From Aquabacterium sp. (lineage in GTDB: Bacteria; Pseudomonadota; Gammaproteobacteria; Burkholderiales; Burkholderiaceae_C), in contig NZ_JACRAH010000037.1 in NCBI RefSeq assembly GCF_016234775.1, positions 1-64,000 of the forward strand: 64,000 nucleotides of DNA, read 5' to 3'. Every line of letters begins with the position of its first letter. The stretch's first letter is position 1. Positions 1-64,000 of this stretch are shown here, one piece after another. The notes below the pieces were generated by a model. It worked only from the letters and a program-made list of their open reading frames with translations, made no database searches and was not told where the DNA came from. Both the position numbers and the translations under genes were made by a program.

Positions 1-1
1 C

Positions 2-166
2 CTGGCTCGCGCAGGAACCTTGCCTCAGCACTTGCAACGCTTACTTGAGCAGGCTCGTTACTTCGTGCTCCCTCCTCGTCGCACCGATCGCAGCTTCCCC
101 CGCGAGGTCAAACGCTCCGCCCGCGGTAAGTACCCATCAAAAAAAACGCCAGTCAAGCTTAACTGA
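2..166 (+). mobile_element. IS4-family transposase, C-terminal fragment (cut by window edge)
   Basis: An open frame enters from the left edge in frame 2 and ends at TGA 164-166. It encodes 54 residues with the basic tail 'RYFVLPPRRTDRSFPREVKR', which I recognise as the C-terminus of IS4-type transposases; catalytic residues lie outside the window. The terminal inverted repeat and target duplication cannot be fixed from one end. It borders the EPS locus, so an insertion-mediated boundary is possible. The family call rests on the tail alone. Confidence 0.6.
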
Positions 167-171
167 CTGGC
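148..171 (+). terminator. hairpin over the transposase stop codon
   Basis: GCCAGTCA (148-155) and TGACTGGC (164-171) form a perfect 8-bp inverted repeat overlapping the stop codon. No T-run follows directly, although a T6 run lies at about 190-195. It may be a transcription stop or part of the insertion-sequence end. Confidence 0.35.
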
Positions 172-232
172 ATTGGCCACAAGGCGGGTTTTTTATTGCC
201 TACTACAACGCAGCCAGCGTTGAGACAAAGCA

Positions 233-781
233 TCAATCGCGCAGAAACACACCGACGGGATAACCAAACCCCGCATGCTCAATGACCTTCAGACACGGGA
301 CGTTGCCGTTGGATGTGTCAATGAAACAAACACGTACCCCCTTGCTGAACAGAACATTCAAGATCATCTGCGTGGCATACACCGCCACACCTCGACCACG
401 CGCAGCTTCTGCCGACCAGATCGGGCCAATCACCGCATCCCCTTGTTCGACTCGGTAGAAGCGGCAAAAGGAGAAGGTCACCCATCCGGTGTGCAGGACG
501 CGCCCTTGCTCATGCGCCAGATAAAACACCCGGCCACGAAGCACTTTCAGTACCGCCTTGATCGCACCCGCCTGGCCAAGCGCCTGCCTCAGCAGAGCCA
601 GATTCGCCATACAAGCGCCAAGTGAATCAAACACGCAAAACTGCACGCCCTTGACTTCCCTGACAACCACAGCCTGGGGCAGTTCGCGGCGAAACACCAA
701 TTGAAAGTGCAGCTTGTCCGGGACCCGCAAGGAGATCTCGCTGAACGGGGCCTCAGTAGACGGCGTAGTCATGTATCTCAT
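233..781 (-). CDS. GNAT-like acetyltransferase, EPS locus
   Basis: A 182-residue protein that reads like a GNAT N-acetyltransferase. A central beta-strand stretch is followed by an acetyl-CoA-loop-like segment 'SAEAARGRGVAVYATQ', and the C-terminal half has the usual 'NVPCLKVIEHAGF' helix that precedes the last strands. The ATG at 781 sits one base past the stop of the upstream gene, so the two are probably co-transcribed; a second ATG at 772 is possible. The substrate is unknown. The context suggests acylation of a sugar or EPS precursor, which is inference. Confidence 0.6.
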   Translation of the reverse strand: MRYMTTPSTEAPFSEISLRVPDKLHFQLVFRRELPQAVVVREVKGVQFCVFDSLGACMANLALLRQALGQAGAIKAVLKVLRGRVFYLAHEQGRVLHTGWVTFSFCRFYRVEQGDAVIGPIWSAEAARGRGVAVYATQMILNVLFSKGVRVCFIDTSNGNVPCLKVIEHAGFGYPVGVFLRD

Positions 782-782
782 A

Positions 783-1562
783 TCAAGCACCCAACACCCA
801 CTTGACATGGTGCGGGAAGAACAGGAATTTCCGTTTGAACCGCTTCATCGTCTCGGACGCACCGTAATACGTGTCATACGCGAAGTAGCGCACAGCGGGA
901 TGATGCTGAGGCATGTAGTCACCCATCGATGCGATCAGCAATGGCACCACGCCATCGGACAGGTAATCCGCATGTCCATAAATGGTCTGCAGGGCACAAA
1001 GTTCGCCAGCCACCATGCACGACGCATACGCCACCAGCACGCCATCCTTGAACACCCCGAAATAGGGATAGTCATGGAAAGGGCTGAGCGAAGGAGGGTC
1101 AGAGTGAGGCCCGGCCTTGCCGGTCAGCAAATGCTGAGGCATTTCTCTGCCTTGACGCACCGTGGTTGATTGATGGATCTTCGTGACGTCATCCAGGTGT
1201 GCGTTGTAGTCGATCCGCTCGAATCGATAACCCAAACGGATGGCCTTCTTCAGGTTGCGTCGGGCTGCTGAGTCCAGCCAGGACGAATAGGCCCCTTCCT
1301 TGGCCTGCAGGTCACACACAGCCAGGCCATATTCCATCTTTCGAATCAGAGGGAATTTGGGATGCCGCTTGTTGGCGGCCTGGTAGAAGCGTTGCGTGAT
1401 CGTCTTGAAAAACGGCGCATTGGCTTCTGATTGGGCCAGCATCAGGTTGATCGTCACCGGCGGGAGTTCGTACATCTCCTTGACCGTTGCCATCGCGAAC
1501 TTCAATTTCTCAAGCAAAACCCACTCCTTTGAAACGAGGAAGCACGGGCTCCGCTGCCTCAT
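783..1562 (-). CDS. acetyltransferase-like (GNAT/FemAB-fold) protein, EPS locus
   Basis: A 259-residue protein. Its middle ('WLDSAARRNLKKAIRLGY') resembles the entry to GNAT/FemAB-fold proteins, where a positively charged helix follows a Trp. The later part, 'FGVFKDGVLVAYAS' then 'LQTIYGHADYLSDGVVPLL', fits the core strands of such folds. FemAB-related proteins are common in PEP-CTERM-type EPS loci, but this one is too short and divergent for a firm family name. It is the third gene of the leftward group. An internal ATG at about 1493 is an alternative start. Confidence 0.5.
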   Translation of the reverse strand: MRQRSPCFLVSKEWVLLEKLKFAMATVKEMYELPPVTINLMLAQSEANAPFFKTITQRFYQAANKRHPKFPLIRKMEYGLAVCDLQAKEGAYSSWLDSAARRNLKKAIRLGYRFERIDYNAHLDDVTKIHQSTTVRQGREMPQHLLTGKAGPHSDPPSLSPFHDYPYFGVFKDGVLVAYASCMVAGELCALQTIYGHADYLSDGVVPLLIASMGDYMPQHHPAVRYFAYDTYYGASETMKRFKRKFLFFPHHVKWVLGA

Positions 1563-1598
1563 CTCGCCACTGCCGAGCCAACAAACACACGCGCCCCA

Positions 1599-2120
1599 TC
1601 ACGGAGCGCGTGCGCCCTCGTGAACCGGGCGAGCAGGAATGCCCACCACGGTCACGCCACGTCCGACGTCTTTGGTGACCACCGCATTGGCCCCCACCCT
1701 GGCGCCATCCTCGATGCGAACGCCGCCGATGATTTTGGCGCCAGAGCCGACGAAAACACCATGCCCAAGCTCAGGGGATCGCCCACGGTTGTCACCAATA
1801 ACCACACCGCTTTCGATCCACACCTCACGCCCGCCCCGGACACTGGAGTTGATCACCACACCCACAGGATGTATCAACACGAAGCCTTCGCCAAAACGCG
1901 CCTTGACGCCGATGACGCATCCGTTGAACCATTTGTTGAGCGTGTGGGGCAACAAGGCCAGCGGAGCCAACCCCAGGCCTGACAGCCACTCCTGCAGGCG
2001 ATAGAGCACATTGGCCGAAGTGCCGTCTGTCAGCAAGGCTCGAAAGAACGAGCATGAAGCACCGTATTGAGAATACAAGCGCTGCTTGGCTTTGATATCA
2101 CTGATGACAAGCCTGAACAT
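1599..2120 (-). CDS. hexapeptide-repeat acyltransferase (serine acetyltransferase-like)
   Basis: A 173-residue left-handed beta-helix protein. The hexapeptide pattern (I/V-G-x-x-x-x) runs from about residue 75 to 165, including 'IHPVGVVINSSV', 'VFVGSGAKIIGGVRI' and 'ARVGANAVVTKDV'. The end 'VVGIPARPV' is the classic closing turn of the CysE/NodL-type family. In an EPS locus it most likely O-acetylates a sugar. The ATG at 2120 lies two bases past the glycosyltransferase stop; upstream in-frame starts overlap that gene and are less likely. Confidence 0.8.
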   Translation of the reverse strand: MFRLVISDIKAKQRLYSQYGASCSFFRALLTDGTSANVLYRLQEWLSGLGLAPLALLPHTLNKWFNGCVIGVKARFGEGFVLIHPVGVVINSSVRGGREVWIESGVVIGDNRGRSPELGHGVFVGSGAKIIGGVRIEDGARVGANAVVTKDVGRGVTVVGIPARPVHEGARAP

Positions 2121-2122
2121 CC

Positions 2123-3337
2123 TCAGGATCCGCGCTTCAACTGGAGATAAAACTCCACCAATTGCCGGACGTTGTTGTACCACTGCCGCTCGGCGGCAAT
2201 GTAGGCGCGAGCCCTGGCACCCACCTCGCGCAAATTCTCGATATCCTTGCTCTTTTCGAGCACGGCAGCGACCGCCGCCGGCAAGTTACCGGCCGGAAAC
2301 ATCCACCCCGTCCGACCGGCGTCCAGCACTTCCCGAATGGGCAGAAAATCAGGCGCAATGGGCGGAATGCCGCAGGCCATGAACTCGAAGAGCTTGACGG
2401 GCGAGGTGTAGTCACCGGCACTTGGCAGAATGGCCAGATCCATCGCCGCCAGCAGATCTGGCACTTCGTCGTGCGATACGCGACCGGTCAGGATCACCTG
2501 CTTTTGCAAGCCCTGCTGCTGAACAAAGGCATCCACCTCGGCAAACGTGGCCCCATCCCCTACCAGCAGCAGCTTGAGCGAGGGGTTGGCCTTGAGATGT
2601 TCGGCCATGAGGTAGACGAACTGATCGATCGCATGCCAAGGCACGAATGCACCCAGATAGCCGCAGACCACCGCGTCTTCGACGCCCCACTTGGCACGCG
2701 AGCGCGCACGAGATTCAGTCGAGAAGGTGAACTTGTCAATGTTGGCTGCGTTCGGCGTGATGATGCTGGGCGCCAAGGCGCAACCATGCGCGCCCTGAAC
2801 CCGATCGCGAAACACGGTGGACACAAACACCAGACCGGACGCCCGGGTAAAGACCCAACGCTCGACCGCCGTTGCCAGACGCTGGAAAAACAGCGGCCGC
2901 ACCCGATACACGGTGGAAGAATCATTGACTTCCAAAATAATGGGCAATTTGCGCAGGCGTGCAATCAAAACCGCCACAAACATATAAAGGGAATATCTTT
3001 CATAGATAAACCCTGTATCAGGATATTGGCGCAAATACTGCCACACCCGCCAGCCGGCGACCACGTTGTAACCCAGTTCAGCGATTTCAAAAAGTGGCTC
3101 AGGCAAGGCCGTGACGATTTTCATCCACCATTTGGCCTGCTTGGTTGGCGACATGGCCTTGGGCGTTGCATATGGGTCCGCTCCGGGGAGGGAAATGATG
3201 TCCGTTTCCACGCCCTCCACCCGCAGTGCATCTGTAATCCCACGAATGTGAACCCCTTCAACGGCTTTACCCTGGGTTCGATGGTGATACAGAACACGCT
3301 GGACGTGTGCAGAAAGCTTCCCTGGCTGATTCGTCAT
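2123..3337 (-). CDS. glycosyltransferase, GT4 family (GT-B fold)
   Basis: A 404-residue retaining GT-B glycosyltransferase. The N-terminal half is the acceptor domain with 'FIYERYSLY'. The C-terminal half has the donor-site signature: 'LKLLLVGDG', 'VILTGRVSHDEVPDLLAAMD' and the E-x7-E motif within 'SPVKLFEFMACGIPPIAP'. It should add a sugar to the lipid-linked EPS repeat at the cytoplasmic face. ATG 3337 is preferred over an in-frame TTG at 3343. It is first in the leftward group and divergent from the export operon. Confidence 0.85.
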   Translation of the reverse strand: MTNQPGKLSAHVQRVLYHHRTQGKAVEGVHIRGITDALRVEGVETDIISLPGADPYATPKAMSPTKQAKWWMKIVTALPEPLFEIAELGYNVVAGWRVWQYLRQYPDTGFIYERYSLYMFVAVLIARLRKLPIILEVNDSSTVYRVRPLFFQRLATAVERWVFTRASGLVFVSTVFRDRVQGAHGCALAPSIITPNAANIDKFTFSTESRARSRAKWGVEDAVVCGYLGAFVPWHAIDQFVYLMAEHLKANPSLKLLLVGDGATFAEVDAFVQQQGLQKQVILTGRVSHDEVPDLLAAMDLAILPSAGDYTSPVKLFEFMACGIPPIAPDFLPIREVLDAGRTGWMFPAGNLPAAVAAVLEKSKDIENLREVGARARAYIAAERQWYNNVRQLVEFYLQLKRGS

Positions 3338-3432
3338 GATCAAAATGGTGGCAAGTACACATCCGGACCGTTATCATATCATCGGCGCCATTCATTGTGC
3401 ACCGCACCCAAACACCCTAACTGAGGGAAACA

Positions 3433-3503
3433 CCCCCACTTCAGATGGGGGGCGCAATTACTTTGACAGTGAAACGCACACGCTCAATCCCCTGAAATTG
3501 GGG
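3433..3503. promoter_or_regulatory. two C4/G4 inverted repeats in the divergent EPS intergenic region
   Basis: CCCCCA-N7-TGGGGG (3433-3451) and CCCC-N7-GGGG (3489-3503) lie 54 bases apart centre to centre, about five helical turns. A TTGACA hexamer (3463-3468) sits between them, but the expected -10 region is poor. The spacing and symmetry suggest paired operator sites between the leftward transferase group and the rightward export operon. A related repeat occurs ahead of the sugar transferase (11641-11654). No regulator is identified. Confidence 0.35.
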
Positions 3504-3630
3504 TTAAGTGCATGCTTGCAACAAGCGCACCCACACACACACGCAGAATGGGCCTATGCTAGACGGGTCAAGCTGCGTCAAATTGACCCTGCTCCATCCC
3601 GGAATCTTTTCACGCCAAGAAGGTGTCCAT

Positions 3631-4263
3631 ATGAAGGCCCACCGCAACGCCACACAAACCAGCCTGATCTGCACGCTCCTTGCCGCGCTGACCCTGACGC
3701 TGCCAGGCTGCAGCACGTTCAACAGCCCCCCACCCGCCCCACAGACAACGGACAACGTCGACCAGATCTACCGAATTGGCGCACTGGATCAACTGACCGT
3801 CGTTGTCTGGCGCAACCCCGACCTGTCGAGCACGATTACCGTCAGGCCGGATGGCCGAATTTCGCTGCCGCTGGTCGAGAACATCGTGGCAGCAGGACGT
3901 CGCCCGAATGACCTGTCCCGCGAAATCGAGCAGGCACTCGCCAAATACATCCGAGAGCCCGTGGTCACCGTTGTCGTGAACAGCTTTCAGGGTATCAGCA
4001 GCGAGCAGATTCGCATCGTGGGTGAAGCCACCCGACCGCAAACCGTCCCATTCCGCCAGAACGTGACTTTGCTGGATGTGATGATCCAGGTTGGCGGCCT
4101 CACCGACTTTGCCGATGGCAACGGTGCAGTGTTGGTTCGCGGCGCGGAAAACGGCAAGCAGTACAGCCTGCGGCTCAAGGATTTGATCAAACGTGGCGAT
4201 ATCTCTGCCAACGTGGACATGAAACCGGGCGACATCATCATCGTGCCCCAAAGCTGGTTCTGA
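3631..4263 (+). CDS. polysaccharide export lipoprotein (Wza-like, EPS/PEP-CTERM type)
   Basis: A 210-residue outer-membrane export protein. A lipoprotein signal ends in 'LTLTLPGC' with the lipidated Cys at residue 27. The polysaccharide-export domain follows ('QIYRIGALDQLTVVVW', 'VRPDGRISLPLV'), then one SLBB-like beta-grasp domain ('IRIVGEATRPQTVPF', 'MIQVGGLTDFADGNGA'). It is much shorter than full Wza and resembles the small export proteins of PEP-CTERM-associated EPS loci. ATG 3631 has AAGAAGG about 7 bases upstream. First gene of the export operon. Confidence 0.88.
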   Translation: MKAHRNATQTSLICTLLAALTLTLPGCSTFNSPPPAPQTTDNVDQIYRIGALDQLTVVVWRNPDLSSTITVRPDGRISLPLVENIVAAGRRPNDLSREIEQALAKYIREPVVTVVVNSFQGISSEQIRIVGEATRPQTVPFRQNVTLLDVMIQVGGLTDFADGNGAVLVRGAENGKQYSLRLKDLIKRGDISANVDMKPGDIIIVPQSWF

Positions 4264-4313
4264 CAGCCGGCTTGCCCCCCACCGACGACTTATCTTGACC
4301 TGCCCTGCTGCCC

Positions 4314-5858
4314 ATGGATGACGTTTTCCGGCAATTGAGTTCTTTGCTGATCCCAATGTGGCAGCGCCGCTGGCTTGGCGCGCTGGTCGCATGGCTCGTC
4401 GCCATATTGGGTGCTGGCGTCGTGTTTGTCATGAAGGACAAGTACGAGGCGACCGCCCGCGTGTTCGTTGACACGCAATCGGTGCTGAAACCATTGATGA
4501 CTGGCCTGGCCTTCCAGCCTGATGGCGACCAGCAGGTGCGCATGCTGGCGCGCACATTGATCAACAGGCCCAATGTCGAGCGGCTGATCAGCTCCCCTCG
4601 AATCGGCTTGCAAGGTCTTTCAGAGCGAGACCGGGAAAAGGTCATTGACCGCCTGATCAAGGAAATTCGCGTCGCCCCAAGCGGCGACGCGAACTTGTAC
4701 GCGATCAGCTACAGGGACATGAGCCCTACCCGTGCGCAACACATGGTCGAAGACCTGGTGGCCCTGTTCGTGTCGTCTGGCGTGGTCGACAAACAAAGAG
4801 ACTCCGAGCAGGCCCGGCAGTTTCTTGACAGCCAGATCAAGGCCTATGAAGCCAAACTGACTGAAGCGGAAACCCGCCTCAAGGACTTCAAGCTGCGCAA
4901 CTTCGGCCTGACGGGCACGTCCAACCAGGATTACTTCGCTCGCATGTCCGACGCCACACAAGAGGCCAATCGCTTGCGCATTGAACTGCAGGCTGCTGAG
5001 CGATCACGCGATGCGTTGCGCCGCGAGTTGTCCAGCGAAGAGCCCACCATCCCGGTTGAGGCCATGACACCCGGCGGCGTCTTGCAACCCTCGGAAACAG
5101 AATCCCGACTGGACGCACAGCGCCGGCAACTCGACGAGTTGATGCGCCGTTACACGGACGCCCATCCGGATGTGGTGGCTGTTCGTCGCAGCATCGCCCA
5201 ACTGGAACAGCAACGCCGTACCGAGGAAGAAGCCAAGGCCCGTGGCGGAAAAGGTCGACTGGCACCAACCAGCCCCGTCTTCCAGCGCATTCGCATCGCC
5301 CTGGCCGAAGCGGAAGCCAAGGTGGCTTCGCTGCAAGGGCAACTGGCCGCACAACAGGATCAACTCACCCAAGCTCGCAACATGGCCGGCCGCATGCCGG
5401 AAGTCGAAGCCGAGTTGGCCCAATTGAATCGCGACTACGAAATCGTGCGCAAGAACTACGAGCAACTGGTTGCACGCCGCGAATCGGCGTCACTGGGCGA
5501 GAAAATCAATGAGACCACCAATGTGGCCGAGTTTCGAGTGGTGGAGCCGCCACGCGTGGCATCTCAGCCGGCCAAGCCCAGCCGCATGCTGATCGCTGTC
5601 GCCTCGATGTTTCTTGCCGTGCTGGCAGGCGTTGCCGCCACGTTCGGCGTGACCCAACTTTTCCCGACCGTGCTGGACACCAGTCAGCTCAAGAACCTCA
5701 CGGGGCGACCGGTGCTGGGCAGCATCTCCATGGTGGTCAGTCCGGCCGCACTGGAGTCCACGCACCGCCAGAACCGTCATTTTTCTTTGACTGTCGCGGC
5801 GTTCCTGCTGGCCAACGTGGCCTGGCTGGTGATCGTCAAGCAGGTGTTGACGCAATAA
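4314..5858 (+). CDS. EPS chain-length determinant protein (Wzz/PCP type)
   Basis: A 514-residue inner-membrane polysaccharide co-polymerase. TM1 is at about residues 22-41 after 'PMWQRRW', a long periplasmic coiled coil with heptad patterns spans about 165-400, TM2 is at about 421-445 with the Pro-rich 'VVEPPRVASQPAKPSRM' before it, and a final hydrophobic segment is at about 490-510. The size and third TM fit the PEP-CTERM-type chain-length family rather than O-antigen Wzz. It works with the autokinase encoded 10 bases downstream. No clear Shine-Dalgarno precedes ATG 4314. Confidence 0.87.
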   Translation: MDDVFRQLSSLLIPMWQRRWLGALVAWLVAILGAGVVFVMKDKYEATARVFVDTQSVLKPLMTGLAFQPDGDQQVRMLARTLINRPNVERLISSPRIGLQGLSERDREKVIDRLIKEIRVAPSGDANLYAISYRDMSPTRAQHMVEDLVALFVSSGVVDKQRDSEQARQFLDSQIKAYEAKLTEAETRLKDFKLRNFGLTGTSNQDYFARMSDATQEANRLRIELQAAERSRDALRRELSSEEPTIPVEAMTPGGVLQPSETESRLDAQRRQLDELMRRYTDAHPDVVAVRRSIAQLEQQRRTEEEAKARGGKGRLAPTSPVFQRIRIALAEAEAKVASLQGQLAAQQDQLTQARNMAGRMPEVEAELAQLNRDYEIVRKNYEQLVARRESASLGEKINETTNVAEFRVVEPPRVASQPAKPSRMLIAVASMFLAVLAGVAATFGVTQLFPTVLDTSQLKNLTGRPVLGSISMVVSPAALESTHRQNRHFSLTVAAFLLANVAWLVIVKQVLTQ

Positions 5859-5868
5859 GGTGACACCC

Positions 5869-6816
5869 ATGAGCACGATCGAACAAGCAGCCAAGAGACT
5901 GGAGCAACTCCGCCGAGCCGGAGTGGATGTCAGCGAGTTATCAAACTCGACCACGGACGAAACGAACACCTCTGGCATCGCAGAGCCCAACAGCGCCTTA
6001 CCGGACACGCCTGTGCTGGTGGCACACGAGCCGAATACCCCCGCCCCTGCTGCCACGCCATCAACCACGTCGGCACCTGTTTCGGACCGCAAGAGCCGGC
6101 AGATTGACCTCGACTTCCTGAAGATGCAACGCGCCGGATTGCTTGTCCCGGGTCAGCCTCGCTCTCAACTGGAGGAAGAGATCCGCATCATCAAGCGCCC
6201 ACTGCTGGACAACGTCAAGGAACAAAGCGCGATTCGCCCTGAGCGTGCCAACCTGATCATGGTCACCAGCGCAATGGCTGGAGAAGGCAAGACACAAACT
6301 GCGCTGAATCTGGCTGTGAGCATGGCCATGGAGCTCGACTACACGGTATTGCTTGTCGAGGCTGACGTGATCAGGCCAACAGCACTCGAACGCTTGGGCG
6401 TCAAGGCTGACAAGGGCTTGCTGGATCTGCTGCAACACCCGGGCATGGACTTGTCTGACGTACTGCTCAAAACCAACATCCCCAAGCTGACCCTGTTGCC
6501 AACAGGCACAGGCAACGCGCGGTCCACCGAGTTGCTCGCCAGCGGCGCCATGAGCCACCTGCTCAATGAACTCGCCAGCAAATACAACGATCGCGTGATC
6601 GTGTTTGACACGCCTCCGCTTTTGTCGACCACCGAATCCCGTGTCCTCGCCGCACAGATGGGACAAGTCGTGATGGTCGTCGAGGCCGCCAAGACCTCAT
6701 TGACCATGGTCAAGCAGGCATTTGCCACCGTGGAAGATCACCCCGTGGTCATGACCGTCCTGAACAAATACAGGGGGCCCAAGGGGCACAACACCTATGG
6801 CTACTATGCGCCTTGA
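5869..6816 (+). CDS. EPS tyrosine autokinase (CpsD/CapB-like BY-kinase)
   Basis: A 315-residue cytoplasmic bacterial tyrosine kinase. Walker A is 'SAMAGEGKT' (134-142), Walker A' 'LLVEAD' (161-166) and Walker B 'VIVFDTPP' (243-250). Tyrosines 301, 310, 312 and 313 form a short C-terminal cluster typical of autophosphorylation. The N-terminal 75 residues are Pro/Thr-rich and probably disordered. It would cycle with the chain-length protein to control polymer length. ATG 5869 has AAGGTG just upstream; a GTG at 5860 is the alternative. The 3' end overlaps the next gene by 20 bases. Confidence 0.88.
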   Translation: MSTIEQAAKRLEQLRRAGVDVSELSNSTTDETNTSGIAEPNSALPDTPVLVAHEPNTPAPAATPSTTSAPVSDRKSRQIDLDFLKMQRAGLLVPGQPRSQLEEEIRIIKRPLLDNVKEQSAIRPERANLIMVTSAMAGEGKTQTALNLAVSMAMELDYTVLLVEADVIRPTALERLGVKADKGLLDLLQHPGMDLSDVLLKTNIPKLTLLPTGTGNARSTELLASGAMSHLLNELASKYNDRVIVFDTPPLLSTTESRVLAAQMGQVVMVVEAAKTSLTMVKQAFATVEDHPVVMTVLNKYRGPKGHNTYGYYAP

Positions 6817-8350
6817 GCTTGCGCGCACCGTCCCATGGCTCAGCCTGGTTCTACTGGCCGGGCAAGCCTCCTTCGCGTGGTCGCAAAGCCAAACCACCAA
6901 GATACGGCCTTCGCTGGACATGCAAGCTCTGGCCACGGACAACGCCACCATCAAGAATGGATCACCCCAAAGCGATGTGCTCCTGACAGTCACCCCTGGC
7001 ATCAGCATCTCGACAAGAGGTGCGTACAGTGAACTGGAGGGCGCCTGGCGCTTTTCGCATGTCCGCTACACGCATCAGACGCAGAGTGACCGCACCCTGC
7101 CCAGCGGCAACCTGAACGCCCGCCTGGGGTCTGGCCCCCAAGGCTTGAGCCTGGATGCCGGCGTTGCTGCGGAGCAGACCAGATCCCAGTTCACGGCCAC
7201 CAACTCGGCCACCCCGTCCACTCAAGACACCTACACCGACTACCGTTATCGACTCAGCCCCCAGTTCGCGCACCAGTTTGACAGCAACACCACCGTGCTT
7301 GCAAAAATCAATCGCACCTGGGTGAGGAGCGAACGCAACAGCGGCGCACTGGTCGAGCGCCCCGACAGCCGCGTGCGTGACGATGGATTCAGCCTGACAC
7401 GTCAACCCACACCTTTCGGTTTTGGACTGGATGGTGCGTATCAGAGCACCATCGTGTCCGATCAACCTGATCCCACCCTGACCATCAAAGCGGCCAGAGG
7501 ACGACTGCTTTACGCGCTCAGCCGAGAACTGGAGATCGGCGCCATTGCCGGCCGCGAAACGACCAGCGTGTTGCAACAGTCTGTTTCAAGCACCGTCAGG
7601 GGCGCCCAGTTTCGGTGGACGCCCGGCGAACGCACCCTCGTGAAGGGTATAGGTGAAGACCACGCCCATGGTCAAACCTGGCAGTTGGACGCAACCCATC
7701 GCTCCCCCTGGATGAGCTTTGGATTTCAGAGCCGTCGCAGCGCCGAAACCTCGGCGGCACCCTTGGGAACGTTTGAGTCCGGCCAATCGGTGAGGAGCAT
7801 CCTCGACGCGATGTTGAGCACCCGCATCACCAACAAGACCGATCGCGCACGCGCCGTTGACGACATCATCACCCAGCGCAAGCTCCCCACCAACCTGGCA
7901 GGCACACGAGACCTGTATGACCTGTCAGCTCAAATGCGTCAGGTCACCACGGGCAGGCTGGCATTCATGGGGCGTCGCCACATGCTGATTCTCGTCGGGG
8001 GCATGAGCAAGTCCATTCCTTTGCGCTATGACCAGAACGTCGCCACCAACCCGCTGTTGCCGGACATCACCAGCAGCGAGTACTTCCTGGACACCCAGCT
8101 GACGCACCAACTCACACGCTTGAACAGCCTGACCGGCGGCCTGCGCTGGAGCCGGGCGCATAACACCACGATGCTCAATGGCAACAGCGATTTCAGCCAT
8201 TCAAGAGAGTTTTCCTGGCGCGCCTCGTTGGACACCCAACTGACACCGGATACCACGGCAACTTATGGACTTCGCAGGCAGATCACCCACCTGAACACCA
8301 GCGTCACCAGCGAATCGGTGATGTTTGTCGGGCTTGGGTACCGCTTCTAG
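6797..8350 (+). CDS. outer-membrane beta-barrel protein, PEP-CTERM/EPS-locus type
   Basis: A 517-residue secreted protein with signal peptide 'WLSLVLLAGQASFAWSQ'. Alternating hydrophobic strands with Tyr/Trp/Arg run through the rest ('LEGAWRFSHVRYTHQ' and similar), and it ends in the outer-membrane C-terminal signature 'VMFVGLGYRF' with a terminal Phe. Its place between autokinase and secretion ATPase is the standard one for the uncharacterised barrel of PEP-CTERM-type EPS loci, so it may form part of the export channel. ATG 6806 is an alternative start. The role is inferred. Confidence 0.8.
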   Translation: MATMRLELARTVPWLSLVLLAGQASFAWSQSQTTKIRPSLDMQALATDNATIKNGSPQSDVLLTVTPGISISTRGAYSELEGAWRFSHVRYTHQTQSDRTLPSGNLNARLGSGPQGLSLDAGVAAEQTRSQFTATNSATPSTQDTYTDYRYRLSPQFAHQFDSNTTVLAKINRTWVRSERNSGALVERPDSRVRDDGFSLTRQPTPFGFGLDGAYQSTIVSDQPDPTLTIKAARGRLLYALSRELEIGAIAGRETTSVLQQSVSSTVRGAQFRWTPGERTLVKGIGEDHAHGQTWQLDATHRSPWMSFGFQSRRSAETSAAPLGTFESGQSVRSILDAMLSTRITNKTDRARAVDDIITQRKLPTNLAGTRDLYDLSAQMRQVTTGRLAFMGRRHMLILVGGMSKSIPLRYDQNVATNPLLPDITSSEYFLDTQLTHQLTRLNSLTGGLRWSRAHNTTMLNGNSDFSHSREFSWRASLDTQLTPDTTATYGLRRQITHLNTSVTSESVMFVGLGYRF

Positions 8351-8363
8351 GAAAAGATGCAGG

Positions 8364-10505
8364 ATGTACGAATCGTACTTTGGCCTCACCGGCGCCCCCT
8401 TTCTTCTCAACCCTGACCCCAGCTTCTATTTTGATAGCCGAGGGCACAGCAGCGCCCTGTCCTACCTGAAGTTCGGTCTGTATCAGGCCGAGGGCTTCAT
8501 CGTGGTAACCGGAGACATCGGTGCCGGCAAGACCACGCTCGTTCGCACCCTGCTCAGCGACATCGACAACGACAAAGTCGTTGCCGCTCAACTCGTCAGC
8601 ACGCAACTGGAGGCTGGCGACCTGCTTCGCTCGACGATCACCGCCTTCGGCATCCCCCCCAAGGGACAGACCAAAGCCGAACTGATCGCGACGCTGGAAG
8701 CCTATCTGACACTGCTGGCAACGCAAAACAAGCGTGCCGTGCTGATTGTCGACGAAGCACAAAACCTGAGCCGGGATGCCATCGAAGAGTTGCGCATGCT
8801 GTCGAACTTCCAGTTCGGCAATCAGGCCTTGCTCCAGAGCTTCTTGATCGGGCAACCCGAGTTGCGCGACATGCTGCTGTCGCGCAGCCTCGAACAGCTG
8901 CGTCAGCGCGTGATTGCCTCCTATCACCTCGGTCCGATGGACCGCGAGGAAACACGCCGCTACATCGAGCATCGACTCAAAAAAGTGGGCTGGAACGACC
9001 ACCCCCATTTTGACGATGATGCCTTCGACGAAATCTATCAGTGGACCTCGGGCATCCCCCGCCGCATCAACCTGCTGTGCAACAGGCTGCTGCTGGCCAC
9101 CTACCTCATCGAGGGGCATAACGTTACCTCGGCAGATGTAGCCCGTATTGCCATGGAGATCCGCGCCGAGATCGGTGAACCGACGCTCACGCGCGTTGCC
9201 AATCACGACCTGTCTCCGGCAACCGAAGCCGTGCCCCAGCCGCAACGCCCGCTGGTGATGCCCACGCTCACTGACAGTGTGGAAGCCCCCCTGGACATGC
9301 CCCGGTTCAGCAACGCGCTGCTCCAGCCGGCCACCGTTCGCGGGCCACGTACACATGCTTTCTTGATGGTCGCCGGTTCGCGCACCGGATGCATCCGTGC
9401 GGCGGCCTTGCAAAAGGCCTTTGCTGCACGTACCGATCTACCGGCGTTGAAGTTGCTGACGATCAACGCGCCAGGGCGCTTCGAGCTTCATGGCGACTGG
9501 AGCGAGCACATGGGCCTGCGCGAACCGGACTTCTCGCTACAGGTCCCATCCGCCTCGCCTGTGGGGCAGATGGCAGATGGCCTGCGTCAACTCGATCACC
9601 TGCTTCACGAATACAACCCGGCGGCAGTCATCGTTCAAGGCGGGGATGACGCTGCACTGGTGGCCAGCCTTGCCGCACACCGACAAGGCGTCCCTATCAT
9701 CCATCTGGAAGCTGGCCTGCGCAGCTTTGATCGCTCACGCCCCCAAGAAATCAACGCCATGATGTGTGACCACATGGCCGATTTGCTGCTGACATCGGAA
9801 TGGGTTGCCCATGACAACCTCACGCGGGAAGGCATCTCGGCCGACCGCGTGCAGTTTGCCGGCAACCTGATCATGGACACCATCAGGTCGATGCTGCCAC
9901 AAGCCTCCCCGCCCAAATACACGCTCCGACAATTCAACCAGTCGCCAGACCTGCTCAAGGGCAAACAGGGTTATGGCCTGGTGCACCTGCACGACAGCGG
10001 CATGGGTGCCGATATCCAGACGTTGACCGAACTCACAACCATACTCAAGTCGATCAGCAGGGATCTGCCTCTGGTCTGGGTCGCCAATGAGCCCACCCGT
10101 CGCCTGATCGAGCAACACCAGTTGCTGGCGGGCGTGGATGGTAGCCAGCTTGGACTGCTGCCTGTCGTTCCGTACTACAAAATGATCGGTCTGATCGGTA
10201 CGGCCGCCTGCGTGCTGACCGACTCGTCAACGGTGCAAGAAGAAACCACTATTCTGGGCGTGCCCTGCCTGACCTTGCACAACTACACGGAGCGCCGCAT
10301 CACAGTAGAACAAGGCACCAACATTGCCGTAGGCTGCAATAGCAGCCTGATCCATCGCGCGGTGGCTGAGATCCTTAGAGGCGGCGGCAAGAAGGGCCGC
10401 CTACCCAAGTTCTGGGATGGGCTCACGGCCAACCGCACAGCCGAACATCTTGCAGCCTGGTGGAAGCAAAGAGCACCGAGAAAAGACCTGAGCGCCCTGA
10501 ACTGA
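8364..10505 (+). CDS. fusion: EPS-locus secretion ATPase + UDP-GlcNAc 2-epimerase-like domain
   Basis: One continuous 713-residue frame joins two proteins normally encoded by adjacent genes. Residues 1-270 are an ExeA/GspA-like AAA ATPase: start 'MYESYFGLTGAPF', Walker A 'GDIGAGKT' (50-57), Walker B 'VLIVDEAQ' (126-133). A Pro-rich linker spans about 271-330. Residues 331-700 match WecB-type UDP-GlcNAc 2-epimerases: 'HLEAGLRSFD' (E449), 'RPQEIN' (E462), 'AGNLIMDT', a His near 541, and 'LTDSSTVQEE' (619-626). The usual HGDTTT loop is altered to 'QGGDDA' (425-430), so activity is uncertain. ATG 8364 lies 11 bases after the barrel stop. Confidence 0.85.
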   Translation: MYESYFGLTGAPFLLNPDPSFYFDSRGHSSALSYLKFGLYQAEGFIVVTGDIGAGKTTLVRTLLSDIDNDKVVAAQLVSTQLEAGDLLRSTITAFGIPPKGQTKAELIATLEAYLTLLATQNKRAVLIVDEAQNLSRDAIEELRMLSNFQFGNQALLQSFLIGQPELRDMLLSRSLEQLRQRVIASYHLGPMDREETRRYIEHRLKKVGWNDHPHFDDDAFDEIYQWTSGIPRRINLLCNRLLLATYLIEGHNVTSADVARIAMEIRAEIGEPTLTRVANHDLSPATEAVPQPQRPLVMPTLTDSVEAPLDMPRFSNALLQPATVRGPRTHAFLMVAGSRTGCIRAAALQKAFAARTDLPALKLLTINAPGRFELHGDWSEHMGLREPDFSLQVPSASPVGQMADGLRQLDHLLHEYNPAAVIVQGGDDAALVASLAAHRQGVPIIHLEAGLRSFDRSRPQEINAMMCDHMADLLLTSEWVAHDNLTREGISADRVQFAGNLIMDTIRSMLPQASPPKYTLRQFNQSPDLLKGKQGYGLVHLHDSGMGADIQTLTELTTILKSISRDLPLVWVANEPTRRLIEQHQLLAGVDGSQLGLLPVVPYYKMIGLIGTAACVLTDSSTVQEETTILGVPCLTLHNYTERRITVEQGTNIAVGCNSSLIHRAVAEILRGGGKKGRLPKFWDGLTANRTAEHLAAWWKQRAPRKDLSALN

Positions 10506-10622
10506 ACTGTTGTGTCTTTGCCAGACAGATTTCCGTAACCCATTGAGGTGGGGGCGTGCAAAGCAGCTTGCCACCAGTATCATGTTTACAAATTCACACG
10601 TTTAGACAAAGTGCGACGCGAC

Positions 10623-11609
10623 ATGCCATTTACGTCACTTGCATTCATGGGAGCCGGTGCACTACTGTCGCCAGGCGGCGCAGATGGCTGTCTGACTGTA
10701 TTGACCTACCATCGCGTACTACCCAGGAAAGACATCCTGCAGCCACCCGATCAAATCGATGCTGCCTGCTTCGAAGGGCACATGAATGCCGTCCGAAACT
10801 GGTTCAACGTCTTGCCGCTGCCCGAAGCGCTCGACATGTTGCATCAAAGCAAACTGCCCCGGCGAGCCTTGACCATCACGTTTGATGACGGCTACGAGGA
10901 CAATCATTCCGTCGCGCTGCCGATCTTGAGAAAGCACGGTCTTCCCGCCACGCTTTTCATCTGCACCGGCTTTCTGGGTAACGGACTGATGTTCAATGAC
11001 ATTGTGACTGAGGCCATCAGACGCACCCAAAGCCCCAGCTTGGACTTGTCTTGGTTAGGGCTAGGCACCCGCCCGGTTGGCAATATGCAAGAAAAACAGG
11101 GCTTGGTGAGAGAACTGATTCAGCACATCAAATATTCGCGCAAGGACTTGCGGGAACAAACCTGCGACCAACTTTGGCACCAATGTGCCGGACAGAATGT
11201 ACGCCCCAGTCTGATGATGCTGCCGGAACAGGTCAAGGAACTAGCCAGAGACGGCATGACCATTGGCGGGCACACCCATACGCACCCCATTCTGAGCAAA
11301 ATCACACTGGATGAGGCTCGTCAGGACATCTTGACCAACCGGATGGCGCTGAGCGACATCACAGGTAAAACGCCTCAACTGTTCGCCTATCCGAATGGCC
11401 GCCCACTCACCGACTACCTCCGGGAGCACCGAGACCTGGTCAAGGAGGCGGGTTACAGTGCCGCCTTTTGCACGGCAAGGGGTGTAGCCACCCGAGAAAC
11501 AGACATGTTTCAGTTACCCAGATTTGCACCATGGCAGGCTTCGCCAACGCGCTTATCTGTGCAACTGTTGAAAAATGCACGAATCGGCCGGCATTCCGTC
11601 ACTGCTTAG
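10623..11609 (+). CDS. polysaccharide deacetylase (NodB/CE4 fold)
   Basis: A 328-residue carbohydrate esterase 4 protein. The metal and catalytic motif 'TFDDGYEDN' is at 86-94, the His motif 'GGHTHTHP' at 215-222, and 'FAYPNG' follows. It removes N-acetyl groups from polysaccharide amino sugars, fitting a locus whose preceding fusion carries a GlcNAc 2-epimerase-like domain. No clear signal peptide is present, so a periplasmic location is not proven. ATG 10623 is chosen because the family body begins there. Last gene of the export operon. Confidence 0.85.
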   Translation: MPFTSLAFMGAGALLSPGGADGCLTVLTYHRVLPRKDILQPPDQIDAACFEGHMNAVRNWFNVLPLPEALDMLHQSKLPRRALTITFDDGYEDNHSVALPILRKHGLPATLFICTGFLGNGLMFNDIVTEAIRRTQSPSLDLSWLGLGTRPVGNMQEKQGLVRELIQHIKYSRKDLREQTCDQLWHQCAGQNVRPSLMMLPEQVKELARDGMTIGGHTHTHPILSKITLDEARQDILTNRMALSDITGKTPQLFAYPNGRPLTDYLREHRDLVKEAGYSAAFCTARGVATRETDMFQLPRFAPWQASPTRLSVQLLKNARIGRHSVTA

Positions 11610-11636
11610 TGTTTGGCGCGACGACCAAAGTCATTT

Positions 11637-11660
11637 GGACCCCCAGTTCTAGGGTGGTCC
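11637..11660 (+). promoter_or_regulatory. GC-rich hairpin / C4-N7-G3 repeat ahead of the sugar transferase
   Basis: GGACCCCC (11637-11644) pairs with GGG-T-GGTCC (11652-11660), giving an 8-bp stem with one bulged T and a 7-base loop. It may end the deacetylase transcript. Its core, CCCC-N7-GGG (11641-11654), also matches the C4-N7-G4 repeat at 3489-3503 in the divergent EPS region, so a shared operator is possible. The rest of the 174-base gap shows no clear -35/-10 pair. Confidence 0.35.
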
Positions 11661-11783
11661 CCCTTGAACGCAGGGTTATGCCACCGGCCTGGTGCGAAGA
11701 CAATCCCCCCATTACAAAAACTTACTACTTTGGGTTGGGTTGTCGCACTTGTTGCAGCGGCCCGGTCTCTTTGAGAGGCGCTT

Positions 11784-13193
11784 ATGTTCCGGGTTTTTCA
11801 GCATCACATTTCGATTGCGACGTTGGCTGAACTGCTTGCAGACAGCCTGACGAGCTTCCTGGCCATCGTGCTGGGTGCGCTGACCATCGCGCATCTCTAT
11901 GGCGATGCCGGCTCGGCCATGGGCATGTCCAGCGCCTTGCGATCCGGACTGGGTTTCGCTCTCCTGATCCCTCTGCACTGCGGCTTGGTCGGCGTGTATC
12001 GGGAAGGCTCCGAACGCAAGACAACCCGAGCCAAACTCGGTCGCGCCGTACTGGGCTGCCTCCTGGGCGCCCCCATCGCCTATCAACTGGCCGTCAAGAC
12101 CGTTGTGGATGGCAGCCAGGCCCACCAACTGATGGGCTTCGCCGTGGCCTACCTGATGATCGGCCTGCTGATCGTTCGCGGCCTGCTGATGTCTGCCTGG
12201 CGCGGTGCGCTGGTCCAACAGCGCATCCTGATCGTCGGTACAGGCAACGAAGCCCACGCCGTGGCCACCGACCTGAAGTCTCGCCGCCTGCGCAGCCACT
12301 CCGTGATCGGCTTCTACCCTGCTGGCGAGTCTGTTCTGCCTGCCGAAGACAAGCGCTTCAACATCTTCCCGCGCGCCACCTCGATCGACGAAATCGTCAA
12401 CAAGCACGACATCAACCAGATCATCGTGGCTGTCAAGGAACAGCGCGGCGGCAACGTGCCCATGGACCAGTTGCTGTCAGCCCGCATCCAGGGCATCCCC
12501 GTGATGGACCTGGCAGCCTTCTACGAACAGACCACCGGCGAAGTACCTGTTGACAGCCTCAAGGCCAGCTATCTGGTCTATGGCCGCGGTTTCGCTCAAG
12601 GGCGTGGCCGCATCATCATCAAGCGCGCGTTTGACGTCATCACGTCTGGTTTCCTGTTGCTGCTGGCTTCGCCTGTGATGTTGATCACCATGCTGGCCAT
12701 CAAACTGGAGAGCGACGGCCCAATCATCTACCGTCAGGAACGTGTGGGCCTGGGTGGCAAAAGCTTCATGTGCCTGAAGTTCCGCAGCATGCGCACCGAC
12801 GCCGAAAAAGACGGCGTGGCGGTGTGGGCTTCCAAGAATGACTCGCGCATCACCCGTGTGGGCGCCTTCATCCGCAAGACCCGCATCGACGAACTGCCGC
12901 AGCTGTTCAGCGTGCTGGCCGGCGAGATGAGCATGGTTGGCCCCCGCCCCGAGCGCCCCACCTTTGTGGCCCAACTGAAGGAGCAGATCCCCTTCTACGA
13001 CGTGCGCCACAGCGTGAAACCTGGCGTGACCGGTTGGGCGCAGGTTCGTTATGCCTACGGTGCCTCGGTTGAAGATGCGCTGCACAAGCACCAGTACGAC
13101 CTGTACTACGTCAAAAACAATTCGCTGTTTCTCGACCTGCTGATCCTGTTTGAAACCGTCAGCGTGGTGCTCTTCCGCGAAGGCGCACACTGA
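11784..13193 (+). CDS. undecaprenyl-phosphate sugar phosphotransferase (EPS initiating enzyme)
   Basis: A 469-residue polyisoprenyl-phosphate hexose-1-phosphate transferase that starts EPS repeat-unit assembly. The N-terminus holds several TM helices, residues about 140-240 a nucleotide-binding-like domain ('RILIVGTGNEAHAVA'), and about 275-465 the bacterial sugar transferase domain: 'KRAFDVITSG', 'YRQERVGLGGKSF', 'KFRSMRTDAE', 'TRIDELPQLFSVL', 'SMVGPRPERP' and 'KPGVTGWAQV'. The architecture matches the PEP-CTERM-associated EpsB-type subfamily. ATG 11784 follows GAGAGG. A strong hairpin ends the unit at 13253-13276. Confidence 0.88.
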   Translation: MFRVFQHHISIATLAELLADSLTSFLAIVLGALTIAHLYGDAGSAMGMSSALRSGLGFALLIPLHCGLVGVYREGSERKTTRAKLGRAVLGCLLGAPIAYQLAVKTVVDGSQAHQLMGFAVAYLMIGLLIVRGLLMSAWRGALVQQRILIVGTGNEAHAVATDLKSRRLRSHSVIGFYPAGESVLPAEDKRFNIFPRATSIDEIVNKHDINQIIVAVKEQRGGNVPMDQLLSARIQGIPVMDLAAFYEQTTGEVPVDSLKASYLVYGRGFAQGRGRIIIKRAFDVITSGFLLLLASPVMLITMLAIKLESDGPIIYRQERVGLGGKSFMCLKFRSMRTDAEKDGVAVWASKNDSRITRVGAFIRKTRIDELPQLFSVLAGEMSMVGPRPERPTFVAQLKEQIPFYDVRHSVKPGVTGWAQVRYAYGASVEDALHKHQYDLYYVKNNSLFLDLLILFETVSVVLFREGAH

Positions 13194-13252
13194 TCCAGGC
13201 CGGCCTCTGATACCACGATACGACAACTGATACCGAGGTTTCTTGCCATCAC

Positions 13253-13276
13253 GTGGCGCACCCCAGGGTGCGCCAC
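13253..13276 (+). terminator. strong GC hairpin after the sugar transferase
   Basis: GTGGCGCACC (13253-13262) and GGTGCGCCAC (13267-13276) form a perfect 10-bp stem closed by a CCAG loop. The tail is only weakly T-rich. It marks the likely end of EPS transcription before the flippase-like gene. Confidence 0.55.
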
Positions 13277-13324
13277 CGTCGTTTCAGGGGGTGCGGTTTC
13301 AGACCTGCATCAAGTTGCAGGACA

Positions 13325-14395
13325 ATGGCGGGTTGTCCGCCTTACCCCGAACCTGTGACTCACCCCCCAAGCGCACCTGCCACTGACACTCCCACCCAGT
13401 CCGGTGCGGTTGGTGGTGGCCTGCTCAAAAAGGGCCTGGCCTGGGGACTTGGATTGGGTTTGCTGGTCTGGCTTCTGTCACGCACCCCGTTCGAGCAGGT
13501 AGCGCAAGCCTTCACCCGCCCGGACTGGCTCACCTGGGTCATCACGCTGGGCGGTTTGCTCGTCAGCTATGTGCTGCGCGCTGCCCGCCTGCAAGTTGTG
13601 CTCAATCTGGAAGGGCATCACAAGGCGGCGCATCGCTGGCTGGGCGTGCGCACCGATGCCCTGCGCGTGATCCTGATGCACAACGCTGCCATCAATCTGC
13701 TGCCCATGCGTGCTGGCGAGCTGAGTTTCCCATGGCTGGCCTCGCGCGAGCTGGGCTTGCCCTTGACACGGGCCGTGGCCTGCCTGCTGTGGATGCGGGT
13801 GCAGGATGTCGTGATCCTCGCCGTGCTGGGCTTGCTGTTGTGGCCTGGCCTGCCGCTGTGGCTGCGTGGTGCAGGCTTCGCCGCCATGTGGATGGGCTGG
13901 CTGGCTCTGGGTTACCTGTCACGCACGTGGTTTGCCCGTCATGCCGATGAGCCTACTACGGGCAAACTGGCTGGTTTGATGCTCAAACTCAGGCAGGCGC
14001 TGCTGGAACCCGAACACCACCACCCGCTGGCCTGGCTGGCCACACTGGCCAACTGGAGCCTGAAGCTGGCTGCCGGCGCCTGCTTGTTGTCAGCCGTCAG
14101 CACCGCGCCCTGGCTGACCTCATGGGCAGGCGCTTTGGGTGGAGAATTGGCGGCCATCGTGCCGCTGCAGGGGCCGGCGGGCTTTGGCACTTATGAGGCG
14201 GGCGTCTGGGCCGGCATGGCCGCCCATCTGCCGGCACAATCGGCAGCCCTGTCGCAGGCAGTGAGCGCGGCACTGGCCCTGCATGTCTGTTTTCTGCTGT
14301 GCGCTGTCCTGGCGGGCGTACTGGCATCTGTTTTGTCCTGGGCTAACCAGCCCCGTGCGCGTCAGGGTACGCCCTCTGCTCGTCATCCTGACTAG
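13325..14395 (+). CDS. flippase-like membrane protein (lysylphosphatidylglycerol synthase TM family, UPF0104)
   Basis: A 356-residue polytopic protein with about 8 TM segments, beginning 'GLAWGLGLGLLVWLLSRT'. The family signatures are 'YVLRAARLQVVL' near the second helix, the 'NLLPMRAGELSFPWLA' loop and 'LQGPAGFGTYEAGVWAG' near the C-terminus. Relatives include the membrane part of MprF and proteins linked to lipid translocation. Its place before a GT2, a GT39 and a PAP2 phosphatase suggests moving a glycolipid across the membrane, which is inference. GTG 13355 is an alternative start. Confidence 0.75.
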   Translation: MAGCPPYPEPVTHPPSAPATDTPTQSGAVGGGLLKKGLAWGLGLGLLVWLLSRTPFEQVAQAFTRPDWLTWVITLGGLLVSYVLRAARLQVVLNLEGHHKAAHRWLGVRTDALRVILMHNAAINLLPMRAGELSFPWLASRELGLPLTRAVACLLWMRVQDVVILAVLGLLLWPGLPLWLRGAGFAAMWMGWLALGYLSRTWFARHADEPTTGKLAGLMLKLRQALLEPEHHHPLAWLATLANWSLKLAAGACLLSAVSTAPWLTSWAGALGGELAAIVPLQGPAGFGTYEAGVWAGMAAHLPAQSAALSQAVSAALALHVCFLLCAVLAGVLASVLSWANQPRARQGTPSARHPD

Positions 14396-14428
14396 CGAGG
14401 GTGGGTTTGTTTGCGAGAAAGTGAAGTC

Positions 14429-15460
14429 ATGACTGTTGCCCTGACGGCCAAGCCCGTCTCTACCGATGCCGTGCCCAACCACCGCCTGACCGTGGTGGTG
14501 CCGATGTACAACGAAGTCGACAACGTCGAACCCTTCGTCACGGCCGTTCACGATGCTTTGGGCAACTACCCCTTTGAATGGGAACTGATCATCGTCAACG
14601 ATGGCAGCCGCGACGGTACACAACAGGCACTCGATGAGCAGGCTCGCCTGCGCGGGCCCCATGTGCGCCCCATCCACCTGTGGCGCAACTTTCGCCAGAC
14701 GGCCGCCATGCAGGCCGGCATTGATGCGGCCCGTGGTGACGTCATCGTGACCCTGGACGGCGACCTCCAGAACGATCCCAAGGACATTCCCAAGCTGGTG
14801 GCGCGCCTGCTCAAGGAGGACCTGGACCTCGTCGCCGGCTGGCGCCAGAACCGCCAGGATGGTCTGTGGCTGCGCAAGGTGCCTTCACGCATTGCCAACC
14901 GCCTGATCCGCAAGATCACGCAACTGGAGTTCCAGGATCTGGGCTGCAGCCTCAAGGCTTACCGCGCCAGCGTGCTCAAGCGCGTGAGCCTGTATGGTGA
15001 GATGCACCGTTTCATCCCCGCATGGATGGCCACCGTGACCTCGCCCGCGCGCATGGCCGAAGAACCCGTGAGCCACCATGCGCGCACACGCGGCGAATCC
15101 AAATACGGCATCTCGCGCACCTTGCGCGTGGTGCTGGACTTGCTGGCCGTGAACTTCTTCTTGCGCTTTTCCGGTCGCCCTGGCCACTTCTTCGGCGGGG
15201 TTGGCCTGGCCGTCGGCCTGGTGGGCGGCCTGATTCTGAGTTACCTCGCCGTGCTGAAAATCATGGGCGAGAACATCGGCGGGCGACCGCTGCTCTGGCT
15301 GGGCTTCTTCTGCGTGCTGGGTGGCTTGCAGTTCCTCACCACAGGCGTGCTGGCCGAGTTGCTGATCCGCATTTATTACGACCGTGGCGACGTGGCGCCG
15401 TATCACACCAGTGAAGCGCCGCACCTGAATGCCGACACTGCCTGGCATCAGACCCATTGA
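14429..15460 (+). CDS. GT2 polyprenyl-phosphate glycosyltransferase (DPM1/ArnC-like)
   Basis: A 343-residue GT-A glycosyltransferase. The N-terminal catalytic domain has 'LTVVVPMYNEVDNVEPF', 'IIVNDGSRDGT' and the DxD-type 'VTLDGDLQNDPKDIP'. 'DLGCSLKAYR' and the 'HHARTRGESKYG' motif follow, then two C-terminal TM helices. The family makes polyprenyl-phosphate sugars used as donors by GT39 enzymes, and one lies 31 bases downstream. ATG 14429 has a GAGAAAGTGA purine tract upstream; TTG 14411 is possible but less likely. Confidence 0.87.
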   Translation: MTVALTAKPVSTDAVPNHRLTVVVPMYNEVDNVEPFVTAVHDALGNYPFEWELIIVNDGSRDGTQQALDEQARLRGPHVRPIHLWRNFRQTAAMQAGIDAARGDVIVTLDGDLQNDPKDIPKLVARLLKEDLDLVAGWRQNRQDGLWLRKVPSRIANRLIRKITQLEFQDLGCSLKAYRASVLKRVSLYGEMHRFIPAWMATVTSPARMAEEPVSHHARTRGESKYGISRTLRVVLDLLAVNFFLRFSGRPGHFFGGVGLAVGLVGGLILSYLAVLKIMGENIGGRPLLWLGFFCVLGGLQFLTTGVLAELLIRIYYDRGDVAPYHTSEAPHLNADTAWHQTH

Positions 15461-15491
15461 CGTTGTTTGTTGTTGTCATTGACCACACACC

Positions 15492-17291
15492 ATGAACCAA
15501 CCCACCAATGCTCTCGTTGTTTCCACCGGCGCTGCACCGGTCGCGAAACGTCCATCAGGACAACGCTGGCCCAAGATCTGGGGCCCTCGCATGTGGAAAC
15601 TGCTGGCCCTGGTGGCCGTGCTGTTCGCCTATCGTTTGTGGGTGGTTCGTCACTCCGGCATCTCGCTGTTCTTTGACGAAGCCCAGTACTGGGACTGGTC
15701 CAAGCACTTGGCCTGGGGTTACTTCTCCAAGCCACCGCTGATAGCCGGCTTGATCTGGCTGAGCACGACCTTGTTCGGTTCCGGTGTGCTGGGCGTGAAG
15801 GCCCTGACCATGTTGCTGTACCCCGCCACGGCCCTGTGCATGGTGGGCCTGGCCAGAGCACTGTGGCCTACCAGCAGCGGCGTGCGCACAGGTATGGTGG
15901 CTGCGGCCCTGTTCATGACCATCCCGATGGTGGGGCTCATGGGCATGTTCGCGTCAACCGATGCGCCGCTGATCCTGTGCTGGACGCTGGCTTCCTGGGC
16001 CTTGTGGCGTGCGCAGGTCACCAATCGCATGAGCCATTGGGTGCTTCTGGGTGTGGCCTGCGGCGTGGGCCTGATGGGCAAATACACCATGGCGGCCTTT
16101 GCCATCACCGCCATCTGGACGCTGTGGGCCGTGCATGGCCCGCAACGCGGCTTGTGGCGCCCAGGCCCCTGGGTCGCCATGATCGTGGCACTGGCGCTGC
16201 TGTCGCCCAACCTGATGTGGAATGCCGCCAATGGCTTCCCGACGTTGCAGCACACGGTCGAACTGACTGCGCAATCGGATCGCTCCGGCGGCGTTCTGCC
16301 CACGCTGGTGTTCCTGGCCGGTCAGGTGTTGATGCTCGGCCCCGTGGCCGTGATCGCGGGCATCTGGCTTTACAAGCGTCAGCCAACCCCTGGCACCAGC
16401 ATGCCTGGCAACACGGCCCCCACCAGCCAGTGGGCTGCATCCAGCCAGATGATGCCGCCCAGCCAGTGGAAGAACTCCACCCAGGCCACGATGCCCAGCC
16501 AGCCTGGCGGGCAAGGTGAGCAGGCTGCGAAGCGCCCCGTGGTGCGCAACTCGGCCTACTACCTGGCCTCGGTGTCCAGTTATCGTTTCCTGTGGGCCAT
16601 GAGCATCCCCCTGCAGGCCATCGCCATCGTGCAGGCCCTGTATGCCGATGCGCACGTGAACTGGGCCGCCCCCTCCATGGTTGGCTTCACCTTGCTGATC
16701 GCCTCGCGCCTGAGTGCACCGCTGGTGCCCCTGGCTGCACCGCGTCCGGCCACCTGGCTGATCGCCGTGCTGGCCAGCAACCTGATCCTGACCTCCATCA
16801 CCCTGCACCTGCGTGATGTGGTGGGCCCAACCTTGTCATCCAAGTACGACGTGCTCGTGCGCATGCGCGGTTGGCAGGAAGCCTTTGCCGACCTGGCCCC
16901 CGAACTGGAAGACCCGGTGGTCACCGGCCTGCCGGTTCTGACCGACTCGCGCCTGTTCATCACGGAAGCCGCCTACCACTGGCGCCGCTACAACGTGCAG
17001 ACGCTGGCGTGGAACCCCAATCAGCAACGTCAGGATCATTACCAGATGACGCGCAGCCTACCCAACAAGGTGGGGGCAGACGTGCTGCTGCTGACCAGCA
17101 ATCCCAAGCCGGCGGAGATCACCAAGCGTTTTGCCATCATCCGCCACATGAAATCCACGTCGATTGCGGTCGGACCTGATCGCAACGTTGACATGCACCT
17201 GTTCTTCCTGCGCGGTTTTCTGGGCTATGACCAGAAGACCTACCTGGAACAAAGCGGCGCCGACAAGCCCTCTACAACTGATGATCAGTGA
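15492..17291 (+). CDS. GT39 membrane glycosyltransferase (ArnT/PMT-like)
   Basis: A 599-residue polytopic transferase of the ArnT/protein-mannosyltransferase superfamily. The first-loop signature 'FFDEAQYWDWSKHLAWGYF' (60-78) is followed by 'SKPPLIAG', with the acidic pair expected to bind the polyprenyl-phosphate sugar. About 10 TM helices follow. Residues about 298-350 are an unusual Ser/Gln/Pro/Met-rich stretch with repeated 'SQW' that most relatives lack. The acceptor (lipid A, phospholipid or protein) cannot be told. It overlaps the PAP2 gene by 11 bases. Confidence 0.85.
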   Translation: MNQPTNALVVSTGAAPVAKRPSGQRWPKIWGPRMWKLLALVAVLFAYRLWVVRHSGISLFFDEAQYWDWSKHLAWGYFSKPPLIAGLIWLSTTLFGSGVLGVKALTMLLYPATALCMVGLARALWPTSSGVRTGMVAAALFMTIPMVGLMGMFASTDAPLILCWTLASWALWRAQVTNRMSHWVLLGVACGVGLMGKYTMAAFAITAIWTLWAVHGPQRGLWRPGPWVAMIVALALLSPNLMWNAANGFPTLQHTVELTAQSDRSGGVLPTLVFLAGQVLMLGPVAVIAGIWLYKRQPTPGTSMPGNTAPTSQWAASSQMMPPSQWKNSTQATMPSQPGGQGEQAAKRPVVRNSAYYLASVSSYRFLWAMSIPLQAIAIVQALYADAHVNWAAPSMVGFTLLIASRLSAPLVPLAAPRPATWLIAVLASNLILTSITLHLRDVVGPTLSSKYDVLVRMRGWQEAFADLAPELEDPVVTGLPVLTDSRLFITEAAYHWRRYNVQTLAWNPNQQRQDHYQMTRSLPNKVGADVLLLTSNPKPAEITKRFAIIRHMKSTSIAVGPDRNVDMHLFFLRGFLGYDQKTYLEQSGADKPSTTDDQ

Positions 17292-18042
17292 GCCCAGACG
17301 CCGTTCTCGACGTCATCTTGAAGAGCAGGACCCCGATGAGCTGGATACCCGGCTGATCTGGGCCGGCCTGTTCTTCTCGCTCGCCATCTTTGCGCAGTTC
17401 CCGGGCCTTGATTTGCTGGTGTCCGTTAACTACTGGAACGCTGAGCAGGGCTTCTTCCACCGTGACGACGTGGTAGTGCGGGCCCTTTATGACTGGACGC
17501 CCCTGATTGGCCGTGGCCTGATACTGGTATTGGCGCTGTTTGCCATGCTGGCGCCCTTGATCGCCCGTGTTCTGCACAAGACCGGGCGTGAGGAACAGGC
17601 CTGCAAGGCGATGGGCCCCTGGCGGCACCTCGCGACCATCACCGTGTGCTGCGCGCTGCTCGGCAACGGGCTGGTGATCGAAGGGCTGTGCAAAGGCCTG
17701 ATGGGCCGCCCTCGCCCCGTTCAGGTCGTGCAGTTTGGCGGTACCGAGGCCTATCATGGCCCCTTCACGCCGGGCGACAACACGGTCAACCACCGCAGTT
17801 TCGTGAGCAGCCATGCCGCCGCTGGCTTTGCCTTGATGAGCCTGGGGCTGACCTGCGGCCCCGTGTGGCGCCGCCGCTGGGTGCTGATCGGCACCATCGC
17901 CGGTGCTGTGGTGGGCTTCGGCCGCATGCTGCAAGGTGGCCACTTCCTCAGCGACATCATCTTTTCCTTCTACGCCATATGGCTATCGTGCGAACTGGTA
18001 GCCTGGGCCGATAGAAAGCGACTTTCCCGTTCGACACCATGA
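17281..18042 (+). CDS. PAP2-family membrane phosphatase
   Basis: A 253-residue membrane phosphatase with five or six TM helices. The three PAP2 motifs are visible: 'KGLMGRPRP' (K-x6-RP), '[13 protein letters not shown]' (PSGH-type, with Ser-Ser-His) and '[13 protein letters not shown]' (R-x5-H-x3-D). Such enzymes dephosphorylate undecaprenyl-pyrophosphate, phosphatidylglycerol-phosphate or lipid A. In this operon recycling a polyprenyl carrier is likely. ATG 17281 overlaps the GT39 3' end, and its stop overlaps the nadA start (ATGA). Confidence 0.85.
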
Positions 18043-19184
18043 GCTCCGCCCACACCGACGCCAGCACAGACGCCAATGCCGTCTCGTATGACTATGACCT
18101 GCAGGACGCCACCGGCGCCACGTGCACGGCCCACGCCTGGGCCAAGGTGCCTGCGCCGCTGAGTGCAGACGCCAAGGCTGACATCAAGGCGCGTATCAAA
18201 ACCCTGCTGAAAGAGCGCAATGCCGTGCTCGTGGCCCACTACTACGTCGACGGAGATCTGCAGGATCTGGCGCAAGAAACGGGTGGCTGCGTGTCGGACT
18301 CCCTGGAGATGGCGCGCTTTGGCCGCGATCACAGCGCCCAGACCCTGATCGTGGCCGGCGTGAAGTTCATGGGCGAATCGTCCAAGATCCTGAGCCCCGA
18401 CAAGCGCGTGCTGATGCCCGATCTGGACGCCACCTGTTCGCTCGATCTGGGCTGCCCGGCCGACGACTTCATCACATTCTGCGACGCCCACCCGGATCGC
18501 AAGGTCGTGGTTTATGCCAACACCAGCGCCGCCGTGAAGGCCCGTGCCGACTGGATGGTGACCAGCTCCTGCGCCCTGTCCATCGTCAACCACCTGAAGG
18601 CACAAGGCGACAAGATCCTGTGGGCACCCGACCGCCATCTGGGCCGCTACATCCAGAAGGAAACCGGCGCCGACATGCTGATGTGGAACGGCGCCTGCAT
18701 CGTGCACGACGAGTTCAAGGGCCTGGAGCTGGACCTGCTCAAGAAGGATCACCCCAAGGCCCTGGTGCTGGTGCACCCTGAATCACCTGAAAGCGTGGTG
18801 GCCCAGGCCGATGTGGTGGGCTCGACCTCGCAATTGCTCAAGGCCGTGATCGAATCCGACGCGCCCGAGTTCATCGTGGCCACCGACAACGGCATCCTGC
18901 ACCGCATGCGCCAGATGGCGCCCGCCAAGGTGCTGATCGAAGCGCCGACGGCCGGCAACAGCGCCACCTGCAAGAGCTGCGCGCACTGCCCCTGGATGGC
19001 CATGAACGGCCTGCAAGGCGTGCTGGACTGCCTGGAAAAGGGCGTGGGCGAGATCACGGTGGACGAGGCCATCCGTGTGAAGGCCCATGGCTGCATCGAC
19101 CGCATGCTGGACTTCGTCTCGAAGAACCCGGCTGCCATCGCCAAACCTGCTCAGGGCTTCGTGCCCAACATCGGCGCGGCCTGA
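18039..19184 (+). CDS. nadA: quinolinate synthase A
   Basis: A 381-residue [4Fe-4S] enzyme that condenses iminoaspartate with dihydroxyacetone phosphate to quinolinate in de novo NAD synthesis. Visible marks are '[16 protein letters not shown]', '[10 protein letters not shown]', '[15 protein letters not shown]', '[12 protein letters not shown]' and the C-terminal '[13 protein letters not shown]', which supply the three cluster cysteines. It is coupled by a 4-base overlap to the PAP2 gene; nadC follows 41 bases downstream and nadB lies nearby on the other strand. Confidence 0.95.
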
Positions 19185-19225
19185 TCCCCCCAGTTCGCTG
19201 CACGACTTATCCGTATCGATTCACC

Positions 19226-20134
19226 ATGTTTGACCACAACGAGACCCTGCAAGAAGCCCGCGACCGCAATGTGCGCGACGCCCTGTTCGAAGACGTCGGC
19301 GTGTGCGACTGGACTGCGCAACTGGTACCCGCCGGCCAGCGCGTGAAGTCGCGCCTGATCGTGCGTGAAGAGGCCGTGCTGTGTGGCCGGGACTGGTTCG
19401 AGGCCTGCCTGTTCAAGCTCGACCCCCAAGCCAGCATCACCTGGGCCTATGCAGAAGGCGCCCTGATGGCACCCGACACCGAGGTGTGCCTGATCGAGTG
19501 CGATGCGCGCGCCATGCTGACAGCCGAGCGTCCGGGCATCAACTTCCTGCAGACGCTGTCGGCCGTGGCCACCCTCACCCATCGCCACATGAAGGCCATC
19601 GAAGGCGCCTCGCCCAACCCGCGTGGCTGCGTAGTGCTGGACACCCGCAAAACCCTGCCCGGCCTGCGCCTGGCGCAAAAATACGCCGTGCGCGTGGGAG
19701 GTGGCGCCAACCAGCGCCTGGCCCTGTATGACGGCATCCTGATCAAGGAAAACCACATTGCAGCTGCTGGTAGCGTGACCGCCGCCGTGAAGAACGCGCA
19801 AGCCCTGGTGGCGGCCCAGCCCTCGCCGCAGCGTGAACAGATCACCATCCAGGTCGAGGTTGAAAACCTGGACGAATTACGCGAAGCCCTGGCCGCTGGT
19901 GCGCTGAGCGTCCTGCTGGACAACTTCGATTACGACATGATGCGTGCGGCCGTGGCCCTTAACAAGGAACTGGCCAAGGGCGAAGCCCTGCTGGAAGTGT
20001 CGGGCGGCGTCACCCTGGACCAGCTCCGCGACATCGCCGTGACCGGCGTGGACCGCATCTCGATCGGCAAGCTGACCAAGGACGTCAAGGCCGTGGACTT
20101 CTCGCTGCGCGTGCTGGAGCGCATCGGCGCCTGA
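19226..20134 (+). CDS. nadC: nicotinate-nucleotide pyrophosphorylase (carboxylating)
   Basis: A 302-residue quinolinate phosphoribosyltransferase that makes nicotinate mononucleotide from quinolinate and PRPP. The signatures are 'LNFLQTLSAVAT'-type helix ('INFLQTLSAVATLT'), 'VVLDTRKTLPGLRLAQKYA', 'GGGANQRLALYDGILIKENH', 'IQVEVENLDELREAL', 'VLLDNFD' and 'EVSGGVTLDQLRDIA'. The length is normal for the family. It runs with nadA and completes the pathway with the leftward nadB. Confidence 0.95.
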   Translation: MFDHNETLQEARDRNVRDALFEDVGVCDWTAQLVPAGQRVKSRLIVREEAVLCGRDWFEACLFKLDPQASITWAYAEGALMAPDTEVCLIECDARAMLTAERPGINFLQTLSAVATLTHRHMKAIEGASPNPRGCVVLDTRKTLPGLRLAQKYAVRVGGGANQRLALYDGILIKENHIAAAGSVTAAVKNAQALVAAQPSPQREQITIQVEVENLDELREALAAGALSVLLDNFDYDMMRAAVALNKELAKGEALLEVSGGVTLDQLRDIAVTGVDRISIGKLTKDVKAVDFSLRVLERIGA

Positions 20135-20236
20135 TCAAGGCCGCTGGAAATTGGGCCAACAAGCCGCGCTTAAAGCCCCATTTTTCACGACACAGGAAAG
20201 CCGGGCTGGGCGACACTGCCGTTTGTCTCGATAGGG

Positions 20237-20536
20237 ATGGACACCATCGCCATGGCCGCCGACTTCACAACCCTGCACAACTATTACGAGAAACAAGTGG
20301 TGGACCAGGTCCTTGATCTGGCGCCGAACTACCCGCTTCTCAAGAAGGATCACCTGCCGGACGTGGCCTGCGTGGCGCTCAATCGCCTGCCACCTCGCTA
20401 CATCCGCCACCAGGTGGACCTCGCCTTCCACATGACCGAGAAAGAGCGCCAGGACAGCGAGCAGTTGATCCAGGACGCCGTCAAGTTCGCCTTCGAGTTC
20501 GTGCAGGCACGCTACGCCATGCGCGCAAGGCGCTGA
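20237..20536 (+). CDS. ComFB-like small protein
   Basis: A 99-residue protein that looks like the late-competence ComFB family: an opening 'LHNYYEKQVVDQVLDL' helix, then 'PDVACVALNRLPPRYIRH', the family hallmark (D-x5-LN-x-LPP-x-Y). The zinc-type cysteines of Bacillus ComFB are absent. No competence operon is nearby, so the function here is unknown. Start is ATG 20237 or in-frame ATG 20252. A tetraloop hairpin lies just after the gene. Confidence 0.65.
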   Translation: MDTIAMAADFTTLHNYYEKQVVDQVLDLAPNYPLLKKDHLPDVACVALNRLPPRYIRHQVDLAFHMTEKERQDSEQLIQDAVKFAFEFVQARYAMRARR

Positions 20537-20550
20537 GCGAACAGGAAGCA

Positions 20551-20576
20551 GCCTCACACCCGGGTTCGCCCGAGGC
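20551..20576 (+). terminator. UUCG-tetraloop hairpin after the comFB-like gene
   Basis: CGGG-TTCG-CCCG (20561-20572) is extended by GCCT (20551-20554) pairing with AGGC (20573-20576) across a 6-base one-sided loop. The UUCG loop is very stable. No U-tract follows immediately, so termination is likely but unproven. Confidence 0.4.
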
Positions 20577-20660
20577 AAACAAACCCGCATTTTGTCGACC
20601 CACCGACATCGTCGTCAGGTGAGCCGCGCCAGCATGGGCCACTTTCATTCGGAGACGCCC

Positions 20661-21557
20661 ATGTTCAAGCGCCTTTTCTGCCTCGGTGGCCTCCGTGCCG
20701 CCATCACCCCACTTGCTGCCGCCCTGCTGGCCCTGTCCTTGCCTGCGCGCGCTGCCACCGCGGACTTCACGAGCACCTACAAAGGTGGATCGAGCAGCTG
20801 CAACACCACCTACCAGATCAAAGGCAAGGAACCTGCCGACTCAAGTCGGCATCCCGTGTTCATCTACATGGGGGGTACGAGCGACACCTATGACAACGCC
20901 CAGGCCATGGCGGCCGTGCAAGGCATGGCCGATCGTGGCTATGTGGCCGCCACCATCCAGTACGCCAACTCGGCCATGGGCTACTGCAACACCCTCAACA
21001 CCCGCAGCAAGTGCATCTTCGATCAGGCCAGCGCCCAAAGCGCGGTTACAGCCCTGTGCTCACGTGACCAGGCTGATTGCAGCAAGGGCATCGTGGTCGG
21101 CGGCTTCAGCCAGGGGGCCTTGCTGGGCATCCTGTCCAAGAACTTCGACTCGCGCGTGGAAGCCGTCTACGCCTCCGGTGCGCACAAGAACTACATCATC
21201 TACAACGTGAACGCCTGCGTGGGCAACGGCAACCGCGTCTTGCCTCAAGCCAGGCTGCGCGTGATCAATGGCGAAAACGACATCTATGGGGGCGGCAGCC
21301 AATCAACCGTGAGAGCCAGCAGCGTGGCGGTGAGCGGCTACACCTGTACCGGCACCACCTGCCTGCAGCCGGACGGCAGCGGTTGGCGCATGGTGCTCAA
21401 AAGCGAGGTGCAGGATGGCTCGGCGGACCACTGCTACTTCCGCGCCAAAGGCTGCCTGAGCAATCAGAACAACCTGGACACGGGCTGGCAGACTGGCAGC
21501 GCGGCCTGGACGCTCAACGCCAACCTGGATTGGCTGACGCAGTTCACGGCGCACTGA
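20661..21557 (+). CDS. secreted Cys-rich alpha/beta hydrolase
   Basis: A 298-residue exported hydrolase. The signal peptide ends near 'LSLPARAA' (about residue 32). A catalytic triad is proposed from the nucleophile elbow 'GGFSQG' (Ser150), 'INGENDIYG' (Asp207) and 'GSADHCYF' (His257). Ten cysteines in the mature part suggest disulfides. It may act on an ester polymer or lipid, but the substrate is not readable. ATG 20661 has GGAG upstream. It is monocistronic and convergent with nadB. Confidence 0.65.
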   Translation: MFKRLFCLGGLRAAITPLAAALLALSLPARAATADFTSTYKGGSSSCNTTYQIKGKEPADSSRHPVFIYMGGTSDTYDNAQAMAAVQGMADRGYVAATIQYANSAMGYCNTLNTRSKCIFDQASAQSAVTALCSRDQADCSKGIVVGGFSQGALLGILSKNFDSRVEAVYASGAHKNYIIYNVNACVGNGNRVLPQARLRVINGENDIYGGGSQSTVRASSVAVSGYTCTGTTCLQPDGSGWRMVLKSEVQDGSADHCYFRAKGCLSNQNNLDTGWQTGSAAWTLNANLDWLTQFTAH

Positions 21558-21572
21558 TGCATCAAGGCGCGC

Positions 21573-23207
21573 TCAAGGCAGCCAGGCGTCCTTCTTCTTG
21601 GGCTTCTTGCACAGGATGGTTGGGAAGCTGACCGGCAAGGTGCGCGGGTAGTCGCGGCTGAAATGCAGGCCGCGGCTTTCCTGGCGCGACAAGGCGGAGC
21701 GCACGATGAGCTCGGCGCAATCCACCAGATTGCGCAGCTCCAGCAGGTCGCGGCTCACGCGGAAAGCCGCGTAGTAGTCGTCGATCTCGCTGCGCAGCAG
21801 CTTGATGCGATGCAGGGCCCGCTCCAGGCGGCGCGTCGTGCGCACGATGCCCACGTAGTTCCACATCACGAGGCGCAGTTCGTCCCAGTTGTGGGCAATG
21901 ACCACTTCCTCATCGGCATCGGTCACCTGGCTTTCGTCCCAGGCCGGCACCTTGGGCGCCGAAGCCGGGATCTGGCCTTGCACGTCTTCGGCACACGTTC
22001 TGCCCAGCACCACGCATTCCAGCAAGGAGTTGCTGGCCAGGCGGTTGGCGCCGTGCAGGCCGGTGTAGGTGGTTTCGCCCACGGCATACAGGCCGGGCAG
22101 ATCGGTTCGGCCATGCAGATCGGTCACCACACCGCCACAGGTGTAGTGGGCTGCCGGCACCACGGGAATGGGCTGCTTCGCGATGTCGATGCCCAGTGAC
22201 AGGCAGCGCGCGTAGATGGTCGGGAAATGCTCTTTGAGGAAGGCTTCGCCCAGGTGCGTGGCATCCAGCCAGACGTGATCGGCGCCATGCTTCTTCATCT
22301 CGAAGTCGATGGCGCGGGCGACGATGTCACGGGGAGCCAGCTCGCCGCGCTCGTCGTGATCCTGCATGAAGCGGGTGCCGTCGGGCAAGCGCAGGATGCC
22401 GCCTTCGCCACGCAGGGCTTCGGTGATCAGGAAGCTGCGCTCTTGCGGGTGGTACAGACAGGTCGGGTGGAACTGGATGAACTCCATGTTGCCCACACGG
22501 CAGCCCGCACGCCAGGCCATGGCGATGCCATCACCCGTCGAGGTCTCGGGATTGGTCGTGTAGCGGTACACCTTGCCGGCACCACCGGTGGCCAGCACCA
22601 CGGCCGATGCGGCCATGGTCTCCACTCGCTGGGTTTCGATGTCCAGCGCATACACGCCGTGGCAACGTTGTGCCTCCTGCTGCTCCTGCGCCGACTTCTT
22701 GAGATGCCGATTGGTGATCAGGTCGATCGCCATCCACTTCTCACGCAAGTGGATGTTGGGATGGCGCTTGACTTCCGCCAGCAGCACATCGTGGATGGCC
22801 TTGCCGGTGGCATCGGCAGCGTGCGCAATGCGGCGCACGGCATGGCCACCTTCACGGGTCAGGTGCAAGCCCAGCGGGCCGTCCGGATCGGGCGAGAACG
22901 GCACGCCGCGTGCCACCAGCCACTCCACCGCCTCGGCACTGTGGCGGGCAATGAATTCAGCCGTGCGCTCGTCCACCAGGCCGGCACCGGCCTCCTGGGT
23001 ATCACGCACATGAGAGTCGATGCTGTCATCGCTGCCCAGCACGCCGACGATGCCACCCTGTGCCCAGGCTGTGGCGCCCTCTTCCAACTGGCGCTTGGCC
23101 AGCACGATCACGGGCTGGGTTTCCGCCAGGTGCAATGCAACCGTCAAACCGGCCAGACCGGCCCCAATGATGACAACAGGCAAGGACGAATCCGTCGCAG
23201 CAGACAT
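21573..23207 (-). CDS. nadB: L-aspartate oxidase
   Basis: A 544-residue flavoenzyme that oxidises aspartate to iminoaspartate, the NadA substrate. The FAD-binding Rossmann start is '[15 protein letters not shown]', followed by '[13 protein letters not shown]', the 'HTREGGH'-type '[12 protein letters not shown]', '[12 protein letters not shown]', '[11 protein letters not shown]', '[21 protein letters not shown]' in overlapping pieces, and '[13 protein letters not shown]'. The length is normal. A TAGAAT hexamer (23261-23256 on the minus strand) is a candidate -10. It closes the NAD block with nadA and nadC. Confidence 0.95.
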
Positions 23208-23337
23208 AGGTTACCAAGGGCCTCGATGAACAGCTTGGGGACAGCAGGAGCGGCGATTCTATCCCCGCCCACGTTCGACCTGGGTTGCCTGAGCGACATG
23301 TAGGGCCTCAAGCCCGACGCCGCACCAAGGTGATGCA

Positions 23338-24915
23338 TCAAGGCGTGCAGCGATCCGCTCCGCACAGACGCTGGCAGAAGGCGCAGCCCTTGACCGGCAG
23401 CCAGGACGGAAAGCGGTAATAACGGCGATTGACCTCGGCCATGACCACGTCACGGTAGATGTCAAAGTGGAAGTTCACGCCTTCCACGGCCCAGAAGGGC
23501 GCGCCATCCTGCTCATAGCGCAACAGGCGAACCTGGTCGAAATACGGGCGATAGTCCTCCACCGAGGGCTCTCGGGTGGCCATGACGCGGATCGTTTTGC
23601 CCTCCAGCGCACTGTAATCCACCGTCAGGTCATCCTGGCGTGCATGCACGCTGCCCATGCCCAGCACGGGCACATGCGCCTTGGCGGCATAGCCAAAGAT
23701 GGCGGCCGATGAGTACCCGTTGGAAGCCAGCACCACGCCGGGCGACTGAACCTGCCGCACCATCTGCTCGCTGCGGGCGGCCTCCACCAGGCGGTGGTAA
23801 TAGCGGAAGTGCTGCCATTGATGCAAGCCCATCACCGACAGCGCCACAGAGGCCACGAGGTGCAGCACCAGGATCACGGTCAGGCCCCTGGCTGTGGAAG
23901 ACAAGGCCCGGCCATCGGGCAGTGCCAGCGCCAGCAACACAAAGGCAAAGGGGTAGAAGCCCATCACCCAGTGCAGGCCGATCACCTTCTTGGCGGACAT
24001 CAGGCCAAAGAGCAGCAAGGGCACCACGGCCACACAACTGAGCAGGGCATGACCACGAACCGTTCGCAACAGCGCTGCGCGGTGCTTCCAGCCCATCCAC
24101 AGCAACACCGGGCTGATCAGGTAGACCATCATGCCCACATAGCTCAGTACCGTGTCCCACGATGCCACCGCATCCTCATTGCGGTTGAACAGGTTGAACA
24201 TGATGTTGGTCCAGCAGTGGTACAGGTTCCAGACCACGTTGAGGGCCGCGCCGGGCAAGGCGCACAACACCATCACGGCAAAGCCACGCCAGCGCTGGCG
24301 GGCAAACAGCAGGAAATACACCACGTAGGCAATACCCAGCAGCACCGCAAAGTATTTGGACAGGAACGCGGCCGCCATGAACAAGCCACTGAGGGCATAC
24401 AGGCGGTACAGGGCCCAACCACGTTGTCCTTGAGATGCGGCTTGTTCCGCCCGCACCATGGCCGCAGCAGACCAGGCCGCCCAGAGGATGAGCGGCGAGT
24501 CGGTGGCGATCAGGGCATTGAGCCAGTTGACGGGCGCCAACCAGTAAAACAGCACGGCCCAGGCCGCACGTTCACGACTGACGGGTGACCAGGCCCACCA
24601 CATGGCCCAGCCCACCCCCAGTGGCAGCAAGGTAGCGGGCAGGCGCACGGCCCAACTGGCATCGCCCAACAGCGCACGGGCCGCTGCGATCCACCAGGCC
24701 ACCATCGGCGGGTGGTCGTAATAGCCATAGTCCAGAAAACGCGCCCACCAATAAAACAAGGCTTCATCACCCGTCAAGGGCAAGGCAGCCGACACCCACA
24801 GGCGCCACGCCAGCGAGCCGATCGCCACCAGCCACAGCCAGTTGCGGGGCATGCGCACATCGGCATCTTGGCTGGGCAGGGACCCCTTGAAAGCGAACAG
24901 GTTGGACGTCGTCAT
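23338..24915 (-). CDS. second GT39 membrane glycosyltransferase (ArnT-like)
   Basis: A 525-residue polytopic transferase related to the GT39 enzyme at 15492. The first-loop signature is '[20 protein letters not shown]' then '[10 protein letters not shown]', with about 11 TM helices. It is well separated from the membrane-glycosylation operon and has its own promoter region, so it may modify a different acceptor. The C-terminus is rich in Cys ('[13 protein letters not shown]'). ATG 24915 is chosen; ATG 24927 is possible. No Shine-Dalgarno is evident. Confidence 0.83.
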
Positions 24916-24921
24916 AAGCCC

Positions 24922-24977
24922 CGGCATTCTAGGCGGCCCCAACACCCGCCGTTTCCGATGTCGGACCTAGAATGCCG
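24922..24977. promoter_or_regulatory. symmetric divergent promoter with 12-bp perfect inverted repeat
   Basis: CGGCATTCTAGG (24922-24933) and CCTAGAATGCCG (24966-24977) are perfect inverted copies 32 bases apart, between the leftward GT39 gene and the rightward metallopeptidase. Each copy has TAGAAT pointing outward, at a good place for a -10 box of the adjacent gene. No convincing -35 boxes are seen, so an activator or operator function for the repeats is possible. Confidence 0.5.
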
Positions 24978-25011
24978 CGAGGCAAGCACGCCGCATTTGA
25001 AGGACGACACC

Positions 25012-25908
25012 ATGCGCTGGCAAGGCAACAGAGAAAGCGACAACGTCGAAGACGTTCGAAACGATGCCAGGGGTGGCGGTGGCCCGGGCATGTCGTTCGG
25101 GGGGCGAGGTTTCGGCCTGGGATCGGTGGCCATTGCACTGGTTGCCAGCTACTTTCTGGGCGTGAACCCGCTGACGGTGCTCAACATGCTCGGCGGCGGT
25201 GGGGGCATGAGTGCGCCGGCGCCCGCACACCAACCTGCAGCCAGCCGATCCCAAACCCCAGCCAATGACGAACAGACCCGATTTGTGAGCACCGTGCTGG
25301 CTGACACCGAAGACGTCTGGCGCGAACTGTTCAAACAGGCCGGCGGGCAGTACCAGGACCCCAGGCTCGTGCTCTTCAGAGGATCGGTGCCCACGGCATG
25401 CGGCCAAGGCCAGGCTGCCACAGGCCCCTTCTACTGCCCCGGTGACCACAAGGTTTACATCGACCTGGGCTTTTACGACGTGTTGCGCGATCGCCTGGGT
25501 GCGCCGGGTGATTTCGCACAAGCCTATGTGATCGCCCACGAGGTGGGCCACCACGTGCAGAATCTGCTGGGCACATCGGCCAAGGTCGACGAGATGCGCC
25601 AGCGCCTGAGCAAGACGCAATACAACGCCATGAGCGTGCGGCTGGAACTGCAGGCTGACTGCTATGCCGGCGTGTGGGCCCACCATGCCCAACAGGCCCG
25701 CCAGGTCATCGAAGCCGGTGATGTGGAAGAGGCCATGAACGCGGCCGCCCAGATCGGCGACGACACCTTGCAGCGCAACGCCAGTGGCCATGTCTCACCG
25801 GAGAGCTTCACCCACGGCAGCAGCCAGCAACGCATGACCTGGTTCAAGCGTGGCATGGCGTCCGGCGACATGCGCCAGTGCAACACCTTCGCCAAGGATG
25901 CCGTCTGA
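25012..25908 (+). CDS. neutral zinc metallopeptidase (YpfJ-like), membrane-anchored
   Basis: A 298-residue protein of the YpfJ/putative zinc peptidase family. An Arg/Gly-rich N-terminus ('[16 protein letters not shown]') is followed by one TM helix at about 40-55, a Gly/Ala/Pro linker and the catalytic domain with zincin motif '[13 protein letters not shown]' and the downstream Glu region '[15 protein letters not shown]'. '[13 protein letters not shown]' is also diagnostic. Start ATG 25012 has AAGGA upstream. Biological substrates are unknown. Confidence 0.88.
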
Positions 25909-25962
25909 CAGCACGGCATGGCATCCGCAAGCTAGACCCAAGACCATAAAGGAGACAACACC

Positions 25963-26940
25963 ATGCAAGCCTGGACCTGTACCGAATTGAGCGGCCCCGA
26001 TGCACTAACCTGGCAGGAAAGCCCCACACCCGAGCCCGGCAAAGGCGAAGTACGCATTGCCATCAAGGCGGCCAGCCTGAACTTCCCCGATCTGCTGATC
26101 GTGCAAGGCAAGTACCAGATGCGCCCACCGCTGCCCATCGTGCCTGGCGCCGAGTTCGCCGGCGTGGTCGAGGCTGTGGGCGAAGGCGTCAAGCACCTGG
26201 CCGTGGGCACCCACGTTGCAGGTTTTGCGGGCACAGGCGGCTTTGGCACGCACACGGTGGCACCAGCTGCCATGCTGATGCCTTTGCCACCGGTCTTCTC
26301 TTTCGAAGATGCCGCGGCCTTCCTGTGCACCTATGGCACCACCTATCACGGCCTGCTGGACCGCGCTGCACTCAAGGCCGGTGAAACCGTGCTGGTGCTG
26401 GGCGCCGCCGGGGGCGTGGGCACGGCGGCCATCCAGATCGCCAAGGCCGCAGGCGCCAAGGTGATCGCTGCGGCGTCAACGGACGAGAAGTGCGCCTTGT
26501 GCAAGGAGTTGGGTGCCGACGCCACCATCAACTACGTGAGCCAGAACCTGCGCGATGAACTCAAGACCATCACCGAAGGCAAGGGCCCCGATGTGATCTA
26601 CGACCCGGTGGGTGGTGACCTGACCGAGCAAGCCTTCCGCTCGATTGCCTGGCGCGGTCGCCATCTGGTCATCGGCTTTGCCAACGGCCCCATCCCCGCG
26701 CTGCCCCTGAACCTGGCGCTGCTCAAGGGCGCCTCGGTGATGGGCGTGTTCTGGGGTGAATTCGCCAAGCGCGAACCGCAGAACAATGCAGCCTGCCTGA
26801 TGCAGTTGGCGGCCTGGTACATGGAAGGCAAGATCAAGCCCGTGATCGAACACCAGTTGCCCATGTCGCAACTGAAGGAAGCATTTGCCTTGATGGGCTC
26901 ACGTCAGGTGCGCGGCAAGGTTGTGCTCGTCAACGGCTGA
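25963..26940 (+). CDS. NADPH:quinone oxidoreductase-like MDR enzyme
   Basis: A 325-residue medium-chain reductase without the catalytic zinc ligands. It has 'LNFPDLLIVQGKYQ', 'PGAEFAGVVEAVGEGV', the nucleotide-binding 'VLVLGAAGGVGTAAIQIAKA' and 'VIYDPVGGDLTEQAFR'. These fit the QorA-type quinone/enone reductase family. AAAGGAGA lies 7 bases before ATG 25963. It is single and convergent with the DUF1488-like gene behind a bulged hairpin. Confidence 0.88.
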   Translation: MQAWTCTELSGPDALTWQESPTPEPGKGEVRIAIKAASLNFPDLLIVQGKYQMRPPLPIVPGAEFAGVVEAVGEGVKHLAVGTHVAGFAGTGGFGTHTVAPAAMLMPLPPVFSFEDAAAFLCTYGTTYHGLLDRAALKAGETVLVLGAAGGVGTAAIQIAKAAGAKVIAAASTDEKCALCKELGADATINYVSQNLRDELKTITEGKGPDVIYDPVGGDLTEQAFRSIAWRGRHLVIGFANGPIPALPLNLALLKGASVMGVFWGEFAKREPQNNAACLMQLAAWYMEGKIKPVIEHQLPMSQLKEAFALMGSRQVRGKVVLVNG

Positions 26941-26954
26941 GGCCTCGGCATCAT

Positions 26955-26985
26955 GAGGAAGGCGGCCCAGCGCCGCCCTTCCCTC
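26955..26985. terminator. convergent hairpin between oxidoreductase and DUF1488-like gene
   Basis: GGCGGC (26961-26966) pairs with GCCGCC (26972-26977), extended by GAGGAA against TTCCCTC with bulged C residues. It lies between converging genes and includes the last bases of the leftward one. No strong U-tract is seen. Confidence 0.4.
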
Positions 26986-27244
26986 AAGCGCCCACAATGC
27001 CCAGATCGTGGCGCTTCAAGATCACCGGTTCCCTGGCCCCTGCCGCCATGCGCTTCAGGACCGCCTCGTGAATCTGGTCGCGATGTGCGGTGTATACCTT
27101 CATGGGTTCCCCCTCATCGCCCCGACCACGGAAGCAATACGTGAGTATTTCGCTGCCGATCATCGCGCCAATGCCCGACTCCCCCGACGGCACCCAGAAA
27201 CGCACCGTGGCCGATGCGTCGTGGAAATAGGGTTCGAAGGACAT
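26984..27244 (-). CDS. small DUF1488-like protein
   Basis: An 86-residue soluble protein. 'ATVRFWVPSGESGIGAMIGS' followed by 'EILTYCF' and the closing helix 'AHRDQIHEAVLKRMAAG' then 'EPVILKRHDL' resemble the DUF1488 pattern (V-x-F early, then I-x-A-x-R before a last strand). The function is unknown. ATG 27244 is chosen over an upstream in-frame start at 27277 because a GAGAG tract precedes it and the family starts there. Confidence 0.55.
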   Translation of the reverse strand: MSFEPYFHDASATVRFWVPSGESGIGAMIGSEILTYCFRGRGDEGEPMKVYTAHRDQIHEAVLKRMAAGAREPVILKRHDLGIVGA

Positions 27245-27392
27245 GGCAAGCTCTCGCTGAGTTGAATGATGGAGCATGGCACGCGCGCAGCCAAATAAAC
27301 AGCCACCACACCAACATATCGCCAGAAATGCGGGCGATGACCTCGTGTGGCATGCTGATCAACCTTCGCATCAACACTTTCATCGCACCTCC

Positions 27393-28712
27393 ATGTCCAA
27401 GAGGCCGTTCACACGCCACTGCCTGCCGCTTTACTCAACCCTGCTGATACTTGCCGCGCTGTCCGGGTGCGCATCCGGCCCCACCACCACACCGAAGAGC
27501 GCCCCTGCCCCCAGCTCCAACGCTTCTTCAGCGGAAAGCCCTGCCCTGATCCAGGCCCCCTCGGGCCTGGTCAACGAAGCGCCCGTCGATGAACGCTTTG
27601 CAAAGTGGCTGGCAAACTTTCGTGACACAGCTCGCGCAGCAGGTATTGACGATGCCACGCTGCACGCCGCTCTGGATGGTGTGCGCTTGCGCTCTCGGGC
27701 GGTGGAACTGGACCGCGCCCAGCCCGAGTTCACGCGGGCCCTGTGGGACTACGTGGACGCCATCATCTCCCCCCAACGCATTACCCAGGGGCAGCAGAAG
27801 CTGGCCCAATTCAAGATGGAGTCCGATGCCGCCAGCACACGTTATGGCGTACCGACACCCGTCCTGATGGCCGTATGGGGCCTGGAGAGCAACTACGGCA
27901 GCAACTACGGCGACGTTCCCGTCTTTGACGCCCTGGCCACCCTGGGGTTCGAAGGCCGGCGCGAGGCCTGGGCCAAGAGCGAACTGCTGGCCGCGCTCAA
28001 AATTGTTCAACGCAAGGACATAGACCGCGAACGCATGGTGGGATCATGGGCAGGTGCCATGGGGCAGACGCAATTCATGCCCTCGTCCTACCTGGTCTAC
28101 GCCGTTGATGCCGATGGCGATGGGCGGCGAGACATCTGGGGCAGCATGGCCGACGTGCTCTCGTCCACAGCCCATTTCCTGGCCCGTTCGGGCTGGCGTG
28201 CAGAGGAAACCTGGGGCACAGAGGTGCAACTGCCGGCCAGCTTCGACCCCTCACGCGCCGATGCTCAGTTGCGGCAGCCTTCCGCACAATGGGCCGCAGA
28301 AGGCGTGCGCACCATGGATAACACGCCACTCCCGAGCCTGGCCGACGCCTCGATCTTGCAACCCGCAGGTGCGCGCGGGCCGGCTTTCATCGTAGGCAGC
28401 AACTACCGGGCCGTTCTGCGCTACAACAACGCCACCAGCTATGCCCTCACTGTTTGCTTGCTGGCGCAGCGCATCGGCGGAGGCCCTGGTGTTCAAGCGC
28501 CTTGGCCCAAAGACCTGCGCCCACTCACACGCAGCGAGGTGCAGTCCATGCAAACCGCACTGAACCAGCGCGGCTTCGACAGCGGCAAACCTGATGGCCA
28601 GATGGGGCCAGCCACACGTCGTGCACTACAGCAGTTTCAACGCAGTGTGGACTTGCCTGCAGACGGCTACCCCACTTCGGCTTTGCTCATGCAGCTGCTG
28701 CAGACACCTTGA
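27393..28712 (+). CDS. mltB: lytic murein transglycosylase B with peptidoglycan-binding domain
   Basis: A 439-residue lipoprotein. The signal 'LLILAALSGC' gives a lipidated Cys26. The SLT/MltB domain spans about 65-360, with catalytic Glu165 in 'VWGLESNYGS', and later 'VGSWAGAMGQTQFMPSSYL' and 'NYRAVLRYN'. A C-terminal PG_binding_1 domain (about 380-437) reads 'SMQTALNQRGFDSGKPDGQM' then 'GPATRRALQQFQ'. It cleaves glycan strands to anhydro ends. ATG 27393 has no clear Shine-Dalgarno. Confidence 0.92.
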   Translation: MSKRPFTRHCLPLYSTLLILAALSGCASGPTTTPKSAPAPSSNASSAESPALIQAPSGLVNEAPVDERFAKWLANFRDTARAAGIDDATLHAALDGVRLRSRAVELDRAQPEFTRALWDYVDAIISPQRITQGQQKLAQFKMESDAASTRYGVPTPVLMAVWGLESNYGSNYGDVPVFDALATLGFEGRREAWAKSELLAALKIVQRKDIDRERMVGSWAGAMGQTQFMPSSYLVYAVDADGDGRRDIWGSMADVLSSTAHFLARSGWRAEETWGTEVQLPASFDPSRADAQLRQPSAQWAAEGVRTMDNTPLPSLADASILQPAGARGPAFIVGSNYRAVLRYNNATSYALTVCLLAQRIGGGPGVQAPWPKDLRPLTRSEVQSMQTALNQRGFDSGKPDGQMGPATRRALQQFQRSVDLPADGYPTSALLMQLLQTP

Positions 28713-28741
28713 CGGACAAAATCCTGTCGGATGCGTGAAGA

Positions 28742-29923
28742 TCAGTCGGCCGGCCTCTGAGCCAATGCCCACTGAACATGCTCGCCGACCAGGTCCACAT
28801 CGGTCCCGACCGGAGGCTGCACCAACCAGGCAGACAAGGCCCTGCGCATGGCCATCAGTGCGGCCTCATCAGGCTCGGTCCGCAAGGCATTGCCCAGCGC
28901 CACAGCCATATTGCGCTGCCAGCTCGCAAAGCCGATGCGCCTGATGGGACTGCCTTCGGTCAAGCGCAAAAAGGTGGCCTCATCCCACTGCCACAACTGC
29001 AACAAGGTCGGGTTGGACAGGGCTGGTCGCACATCGAAGTCGGGCAACACGGCTCGACGTGCAAACTTGTTCCAGGGGCAAGCCAGCTGGCAATCATCGC
29101 AACCGTAGATGCGGTTACCGATCAAAGAGCGCAGCGCTACAGGGATAGGACCGCTCTGCTCGATCGTGAGGTAGGAAATGCAGCGACGGGCATCCACCAA
29201 TCGCTCCCCCACGATGGCCTGGGTCGGGCAAACATCCATGCAGGCCTGGCAGGATCCGCAATGCGCCGATTCAGGCTCGGTGACAGGCAAATCAATGTCG
29301 ACAAAGATCTCGCCCAGGAAAAAGGTCGATCCTGCCTCGCGCGACAGCAGCAAAGTGTGTTTGCCACGCCAACCCAGGCCACTGCGGCTGGCCAGCTCGA
29401 CCTCCAGCACAGGGGCCGAATCCGTGAACACGCGGTGGCCGAACGGGCCGATCAGCTCGGCCAGCTTGTCGGCCAGCTTCTGCAGGCGGTTGCGCAGCAC
29501 CTTGTGATAGTCCCGCCCCCGTGCGTACATCGACACCGCGGCGGCAGAAGGCTGCTTGAGCCGCTCCCACTCGACACGTTGCCACTCGCCAGCCCGCTCA
29601 GGCAAGCTCGAAGGCAGATAATCCATGCGTGCCGTGATGACCCTGACCGTGCCCGGGACGAGCTCTGCAGGCCTGGCCCGCTTGAGTCCATGGCTGGCCA
29701 TGTAGTGCATGTCCCCGTGGAAACCACGCGCCAGCCAGTCCAACAATGGGGCCTCGGCACTTGACAAGTCGACATCAGCTACGCCAATCTGAGAAAATCC
29801 CAATTCTGTCGCCCATTGGCGCAAGCTCGCCATGACCTGAGCGAGGTCGGCCGTCCGGCCCGAATCCCCCGGACAGGCATCCGGAACAACGCCCGGAAGA
29901 GGTGACTGAAGTACATGACGCAT
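28742..29923 (-). CDS. queG: epoxyqueuosine reductase
   Basis: A 393-residue (from ATG 29923) cobalamin and Fe-S enzyme that makes queuosine in tRNA. The N-terminal domain has 'ATELGFSQIGVADVDLSSAE' and 'DYHKVLRNRLQKLA'; two 4Fe-4S motifs follow, 'CGSCQACMDVCPTQAI' and 'CDDCQLACPWN'. The start is uncertain: ATG 29923 overlaps the divergent tsaE start by 9 bases, while ATG 29833 gives 363 residues and avoids it. The C-terminal HEAT-like region is present. Confidence 0.92.
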   Translation of the reverse strand: MRHVLQSPLPGVVPDACPGDSGRTADLAQVMASLRQWATELGFSQIGVADVDLSSAEAPLLDWLARGFHGDMHYMASHGLKRARPAELVPGTVRVITARMDYLPSSLPERAGEWQRVEWERLKQPSAAAVSMYARGRDYHKVLRNRLQKLADKLAELIGPFGHRVFTDSAPVLEVELASRSGLGWRGKHTLLLSREAGSTFFLGEIFVDIDLPVTEPESAHCGSCQACMDVCPTQAIVGERLVDARRCISYLTIEQSGPIPVALRSLIGNRIYGCDDCQLACPWNKFARRAVLPDFDVRPALSNPTLLQLWQWDEATFLRLTEGSPIRRIGFASWQRNMAVALGNALRTEPDEAALMAMRRALSAWLVQPPVGTDVDLVGEHVQWALAQRPAD

Positions 29924-30466
29924 GTGACGATCGTAGCAAGCCCGCAAGGCCCCAACGCCAACATACCGGCGACGGTGCGCGACTTCATCTGGAAAGATGA
30001 GGCCGCATGCGCAGCCATGGCCGCTGAACTGGCGCAAGCGCTGCAAGCAGGCCTGCTGGCGGGGCATTCCGCCTACATCGAACTGCATGGCACCCTGGGC
30101 GCGGGCAAAACCACCTTCACCCGCCACCTGCTGCGGGCGTTGGGCGTGCAGGGCCGCATCAAGAGCCCGAGCTATGCGGTGGTCGAGTCCCACGACGTGC
30201 CCGGCATGGCCATTCACCATTTCGATTTCTACCGCTTCAACGATCCGCAGGAGTGGGAAGACGCTGGCTTTCGCGACATCTTCGCGGCGCCTGGCCTGAA
30301 GCTGGCCGAGTGGCCCGAAAAAGCGCAAGGCCTGTTGCCCCGCGCAGACTTGCAGATCCACATTCAGCCCCCACCTCGGCTGGATGAGGGTGAATGCCGC
30401 ACCGTGCGCATCGAGGCGGCCAGCCCGCTTGGACAACATGCCCTGGGCGCGCTAAGCCATGGATAA
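29915..30466 (+). CDS. tsaE: tRNA threonylcarbamoyladenosine synthesis ATPase TsaE
   Basis: A 183-residue P-loop ATPase of the t6A pathway, working with TsaB and TsaD. Walker A is 'GTLGAGKTTFTRHLLRALG', then 'IKSPSYAVVESH', 'IHHFDFYRF' and 'LKLAEWPEKA', all family hallmarks. The N-terminus is about 25 residues longer than E. coli TsaE. It starts head-to-head with queG and overlaps the amiC start by 8 bases, so tsaE-amiC are coupled. Confidence 0.93.
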   Translation: MTHVTIVASPQGPNANIPATVRDFIWKDEAACAAMAAELAQALQAGLLAGHSAYIELHGTLGAGKTTFTRHLLRALGVQGRIKSPSYAVVESHDVPGMAIHHFDFYRFNDPQEWEDAGFRDIFAAPGLKLAEWPEKAQGLLPRADLQIHIQPPPRLDEGECRTVRIEAASPLGQHALGALSHG

Positions 30467-32054
30467 GCGTCACCAGTCTCACCGTCGACAACTGCTCAAG
30501 CAGGCGCTGGGCGGCACCCTGATCATGGTGCTGGGTCCCAAGGAGCTTGCTTTTGGCGCCCAACTGGTGGCCGTGCGCGTGTGGCCGGCAGCGGATTACA
30601 CGCGGGTCACGCTGGAATCGGATGTCCCGCTCAATGCCACTTTCTTTTCAGTAGCCAACCCGACGCGCCTGGTGATCGACATAGAGGGGCTCGCGTTAAG
30701 CGCCCAACTGCGCGACATCGTCAGCAAGGTGCGCTCGGATGACCCGTTCATTGCCGGCGTGCGGGTCGGCCAGAACCGCCCCAACGTGGCCCGACTGGTA
30801 CTGGATCTGAAACAAGCCATCAAACCACAGGTGTTCGGTTTGCCTCCTGTGGCGGCCTACCAGCATCGCCTGGTTTTTGACCTGTACCCCACGCAGACCC
30901 CTGACCCGAGGATGGCGCTGCAAGCTCAGCCCGGAGCACCATCAGCCTCAGCTGCCCCGCAGACAAACACCCCCAGCGCCTCATCATCGAGCGGCAACAG
31001 CGGTCAGGCGGCCAGCGCTTCGGCCTTGCCAGCCAGTGGCGGCAGCCCTGGCGCCTTCATCTCTGCGCCTGCCACACCTGCGGCCCCCGGCGTCGCACGC
31101 CCCGCCCTGCCTAATCCGCAATCCGATCAGGCCGCCGATGCGATGAACGATGCCCTGGGTGACTTCATCGGCAACCTCAAGCGCCCTCTGGGTGCATCGG
31201 ACAAGGCTGTGGCAAAGGCGCCGCCTGGCCGTCCTGGTGACAAGCCTCTGGACAAGTCCAGTGACAAGAACCCCGACCGCACCGCCGACAAGGCCAGCGT
31301 CGACAGCGACAACGCCCTGCTCGGCAACGCCAAGGCTGGCGCCCAAAGGCTGGTCATCGTCGCCCTGGATGCCGGCCACGGCGGCGAAGACCCTGGTGCC
31401 GTGGGCCCCAGTGGTTTGTATGAAAAGGACGTTGTGCTCAAGGTGGCGCACAAACTGCGCGCCCTGATCAACGCTCAACCCGGCATGCGCGCCATGCTCA
31501 CGCGGGAATCCGACTACTTCGTGCCCTTGCACGAGCGCGTGGTCAAGGCCCGTCGCGTACGAGCAGATCTCTTCGTGTCCATCCATGCCGATGCCTTCAT
31601 GAACCCGCAGGCACGCGGCGCCTCGGTATTCGCACTGTCGGAAACCGGCGCATCCAGTGCGGCAGCGCGCTGGATGGCACGCAAGGAGAACTCGTCGGAT
31701 CAGGTCGGCGGCGTCAACATCAAGAACAAGGATGCGACCGTGATGCGCACCTTGCTGGACATGTCCACCACCGCGCAGATCAAGGACAGCCTCAAGCTGG
31801 GCCATGCCGTGCTGGGCCACCTGGGCAAGATCGGCAAGCTGCACCGAGGCAAAGTCGAGCAAGCTGGCTTTGCCGTGCTCAAGGCACCTGACATTCCTTC
31901 CATCCTGGTTGAAACCGGTTTCATCTCGAACCCGGAGGAAGAAGCCAAACTCCAGGATGACGACTACCAGCGCGAGCTGGCGGATGCCCTGCTGCAAGGC
32001 ATCCAGCGCTACTTCGCCAAAAACCCGCCACTAGCCCGCAATCGCGCGCTGTAA
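30459..32054 (+). CDS. amiC: N-acetylmuramoyl-L-alanine amidase AmiC
   Basis: A 531-residue periplasmic amidase that splits septal peptidoglycan. The N-terminus has a twin-arginine-like 'HRRQLLKQALGGTL' signal, an AMIN domain spans about 35-135, and an unusually long Pro/Ala/Ser then Lys/Asp-rich linker about 145-290. The amidase_3 domain (about 300-525) has 'LDAGHGGEDPGA' (His307), 'LYEKDVVLKVA', 'LFVSIHADA' and 'ILVETGFISNPEEE'. The linker contains repeated 'DK' pairs. Confidence 0.93.
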   Translation: MDKRHQSHRRQLLKQALGGTLIMVLGPKELAFGAQLVAVRVWPAADYTRVTLESDVPLNATFFSVANPTRLVIDIEGLALSAQLRDIVSKVRSDDPFIAGVRVGQNRPNVARLVLDLKQAIKPQVFGLPPVAAYQHRLVFDLYPTQTPDPRMALQAQPGAPSASAAPQTNTPSASSSSGNSGQAASASALPASGGSPGAFISAPATPAAPGVARPALPNPQSDQAADAMNDALGDFIGNLKRPLGASDKAVAKAPPGRPGDKPLDKSSDKNPDRTADKASVDSDNALLGNAKAGAQRLVIVALDAGHGGEDPGAVGPSGLYEKDVVLKVAHKLRALINAQPGMRAMLTRESDYFVPLHERVVKARRVRADLFVSIHADAFMNPQARGASVFALSETGASSAAARWMARKENSSDQVGGVNIKNKDATVMRTLLDMSTTAQIKDSLKLGHAVLGHLGKIGKLHRGKVEQAGFAVLKAPDIPSILVETGFISNPEEEAKLQDDDYQRELADALLQGIQRYFAKNPPLARNRAL

Positions 32055-32070
32055 AGCACCCTTGGCCGAC

Positions 32071-32092
32071 AGGAGCCCACATGCGGGCTCCT
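32071..32092. terminator. convergent hairpin between amiC and dedA
   Basis: AGGAGCCC (32071-32078) and GGGCTCCT (32085-32092) form a perfect 8-bp stem with a 6-base loop, followed by TAAG. It sits between converging genes; the U-tract is short. Confidence 0.55.
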
Positions 32093-32111
32093 TAAGTCGC
32101 TCAACGTACGC

Positions 32112-32762
32112 TCAAGCCGCCCGACTGGCTGAACGACTCGCCTTCCAGCCGCCATACAAGGCAATCAGGCCGGGCACCAGGATCATCGCCCAGATGATCT
32201 TGCTCAGATGCTGCTGCACGAAGGGGATGTTGCCAAAGTAGTAACCCACCGTGGTCAGGCCCAGGACCCAGATCAGGGCGCCGACCACGTTGTAAGCCGT
32301 GAAAGTGGCACGGTTCATCTCAGCCACGCCGGCCACAAACGGCGCGAACGTACGAATGAATGGCATGAAGCGCGCCACGATGATGGTGACACCACCGTGC
32401 TTTTCATAGAACGCGTGCGCCGAATCAAAGGCCTTGCGGTTGAACCAGCGCGAGTTTTCCCACTGGAACACCTTGGGGCCGATATAGCGCCCGATCGAGT
32501 AATTCAGTTGATCGCCCAGGATCGCCGCCGCCAGCAAGACGGCCATGGCCACCGGCAAGCTCATGGCGCCTGTGCCAGCCAAGGCTCCCACCATGAACAA
32601 CAAGGAGTCACCGGGCAGGAAAGGCATCACAACGAGGCCGGTTTCCACAAACACGATGAGGAACAGCAGGCCGTAAACCCACACGCCATACATCTGCACA
32701 AACTCGGCAAGGTGCTTGTCGACGTGCAGGATGAAGTCAATCAGAAAGTGTGCGATATCCAT
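32112..32762 (-). CDS. DedA-family membrane protein
   Basis: A 216-residue inner-membrane protein with about five hydrophobic segments. Diagnostic pieces are 'FVETGLVVMPFLPGDSLLF', 'LGDQLNYSIGRYIG' and the 'ARFMPFIRTFAPFVAGVAEM' arginine motif. DedA proteins are linked to polyprenyl-phosphate or phospholipid recycling and membrane-potential maintenance. A CATAAT hexamer ends 8 bases before ATG 32762, leaving little or no leader. Divergent from mutL. Confidence 0.9.
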   Translation of the reverse strand: MDIAHFLIDFILHVDKHLAEFVQMYGVWVYGLLFLIVFVETGLVVMPFLPGDSLLFMVGALAGTGAMSLPVAMAVLLAAAILGDQLNYSIGRYIGPKVFQWENSRWFNRKAFDSAHAFYEKHGGVTIIVARFMPFIRTFAPFVAGVAEMNRATFTAYNVVGALIWVLGLTTVGYYFGNIPFVQQHLSKIIWAMILVPGLIALYGGWKASRSASRAA

Positions 32763-32828
32763 GGCGGCGCATTATGGCCGGGATTGCCCCTTCGGCGACA
32801 TCGCCCCACACCCTGAAGCCGGGGCTTC

Positions 32829-32834
32829 TACAAT
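32829..32834 (+). promoter_or_regulatory. TACAAT -10-like box 6 bases before mutL ATG
   Basis: TACAAT at 32829-32834 lies six bases before ATG 32841. If used, transcription would start at or near the A of ATG and the mRNA would be leaderless. No Shine-Dalgarno is present. The -35 region is weak. Confidence 0.45.
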
Positions 32835-32840
32835 AGCGGG

Positions 32841-34901
32841 ATGACGCCTGAGCCCGCCCGCAACCCTGCATTTTCGGACACCTCATCCCCTGAGCCTGCG
32901 CCAGCGCGCCGTACGATCCAGGAGTTGCCCGACGAACTGATCAGCCAAATCGCTGCCGGCGAGGTGGTGGAACGGCCTGCTTCCGTTGTGCGCGAACTGG
33001 TGGACAACGCGCTGGATTCAGGCGCGAGCCAGATCACCGTCAAGCTGCTGGCCGGTGGCGTGCGCCAGATCCTCGTGGAAGACGACGGCTGCGGCATCCC
33101 CGTGCCAGAGCTGCCGCTGGCCTTGCGTCGCCATGCCACCAGCAAGATCCGCTCGCTGGATGACCTGGAGCATGTGGCCACCATGGGCTTCCGTGGCGAA
33201 GCGCTGGCCGCGATTGCGTCGGTGTCTGAAACCTCTTTGTCCAGCCGCACACCGGATGCCGCCCATGCCCATCGCCTGGATGCGCGTTCAGGCGAGTTGA
33301 CACCGGCTGCCCGCGCTGTGGGCACCAGCGTTGAAGTGCGCGAGCTGTTTTTCAGCACGCCCGCACGCCGCAAGTTCCTCAAGAGTGACGCCACCGAACT
33401 GGCGCACTGCCTGGAAGCCGTTCGCCGCCATGCCCTGGCTCGTCCGGATGTGGGCTTCAGCGTGTGGCATGAAGGCAAGCTGGTCGAACAGTTGCGCCCA
33501 GGCACGCCTGCGCAACGCCTGGCCGATGTGCTGGGCGAAGAATTCGTGCGCACCAGCCGAGAGGTGGATCTGGCCATCGGGCCCATGCGCATCCATGGCC
33601 GCGCAGGCCTGCCTGATGCTGCCCGCTCACGTGCCGACTGGCAGTACTGCTACGTCAACGGCCGTTATGTGCGAGACAAGCTGCTGGCGCACGGCGTGCG
33701 CTCGGCGTATGAAGATGTGCTGCATGGTTCCCGCCAACCCACCTACGCCCTGTTCATCGAGATTGCCCCCGAACTGGTGGACGTGAACGTGCACCCGACC
33801 AAGATCGAGGTGCGCTTCCGAGATTCACGTCAGGTTCACCAGGCTGCGCGCAAGGCCGTCGAGGCTGCGCTGGCCTTGTCACGCGCTGGCCAGGCTGCCG
33901 AAGCCCTGGCGGAGCAGGCTCGCATTGATGCGCCTGCGCAAGCACTCAGCGAACAAGCATCACCAGGTTTCCAGTTGCAAGCCACCACGGAGCCACCCAA
34001 ACTGGCGCCGCCACAACAAACTGCCCTGCCCTGGATGCGCGTGCAGGACAGCGCACCCGAACGCCGTTGGGGCGGCTGGCCTACCGCGACCGATAACACG
34101 CAAGACACCGCCACGGTGTTGTCCACCGCAGCCGCGCCAGACCCGTTTGCCGACCTGAATCTGCCGCGCGTGGTGTCGGCATCGTCGAATGAGGATGAGG
34201 TACCTGTGCCGTTCGCAACAGGCGCGCCCCCCATCAACCGAGATCCGATTACCGCCCAACCACCGGCCAACGACTGGACCAGCCAGATCGCCCCCGCCAC
34301 CATGGACGACAGCCACGAGTGGCCGCTGGGCCGTGCGGTGGCTCAAATCGGAGGCATTTATGTGCTGGCCGAGAACGCCAAGGGCCTGATCATTGTGGAC
34401 ATGCATGCGGCCCACGAACGCGTCGTGTACGAACGACTGAAGGCGCAACTGGCCCACGAACGGCTGGAAAGCCAGCCCCTGCTGATTCCGCTGACGTTTG
34501 CGGCCACGCCGCAAGAAGTGGCCACAGCCGAGACCCAACGCGATGCCCTGCTCTCGCTGGGCCTGGATGTCGATGCCATTGGCCCAGGCAAGTTGGCCGT
34601 GCGCTCGCTGCCCATGGCCTTGACGCAGGCCGACGGCGTGGAACTGGCGCGCTCGGTGCTGGCTGAACTGGCCCAACTGGATGCCAGCGACGTGATCAAG
34701 CGTGCGCAGCACGAGCTGCTGGCCACCATGGCTTGCCATGGCGCCGTGCGCGCCAACCGTCGGCTCACGCTGGCTGAAATGAATGCACTCCTGCGCGATA
34801 TGGAAGCCACTGAACGCGCCGATCAGTGCAATCATGGGCGACCGACCTGGCGCCAGCTCACACTCAAAGAACTTGACGCCCTTTTCCTGCGTGGTCGCTG
34901 A
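32841..34901 (+). CDS. mutL: DNA mismatch repair protein MutL (endonuclease type)
   Basis: A 686-residue GHKL ATPase. The N-terminal domain has 'IAAGEVVERPASVVRELVDN', 'VEDDGCGIP' and 'MGFRGEALAAIASV'. A long variable linker (about 340-485) precedes the dimerisation domain, which carries the endonuclease motif DxHA-x2-E-x4-E as 'DMHAAHERVVYE' (520-531) and the partner 'CNHGRP' from Cys663. This fits lineages that lack MutH, where MutL nicks the new strand. rluB follows. Confidence 0.95.
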   Translation: MTPEPARNPAFSDTSSPEPAPARRTIQELPDELISQIAAGEVVERPASVVRELVDNALDSGASQITVKLLAGGVRQILVEDDGCGIPVPELPLALRRHATSKIRSLDDLEHVATMGFRGEALAAIASVSETSLSSRTPDAAHAHRLDARSGELTPAARAVGTSVEVRELFFSTPARRKFLKSDATELAHCLEAVRRHALARPDVGFSVWHEGKLVEQLRPGTPAQRLADVLGEEFVRTSREVDLAIGPMRIHGRAGLPDAARSRADWQYCYVNGRYVRDKLLAHGVRSAYEDVLHGSRQPTYALFIEIAPELVDVNVHPTKIEVRFRDSRQVHQAARKAVEAALALSRAGQAAEALAEQARIDAPAQALSEQASPGFQLQATTEPPKLAPPQQTALPWMRVQDSAPERRWGGWPTATDNTQDTATVLSTAAAPDPFADLNLPRVVSASSNEDEVPVPFATGAPPINRDPITAQPPANDWTSQIAPATMDDSHEWPLGRAVAQIGGIYVLAENAKGLIIVDMHAAHERVVYERLKAQLAHERLESQPLLIPLTFAATPQEVATAETQRDALLSLGLDVDAIGPGKLAVRSLPMALTQADGVELARSVLAELAQLDASDVIKRAQHELLATMACHGAVRANRRLTLAEMNALLRDMEATERADQCNHGRPTWRQLTLKELDALFLRGR

Positions 34902-34940
34902 GCCACCTCGCCCCACGCAGCCGCCCTGCCGGACACCCAT

Positions 34941-36299
34941 ATGACCGAACGAAAAAAATTGAGCCTGGCCAAACCGGCCCAGGCCGAGCCAGAACAAGCC
35001 GGCAGCCCCTACCGCAAACCACCCGTGCGTGGCAGTGGTACGGCGCCGCGCAAGCGCATGTCGGCGGCTGAAGCCGCCCAGGCACGCGAAGAAGCGGCAG
35101 CCCGTGAGCGTGCCGCCCCGCGTCACGACGATCAGACCCAGCGTCGCGACCCACGACAGGCACCGAGCCAGGAACGTGGCGCTTATCGTGGAGAGTTCCG
35201 CGGAGAGGATCGAGGCGAAGGCCGTGGCGCCCCTCGTGGTGAGCAAAGAAGCGAGCCGCGTGGCGATGCCCGCGGCGACTTCCGCAACGAGCCGCGCCGT
35301 GATCCACGCCAGGCACCGCAAGGCGATCGCCGAGCCGCGCCGCGCCGAGATCAGGACCAGCGCAGCAGCGCCGATCGAGGCCGCACGCCTGACCGCGCGC
35401 CTTATCAAGATGAGCGCCCGGAACAAGCCCCGCGCCGCGACCATCGCCGCGCTGATGGCCATTCGGCCACACGCGCCTCCCAAGGCTACGAGGCACCCCG
35501 CCAGCCTCAGCCCCCAGTCGAGCCCCGCGAGGACGACGGCCGACTGCGTCTGTCCAAGCTCATGAGCGAAAAAGGCCTGGCCTCGCGCCGTGAAGCTGAT
35601 GAGTGGATCGAGCAAGGCTGGGTCAGCGTCGATGGTGAGGTCGTGAGCGAACTCGGTACACGCGTCTTCCCCCATCAAGTCGTGACCATTGACCCGCTGG
35701 CACGCACACAGCAGGCCCAACGCGTCACCATCCTGATCCACAAGCCCATTGGCTATGTGAGCGGCCAGGCTGAAGACGGCTATGAGCCCGCCGTCGCCCT
35801 GATCCGCCCAGAGAACCGTTGGCACGATGACAAGTTCCCCGTGCAACTGACACGTGGTCACCTCAAGAACCTGGCGCCCGCCGGCCGGCTGGACATCGAC
35901 TCCACCGGCCTGCTCGTGCTCACGCAGGATGGCCGCATCGCCAAGCACCTGATCGGCGAAGACTCGGGTGTCGAAAAAGAGTACCTGGTGCGCGTGGTCT
36001 ATGAATCGGCACCCGAGGCCGAAAACGTCTCGGCCGTGGTGCCGCCCGAGGCCATCGAGCAACTGAAGTTCGGCCTGGAACTGGATGGCCGTCAACTCAA
36101 ACCCGCACAGGTGTCGTGGCAGAACGAGCAGCAATTGCGCTTCGTACTGCGCGAGGGCCGCAAGCGCCAGATCCGCCGCATGTGCGAACTCGTCGGCCTC
36201 AAGGTGGTGGGCCTCAAGCGCGTGCGCATGGGCAGCGTCACCCTGGGCAAGCTGCCGCTGGGTCAATGGCGTTTCCTGAGGCCTGATGAGCGTTTCTGA
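34941..36299 (+). CDS. rluB: 23S rRNA pseudouridine synthase, RluB type, with Arg-rich N-terminal extension
   Basis: A 452-residue protein. Residues about 200-250 are the S4 RNA-binding domain ('RLSKLMSEKGLASRREADEW'), and about 265-445 the RsuA-type catalytic domain with 'HKPIGYVSGQ' and the catalytic Asp in 'AGRLDIDSTGLLVLTQDG', then 'EGRKRQIRRMCELVGLKV'. The first 195 residues are low-complexity Arg/Asp/Glu/Gly repeats such as 'RGEFRGEDRGEGRGAPRGEQ', probably disordered RNA-binding. Its end overlaps the MFS start by 14 bases. Confidence 0.92.
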   Translation: MTERKKLSLAKPAQAEPEQAGSPYRKPPVRGSGTAPRKRMSAAEAAQAREEAAARERAAPRHDDQTQRRDPRQAPSQERGAYRGEFRGEDRGEGRGAPRGEQRSEPRGDARGDFRNEPRRDPRQAPQGDRRAAPRRDQDQRSSADRGRTPDRAPYQDERPEQAPRRDHRRADGHSATRASQGYEAPRQPQPPVEPREDDGRLRLSKLMSEKGLASRREADEWIEQGWVSVDGEVVSELGTRVFPHQVVTIDPLARTQQAQRVTILIHKPIGYVSGQAEDGYEPAVALIRPENRWHDDKFPVQLTRGHLKNLAPAGRLDIDSTGLLVLTQDGRIAKHLIGEDSGVEKEYLVRVVYESAPEAENVSAVVPPEAIEQLKFGLELDGRQLKPAQVSWQNEQQLRFVLREGRKRQIRRMCELVGLKVVGLKRVRMGSVTLGKLPLGQWRFLRPDERF

Positions 36300-37551
36300 G
36301 CACACGGGTGCTGATCGGACGCTGCCCGCCTGGGTGGTGATCACGGCCCTGAGCCTGCTCACGGGCCTGCAGCCCATCACGACAGACGTCTACCTGCCGG
36401 GCTTGCCTCAGATGCAGCGCGAATTGGGTCTGGACTCGGCACACGTGCAATGGACGCTGTCATCCATGATCCTGGCGTTTGGCTTCGGGCAATTGATCTG
36501 GGGACCAATCTCGGACCGCTTTGGCCGCCGCCCCGTGCTGCGCTGGGGTCTGGGCTTTTACGTGCTGGCCAGCGGCTTGACCATGGTCGCGCAGGACCTC
36601 AGCATGATGATCCTGGCGCGCGTGGCGCAAGGCGCGAGCCTGTCAGCGGCCGTGATGTGCGGCCGCGCCATGATCCGCGATCTGTATGTGCCCGAACAAG
36701 GCGCACGCATGATGGCCAAAGGCATGAGTGGCCTGGGCGTCCTGGCGCTGGCTGGGCCCATCCTGGGCGGGCTGACCGCCACCTACTTCGGCTGGCGTGC
36801 CACCATGGGCCTGCTGGGGCTGTTTGGTCTGGCCACGTGGGCCTTCATCTGGACACGCCTGCCCGAAACCCTGCCCGATGAACGCCGCCAGCGCCATCTG
36901 CACTGGGGCACCATGGCACGCAACTGGTGGCAAATCTCGAAACACCCCACCTTCCGCGCCCACGCCATGCTGACCTCGTCCACCTATGGCGGGCTCTTCG
37001 TCTATCTCGCGCTGTCAGCCTTCGTGTTCATCGATGTGCTGGGCACCAGCCGCACGGTCTACGGCTTCGGCATGTCCACCCTGTCCCTGTCCTACCTGAT
37101 GGGCACCTTTCTGTGCCGCCGCATGCTGCCGCGTCGAGGTCTGGTGGGCACCGTTCGCATGGCCGGCTGGTGTTCTCTGGCAGGCGGCATCGCGCTGGTG
37201 CTGGTGTCGGCTGCGCAATGGATGTGGAACTGGCATGTGCCGGCCTGGAGCCTGCTGCCCGGCATGTGGCTGTACGCCTTTGCACACGGCATCCACCAGC
37301 CTTGCGGGCAGACGGGCGTGGTCTCGGCCTTTCCCACGCAAGCGGGCGCCGCCTCCGCCCTGTCAGGCTTCGTGCTGTCGAGCATCGCCTTCCTGATTGG
37401 CGCCTTGATGTCCTGGTGGACCTCGCTGCCAGCGTGGGCCGGCACCATCCACCCGATGACGCTGGGCATGGGCATCGGCGGCGCCATGACAGCCTGGGTG
37501 GCGCTCGGTCGCGTGCAACGCGATGGCCACCACCACAGCGCACCAGCATGA
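36286..37551 (+). CDS. MFS multidrug exporter (Bcr/CflA type)
   Basis: A 421-residue 12-TM transporter. Diagnostic segments are '[20 protein letters not shown]' near TM1, '[18 protein letters not shown]' (the loop 2-3 motif A) and '[20 protein letters not shown]'. The DHA1/Bcr family exports bicyclomycin, chloramphenicol or sulfonamides; the substrate here is unknown. It overlaps rluB upstream and miaA downstream (ATGA), so expression is probably coupled. Confidence 0.87.
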
Positions 37552-38507
37552 ACGAGATGACGAAGCAACCCACCTGGATCCTCGCCGGCCCCACCGCTTG
37601 CGGCAAGACCGCAGCCGCCCTGGCACTCGCGCAGGATGTGGACATCGAGATCATCAGCGTGGATTCAGCCCTGATCTACAAGGGCATGGACATTGGCACC
37701 GCCAAACCTTCCGCCGATGAGATGGCCGCCGTACCGCACCACCTCATCGACATCCTCGACCCCACCGAGAGCTACAGCGCAGCCCGCTTCGTGCAAGACA
37801 CCCAGCGTCTGATCGGCGAGATTCGCGCACGAGGCCGCACGCCCCTGCTGGTGGGCGGCACCATGCTCTACATCAAGGCCCTGCTCGAAGGCCTGGACGA
37901 CATGCCTTCAGCTGACCCGGCCATCCGCGCCATGCTGGATGCGCAGATCGCCGAGCGCGGCACACCCGCGATGCATGCCGAGCTGGCCCAGGTTGACCCG
38001 ATCACCGCCGCGCGCCTGGCCCCCGGCGACACCCAACGCATCCAGCGCGCACTGGAGGTCTGGCACAGCACGGGTCAGCCCCTGTCCAGCTTTCATCAAC
38101 GTGCCCGCAAGCAAGATGAGCCGCAGCACGATGCCATCCTCGTCTCACTGGAGCCGACAGACCGCGCCTGGCTGCATCAACGCGTGGCACAACGCTTCGA
38201 GCTGATGATGCAGGCCGGCTTCATCGATGAAGTCAAACGCCTGCGCCAACGCCCTGACCTGCATGTGGGCCTGCCCGCCATCCGATGCGTTGGCTACCGC
38301 CAGGTCTGGGAAGCCCTGGACGCGGGACAAGACCTGAGCAACCCAGCCGTGCTCAAAGACGTGATGGACAAAGGCATTGCGGCCACGCGCCAGTTGGCCA
38401 AACGCCAGATCACCTGGTTGCGCAGCATGCCGCAACGCATCGTGGTGCACTGCGATCAGCCCCATGCGCTTGACGGTGTGCGAAGCGCCTTTGGCTTGCC
38501 ACGCTGA
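37548..38507 (+). CDS. miaA: tRNA dimethylallyltransferase MiaA
   Basis: A 319-residue enzyme that transfers dimethylallyl to A37 of tRNAs reading UNN codons. P-loop '[18 protein letters not shown]', '[20 protein letters not shown]', '[19 protein letters not shown]', '[17 protein letters not shown]' and '[15 protein letters not shown]' are all family marks. ATG 37548 overlaps the exporter stop by 4 bases; upstream in-frame starts lie inside the exporter gene in another frame. Confidence 0.95.
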
Positions 38508-38579
38508 ACGACCACATCAGCCAAAAACCCTCACGGAAACAGGCCTGATTGCTCATTGCAAGCACAGGCAAACAGGGCA

Positions 38580-38656
38580 AACTGCGACTTGCAGTTCAAC
38601 GTTAGCCGCCATGTGGTTTCTGCCACAGATACAGCAGGTTCTTCGGCAAAGCCTGC
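38580..38656 (+). promoter_or_regulatory. three small stem-loops ahead of the MBL-fold gene
   Basis: AACTGC-N5-GCAGTT (38580-38596), TGTGG-N6-CCACA (38612-38627) and GCAGG-N13-CCTGC (38634-38656) are perfect short inverted repeats in a row inside the 218-base gap after miaA. They could be a structured leader or a termination region. No clear promoter is seen. Confidence 0.3.
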
Positions 38657-38725
38657 CAGGTTTGATTTGGGTTAACGCCAAGCCGAGATTCACGCCATTA
38701 AGCTTGCGCCTTACCGAGAAAGACC

Positions 38726-39496
38726 ATGCCGTACGAACTGTTTCGCCACAAGGGGCACGTGTGCCTGATGTTTTCCGATCTGTGTGACGAAGGGGGCGGC
38801 GCAGTTCAGGCCAACCAGTTCCTGATCGTCAATGACGACACCGGCGCCATCATCGACCCGGGCGGCAATCTGGCCTACAGCGAACTCTACCTGGCGATGA
38901 CACGGCACTTCGCGCCCTCACGCCTGTCAGCCATCGTGGCCTCTCATGCAGACCCGGACATCATCGCGGCGCTGGACCGCTGGATGACGGCCACACCCGA
39001 TGCCAAGCTGTACGTGTCCACCCTGTGGGAACGCTTCGTGCCGCACTTCTGCAAGCCCGGCAAGACCACCGGCCGTGTGATCGGCATGCCCGACTCCGGC
39101 ATGCGCATTCCCATCGGCAACAGCGAACTGGTCGCCCTGCCTGCGCACTTCATGCATGCAGAAGGCAACTTCCAGTTTTATGACCCGATCAGCCGCATCC
39201 TGTTCTCAGGCGATCTGGGCGTGTCACTGATGAACGGCAAGCAGGCGCAGCAGACCATCACGTCGCTGTCACCCATGCCGCCGGGCATGGAAGCCTTTCA
39301 CCGTCGCTACATGGTGTCCAACAAGATCTTGCGCTTCTGGGCCCGCATGGTGCGTCAGTTGCCCATCGACATGATCGTGCCGCAGCACGGCGCGCCCCTG
39401 CAAGGCGCCGCGGTCAAACAGTTCATTGACTGGGTGGAAGGCCTGTCGTGTGGCATCGATCTGATGACCGACGCCAACTACGCGGTACCGCACTGA
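38726..39496 (+). CDS. MBL-fold di-metal protein (ODP/flavodiiron-like)
   Basis: A 256-residue metallo-beta-lactamase-fold protein. The metal motif is the HxDxD-type 'SHADPD' (73-78), with further ligands likely at His141/His144 and Asp163 ('SGDLG') and a late His in 'VPQHGAPL'. It resembles the oxygen-binding di-iron (ODP) branch, which often occurs with signalling domains, but it has none. Possible roles are O2, NO or redox sensing or reduction. Convergent with marR. Confidence 0.65.
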   Translation: MPYELFRHKGHVCLMFSDLCDEGGGAVQANQFLIVNDDTGAIIDPGGNLAYSELYLAMTRHFAPSRLSAIVASHADPDIIAALDRWMTATPDAKLYVSTLWERFVPHFCKPGKTTGRVIGMPDSGMRIPIGNSELVALPAHFMHAEGNFQFYDPISRILFSGDLGVSLMNGKQAQQTITSLSPMPPGMEAFHRRYMVSNKILRFWARMVRQLPIDMIVPQHGAPLQGAAVKQFIDWVEGLSCGIDLMTDANYAVPH

Positions 39497-39508
39497 GTCA
39501 TGCCCAAG

Positions 39509-39535
39509 TGGCTCCGCTAAAGGCCTGGTGAGCCA
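39509..39535. terminator. weak convergent inverted repeat between MBL and marR genes
   Basis: TGGCTC (39509-39514) and GAGCCA (39530-39535) form a 6-bp stem with a 15-base loop between the two converging genes, abutting the marR stop. No U-tract. Confidence 0.25.
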
Positions 39536-40069
39536 TCAGACCGAGCGCTTAGCTTCCGACACTTCGCGCAAGTGCTCCGCATTGACCTGAATGCGCCGCA
39601 ACAAGCCCATCAAGGTCTGCCACTCTTCCAGCGTGAATCCTTCCAGCAGGGCATTGGACACCTCGCACAGCACACCGGGCACGGGCGCAATGGATTTTTC
39701 GCCTTCCTCAGTCAGGCTCAGATGCACGACACGGCGGTCTTCGGTGGAGCGTACGCGCTTGCACAAGCCCTTGGTCTCCAGGCGATCCAGGGTGCGAGTC
39801 AAGGCGCCGGCATCCAGTTGCAACTCTCGCGACAAGGCCGCCAGGGTGTTGCACTCACCCTTGCTGATCATGAACATGGGCGTCCACTGAGCTTGAGTCA
39901 GGCCATGGCTGTCCAGACGCTTGTCCACCACACCCACCATCATCTGCACCACACGGCGCATCAGGTAGCCAAAGCTGTCTTCCCGCTTCCAGTTGCCCTT
40001 GGCATAGATCGGCGCCGTCGGAGTCGCTGCCTCAGGGGCGTCATCTGAAGTAGTTGACGAATCAATCAT
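39536..40069 (-). CDS. MarR-family transcriptional regulator
   Basis: A 177-residue winged-helix regulator. The N-terminal 28 residues are a flexible tail, then dimerisation helix 'GYLMRRVVQMMVGVVDKRLD', 'LTQAQWTPMFMISKGE', recognition helix 'LDAGALTRTLDRLETKGLCK' and wing 'RVRSTEDRRVVHLSLTEEG'. It is divergent from an ABC exporter with a palindromic operator between them, so it probably represses that exporter and itself. Confidence 0.9.
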   Translation of the reverse strand: MIDSSTTSDDAPEAATPTAPIYAKGNWKREDSFGYLMRRVVQMMVGVVDKRLDSHGLTQAQWTPMFMISKGECNTLAALSRELQLDAGALTRTLDRLETKGLCKRVRSTEDRRVVHLSLTEEGEKSIAPVPGVLCEVSNALLEGFTLEEWQTLMGLLRRIQVNAEHLREVSEAKRSV

Positions 40070-40079
40070 GGCGATAATT

Positions 40080-40097
40080 TATTTGCCCATGCAAATA
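40080..40097. promoter_or_regulatory. MarR-type palindromic operator
   Basis: TATTTGC-CCAT-GCAAATA (40080-40097) is a perfect 7-bp inverted repeat with a 4-base spacer, close to the classic TTTGCATGCAAA-like MarR sites. It lies between the marR start (40069) and the exporter. A GATAAT (40110-40115) is a candidate rightward -10; it favours a start at ATG 40146 rather than 40119. Confidence 0.65.
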
Positions 40098-40118
40098 TTG
40101 TCAAGGCACGATAATGGC

Positions 40119-41978
40119 ATGACTTTCACGAACCAGCCTGTCAACATGTCCAGCGCGTCCAGCAGCCAACCGCCCAAGGGCAAGTCCGTCAGATCGCTCC
40201 AGGATCTCAAGCCCTTCCTGCGTCCCTACAAAGCTCGCATCGCATTGGCGCTCGTATTCCTGCTGCTGGCCGCCCTGACCACACTGGTGCTGCCCATCGC
40301 ACTGCGCGCCTTGATTGATCAAGGCCTCGTGTCTGCAGATCCGAATCAACGCGTGATGGCCATGCGGGAGCACTTTCTGGCCCTGTTCGGCGTAGGCGTG
40401 GCCATGGGCGTGTTCTCGGCCTCCCGCTACTACTCGGTGACCTGGCTGGGTGAACGCATCACCGCCGACATCAAGAGCGCGGTGTACGGGCATGTGCTCA
40501 AGCAAAGCCCCGAGTTTTTCGAGACCACGCAAAGTGGCGAGATCCTTTCTCGCCTGACCGCCGACACCACCCTGATCCAGACTGTGGTGGGCACCAGCGT
40601 ATCCATGGGCCTGCGCAACGTCATCATGGCCGTGGGCGCCCTGACCATGCTGATCATCACCAACCCCTATGTGATGGCGCAGGTACTGGGTGGCCTGGTG
40701 CTGGTGGTGATGCCCGCCATCATCTATGGCCGACGCGTGCGCAAACTGTCCCGCGCCAGCCAGGATCGCGTGGCCGACTCCAGCGCCATCGCCGCCGAAG
40801 TGCTCAATGCCGTGCCGGTAGTCCAGAGTTACACGGCCGAGGGGCGTGAGGCTCAGCGCTTTGTAGTCGCAACGGAAAGTGCCTTCAAGACGGGTGAGCG
40901 TCGCATCCGTGCCCGTGCCGTGCTCGTCGCCTTCATCATCAGTGCCACCACCGGTGCGCTGCTGTGGGGTCTGTATCAAGGCACACAGGCTGTGGTGGAC
41001 GGCAAGATCACCGCAGGCCACATGGGCCAGACCGTGGTCTACGTGATCCTGCTGTTGAGCTCCGTGGCGGCGCTGTCCGAGGTCTATGGCGACATCCTGC
41101 GTGCAGCCGGTGCCACTGAGCGCCTGATGGAGTTGCTCGCTGCGAGCTCACCGATTCAAGAGCCGGCACACCCCAAACCACTGCCAGCACCCAAGAGCGG
41201 CTCACGTGTCAGCCTGGCCGGCCTGCGCTTCAACTACCCGTCTCGCCCACAACAAACTGCGCTGGAAAACTTCAACCTGCTGGTGAACCCGGGCGAAACC
41301 GTGGCCCTGGTCGGCCCCAGCGGCGCCGGCAAGAGCACGGTCTTCCAGTTGCTGCTGCGTTTCTATGATCCCCAAGCTGGCCGCATCGAGATCGACGGCG
41401 AAGCCGTCACCCAGTTGTCCTTGAACGACCTGCGCCAACGCATCGGCATCGTCCCGCAAGACAGCACCATCTTCTCGACCACCGCGCTGGAAAACATCCG
41501 CTACGGCTGCCCGGATGCCACGAATGAACAGGTCACCGCAGCAGCCAAGGCCGCCCACGCGCACGACTTCATCACTGCGCTGCCCGAGGGTTACGACACC
41601 TTCCTGGGTGAGCGCGGTGTGCGCCTGTCTGGTGGACAGCGCCAGCGCATCAGCATCGCACGCGCCATCCTCAAGAATGCGCCCTTGCTGCTGCTGGATG
41701 AGGCCACCAGCGCGCTCGACACCGAGAGCGAACGCGCCGTGCAGGCCGCGCTGGAAGAGGCCATGAAGGACCGCACCACCCTGGTCATTGCCCACCGCCT
41801 GAGCACCGTGGTCAACGCCGACCGCATCGTGGTGCTGGAAGCCGGCCACATTGTGGATGTGGGCACCCACGCTGAACTGATGGCCCGCAACGGTTTGTAC
41901 GCCAAACTCGCGGCCATGCAGTTCGACCAGATCGAACCTGACCACGATGGCACCCCGCCGCTGGCCATGTCAGCCTGA
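40119..41978 (+). CDS. MsbA-like ABC exporter, fused permease and ATPase
   Basis: A 619-residue half-transporter. The six-TM domain spans about 40-325 and the nucleotide-binding domain about 365-600, with Walker A 'VGPSGAGKSTVFQLLLRF', 'RIGIVPQDSTIFSTTALENI', signature 'LSGGQRQRISIARAI' and Walker B 'LLLLDEATSALD'. The MsbA-related subfamily exports lipids or drugs. Starts at 40119 and 40146 are both possible. The MarR operator upstream suggests ligand-induced expression. Confidence 0.9.
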   Translation: MTFTNQPVNMSSASSSQPPKGKSVRSLQDLKPFLRPYKARIALALVFLLLAALTTLVLPIALRALIDQGLVSADPNQRVMAMREHFLALFGVGVAMGVFSASRYYSVTWLGERITADIKSAVYGHVLKQSPEFFETTQSGEILSRLTADTTLIQTVVGTSVSMGLRNVIMAVGALTMLIITNPYVMAQVLGGLVLVVMPAIIYGRRVRKLSRASQDRVADSSAIAAEVLNAVPVVQSYTAEGREAQRFVVATESAFKTGERRIRARAVLVAFIISATTGALLWGLYQGTQAVVDGKITAGHMGQTVVYVILLLSSVAALSEVYGDILRAAGATERLMELLAASSPIQEPAHPKPLPAPKSGSRVSLAGLRFNYPSRPQQTALENFNLLVNPGETVALVGPSGAGKSTVFQLLLRFYDPQAGRIEIDGEAVTQLSLNDLRQRIGIVPQDSTIFSTTALENIRYGCPDATNEQVTAAAKAAHAHDFITALPEGYDTFLGERGVRLSGGQRQRISIARAILKNAPLLLLDEATSALDTESERAVQAALEEAMKDRTTLVIAHRLSTVVNADRIVVLEAGHIVDVGTHAELMARNGLYAKLAAMQFDQIEPDHDGTPPLAMSA

Positions 41979-42033
41979 ACCGGTCGTGCTGCGTTGAACC
42001 ACACATGCTCGCAAGAGTGCTCTATTGATACAC

Positions 42034-42723
42034 ATGCCCCCATTCAATCCCGCTCGCACCCTCATGATGTCGGCCATCAGCTCGGCCATGCTCCTGAGCG
42101 GTTGCGCCAACATGGATGAAACCCAGCGTGGCACGGCACAAGGTGCCGGCATTGGCGCCCTGGCTGGCGCCGTCATCGGCCAGGTGGCCGGCAAGAACGC
42201 AGCGACAGGCGCCGTCATTGGCGGCATCGCCGGTGCAGTGGCCGGCAATGTGTGGTCCAAGCGCATGCAGGCCCAGCGCGAAGCCATGGAACAAGCCACG
42301 CGCGGTACCGATGTCGAAGTGACCCGCACGCAGGACAACCAGCTCAAGGTCAACATCCCCAACGATGTGTCCTTTGCCACGGGCAGCGCCGCCATCAAGC
42401 CCGAACTGCGCTCGGTACTGGAAACCTTTGCCAACGGCTTGAGCAAGGACAGCAACGGCATGCACGTGCGCATCGTTGGCCACACCGACAGCACAGGCTC
42501 AGACACGGTGAACAACCCCTTGTCCAAGGAGCGTGCCGAGAGCGTCAAGGACTTCCTGACCGACCGCGGCGTGCCAGCCAGCCGAGTGGACACCGCAGGC
42601 CGTGGCGAGCGTGAGCCGATCGCCAGCAACGAAACGGCAGAAGGCCGCGCGAAAAACCGCCGCGTGGAAATCTTCCTGCGCGAACCCGAACAGGCTTCGG
42701 CGCAGCAACCCGTCACGCGCTGA
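42034..42723 (+). CDS. OmpA-family lipoprotein with glycine-zipper region
   Basis: A 229-residue lipoprotein of the YiaD type. The signal ends 'SSAMLLSGC', then a Gly-zipper stretch 'GAGIGALAGAVIGQVAG' and 'GAVIGGIAGAVAGN' (about 38-75) and a C-terminal OmpA peptidoglycan-binding domain: 'VSFATGSAAIKPELRSVLET', 'VRIVGHTDSTGSD', 'AESVKDFLTDRGV' and 'RAKNRRVEIFL'. It would anchor the outer membrane to peptidoglycan. ATG 42034 is preferred over TTG 42025. Confidence 0.88.
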   Translation: MPPFNPARTLMMSAISSAMLLSGCANMDETQRGTAQGAGIGALAGAVIGQVAGKNAATGAVIGGIAGAVAGNVWSKRMQAQREAMEQATRGTDVEVTRTQDNQLKVNIPNDVSFATGSAAIKPELRSVLETFANGLSKDSNGMHVRIVGHTDSTGSDTVNNPLSKERAESVKDFLTDRGVPASRVDTAGRGEREPIASNETAEGRAKNRRVEIFLREPEQASAQQPVTR

Positions 42724-42801
42724 TTCGAGGCCTGACCGAAGGCCAATCCCAGCAGCCGGGCGATAATCCCGGCTGTTTTGCATTCTCGAGGTGCCCTGCC
42801 C

Positions 42802-43632
42802 GTGACCCGCCCCGTTCGCAGCCAATACGAAGACTTCATGCGCCTGGTCTACACCACTGGCGTGCTCAAGACCGACCGCACCGGCACCGGTACGCGCAGC
42901 GTGTTCGGCCACCAGATGCGTTTCGACCTGAGCGAAGGCTTTCCGCTGGTCACGACCAAGAAGGTGCACCTCAAATCCATCATCGTGGAACTGCTGTGGT
43001 TCCTGCGCGGCGACAACAACGTCAAGTGGCTGCAGGAGCGCGGCGTTTCCATCTGGGACGAATGGGCCCGTGACGACGGCTCGCTCGGCCCCGTCTATGG
43101 GGTGCAATGGCGCAGCTGGCCCAAACCCGATGGCGGCCATGTCGACCAGATCAGCGACGTGGTCAAGCAACTCAAGACCACGCCTGATTCGCGCCGCATC
43201 ATCGTCAGCGCCTGGAACCCCGGCCTGATCGACCAGATGGCGCTGCCGCCCTGCCACGCTTTCTTCCAGTTCTACGTGGCCCCGGCCCAGACCGAAGGCG
43301 GCAAGGGCAAGCTGAGCTGCCAGCTGTACCAGCGCAGCGCCGACATCTTCCTGGGTGTGCCGTTCAACATCGCGAGCTACGCCCTGCTCACCCACATGCT
43401 GGCCCAGCAGTGCGATCTGGATGTGGGCGACTTCATCTGGACCGGCGGTGACTGCCACATCTACAGCAACCACACCGAGCAGGTCGAGCTGCAGCTCAGC
43501 CGCACGCCGCACCCTTACCCGCTGCTCAACATCAAGCGCAAGCCTGACTCGATCTTCGACTACGAGTACGAAGACTTCGAGGTGCTCGAGTACACGCACC
43601 ACCCGGCCATCAAGGCACCTGTGGCCGTCTGA
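42802..43632 (+). CDS. thyA: thymidylate synthase
   Basis: A 276-residue enzyme that methylates dUMP to dTMP with methylene-tetrahydrofolate. Marks are '[20 protein letters not shown]', '[15 protein letters not shown]', the catalytic Cys in '[12 protein letters not shown]', '[20 protein letters not shown]' and '[10 protein letters not shown]'. GTG 42802 with AGGTG upstream gives the usual N-terminus. A GATAAT at 42762 is a candidate -10. folA follows 24 bases later, the classic thymidylate-cycle pair. Confidence 0.95.
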
Positions 43633-43656
43633 TCCGGCGAGCGAGAACACGCACAC

Positions 43657-44148
43657 ATGACCACGCTCTGCCTGATCGCCGCCGTCGCCCGCAATGGTGC
43701 CATCGGCAAGGACAACGCCCTGCTGTGGCGCCTGTCGGAAGACCTGCAGTTCTTCAAGCGCACGACCATGGGTTGCCCGGTCATCATGGGCCGCAAGACC
43801 TATGACTCGATAGGCCGCCCACTGCCGGGCCGTCGCAACATCGTCATCACGCGCAACGCCTCGTGGTCGGCGCCTGGGATCGACAGCGCCTCCTCGCTGC
43901 AAGCCGCGCTGGCCCTGCTGGACAGTTCGGTAGAAAAAGCCTTCGTCATCGGTGGTGCGCAGATCTACACGGAAGCCCTGCCGCTCGTGCAGGAGATCGT
44001 GCTGACCGAAATCGACCGGGATTTCGAAGGTGATGCCTTCTTCCCGACCTGGGACAAAACCGCGTTCAAGGAAGTCTCACGCGAAACGCACCATGCGCCC
44101 GTGCCTAACGACTTCGACTACGCCTTTGTGACCTACCGCCGAGGCTGA
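43657..44148 (+). CDS. folA: dihydrofolate reductase
   Basis: A 163-residue DHFR that restores the tetrahydrofolate consumed by the thyA product encoded just upstream. '[20 protein letters not shown]' with the catalytic acid in 'SEDLQFFK', then '[18 protein letters not shown]', '[14 protein letters not shown]' and '[14 protein letters not shown]' are diagnostic. Chromosomal type and normal length. It uses ATG 43657 after a GGCGAGCGAGA purine stretch. Confidence 0.95.
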
Positions 44149-44275
44149 CCCCCGAAACAAGCGGTACAGCAGGCGACATCCCGGGGAAAGTGCCCGGTTG
44201 CGTTCACGAGGCAGCCAGATAAATTCTGCCCGCGTAACGCTACCCAGACACACCCAACCGAGGAGGCGCCTGCCC

Positions 44276-45700
44276 ATGGACAACACACCCGTCACCCGTC
44301 GCCATGCCAGCCGCCTCGCGCTGGCCTGCCTGACCGCGCTCACCATACAAGGCGCGCAAGCGAACCTGATCGACGACATCCCCGCCGGCACGGGCTACGC
44401 AGCCCTGGAGATGTGCACGCGGACCATGCAAAGCCGTGACGACTATCTCCGTGTTCGCTGGTATTACACGGTGCCGGTCGTGCAGCCGCTGTCGGCCGTG
44501 TGGATGGTGGACTACGTTCCAGGCATCAAGGTCAATGTGCGCAGCTGGGTGCCACTCATCAGCAACCCTCGCACCGCCATCTACCGCAAGGGCCTGGGTT
44601 GCACCATCGTCCCGCCTGGCATGACCGAAGCCGCCGTGCGCGCCCAGCCCTTCAAGGCCATCGACACGCCAGCGCCATCGAGCCAATCCTGGCCCATGGG
44701 TGAAGCAGCCGCTGACGCCGCTGGCCTGAGTGCCAGCCAGGTCGCTCTGCTCAAGGCGCGTGGTGATCAGATTTTCAGCGAGTCCACCAGCCAGGTCAGC
44801 CAGAAGAAGAACTCGATCGCCTTCCTCGTGGCCCACAAGGGGCGACTAATACACGAGCGCTACGCCAAGAACTACAACCGAGAACAACCCCAACTGGGCT
44901 GGTCCATGACCAAGTCCCTCACGGCACTGCTTGCCGGGGCCATGGCCACTGACGGCCGACTGAACCTGGACGCAACGGTGGGGCTACCCCAATGGTCCGG
45001 CAGCGCCAAGGCCGACATCACCTGGAAGCAGCTTCTCAACATGGCACCAGGCCTGGCATGGACCGAGGGCTATACCGGTGCGGGCGACACCACCGACATG
45101 CTGTTCTCGCAAGCTGACGAAGGCAGCTGGGCGGCCGAGCGCCCACTGACCAGCACGCCAGGCACGGTCTTCAATTACTCGACAGGCTTCCCCAACATCG
45201 CCATGCTGCGCATGAAGCAGCTCCTGGGTGGCAGCCACCAGGCCCTGTACAACTACTACCAGCAACGCCTGCTGATGCCGCTGGGCATCCGCCAGGGCAT
45301 CATCGAGCCTGATGCATCCGGCACGCCGGTAGGTGGCGCACGGGGCATCTTGCGGCCGATCGACTGGCTCCGCCTGGGCCAACTGGTCAGCCAGGGCGGG
45401 CAGTGGCAAGGTCAGACGCTGATCAACACCCATGCCATGAACTTCCTGCTGGCCGGCTCGCCTGCGAGCGCGGAATACGGTGGCTACATCTGGCGCCAGC
45501 CTTCGTCCAAAGCCATCCCCACCGACCTGATCAACCGCATTCCGGCTGACACCGTCATGTTCCTGGGCCACCTGGGTCAGTTCACGGTCATCGTGCCCAG
45601 CAAGCAGTTGGTGGTGGTGCGCATGGGCGTGTCGCTCGACATGGACAGCACCAAGCGTGATGTGTTCGGCACGGTGGCGGACCTGGTCGAGCAGCTTTGA
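44276..45700 (+). CDS. secreted serine hydrolase, class C beta-lactamase fold
   Basis: A 474-residue exported protein. A signal-like 'RRHASRLALACLTALTIQ' precedes mature 'GAQANLIDD'. The penicillin-binding-like domain has the nucleophile in 'GWSMTKSL' (S210-x-x-K213), a Tyr in 'FNYSTGF' (Y301) and 'LGHLGQF' as the HxG box. Such proteins are often esterases or D-amino peptidases rather than true beta-lactamases. An extra N-terminal domain (about 30-140) is unassigned. A palindrome follows the gene. Confidence 0.75.
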   Translation: MDNTPVTRRHASRLALACLTALTIQGAQANLIDDIPAGTGYAALEMCTRTMQSRDDYLRVRWYYTVPVVQPLSAVWMVDYVPGIKVNVRSWVPLISNPRTAIYRKGLGCTIVPPGMTEAAVRAQPFKAIDTPAPSSQSWPMGEAAADAAGLSASQVALLKARGDQIFSESTSQVSQKKNSIAFLVAHKGRLIHERYAKNYNREQPQLGWSMTKSLTALLAGAMATDGRLNLDATVGLPQWSGSAKADITWKQLLNMAPGLAWTEGYTGAGDTTDMLFSQADEGSWAAERPLTSTPGTVFNYSTGFPNIAMLRMKQLLGGSHQALYNYYQQRLLMPLGIRQGIIEPDASGTPVGGARGILRPIDWLRLGQLVSQGGQWQGQTLINTHAMNFLLAGSPASAEYGGYIWRQPSSKAIPTDLINRIPADTVMFLGHLGQFTVIVPSKQLVVVRMGVSLDMDSTKRDVFGTVADLVEQL

Positions 45701-45726
45701 TGCCTCGGTGCTTTGCTCGACACACG

Positions 45727-45749
45727 ATATTTCGGTTTTCCCGAAATAT
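45727..45749. promoter_or_regulatory. 9-bp perfect palindrome between serine hydrolase and terC
   Basis: ATATTTCGG (45727-45735) and CCGAAATAT (45741-45749) form a perfect inverted repeat with a TTTTC spacer. It is AT-rich and lacks a following T-run, so it fits an operator at least as well as a terminator of the serine hydrolase gene. Confidence 0.45.
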
Positions 45750-45773
45750 TGCCCCATAAATTTCTGCTTTACC

Positions 45774-45839
45774 GATGTGTCTTAATTCGATAACGTCCGT
45801 GCTTCCGGCCACGGCCGCATAACTCGAATTAGACACATC
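45774..45839 (+). promoter_or_regulatory. long hairpin abutting the terC start codon
   Basis: GATGTGTCT-T-AATTCGA (45774-45790) pairs with TCGAATT-AGACACATC (45824-45839): 16 bp with one bulged T. Inside the 33-base loop, CCGTG (45797-45801) pairs with CACGG (45810-45814). The stem ends one base before ATG 45841 and leaves no visible Shine-Dalgarno, so as RNA it would hide the start codon. TerC-family genes can be riboswitch-controlled, but no yybP-ykoY consensus is visible. Confidence 0.55.
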
Positions 45840-45840
45840 C

Positions 45841-46602
45841 ATGGAATTTCTTCTCGACCCCAACATCTGGATTGCCTTTGGCATGCTCACCGCCCTTGAG
45901 ATCGTGCTGGGCGTAGACAACATCATCTTCATCTCGATCCTGGTAGGGCGCCTGCCTGCAGAGATGCGCGACAAAGCACGCCGCCTGGGACTGGGCTTCG
46001 CCATGATCTCCCGCTTGATGCTGCTCTTTTCGCTGAGCTGGGTCATGGGCCTGACCGCCGATCTGTTCACAGTACTGGGCAAAGGCATCAGCGGCCGCGA
46101 TCTGGTCTTGCTGCTGGGTGGTCTGTTCCTGCTTTACAAGGCCTCGCACGAGATCTTTGTTGAAGTTGAAGCCCGTGAGGACGACCATGCCCCCGACACC
46201 GACCCAGCTGTCATCAAGGCAGCCGGCCAGCGCTTGTTCTGGGGCATCATCGGCCAGATCGCCATCATCGATATCGTGTTCTCGTTGGACTCGGTGATCA
46301 CCGCAGTCGGCATGGTCGACAAGCTCGGTGTGATGATCGCCGCCGTGATCGCATCTGTTGGCGTGATGCTGTTCGCAGCCAAGCCGATTGGAGAGTTCGT
46401 GGACAAACACCCCTCCGTCAAGGTGCTGGCGCTGGCGTTCCTGGTCATGGTGGGCATGGCACTGACTGCCGAGTCACTGGACATGCACGTCCCTAAGGGC
46501 TACATCTACGCTGCCATGGCCTTCTCTCTGGCTGTAGAGGCGCTCAACATCAGGTCGCGAGCCAAGCGCCTGGCCCTCAAGGCACAAGCGCAGCAGGTCT
46601 GA
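45841..46602 (+). CDS. TerC-family integral membrane protein
   Basis: A 253-residue polytopic protein with about seven TM helices. Family signatures are 'ALEIVLGVDNIIFISIL' (acidic motif in TM1), 'RDLVLLLGGLFLLYKA', 'AIIDIVFSLDSVITAVGM' and 'AMAFSLAVEALNIRSR'. TerC/Alx-type proteins are linked to tellurite resistance and manganese export at the membrane, which supplies metal to secreted proteins. It follows the hairpin at 45774-45839. I do not assign a gene symbol because several paralogous families share this fold. Confidence 0.88.
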   Translation: MEFLLDPNIWIAFGMLTALEIVLGVDNIIFISILVGRLPAEMRDKARRLGLGFAMISRLMLLFSLSWVMGLTADLFTVLGKGISGRDLVLLLGGLFLLYKASHEIFVEVEAREDDHAPDTDPAVIKAAGQRLFWGIIGQIAIIDIVFSLDSVITAVGMVDKLGVMIAAVIASVGVMLFAAKPIGEFVDKHPSVKVLALAFLVMVGMALTAESLDMHVPKGYIYAAMAFSLAVEALNIRSRAKRLALKAQAQQV

Positions 46603-46622
46603 TCCCGGCCAGAAGCGAGCAG

Positions 46623-46654
46623 GCGAAGCGGCACCTGGAAGGTCTGCGCTTCGC
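46623..46654 (+). terminator. nested hairpin after terC
   Basis: GCGAAGCG (46623-46630) and CGCTTCGC (46647-46654) form an 8-bp stem; inside it ACCT (46633-46636) and AGGT (46640-46643) pair again. There is no U-tract. The remaining 110 bases before xth show no other clear signal. Confidence 0.45.
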
Positions 46655-46767
46655 CCAGTTGCATCAAGGGCACAATCAAGGTGTCGCCACCCAGACGTGT
46701 AGCCAGGTTTGTCACCAGCAATCGCGAACAGGTGGCAAGCCATTGACTACATCGCGCTTCACACACC

Positions 46768-47547
46768 ATGAGACTTGCCACCTGGAACGTCAACTCGCTG
46801 TCCGTTCGTCTGCCCCAATTGCTGGACTGGCTGGCTGCCAACCCGGTTGATGCGCTCGTGCTGCAGGAAACCAAGCTGACCGATGACAAGTTCCCTCATG
46901 CCGATCTGGCAGCTGCGGGCTATCAATCGCAATGGTTCGGCCAGAAGACCTACAACGGCGTGGCCCTGCTGACACGCACTGGCAGCACCGACATCGTCAG
47001 GAACATCCCCGGCTTTGCGGATGAGCAAGCCCGCGTGATCGCCGGTACCGTCCTCGATGAGACCGTGGGCAGCGTGCGCGTGATCGGCGGGTACTTCCCC
47101 AATGGCCAGGCGCCCGACAGCGACAAGTTCGTCTACAAGATGGGCTGGCTGGATGCGCTGCAAAACTGGCTCAAGCAGGAGTTGCAGACACATCAGAACC
47201 TCGTGCTGATGGGCGACTTCAACATCGCCCCTACTGATGCCGATGTGTATGACCCCGTGGCCTGGAAGGACCAGATCCACTGCACGCCGCAGGAACGTGC
47301 GCACTTCCAGCAATTGCTGGATCTGGGCATGCACGATGCCTTCCGCCTGTTCGAACAGCCACCCAAACCCTGGAGCTGGTGGGACTACCGCAACCTGGCC
47401 TTCCGCAAGAACCAGGGCCTGCGCATCGACCACATCCTGGTCAGCCATGCACTCAAGGCCAGAACCACCGCTTGTGTGATTGACAAGGCCCCACGCAAAA
47501 ACGAACGCCCCAGCGATCACGCGCCGGTCATCGTCACGATCGCTTGA
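46768..47547 (+). CDS. xth: exodeoxyribonuclease III
   Basis: A 259-residue AP endonuclease / 3'-5' exonuclease for base-excision repair. Motifs are 'LATWNVNSLSVRLPQLLDWL', 'ALVLQETKLTDDKFP' with the metal Glu, 'GGYFPNGQAPDSDKFVYK', 'LMGDFNIAPTDADVYDP' and 'LRIDHILVS' plus 'PSDHAPVI'. The normal size is conserved. It is near mutY and mutM, so several base-repair genes lie within 7 kb. Confidence 0.94.
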   Translation: MRLATWNVNSLSVRLPQLLDWLAANPVDALVLQETKLTDDKFPHADLAAAGYQSQWFGQKTYNGVALLTRTGSTDIVRNIPGFADEQARVIAGTVLDETVGSVRVIGGYFPNGQAPDSDKFVYKMGWLDALQNWLKQELQTHQNLVLMGDFNIAPTDADVYDPVAWKDQIHCTPQERAHFQQLLDLGMHDAFRLFEQPPKPWSWWDYRNLAFRKNQGLRIDHILVSHALKARTTACVIDKAPRKNERPSDHAPVIVTIA

Positions 47548-47577
47548 GCGATGATCGTGAGGCGCCCGTAACATGGC

Positions 47578-49170
47578 CTATTTATTCCTTTTGACAAAAT
47601 TGCTGTACTCGATCTGCCACGTACGCCCATCGTCTATCGAGCGACGGATGGATGCATAACCCGAGGCGGTGCTCCCGTCGTCGATTGCAAACAGGCCCGT
47701 TGTCGGCAGCTCAACCAATTGCTCCGAAATGTAGACATTAGCGGACATCTTGGTCCACGCATCGCTTGATTGAGCACGGTAATAGAGATCCTTCTCAGAC
47801 AAAGCGCTTCCTTGCATAAGCAAAGCCCCTGAAGCCAAGAGAACCGGTGCTTTCTCGTTGACCTTGAATGGGGAGTCTATGGTTTGCCAGGATTTGCCCC
47901 TATCCAACGTAAAGTGCACCCCTGCAAAGAAGCCTCCCAACCCACCTCCCGGTGAACTAAGCAAACCCAACGCGCCATTTGGGCTCGGCTGCACGTCAGA
48001 GATACGACGGCGCTCAGGGGCAGAGGTTTGCGTCCAGTTGCCTGACGAGAAATTGAACCAATGCAACTCGCCATTGGAAAGGGCGTAACCGAATCCTTCA
48101 GCCGTTGGCCATGCCCAGAAATTAGACGCACCGTTCCACATTGAGTAGCTAACATCAGCCGCTCGCACTGGCTTCCAATCTCCCTTATCAATCGAATCAG
48201 CACGATAGATCGTCACCTTGTTCCTGGTAGACAGCGCTACATACCAACCAACTTTGCTGTTGCCGTCTACATAGATCAAGTTGCCGGGCGGTAGGTTACC
48301 GGCACTCAAACGCTGCGGAATCCAATCCTCTCCCACTTTGACAATGGTATTGAACTCCCCGACCGCCACGAGCCGATTGCCTGGTTCTTCAACCGGCTTC
48401 AGCCAAAGCAAAGACTCCAGGCCATCAATGCCAATGCGACGCCACTTTCCCACCCAATTGCGAACGAGGATAGAGCCGACACGGCTAGCCGCAACCACTT
48501 CGCCAGAGGACAGTTCACATAAAGCATTGGCGCCTGCTGGGGTTTCCAGCGCAAATTCCTCCGTGCGATCGGCGGGATCGCGACGACTGTCCCAACCTGA
48601 GCCATTGACATGCTCCGCATACATGGCCGCATCGGTCGCAAATCGCTTGACGAGCTCGACGTTGGACTTGATCAACTCACTTCGCCCAACCAGCACACCT
48701 CCGCTCAGGTTCGTCACCACCAATCTGCCAAGATCTTGAGTTTCCCCCGGCTTGACGTTCAATCGACCAATCCGATCCTGCGCGGCGGGATTCAACTCGA
48801 CGAATATTGAGCCGGGAACGCCAGGGTATCCAACGTTGAAGCGCGCAATTTTGTAGCTGCCCGCAGGCACTGCGCCGACATACAAGGCTGTGTCCCGAGC
48901 TAGGCCCTTGGATACCTGATTCAGTTGATACCGAATGGTGAAGCCCGCCGTCTGATCAACCCGTTCCAGAACAACGCTATCGAACTGTCCTGAGCGTGGG
49001 GAATTGCTCGTGACACTCAGCATCAAGACGCCTTGGTTCGCTGACACGGCGTCCTTGCCCGGCACGTTCGCGACATGCAGCACCGTACCGCAGCCAGGCA
49101 TCGCACCGACAACAATCATCAACGCCAAGCCACGCAGTGACTGCCTGCGCCATTTTGTCCACTGACTCAT
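47578..49170 (-). CDS. orphan lipoprotein with BNR/sialidase-like repeats
   Basis: A 530-residue lipoprotein. The signal 'GLALMIVVGAMPGC' gives a lipidated Cys. Residues about 45-180 are an unassigned beta-rich domain, and about 205-525 look like a beta-propeller with Asp-box-like turns: 'LDRGKSWQTI' and 'DDGRTWQIE'. Sialidase catalytic residues are not recognisable. Base composition is visibly AT-richer than its neighbours, hinting at transfer. A very strong Shine-Dalgarno, GGAGGGGGG, precedes ATG 49170. Function unknown. Confidence 0.6.
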   Translation of the reverse strand: MSQWTKWRRQSLRGLALMIVVGAMPGCGTVLHVANVPGKDAVSANQGVLMLSVTSNSPRSGQFDSVVLERVDQTAGFTIRYQLNQVSKGLARDTALYVGAVPAGSYKIARFNVGYPGVPGSIFVELNPAAQDRIGRLNVKPGETQDLGRLVVTNLSGGVLVGRSELIKSNVELVKRFATDAAMYAEHVNGSGWDSRRDPADRTEEFALETPAGANALCELSSGEVVAASRVGSILVRNWVGKWRRIGIDGLESLLWLKPVEEPGNRLVAVGEFNTIVKVGEDWIPQRLSAGNLPPGNLIYVDGNSKVGWYVALSTRNKVTIYRADSIDKGDWKPVRAADVSYSMWNGASNFWAWPTAEGFGYALSNGELHWFNFSSGNWTQTSAPERRRISDVQPSPNGALGLLSSPGGGLGGFFAGVHFTLDRGKSWQTIDSPFKVNEKAPVLLASGALLMQGSALSEKDLYYRAQSSDAWTKMSANVYISEQLVELPTTGLFAIDDGSTASGYASIRRSIDDGRTWQIEYSNFVKRNK

Positions 49171-49275
49171 TTACCCCCCTCCGCGCACGCTGAATAGTGG
49201 TGCTTCGCCACTCAAATCGAGCGGGCGCCACTCTAACATCCTGCATCAACGCGGCTTGCCTACTTCGCTCATCAG

Positions 49276-50370
49276 TCAGTACTGAAGCAGCTTTCTCAAA
49301 GGGGCCGGTAGACCAACCTGCTCCAGATCTCGATGTGCCACCCATCGCCCGGAAGGTGACAAGCAACGCAAGCGCGTCACCCAATTTGCTGCCACGGCCT
49401 CATCGTCAACGATAACTCGGCATGGACGCAAGCGCCAATCCATATGAGTCAGCACATGCTTGATACCTGGCTGAAGCTCCATGGCGCATGATGTATCTCG
49501 AAGCAGATCAAGGATTGCCGACTCACTGTCCAGCAATGGCATGGTCCACAGCCCGGCCCACACGCCTTTGTCCGGCATCTGCTGCAACCAGACCTGCTTA
49601 CGCCATTCGAGCCACAGCCACCAGCTTTCGCGCTCAGAGCGCTTGAGCTTGCGCGTCTTGACGGGATAGCGCTCAGGAGCCCCCTGCACACGCGCCTTGC
49701 AGATGTCCGACCACGGGCAAGTGAGGCAGGCCGGCTTGCGCTGCGTGCACAAGGTGGCGCCCAGATCCATCAAGCCTTGCGTGTAAGACGGCATGTCGGC
49801 CGCCTTGTTCGGCAACACGGCCTGGGCCGCCTCCCACAAGGCGCGCTCATGCGTCTTGACGGACAGATCCTGATCCCAGCCCAGCACGCGGCTGAGCACC
49901 CGCTTGACGTTGCCATCCATGATGGAGATGCGCTCGTCAAAACAGAAAGCCGCGATTGCGGCCGAGGTGGATGGCCCGATACCAGGCAAGGATTGCAAGG
50001 CTTCACTGCTGGGCGGGAACTGCCCACCATGCAGGCTCACCACATCCTGCGCGCATCGATGCAGATTGCGGGCGCGGCTGTAATAGCCCAGACCGCTCCA
50101 CAGGGTCAGCACGTCGTCCAGCGGCGCCGCGGCGAGTGCCTGCACATCCGGGAAGCGTTTCAGAAAGCGCTCGAAATAACCCAGCACGGTCGTGACCTGG
50201 GTCTGCTGCAACATGATCTCGGAGAGCCACACGCGATAAGGATCGCGTACTTTCTGCCAGGGCAGATGATGCCGCCCTTCCTGATGCTGCCAGGCCACCA
50301 GGCGATCAGCCAGAACCGGGGTTACCTGCCGCGCATGCCGCAGCAGGCCGGCCGAGGTCGGGGCTGTCAT
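49276..50370 (-). CDS. mutY: adenine DNA glycosylase MutY
   Basis: A 364-residue glycosylase that removes A opposite 8-oxoG. The catalytic Glu lies in 'WLSEIMLQQTQV', the HhH-GPD is 'LPGIGPSTSAAIAAF' with Asp in 'ISIMDGNVKRVLSR', the [4Fe-4S] loop is 'CTQRKPACLTCPWSDIC' (C-x6-C-x2-C-x5-C), and a C-terminal NUDIX-like 8-oxoG-recognition domain follows. ATG 50370 overlaps the upstream GTPase stop by 4 bases, so the two are coupled. Confidence 0.94.
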   Translation of the reverse strand: MTAPTSAGLLRHARQVTPVLADRLVAWQHQEGRHHLPWQKVRDPYRVWLSEIMLQQTQVTTVLGYFERFLKRFPDVQALAAAPLDDVLTLWSGLGYYSRARNLHRCAQDVVSLHGGQFPPSSEALQSLPGIGPSTSAAIAAFCFDERISIMDGNVKRVLSRVLGWDQDLSVKTHERALWEAAQAVLPNKAADMPSYTQGLMDLGATLCTQRKPACLTCPWSDICKARVQGAPERYPVKTRKLKRSERESWWLWLEWRKQVWLQQMPDKGVWAGLWTMPLLDSESAILDLLRDTSCAMELQPGIKHVLTHMDWRLRPCRVIVDDEAVAANWVTRLRCLSPSGRWVAHRDLEQVGLPAPLRKLLQY

Positions 50371-52385
50371 GCCCCGGTGGTGACCTGAGCGGCCTCGGGC
50401 GATGACGCCAGATTCAGATCCAGCGACACGTGCTGCACGCCGGCACCAGCCTGTGCGGCCGACAGCGTGTCGGTCTGGGCCTGCTTGACCAGCTCGTCGA
50501 TCAAGGCCCCAAGATGCGTCTGCAACTGCAGCACGCGTTCATCCTGCGCCTGGACTTCCTGCAGGCGGGTGTCCAGCTCGTTGGATGCAGACTGGATGCG
50601 ATCCAGCGATTCATAACGGCGCTTGAAGTTGCGACGACGCTCGCGCAGCTGGCTGTCCACCTGTGCGGAGGCCGTCTTGTTCCACAGCTCGATGTCGTTG
50701 CTCACAGTCTCGAACACCACACGCAGACGCGAGATCAGCATGCGACGGAACTGTTCCTGGAAGCCAGGTTGCGCCAGCCTGAAGGCCTGGCTCAGGCCCA
50801 GATACTGCACGTAGTTGCGCTCAATGAGGTTGAGGTCATCGGTGTACTTGCGCACATCCAGCGGCACATCGGCCACCAGGCTGAAGCCGAACTCGGCATT
50901 GAGCTTGGCGTAGGAAGCCACGAGCATCGCGTGGATCTCGTCATTGCGTTGCTGCGCCTGCTCGATCAGATCACGCAGGCGAGCGCACAGGTCGATGAAG
51001 GATTTCTTGGCGCCCAGAGGCAACCAGGATCCGCCCAGCACCTGCTGCAGCACATCCACTTCCTGACGCAGCCGATCAGCCGACAGCTCATGCAAGGCAT
51101 TGCGCAACATGCGCGCATGCACGCTGCGCATGGCTTGCAGACGGGCCGTGCACTGCTCGAACTCGGTGGCTTCGGCCTGCACACGCTGCAGCATCAACTG
51201 AACCTTGCCGCTGCTCTTGCCACGCAGGCCACGCAACTCATGCAGTTGATCGGCAAACAGACGGCGCATCTCGCCAAAGCGGCGGTTGAGCTGTACCTGG
51301 AACTGCTGTGCGCCTTGCACCGCGGCCTGCCCCAGGTTCTCGCGGCGGCGCGGCAGCAAGCCTTCAGACAGCGCGTTCTCGAACGTCTCCAGGCGGCTTT
51401 CACCCAGGCCCGAATGGTTGCCTGTCAAGCGTGCAGCCAGGGCCTGGCGCGCCGAGATCGGGAACACATGGGCGGCGGGGATCTCCAGCGTTTGCGCCAC
51501 GCTGTCGCACTGGCGCTGAATCGTCTGCTCGACCTGCTCAGGCGTGCTGAGGGGGTCGGCCAGCGAGTCAATCTTGTTGAGCGCCACAAAGCGTGCCAGC
51601 GCCGGGCCGCAAAGGTGATCACGCCAGATCGACAGATCGGACTTGGTCACGCCCGTGTCGGCGCCCAGGATGAAAACGGTGGCATGCGCCTGAGGCAGCA
51701 GCCCCAGCGTCAACTCGGGTTCGGTACCGATGGCGTTCAGGCCAGGGGTGTCCAGCACCACCAGGCCACGCTTGAGCAGCGGGTGTGGCAGGTTGATGCG
51801 GGCATGGCGCCACACGGGCACTTCCACCGTGCCATCAGGCTGCAGGGGCGGATTTTCTTCAGGGCGTTCGGCATCCCAGAAACCCAGGCGACCAGCCTCG
51901 TCAGGCGTCACCATGCGGGTGCGCATGACCTCGCTGAGCGCCTGCGCCATGCCGTCCGGGTTGGACAGATCAAGCTCGATCCAGGTCCACTCCTTGGGCT
52001 GGCGGCGGTATTCGGCCAGCGAAGCAGCTTCCAGGCGGGTGTCGATCGGCAACAGCGACAAGCCAACGGGATCTTCGGCGTCGTAGCCCAACTCGACAGG
52101 GCACATGGTCGTGCGGCCAGCCGAGGCCGGCATCATGCGACGACCCTTGTCCGAGAAGAAGATGGCGTTGATGAGCTCGGACTTGCCGCGCGAGAACTCC
52201 GCGACAAACGCCACCATCAGCTTTTCGCCAGACAGGCGATGACGCATGGCCTCGAACCACTCCGCCGACGCGTCGTCAAGCAGATCGTGTTCGCGGGCAA
52301 AACGTGCCAGGGCAGCCAGTTTGGCGTCCGTGTCGGCACGCCACTGCCCAAGTGCATCCAGGTGGCTGGCAAAAGTCGGCATCAT
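50367..52385 (-). CDS. dynamin-like GTPase
   Basis: A 672-residue large GTPase. The P-loop is 'AEFSRGKS' (62-69) with the first Gly replaced by Ala, as I recall for this proteobacterial branch; the switch-I Thr lies in 'GRTTMCPVEL' and G3 is 'LDTPG' (211-215). G4 is 'NKID' (270-273). Long helices follow, as in membrane-remodelling dynamins, with no clear TM. A role in membrane maintenance is inferred. A TAGGAT lies 8 bases before ATG 52385, with no Shine-Dalgarno. Confidence 0.85.
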   Translation of the reverse strand: MMPTFASHLDALGQWRADTDAKLAALARFAREHDLLDDASAEWFEAMRHRLSGEKLMVAFVAEFSRGKSELINAIFFSDKGRRMMPASAGRTTMCPVELGYDAEDPVGLSLLPIDTRLEAASLAEYRRQPKEWTWIELDLSNPDGMAQALSEVMRTRMVTPDEAGRLGFWDAERPEENPPLQPDGTVEVPVWRHARINLPHPLLKRGLVVLDTPGLNAIGTEPELTLGLLPQAHATVFILGADTGVTKSDLSIWRDHLCGPALARFVALNKIDSLADPLSTPEQVEQTIQRQCDSVAQTLEIPAAHVFPISARQALAARLTGNHSGLGESRLETFENALSEGLLPRRRENLGQAAVQGAQQFQVQLNRRFGEMRRLFADQLHELRGLRGKSSGKVQLMLQRVQAEATEFEQCTARLQAMRSVHARMLRNALHELSADRLRQEVDVLQQVLGGSWLPLGAKKSFIDLCARLRDLIEQAQQRNDEIHAMLVASYAKLNAEFGFSLVADVPLDVRKYTDDLNLIERNYVQYLGLSQAFRLAQPGFQEQFRRMLISRLRVVFETVSNDIELWNKTASAQVDSQLRERRRNFKRRYESLDRIQSASNELDTRLQEVQAQDERVLQLQTHLGALIDELVKQAQTDTLSAAQAGAGVQHVSLDLNLASSPEAAQVTTGA

Positions 52386-52484
52386 GGGAATTGATCCTAT
52401 CTCAAGCCGTGGTCAGGCAAATAAGCTTATTCGACCGAGTTGGGACAAAACGTACAGACTTATTCGCCAATCAAGCCACAGCTG

Positions 52485-53315
52485 TCACCTTTTCTGACAA
52501 CTCGGGCAGAAAAAGGTCGAGCGTTGCCCCTGGGTAATGCGTTTGATGGGTGTGCTGCAAATCCGGCAAGGCTGGCTTTCGCGTCCGTAAACCTGGGTCG
52601 ACAGCTGGAAATGGCCTTGGGCACCATGCGCATTCTTGAAGTCTTTCAGGCTGGATCCGCCCAGCGCAACCGCCTGCCGTAAAACACCCTGTATTTCCTG
52701 AACCAGTTTCTCGCAACGAGGTTTGCTGAGTTTGCCTGCCGCCAATCGGGGATCGATGCCGGCACGAAACAGCGCTTCGCACGCGTAGATATTGCCCGCG
52801 CCCACCACGATATCGCCTACCAGCAAGGCCTGTTTGATGGCCACCTTGCGCCCTTTGAGTCGCTCGTGCAGGTAGGCCCCGGTCAGCTCGACATCAAAAG
52901 GCTCCAGCCCCAAGCCTGCAAGCAACTTGCCCGGCACGCCGGACTGCATGGACTCGCCCCAGATGACGGCACCAAATCGCCGAGGGTCCGTCAGGCGCAA
53001 TGTGCCCCTGTTGGTGATCATCTCGAAGTGATCGTGGATGCCTGTGGGCGCCAGTTGATGCCCGAAGGCCAGCGAGCCCGACATTCCCAGGTGAATCAAC
53101 AATCCACCTTGCCGGCCTTTCGAGTTCGAGAGAGGCAACCACAGGTATTTGCCACGCCGAAGCACCTCACCCACCCGCCATCCCGTCAGCGTGTCCACGT
53201 CATGACCAACCGGCCAACGCAGCGGCTTGCCCATGTGAATGGACTCGATGTGAGCACCTGCAATGCGGTCAGCAAAACTCTGTCGAGTGACCTCGACTTC
53301 AGGTAATTCAGGCAT
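52485..53315 (-). CDS. mutM: formamidopyrimidine-DNA glycosylase
   Basis: A 276-residue bifunctional glycosylase/lyase for 8-oxoG and ring-opened purines. It begins with the catalytic Pro-Glu of '[20 protein letters not shown]', has '[13 protein letters not shown]', the H2TH part '[20 protein letters not shown]' and ends with a Cys4 zinc finger, '[13 protein letters not shown]' plus 'FFCPSC'. The length matches the family. It is divergent from the TPR-lolB-ispE run. A GATAAT box lies 7 bases before ATG. Confidence 0.95.
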
Positions 53316-53322
53316 GTACGGA

Positions 53323-53328
53323 ATTATC
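53323..53328 (-). promoter_or_regulatory. GATAAT -10-like box 7 bases before mutM ATG
   Basis: On the minus strand GATAAT (53328-53323) ends seven bases before ATG 53315. Transcription from it would begin at or very near the start codon, and no Shine-Dalgarno lies between. Same layout as mutL and ftsY. Confidence 0.45.
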
Positions 53329-53405
53329 CGGTGTCAATCGGGTCCACTCGAACAGAAAGGATGGACCACTACATCAATAGAATGGCCACATCTGTTGGAG
53401 ACCAC

Positions 53406-55286
53406 ATGTCCCTCACGTTCGCGAAATTGCTCGCCACCACACCCAATCCCGCTAGCTCAAAAGCGCCTGTCCCTGGGCGACACAAGTCGACGGCACGCTG
53501 GCTGAACGTCGCCATGCTGGCGTTGAGCACCGTGAGTGCCGCGCAGGCAGCAGAGAATGACAACAAGGCACCAGCCACCAACGCGGCAACCACACCCGCT
53601 ACGGCAAGCAATGCCAAACCGCCCGTCCAGAACTCCCCCATGGACGCGCCCATGTTCTACCAGATCTTCCTGGCGGAGATGCTGGTCAACAACGGCGACC
53701 TGAATTCGGCCTATCAGCACTACCTGGAAGCCGCCAAGCAGCACAAGAACGGGCAGCTTTACCAACGCGCAGTGGAAGTCGCATTTCGCGCCCGCTCGCC
53801 AGAACTGGCCTTGACCGCCGCGAAAGCCTGGCGACAAGCTCAGCCGCAATCCAGGCAGGCGTCGGAATACACCGCAGAAATCCTGCTGGCCATGAACCGC
53901 TCGGCCGACCTGGCTGCACCATTGCGCAGCATCATTCAGTTGACGCCAACGCCCCAGCAGCCGCAATGGATTCTGTCCTTGCCACGCACCATGACGCGCC
54001 TGCAGGACAAGACCGCCGCGGCCCAGGTCATCGATGACGCCACGCAACCCTGGCGCCAGGCTCCTCTGGAGTTGGCAGAAGCCTGGTCCGCCAGCGCCGA
54101 GGGCTGGATGCATGCGCGCGACACCAACAAGGCCATGAACGCCTTGAACAAAGCCCTCGCGCTCAAGCCTCAACTGCTCAATGCGGGGCTCATCGCCATC
54201 GACCTCATGGACGCCAGCCCCCAGGCAGAAGCCGTCGTCAAACAACAACTGGCTCGCAGCGATGTGGCACCTGTGGTTCGTCTGGCGTACGGCCGCAAAC
54301 TGGCTGGATCACAGCGCTATGAAGAAGCCGCGCAACAACTGGAGCAGTTGCTGAAGGAGCACCCCGAGCAAACGGGCTCGTGGATCACACTGGCCGCCGT
54401 TCGCCTGGAACTCAAGCAGATCGATCAGGCAGAAGCTGCCCTGAAAACCCTGCTGAGCAAGGTCAAAAACGAGGGTCAGCCCGAGACGGCGCCCCCAGGC
54501 AGCCGCTCACCTGACGCCAACGAGGTTGATCAGGCTTATCTGCTGATGGCGCAGATCGCGGAACAACGCAATGACATCGCTCAGTCCCTGTCCTGGCTGG
54601 ATCGCGCCGATCCCAAGCACGAGCGAGTGAACATCCAGGGCCAACGCGCCCGCCTGCTGGTTCGCCAGGGCAAGATCCCGGAGGCCAGAAAGCTGATTCG
54701 CGACTTGCCGGAGGCGGAACCAAGGGATGCCGTCTTGAAGTACCAGGCGGAAGCCCAGTTGCTTCGCGATGCCCGTCAGGTGGAAGAAGCCTACAAGGTC
54801 ATGGCTGAAGCCACACTACGTTTCCCTGACGACAGTGATCTGCTGTATGACCAGGCCATGCTGGGTGAAAAGCTGCAGAAATACAGCGAAGCCGAAGCGC
54901 TGCTGCGCAAAGCCATCACGCTGGCACCAGACAACCCCAATGCCTTCAATGCACTGGGCTACAGCCTCGCTGATCGAGGCATTCGACTCGATGAAGCCCG
55001 CGTATTGATCAAAAAGGCGCTGGAGCTGCGCCCTGCTGACCCGTTCATCATCGACAGCCTGGGATGGCTGGAGTTCAAGGCAGGCAACCTCTCGGAAGCC
55101 GCTCGCCTGCTGAGCAGCGCCTATCAGACTCGCCCGGACCCCGAAATCGCAGCCCACCTGGGTGAAGTGCTGTGGACGCAAGGCAAAAAAGATGAGGCCA
55201 GCAAGGTGTGGCAAGACGCCCACAAGCGCGAACCCGACAACGACACGCTCAAAGAAACCTTGAAACGCCTTCAGGTCAAGCTGTGA
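53406..55286 (+). CDS. periplasmic TPR-repeat protein
   Basis: A 626-residue exported protein. The signal-like segment is 'WLNVAMLALSTVSAAQA' (about 34-50). The remainder is tetratricopeptide repeats, e.g. 'GQLYQRAVEVAFRARSPELA', 'AMNALNKALALKPQLLNA' and the C-terminal 'AEALLRKAITLAPDNPNAF' and 'DPFIIDSLGWLEFKAGNLS'. Such proteins next to lolB in Burkholderiales are thought to assist outer-membrane assembly; this is inference. ATG 53406 has GGAG upstream; 53361 and 53382 are weaker. Confidence 0.82.
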   Translation: MSLTFAKLLATTPNPASSKAPVPGRHKSTARWLNVAMLALSTVSAAQAAENDNKAPATNAATTPATASNAKPPVQNSPMDAPMFYQIFLAEMLVNNGDLNSAYQHYLEAAKQHKNGQLYQRAVEVAFRARSPELALTAAKAWRQAQPQSRQASEYTAEILLAMNRSADLAAPLRSIIQLTPTPQQPQWILSLPRTMTRLQDKTAAAQVIDDATQPWRQAPLELAEAWSASAEGWMHARDTNKAMNALNKALALKPQLLNAGLIAIDLMDASPQAEAVVKQQLARSDVAPVVRLAYGRKLAGSQRYEEAAQQLEQLLKEHPEQTGSWITLAAVRLELKQIDQAEAALKTLLSKVKNEGQPETAPPGSRSPDANEVDQAYLLMAQIAEQRNDIAQSLSWLDRADPKHERVNIQGQRARLLVRQGKIPEARKLIRDLPEAEPRDAVLKYQAEAQLLRDARQVEEAYKVMAEATLRFPDDSDLLYDQAMLGEKLQKYSEAEALLRKAITLAPDNPNAFNALGYSLADRGIRLDEARVLIKKALELRPADPFIIDSLGWLEFKAGNLSEAARLLSSAYQTRPDPEIAAHLGEVLWTQGKKDEASKVWQDAHKREPDNDTLKETLKRLQVKL

Positions 55287-55942
55287 GCACAAGCCACTGG
55301 AGCCGCCTGTATGCCTGCGTCGCGCTGCTGCCGCTGTGCTTGAGCGCGTGCAGCAGCCTGCCCGATGCAGACCCGATCGCGGCACAGATGCGAAGCGGCG
55401 GAGCCTGTGCACCGGCTGACACGAACACATCGGCACCGACCGTTCTGCAGCAGTTGACGCCGACGTTCCCGCGTGCAGTCGCACGCCCCAAACTGGACCT
55501 GCAAGGCCAGATGAGCATCAAGCTGGCAGCCTTTGCCGACCAATCCGCCAAAGGCTTGAGTCTGGGCTTTTTCTTCTCGGGCAACACAGAATCAGGTCAG
55601 CTGGATCTGATGACACTGATGGGCAGCCAGATGGCGCAGATCAACTGGCAACAGGGCGAAGCCTGGTTAAGCAATGACAAAGGGCGAACACGATATGACA
55701 GCCTGGAGGCGCTCAGTGAAGCCGCACTGGGTGAGCAACTGCCTCTGCGACCCTTGATCCAGTGGATGCAAGGCCAGCCGGATCCTGACCTGCCCAGCTT
55801 GCCCGGCCCTGACGCCAACACCTTCATTCAGGAAGGCTGGCTGATCGACACCAACGAACTCTCTGAAAAGAAACTGAACGCACGCCGCGCAGCCACGCCA
55901 GCACAACGCGCTGTTCAACTCAAGATCTACCTGGATCGCTGA
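55283..55942 (+). CDS. lolB: outer-membrane lipoprotein LolB
   Basis: A 219-residue lipoprotein receptor that takes lipoproteins from LolA and inserts them in the outer membrane. The signal 'LLPLCLSACSSL' gives the lipidated Cys, and the beta-sheet body has 'QGQMSIKLAAFA', 'GLSLGFFFSGNTESGQLDLM' and 'PLRPLIQWMQGQPDPD'. The GTG start at 55283 overlaps the TPR stop. Its place between the TPR gene and ispE matches the conserved lolB-ispE order of beta- and gammaproteobacteria. Confidence 0.85.
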   Translation: MSTSHWSRLYACVALLPLCLSACSSLPDADPIAAQMRSGGACAPADTNTSAPTVLQQLTPTFPRAVARPKLDLQGQMSIKLAAFADQSAKGLSLGFFFSGNTESGQLDLMTLMGSQMAQINWQQGEAWLSNDKGRTRYDSLEALSEAALGEQLPLRPLIQWMQGQPDPDLPSLPGPDANTFIQEGWLIDTNELSEKKLNARRAATPAQRAVQLKIYLDR

Positions 55943-55956
55943 GCCCCATACAAGAC

Positions 55957-56853
55957 ATGCCTAGCCTGCACAATCTGCCCGCGCCGGCCAAGATCAATCT
56001 CTTCTTGCACATAACGGGTCGCCGCCCCGATGGCTACCACTTGCTGCAATCCGTCTTCATGCTGATCGACTGGCAAGACACATTGCACATCGAGACACGC
56101 AGTGATGGCCATTTGCGTCGCCACGATCTGAACGTCGCACTGCCTCAGGATGACCTGTGCCTGAAGGCCGCCCGCTTGCTTCAAGCCGAAAGCGGCACAT
56201 CACAAGGCTGTGACATCCACATTCACAAGGACGTACCCTGGGGCGCCGGCCTGGGCGGCGGCAGCTCGGACGCCGCCACGGTCTTGCTTGCACTCAATCA
56301 ACTCTGGGCCCTGAACTGGCCCCGCGCAAGACTGGAAGCCCTGGCCATCAAGCTCGGCGCCGATGTGCCCTTCTTCGTGCGTGGGCGCAACGCCTGGGTA
56401 GAAGGCATTGGCGAGGCCATCACCCCGATCTCGCTGCCAACAGCGGCGCTAAACACCCCACTGGCCCTGCTCAAGCCCCCCATCGCTGTTCCGACTGTGG
56501 CGATTTTTGGCAGTCCCGTTTTACAGCGCGACACAAAGCATGCTATAGTCACAGACTTTCTTGCAGCGCCCCAGCGCTTTGGCAGAAACGACTTGCAAGC
56601 TCCCGCAGAGCAGTACAGTAATCAGTACGGCAGTCAGATCAGCCAGGCACTGGAGATCATGCAGAAACGCTTCGGCAACAGCCGGATGACGGGATCAGGC
56701 AGCACCGTGTTTTCGTGGATTCCCACCAGCACACAGCAAGCCCCCAGCTTCCAGCCAGCTGATGTGAATCTGGATGATCACGCATGGGTCGGTCGTGTTG
56801 CTCACGGTCTGGTTCACCATCCACTGCTTGATTTGCTGAAGCCCATTGATTGA
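55957..56853 (+). CDS. ispE: 4-diphosphocytidyl-2-C-methyl-D-erythritol kinase
   Basis: A 298-residue GHMP kinase of the non-mevalonate isoprenoid pathway. 'APAKINLFLHITGRRPDGYH' at the start, the GHMP loop 'VPWGAGLGGGSSDAATVLLA', 'LGADVPFFVRGRNAWVEG' and 'SRMTGSGSTVFSWI' are diagnostic. ATG 55957 follows lolB by 14 bases. It is the last protein gene before the promoter of the tRNA-Gln-prs unit. Confidence 0.94.
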   Translation: MPSLHNLPAPAKINLFLHITGRRPDGYHLLQSVFMLIDWQDTLHIETRSDGHLRRHDLNVALPQDDLCLKAARLLQAESGTSQGCDIHIHKDVPWGAGLGGGSSDAATVLLALNQLWALNWPRARLEALAIKLGADVPFFVRGRNAWVEGIGEAITPISLPTAALNTPLALLKPPIAVPTVAIFGSPVLQRDTKHAIVTDFLAAPQRFGRNDLQAPAEQYSNQYGSQISQALEIMQKRFGNSRMTGSGSTVFSWIPTSTQQAPSFQPADVNLDDHAWVGRVAHGLVHHPLLDLLKPID

Positions 56854-56895
56854 TGGTGCAGCAAAATCAAAATGTGAAGATTTTGAACAACAGAC

Positions 56896-56923
56896 TTGAA
56901 TGACGCAAAAAACAGGCTATAAT
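56896..56923 (+). promoter_or_regulatory. sigma-70 promoter of tRNA-Gln and probably prs
   Basis: TTGAAT (56896-56901) and a perfect TATAAT (56918-56923) are separated by 16 bases, with an AT-rich stretch between. The start would lie near 56930, about 75 bases before the tRNA. No other promoter is seen before prs. Confidence 0.75.
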
Positions 56924-57003
56924 GCGAGGCTCTGAACAAGAGTGCAGCTTACAAGGTTGCAGTGAGTTGAAGTAGCAATACAGCAGCGCACTGCGTCCTG
57001 AGT

Positions 57004-57080
57004 AGGGGAATCGCCAAGTTGGTTAAGGCATCGGATTTTGATTCCGACATACGAGGGTTCGAATCCTTCTTCCCCTGCCA
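57004..57080 (+). tRNA. tRNA-Gln (anticodon TTG)
   Basis: A 77-base cloverleaf. Acceptor arm AGGGGAA (57004-57010) pairs with TTCCCCT (57070-57076), followed by encoded GCCA. The anticodon stem TCGGA/TCCGA holds loop TTTTGAT with anticodon TTG (57038-57040), reading CAA. The T-arm has the conserved GGTTCGAATCC. Its place before prs is conserved in Burkholderiales. Confidence 0.97.
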
Positions 57081-57088
57081 AATAATTC

Positions 57089-57107
57089 GTTCAGTTCAAA
57101 GCTGAAC
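57089..57107 (+). terminator. 6-bp hairpin just after tRNA-Gln
   Basis: GTTCAG (57089-57094) and CTGAAC (57102-57107) form a perfect stem with a 7-base loop, nine bases after the tRNA CCA. It may guide 3' processing or partial termination; there is no U-tract. Confidence 0.35.
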
Positions 57108-57110
57108 ACT

Positions 57111-57177
57111 CACCTGCCCTACACCTTCCGCGAAGGCTTATTCACCTGAACACTCAGGTGCTCCCGAGGGCAAGGTG
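57111..57177 (+). promoter_or_regulatory. candidate structured RNA leader of prs (three-way junction)
   Basis: P1 pairs CACCTGCCCT (57111-57120) with AGGGC-A-AGGTG (57167-57177): 10 bp with one bulged A. Inside it, P2 is CCTTC-CGC-GAAGG (57124-57136) and P3 is CACCTGA-ACAC-TCAGGTG (57143-57160). CACCTG of P1 could instead pair with the 3' side of P3 (57155-57160), giving a mutually exclusive fold. prs starts 42 bases downstream without a clear Shine-Dalgarno. I recognise no known riboswitch. Confidence 0.5.
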
Positions 57178-57218
57178 ATGGGCGCGTGCTATTTTCGCCA
57201 TCAGCCCAGACGCCAATC

Positions 57219-58181
57219 ATGCTATCCGATACCGTTCTGTTCACCGGCAACGCCAACCCGGCGCTCGCTCAGGAAATCGCCTCCAATCTGGGCATCTCTC
57301 TGGGCAAGGCGGCCGTCGGTCGCTTCTCGGATGGCGAAACCACGGTTGAAATCCAGCAGAACGTTCGCGGGCGCGAAGTGTTCGTGGTGCAGTCCACCTG
57401 CGCCCCCACCAATGACAACCTGATGGAACTGCTGGTCATGGTCGACGCGCTCAAGCGTGCTTCGGCCCAGCGCATCACGGCCGTCATCCCCTACTTCGGT
57501 TACGCCCGTCAAGATCGCCGCCCACGCTCTACCCGTGTGCCCATCTCGGCGCGCGTTGTGGCTGATCTGCTGGAAACCGTCGGCGTCGAACGTGTCCTGA
57601 CCATGGACCTCCACGCCGACCAGATCCAGGGCTTCTTCCGTATCCCAGTCGACAACATCTACGCTTCGCCCGTGTTGCTGTCCGACCTGCAAGCCAAAAA
57701 CTATCAAGACCTCGTGGTCGTGTCGCCTGACGTGGGCGGCGTGGTGCGCGCCCGTGCGCTGGCCAAGCAACTCGGTTGCGATCTGGCCATCATCGACAAG
57801 CGTCGCCCCAAGGCCAACGTTTCCGAAGTGATGCACGTGATCGGCGAAATCGACGGCCGCAACTGCGTGATCATGGACGACATGATCGACACCGCAGGCA
57901 CGCTGGTCAAAGCGGCTGAAGTGCTCAAGGAGCGTGGCGCCAAGAGCGTGTACGCCTACTGTACGCATTCGGTGTTCTCCGGCCCAGCCATCGAACGCAT
58001 CAAGAATTCGCATCTCGACGAAGTCGTGATCACCAACACCATTCCGCTCAACGACAGCGCGAAGGGCACGCCCAAGATTCGGCAGCTCTCGACCGCTTTC
58101 CTGTTTGCGGAAACCATTCGCCGTATCACCGATGGTGAGTCGGTGACGTCCCTCTTCTCGGAACAGAACAACAACTTCTGA
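57219..58181 (+). CDS. prs: ribose-phosphate pyrophosphokinase
   Basis: A 320-residue class I PRPP synthase. Marks are '[20 protein letters not shown]', '[20 protein letters not shown]', '[13 protein letters not shown]' and the PRPP loop '[20 protein letters not shown]'. PRPP feeds nucleotide synthesis and the nadC reaction. ATG 57219 gives the family N-terminus; an in-frame GTG at 57186 would add an unlikely extension. No Shine-Dalgarno precedes it, and the leader is structured. Confidence 0.95.
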
Positions 58182-58268
58182 TCCGTGTTCTCGACCGGCA
58201 AGCTGCAAGGCAAGCCGGTCTTTTCACAGCACCTGGTCGCGGGTGCTTTATCCACTTTGGAGTTATCC

Positions 58269-58892
58269 ATGAAATTCACAGCTTTTGAGCGCAGCCTGCA
58301 GGGGACCGGAGCGAGCCGCCGCCTGCGCGGCGCTGGCAAGACCCCCGGCATCGTGTACGGTGCTGGTGCCGCCCCCCAGAACATCGAACTCGACCACAAC
58401 GCGCTGTACCATGCCATGCGCAAGGAAGCCTTCCATTCGTCCGTGCTCGACATGGAACTGAACGGCAAGGTCGAGAAGGTTCTGCTGCGCGACTACCAGG
58501 CTCACCCCTACAAGGCCCTGGTCCTGCACGTTGACTTCCAACGCGTTGACGCCACCACCCGCATCCACAAGAAGGTGCCCGTGCACTTCGTGGGCGAGGC
58601 CGATGCGCCTGCAGTCAAGCTTGACAAGTGCATCATCAACCACGTCACCACCGAATTGGAAATCGAGTGCCTGGCTGAACAGCTGCCTGAATTCCTGACT
58701 TGCGACCTGAGCAAGGCCGTCAAGGGTCAGAGCTTCGGCGTGGACGACCTGGGCCTGGCTGCCCACATCAAGGTGCTGACGCACGGCCGCAAGGCTCCTA
58801 CATTGGCTACCGTTGTCGAGCCCGTGGAAGAAGTCATCGCCGCACCTGTGGCTGCTGCCGAACCAGCCAAGGGCAAGAAGGGCAAGAAGTAA
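58269..58892 (+). CDS. rplY: 50S ribosomal protein L25 (CTC type)
   Basis: A 207-residue long-form L25 that binds 5S rRNA. The N-terminal L25 domain has '[20 protein letters not shown]' and '[20 protein letters not shown]'; the C-terminal CTC beta domain follows, ending in an Ala/Lys tail '[11 protein letters not shown]'. TTGGAG lies 6 bases before ATG 58269. It follows prs and precedes pth, with a rho-independent terminator between. Confidence 0.94.
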
Positions 58893-58921
58893 TCACTTCT
58901 TCCTTTGCGCTTTTGCAAGTC

Positions 58922-58951
58922 AAGCCCCGCTCAAGCGGGGCTTTTCTTTTT
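58922..58951 (+). terminator. rho-independent terminator after rplY
   Basis: AAGCCCCGC (58922-58930), loop TCAA, GCGGGGCTT (58935-58943), then TTCTTTTT (58944-58951). A textbook stem plus U-tract, 29 bases after the rplY stop, so pth has its own promoter; GATAAT at 58966-58971 is a candidate -10. Confidence 0.9.
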
Positions 58952-58982
58952 GTGGATGCCACTCCGATAATCCGCACCCATC

Positions 58983-59645
58983 ATGATTCGACTGTTTGTG
59001 GGACTGGGCAACCCTGGCCCGGAATACGAAGACACCCGGCACAACGCCGGGTTCTGGTTCATTGACGATCTGGCGCGCCGATTTGGCGTGTCACTCCAGC
59101 CTGACCGCGCCTATCACGGCCTGGTTGCCCGAGCCAACCTGCCGCAAGGCCCCGTGTGGCTGCTGCAACCGCAGACCTATATGAACCTGTCTGGCAAATC
59201 GGTGGGTGCGCTGGCGCGCTTCTTCAAGATCACGCCAGAAGAAGTCCTGGTGGTTCACGACGAACTCGATTTACTGCCTGGCCAGGTCAAGCTGAAGAAA
59301 AGCGGCAGCCATGGTGGCCACAACGGCCTGCGCGATATCCACGCTCAACTGGGCACACCGGATTACTGGCGACTGCGCCTGGGAATCGGGCATCCTGGCC
59401 TCAAACACGAGGTGGCCAACTACGTGCTGCGCAAACCACCGCAGTCGGAGCGAGAAGCCATCTTCAAGTGCATCGGTCAGTCCCTTGACGCCGTGGACGC
59501 CATGCTCGCTGGCGACATGTCGAAAGCCGTGACGATCGTGCACGCGCAGCCGCAACGACCCAAGCCACCACGCAAGGAAGCGCCCGACAAGCCGACGATA
59601 CCCGTCAAACCTGACGCGGCTTCGGGCAACAACGAAGCGGGTTGA
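58983..59645 (+). CDS. pth: peptidyl-tRNA hydrolase
   Basis: A 220-residue enzyme that recycles peptidyl-tRNAs dropped from ribosomes. Marks are '[20 protein letters not shown]' with the catalytic His, '[20 protein letters not shown]', '[20 protein letters not shown]' and '[12 protein letters not shown]'. The C-terminal 25 residues are a Lys/Pro-rich extension. The rplY terminator upstream separates it from prs. Confidence 0.95.
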
Positions 59646-59691
59646 TACAGGCGCGCACAGACGCCTGAACCCAACAAAACAAGGAGGAAAA

Positions 59692-60204
59692 ATGACACAC
59701 CGCGAAGGCAACGGCTCGCGCCAGCATCCACATCGACTGGCGCGCTTGCTCTGCCTGCCTGTGATCATGGCGCTGCTGCACACCGGCCCGGCACAAGCAA
59801 CGCCAGATCGCGCTGCCCAGACCACCCAGACCTGGCGCTGCACGGCACCATCAGGCCAGGTCAGCTACAGCCAGCAACCGTGCGCAGCGAATGGTGATCT
59901 GGTGACGCTGAAGGACGCTCGAACCCGTGGTCAGCAACGTCAGGCCACCAACAACACCGAGCGGGATGCCAAACTGGCCCGGCAAATGCAGCGTGAACGC
60001 CGGCACCAGGAGCGCATGGCCGGTAAAAACCGGGCCATCAGCCTGTCAGGCAAAGGTGGCCCTCACGTTATCCAAAGCACACCGAACAATCACGACCCCG
60101 TGCCGATCAGTGAGATGACCAAGCCGATTCGCATCAAGCCAAAGAAAATGGCTGCATCGGCGCCAATGCAGACGCCGCCCGGCAGCATCCCTCTGGCGCG
60201 TTGA
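59692..60204 (+). CDS. exported DUF4124-like protein
   Basis: A 170-residue protein. Signal-like 'RLLCLPVIMALLHTGPAQA' is followed by 'TWRCTAPSGQVSYSQQPC' (about 43-60), which matches the DUF4124 start (W/Y-K/R-C-x4-G-x-V-x-Y-S-x2-P-C). A Gln/Arg-rich helix and a basic disordered tail follow. AAGGAGG lies 4 bases before ATG. The domain occurs in many betaproteobacterial envelope proteins of unknown role. Confidence 0.65.
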   Translation: MTHREGNGSRQHPHRLARLLCLPVIMALLHTGPAQATPDRAAQTTQTWRCTAPSGQVSYSQQPCAANGDLVTLKDARTRGQQRQATNNTERDAKLARQMQRERRHQERMAGKNRAISLSGKGGPHVIQSTPNNHDPVPISEMTKPIRIKPKKMAASAPMQTPPGSIPLAR

Positions 60205-60214
60205 ACAAGCCCGT

Positions 60215-61005
<791 letters not shown>

Positions 61006-61047
61006 TCGGGACTCCGAGGTGATGTGGCTTTGCGCGCAGTGTAAGGC

Positions 61048-61731
61048 TCAGGCCGCAGGATGTGGCTGCATCTCGCCAGCAGCCACGCGTCGAAAAAGGT
61101 GAAAGTGCACTTCGCCGGCCTGGCCGTGGCGATGCGGCGCCAGTTGCGAGATCAGATCAACGTGTTGCGCCGCGTCGGGCAGGTCCTGCAAGGCAGTGGG
61201 TGACTCCAGATAGATCCAGCCGCCCTCGGGCACGCAGTTCAGCGCTGCAGCCAACGCAGACCAGAACAGCGCCTCATCAAAAGGCGGATCCAGAAACACC
61301 AGGTCAAACAAACCCGCCTGGCGAGGCTGGCGCATCCAGCTCACAGCTTCGGCCTGTTGCAACTTCACCTGCGTGGCCTTCAAGCGTGTGAGCGTGGCCT
61401 GCAGGTTGCGAACCAGCGCTGGCTCGCGCTCCAGCAAGGTGACTTCATCGGCGCCACGCGAGGCTGCTTCCAGGCCCAGCGCACCACTGCCGGCGAAGGC
61501 GTCCAGCACCCGCCAGCCAGACAGATCCTGCCCGAGCCAGTTGAACAAGGTTTCACGAACTCGGCCAGGTGTGGGGCGCAAGCCAGCGGAAACCGGCACC
61601 GGCAAAACCGAACGTTTCCATTGTCCGCCAATGAGGCGCACCTCCTGCGCTGCAGTACGGGCCACTTTCTGAGCAGCTTTTGTCTGCGCACCCTTGATTG
61701 GGTCGGGTTGGTTGGAACGTGTTGCGCTCAT
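61048..61731 (-). CDS. rsmD: 16S rRNA (guanine966-N2)-methyltransferase
   Basis: A 227-residue SAM-dependent methyltransferase for G966 of 16S rRNA. 'VRLIGGQWKRSVLPVP' and 'LRPTPGRVRETLFNWL' at the start, SAM loop 'VLDAFAGSGALGLEAASRGA' and the catalytic 'DLVFLDPPF' are diagnostic. ATG 61731 is chosen; ATG 61758 is possible. It is divergent from ftsY, a pairing conserved across proteobacteria. Confidence 0.93.
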   Translation of the reverse strand: MSATRSNQPDPIKGAQTKAAQKVARTAAQEVRLIGGQWKRSVLPVPVSAGLRPTPGRVRETLFNWLGQDLSGWRVLDAFAGSGALGLEAASRGADEVTLLEREPALVRNLQATLTRLKATQVKLQQAEAVSWMRQPRQAGLFDLVFLDPPFDEALFWSALAAALNCVPEGGWIYLESPTALQDLPDAAQHVDLISQLAPHRHGQAGEVHFHLFRRVAAGEMQPHPAA

Positions 61732-61777
61732 GTTGTCCTGTCGTGTGGTGACGCCCATTGTAAAAAGCCGCGGCTCG

Positions 61778-61783
61778 TACAAT
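61778..61783 (+). promoter_or_regulatory. TACAAT -10-like box 6 bases before ftsY ATG
   Basis: TACAAT (61778-61783) ends six bases before ATG 61790 in the 58-base gap between rsmD and ftsY. It would give a leaderless ftsY mRNA; no Shine-Dalgarno is seen. Confidence 0.4.
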
Positions 61784-61789
61784 GCACGC

Positions 61790-62926
61790 ATGTTCAGTTT
61801 CATCAAGAAAAAGCTGGGGTGGGGTTCCACCCAGCCGGAAGCCACGTCGGACAAGCCCGCCAATGAGGCGGTCCAGGCGTCTGCACCGGCTCCAGCAGCC
61901 TCGCCCGCTCCTCAACAGCCTGCGGTGGTCAGCGCCCCTGCCCCGGCGGCTGCGGCTGCGCCAGTCACCACCAACGAAGCGCCCCAAGCGTCCTCGCCCG
62001 CACCCGCGCCTGAACGTCGCTCCTGGCTGGACAAGCTGCGCGCCGGTCTGCGCAAGACCGGCTCCAGCATCGCCCAGGTGTTCACGGGCACACAGATCGA
62101 CGACGCCCTGTATGAGGAACTCGAATCGGCCTTATTGATGGCGGATGCGGGCGTGGCGGCCACCGAGCACCTGCTGGCCGACCTCAAGCGTCGCGTCAAG
62201 GAAACCAAGGCCACCGATCCTTCACAGGTCAAAAACCTGCTGATCGACGCCATCACCGAACTGCTCCAGCCGCTGGAGAAATCCCTGGTGGTGGGGCTGC
62301 ATACGCCGACGGTGATCATGGTGGCCGGCGTCAACGGCGCGGGCAAGACCACGTCCATCGGCAAGCTCACGCGCCACCTGTCTGACGCAGGCCAGAAGGT
62401 GCTGCTGGCCGCGGCCGATACCTTCCGCGCGGCAGCCCGCGAGCAACTGCTGGTGTGGGCTGACCGCAATCACGTCGAGATCGTGAGCCAGGAAGGTGGC
62501 GACCCTGCAGCCGTCACGTTCGACGCCGTGCAGGCCGGTCGCTCACGTGGTTGTGATGTGGTGATCGCAGATACGGCCGGCCGCCTGGCCACGCAATTGC
62601 ACCTGATGGAAGAACTCCGCAAGGTCAAGCGCGTGATCGGCAAGGCGATGGACACGGCACCGCATGAAGTGCTGCTGGTCGTGGACGGCAACACAGGCCA
62701 GAACGCGCTCTCGCAGGTCAAAGCCTTTGACGAAGCCCTGGGCCTGACCGGCCTGATCGTGACCAAGCTGGACGGCACGGCCAAGGGTGGTGTGCTCGCC
62801 GCCATCGCCTTGTGGTCGCGCGAACGGCACAGCGCCGTACCCGTCTACTTCATCGGCGTAGGTGAAAAACTGGAAGATCTGCAGACCTTCAGCGCCCGTG
62901 AATTTGCCCAGGCCTTGTTAGCCTGA
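61790..62926 (+). CDS. ftsY: signal recognition particle receptor FtsY
   Basis: A 378-residue SRP receptor GTPase at the inner membrane. A short Ala/Pro-rich acidic A domain (about 15-75) precedes the N domain, and the G domain has 'VAGVNGAGKTTSIGKL' (P-loop), 'LLAAADTFRAAAREQL', 'VVIADTAGR', 'TKLDGTAKGG' and 'PVYFIGVGEKLEDLQTF'. It docks ribosome-nascent-chain-Ffh complexes. ATG 61790 gives the usual membrane-binding 'MFSFIKKKLG'. Confidence 0.95.
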   Translation: MFSFIKKKLGWGSTQPEATSDKPANEAVQASAPAPAASPAPQQPAVVSAPAPAAAAAPVTTNEAPQASSPAPAPERRSWLDKLRAGLRKTGSSIAQVFTGTQIDDALYEELESALLMADAGVAATEHLLADLKRRVKETKATDPSQVKNLLIDAITELLQPLEKSLVVGLHTPTVIMVAGVNGAGKTTSIGKLTRHLSDAGQKVLLAAADTFRAAAREQLLVWADRNHVEIVSQEGGDPAAVTFDAVQAGRSRGCDVVIADTAGRLATQLHLMEELRKVKRVIGKAMDTAPHEVLLVVDGNTGQNALSQVKAFDEALGLTGLIVTKLDGTAKGGVLAAIALWSRERHSAVPVYFIGVGEKLEDLQTFSAREFAQALLA

Positions 62927-62955
62927 GGCCTACACGCGGTTGCAATTTCGATCAA

Positions 62956-63831
62956 TCAGTGACGCTGAACGGCACCCGTTTCCAGTGGCATGGCACTGGA
63001 ATCGAGGTCGTCGAACCAAGTTGAAGGTGGGGGCTCCTTGCGTTCACCTTCCGGCGTGTCATCGGCATAAGACCAGTCGTCCAATTGCAGATCCACGGCA
63101 GACTCGTTGACGCTCATGCCGTTCATGGCACCCATCGGGCTCTGCATGGACGCCACCACGGCCGCAGCCTCGGCATCGCGCCGCGCCACATTGACATCGT
63201 TGTAGCCGGAACGGCCGGAGGTATTGATGGCCGCGCCCAGAACGGTTTCGCGGGCCACGGCCGCCCCAGGCAAAGCGCCTTCCAGCCAGATGTGAACGGG
63301 GATGCGTGCGGCAGCCAGAACCTTGTCCATGCGAGCATGACGACGCTGGCTTCGCTCCTTCTCCCTGGACATGGGCTGGCGTATTTCCACCACGGCGATC
63401 ACCTGTGAGGCCATGTCACACACGACCAGATCAGCGCACAAGGAGCCGACACGGCGCAGCCATTCGCTGTAGGAATTTTTAGTCGGCACCTTGATGAAAC
63501 GAGCCACCGGAACCTGCGCCAGGATCACGTGATCGGGCAAGGCCTTGCGCAGAACGTGATAAGCATCACGCTCACCCGTGGTCAACACACGCGTAGCCAC
63601 TGGCTCCCAGGCCATCAGGGTATCGAGGTTGTCGACCGAATCATCCGCAGGCTTGCGACCAAACCGCGCCTTGCCTTCTTGGCGAGACTTGGACTTCGGC
63701 GCATCACCCCGCCCAGGACGGCTGGGCGCCGCCTGGTGATGCCGGCTGTACCACCACGCGCCGGCGATGCCGGCGGATCCCAGAATACCGGCCATCAAGA
63801 CCGGCCAGGTCGCTACCATGTCCATCATCAT
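62956..63831 (-). CDS. membrane-anchored DUF2726 protein
   Basis: A 291-residue protein. One N-terminal TM ('WPVLMAGILGSAGIAGAWW'), a basic linker, then a DUF2726 domain (about 75-185): 'LTTGERDAYHVLRKALPDHV', 'ILAQVPVARFI', 'ADLVVCDMASQVIAVVEI' and 'MDKVLAAARIPVHIWL'. The fold resembles restriction-endonuclease-like nucleases, but the function is unknown. The C-terminal 100 residues are acidic and unassigned. Convergent with ftsY. Downstream to 64000 nothing further is supported. Confidence 0.75.
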   Translation of the reverse strand: MMMDMVATWPVLMAGILGSAGIAGAWWYSRHHQAAPSRPGRGDAPKSKSRQEGKARFGRKPADDSVDNLDTLMAWEPVATRVLTTGERDAYHVLRKALPDHVILAQVPVARFIKVPTKNSYSEWLRRVGSLCADLVVCDMASQVIAVVEIRQPMSREKERSQRRHARMDKVLAAARIPVHIWLEGALPGAAVARETVLGAAINTSGRSGYNDVNVARRDAEAAAVVASMQSPMGAMNGMSVNESAVDLQLDDWSYADDTPEGERKEPPPSTWFDDLDSSAMPLETGAVQRH

Positions 63832-64000
63832 TCAGGCCTTCCTGCCCAAGTACCATCCCGGCGCCAACAGCACCCGGCTTCATCAGGCTCATCGGCAAAG
63901 GCATGATCCGACTGAAGCCCCAGGTTGCATGCGCAACACATGTCACACACGCTAACAGGGGCGCCCGGCAAGGGTCAATCGGGTTTACGGACAGGGTCGT

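Follow-up and report, generated by a model that had tools for sequence, protein, structure and literature searches.

The prs leader of Aquabacterium sp. is, judged from its sequence, a bistable RNA that is conserved within one genus, and we give a probability of roughly 0.5 to the reading of it as a transcription attenuator between tRNA-Gln and prs. In the stretch of DNA analysed here (the window, 64,000 nucleotides), one strand of the leader, X, can pair with either of two strands that follow it, Y in fold A and Z in fold B. The computed part of this reading consists of both pairings, their conservation, the compatible changes between clades, and the order A-B-A that the folds take at equilibrium as the transcript lengthens.

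Genes in this part of the window are arranged in the order ispE, tRNA-Gln(TTG), prs, rplY, where the names ispE, prs and rplY are those we presume from the protein sequences. The tRNA (57004..57080, plus strand, anticodon TTG) was called by ARAGORN and by Rfam model RF00005. The open reading frame at 57219..58181 (plus strand, ATG at 57219) is taken to be prs, encoding ribose-phosphate pyrophosphokinase (PRPP synthase), a name that rests on our knowledge of the family; its protein is 71-95% identical to those of 80 relatives. Of 80 Burkholderiales loci, 77 have tRNA-Gln upstream of prs, and the remaining three comprise one tRNA called as tRNA-His and two loci with no tRNA in the available stretch. 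No Shine-Dalgarno sequence is visible by eye directly upstream of the ATG at 57219, in agreement with an earlier note on this DNA. The interval 57186-57218 holds a GTG in frame with prs, from which a protein longer by 11 codons could start. An ATG is common at the corresponding position in relatives, but just 10 of 32, the window among them, keep the frame.

The earlier note had also described, in the prs leader, a closing stem with one bulged A around two hairpins. This structure, at 57110-57177, proved to be the minimum-free-energy fold of 57105-57185, with -31.5 kcal/mol compared to -21.7 (sd 3.0) for dinucleotide shuffles, 3 of 200 of which were as good (z -3.34). In this arrangement (fold A, all features on the plus strand), X (CACCTGCCC, 57111..57119, invariant in clade a) forms the 5' strand of the closing stem P1, and Y (GGGCAAGGTG, 57168..57177, defined from the alignment) forms its 3' strand. 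The bulge is the variable base after GGGC in Y, and it is the only base of P1 that varies in clade a. Folds and alignment place hairpin P2 at 57122..57136 (57124-57128 paired with 57132-57136), and the alignment places P3 at 57143..57160, its sequence variable and its helix mostly retained. A further hairpin, P0 (57089..57107, from leader folds and alignment), lies 3' of the tRNA and is variable in sequence among relatives. The conserved element extends beyond 57177, where the earlier note had ended it, through Z, a T-rich stretch and the hairpin P4, to 57207. Z (57180..57188), a near-repeat of Y, reads GGGCGCGTG in the window and GGGCAGATG in most of clade a, and its partner is either X in fold B or the 3' side of P4 (CATCaGCCC, 57199..57207, from leader folds). 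The T-rich stretch, CTATTTT (57189..57195), lies 3' of the fold B hairpin and falls within the loop of P4 in fold A. In the window, it is GCCC of the P4 3' side that pairs with GGGC of Z; the match of CATC is poor, and the helix includes two non-standard pairs. A promoter TGCTATTTT inside P4 was considered and rejected, as it is absent from clade c.

Fold B draws on the likeness of Y and Z, with either of which X is able to pair. The X:Z pairing gives a GC-rich hairpin followed by the T-rich stretch, with a long loop unlike that of a textbook terminator, and the 5' part of P2 (CACCTT, 57122-57127) is able to pair in this fold with AAGGTG of Y. That two exclusive folds exist had been suggested before, with CACCTG of P3 as the alternative strand; two partners for one strand stand, in the form of X with Y or Z, but the role given to P3 does not, as the repeat is present in the window and the P3 sequence is not kept among relatives. 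A dual pairing that scores -11 or better and has a T-rich tail was found in 18 of the 32 leaders with X, Y and Z versus 3.1% of 320 shuffles, in 2 of 6 genus leaders without this layout versus 5.0% of shuffles, and in 3 of 76 leaders outside the genus versus 2.0% of shuffles. For single leaders it is moderately rare, being reached by 1, 0 and 4 of 60 shuffles of G000, G011 and G012, respectively.

To follow the element across the genus, we used a collection of 42 genomes of the window's genus, from which 38 tRNA-prs leaders were read (G006, G035, G039 and G041 were left out). The X-Y-Z layout, recognized by its Y-Z pair, is present in 32 of these 38. A covariance model built from 17 clade a leaders matched 23 of the 42 genomes, 22 of them beside prs; the G006 match sits at the edge of a contig, which would truncate prs, and G019 has one extra match, a minus-strand shadow. 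The idea of a trans-acting or repeated element was rejected because 22 of the 23 model-matched genomes have the match beside prs. Of 399 genomes of the family (141 genera), the model matched 3, all from the window's genus, and a DNA search of the same 399 matched 2, the window's own genome and one genus mate. Since the model misses clades c and d, and also at least 3 genus mates among the 399 genomes, these searches bound close relatives only, and a diverged form may exist elsewhere. In 78 prs loci from outside the genus, no leader matched the model; its only two hits there were weak (E 0.12 and 0.57) and within prs. The tRNA-prs interval differs widely in length and sequence among Burkholderiales loci, and no common motif was seen outside the genus in the intervals read by eye, about 70 of 76 leaders. 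For window positions 54000-60000, an Rfam search at E up to 1 returned the tRNA and three weak matches, none of them in the leader; in the loci of 20 relatives, searched at E up to 0.5, the matches were likewise the tRNA and weak ones outside the leader. The proposal of a structured RNA in the prs leader is upheld, for an element that lacks an Rfam match and is kept within the genus.

Which fold is the more stable tends to change with transcript length. When the RNA stops past the T-rich stretch, fold B is favored in 25 of 32 leaders (mean 3.9, sd 3.9 kcal/mol); with the full leader and 33 nt more, fold A is favored in 24 of 32. In the window itself, the folds are level at the short length (-33.2 and -33.5), and fold A is ahead at the long one (-52.6 vs -49.4). 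Partition functions of the growing chain, calculated at equilibrium and not kinetically like all folding here, gave X:Y a probability above 0.5 before Z in all 32 leaders, X:Z above 0.5 when Z had newly emerged in 31, and X:Y above 0.5 again around the start codon in 30, where the best of three lengths was taken for the second and third steps. The complete order X:Y, X:Z, X:Y occurs in 29 of 32; G018 fails to reach fold B, and G023 and G036 fail to return to fold A. Finer steps, taken for 16 genomes, agree on the A-B-A order, but G018 hardly shows X:Z, and in G001, G010, G018, G019 and G022 the X:Y probability is once more under 0.5 at the last length, which reaches about 40 nt into prs.

The six core pairs of X:Z are retained in 32, 32, 32, 31, 29 and 28 of the 32 leaders, and the outer pair is CG in 18, TA in 7, TG in 3 and unpaired in 4. 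At this outer place X has U in the nine leaders of clades c and d, in all of which the opposing base of Z is A or G. In a tree of the 38 genomes, built from prs and the DNA 3' of it, clade c joins clade b (100/99) and clade d joins G028 (100/100), with weak deepest forks; because the tree sets clades c and d apart, the U form of X probably arose twice. X:Z within a clade is only slightly better than between clades, except in clade d (-16.1 vs -12.4), and X:Y of clades d and e is weaker with their own Y than with the Y of other clades. Within clade a, 95.5% of cells are paired in fold B versus 31-46% when the strands are slid, and X:Z has no double changes.

For fold A, an alignment of 16 distinct clade a rows (A4), which was fitted to the covariance model and hence leans towards it, gave 93.0% of cells paired versus 87.6% after shuffling (0/500) and a covariation score of 0.180 versus 0.093 (0/500). 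Double-change pairs, at 7 versus 5.1 in shuffles (23/500), do not stand out strongly, nor do further pair types stand out, at 15 versus 15.3 (346/500); these are the two of five measures compared with shuffles that lack a strong excess. Changes on both sides occur in 6 of 7 pairs of P3, where 78.4% of cells are paired, and double changes in 1 of 4 pairs of P4; P1 and P2 have none in clade a, both being invariant except for the P1 bulge. Such invariance next to a variable P3 is as expected for strands with two partners. P1 varies compatibly between clades. Of the compensatory changes that the earlier note had asked for in P1 to P3, those in P3 are seen, and within clade a P1 and P2 show none. 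Over the 32 leaders P4 appears as GATG/CATC (20), GACG/CGTC (5), GATG/CGTC (4) and GTGC/GCAC (1), the exceptions in this 4-mer scan being the window (G000), with no match, and G003, with a poor one.

The sequence after Z is rich in T. In the 8 nt after Z the T fraction is 0.57, compared with 0.212 for the 32 leaders as a whole. A run of 4 or more T lies near Z in 19 leaders and one of 2-3 in the other 13 (clade d, clade e and six members of clade a). A simple scanner limited to loops of 3-8 found no plus-strand terminator in 56800-58400. A separate scan for terminator-like hairpins, which covered the six genus leaders without X-Y-Z and those outside the genus, found strong hairpins in G002, G004, G008 and G014, a weak one in G021 and none in G028, and outside the genus hairpins in 22 of 76 leaders versus 10 of 76 on the other strand and a mean of 3.3 in mononucleotide shuffles. 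In G002, G004 and G008 (L087, L095 and L091) the element is replaced by a single terminator-like hairpin, GCCGCCC...GGGCGGC, then ATTGGTTTTTT.

As a working mechanism, we infer one transcript for tRNA-Gln and prs, termination in fold B, a regulated choice between the folds and, through it, altered prs output. Transcription would start upstream of tRNA-Gln, where a pattern scan found a sigma-70-type promoter-like site, TTGAAT-16-TATAAT (56896..56923, plus strand), that may drive tRNA-Gln and, via read-through, prs. Promoter-like sites number 2 in 1601 bases versus 0.5 +/- 0.7 in shuffles, and 29 of 37 genus genomes have TTGNNN-(15-18)-TANNNT, counted without a chance control, in the 125 nt that precede tRNA-Gln. 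There is little room for a separate prs promoter downstream of Z, and prs seems dependent on read-through because only 23 bases lie between the T-rich stretch and the ATG. Taken with the T enrichment after Z and the terminator-like hairpins of other leaders, these points favor attenuation of a tRNA-Gln-prs transcript but fall short of proof, as 13 of 32 leaders have poor T-runs and P4 beside the start codon would suit translational control too. In the growing leader X would first pair with Y, and P2 and P3 would complete fold A; once Z has been made, X would move to Z and the 5' arm of P2 to Y. The resulting fold B, a GC-rich hairpin beside a T-rich stretch, is terminator-like and would release RNA polymerase, and those polymerases that get past would make the 3' side of P4, which would capture Z, return X to Y and leave prs to be transcribed. 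Neither an aptamer nor a peptide is in sight, which leaves the speed of the polymerase, a protein or a second RNA as possible triggers. A more specific version, which we consider decidedly speculative, is a three-step co-transcriptional relay (X:Y, X:Z, then X:Y with P4) that, with neither aptamer nor leader peptide, would couple expression of tRNA-Gln and PRPP synthase through polymerase speed and thus nucleotide supply.

Alternatively, the folds could set translation of prs rather than its transcription, a reading that we find unlikely. In one variant, the GCCC able to close P4 lies beside the start codon and may hinder ribosomes; in another, P4 may bring the Shine-Dalgarno-like AAGGTG of Y near the AUG, with X:Y masking it. 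The last GCCC does end 0, 3 or 6 nt before the ATG in 30 of 32 leaders (11 and 15 nt in the other two), P4 varies compatibly, and the window has no Shine-Dalgarno nearby. AAGGTG is paired in both folds, however, and its counterparts in clade c (AAGTG) and clade b (mostly CGGT) are weak Shine-Dalgarno matches; many prs starts outside the genus, among the intervals read by eye, also lack a clear one, and the T enrichment after Z would be superfluous. Nor do we favor a leaky terminator, pause or processing element that would fix the ratio of tRNA-Gln to prs mRNA without sensing anything, an explanation we regard as similarly doubtful. Such an element would be in keeping with the terminator-like hairpins that G002, G004, G008 and G014 have in this position, the weaker one of G021 and those in 22 of 76 leaders outside the genus, and with the weak T-runs in 13 of 32; yet a fixed terminator needs neither Y nor P4, and X-Y-Z is kept in 32 of 38 leaders.

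That the leader might be a riboswitch or an attenuator had been raised in the earlier note, and it is the attenuator that fits best. A ligand riboswitch for PRPP or a nucleotide, with P1-P2-P3 as its aptamer, is very improbable even with its three-way junction, a P2 that is invariant in clade a and a fitting gene context, because the leader has no Rfam match, the second partner of P2 accounts for its invariance, and the clades have no common aptamer core: the region from X to Y has a common sequence in clade a only, and clades b-e share no core with it. Judged by eye, X, Y, Z and P4 are common to clades a-e, and P2 is conserved in clade a only. Least credible of all is attenuation by a leader peptide read from the ATG in Z. 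Z does hold ATG or GTG in 26 of 32 leaders, behind AAGGTG-like sequence, but six leaders have ACG, and of the 26 starts 10 are in the prs frame, 10 run out of frame into prs, 4 stop before it and 2 overlap its start, so that the Z frames of the 32 leaders have no common peptide or frame. Open reading frames of at least 8 codons that start before X are present in 20 of 32 leaders.

The trp, pyr and similar leaders are transcription attenuators with a terminator and an antiterminator. The prs leader resembles them in having one strand with two exclusive partners, one of which gives a hairpin followed by T-rich DNA, and in its position upstream of a biosynthetic gene. In contrast to them, it has no common leader peptide at Z and no known sensor, it lies behind a tRNA in the same presumed transcript, and its third hairpin, P4, favors return to the first pairing. 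By its predicted folds, the element would work like a terminator/antiterminator attenuator. With T-boxes it shares a nearby tRNA and attenuation logic but it has no Rfam match, and T-box-like pairing with the tRNA end, considered by eye, was rejected. The ykkC-related PRPP riboswitch (PMC6031431) shares the tie to PRPP biology; it differs in that the prs leader gave no Rfam match, either in the window (E up to 1) or in the loci of 20 relatives (E up to 0.5). A survey of premature terminators (PMC2965389) deals with the same broad kind of element, and its main text contains neither 'prs' nor 'PRPP'; the main text of PMC4603805 does not contain 'prs'. The Burkholderiales-1 motif (PMC2864571) is a candidate structured RNA of the same order for which the table there gives no Rfam accession, and the prs leader, compared by description and not by sequence, may be this motif. 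Our literature search, which left subscription papers mostly outside, found no RNA-level control of prs in Burkholderiales.

Two hairpins lie downstream of prs. One, GACCGGC...GCCGGTC followed by TTTT (58193-58224), is terminator-like, and similar hairpins follow prs in many genus mates. The other, GCACCTGGTCGCGGGTGC (58229-58246), lies between prs and rplY (ATG at 58269), which we take to be the gene for ribosomal protein bL25. The other 37 of 38 genus genomes have GCGCCTGGTCGCGGGCGC here, a G-C pair having compatibly become A-T in the window. Of 78 loci outside the genus, 68 have CTGGTCGCG, with differing stems, no more than about 220 nt downstream of prs. This hairpin, which has no Rfam match in the window, is a candidate bL25 leader; an L25 leader has been reported for Enterobacteria (PMC7247131).

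PRPP feeds the synthesis of purines, pyrimidines, histidine, tryptophan and NAD, and the element between tRNA-Gln and prs may set the amount of PRPP synthase. If the attenuator reading is true, a tRNA and a central metabolic gene would lie on a single transcript that carries its own genus-specific gate, and the 32 variants found in nature would serve as ready test pieces for how such gates work and evolve.
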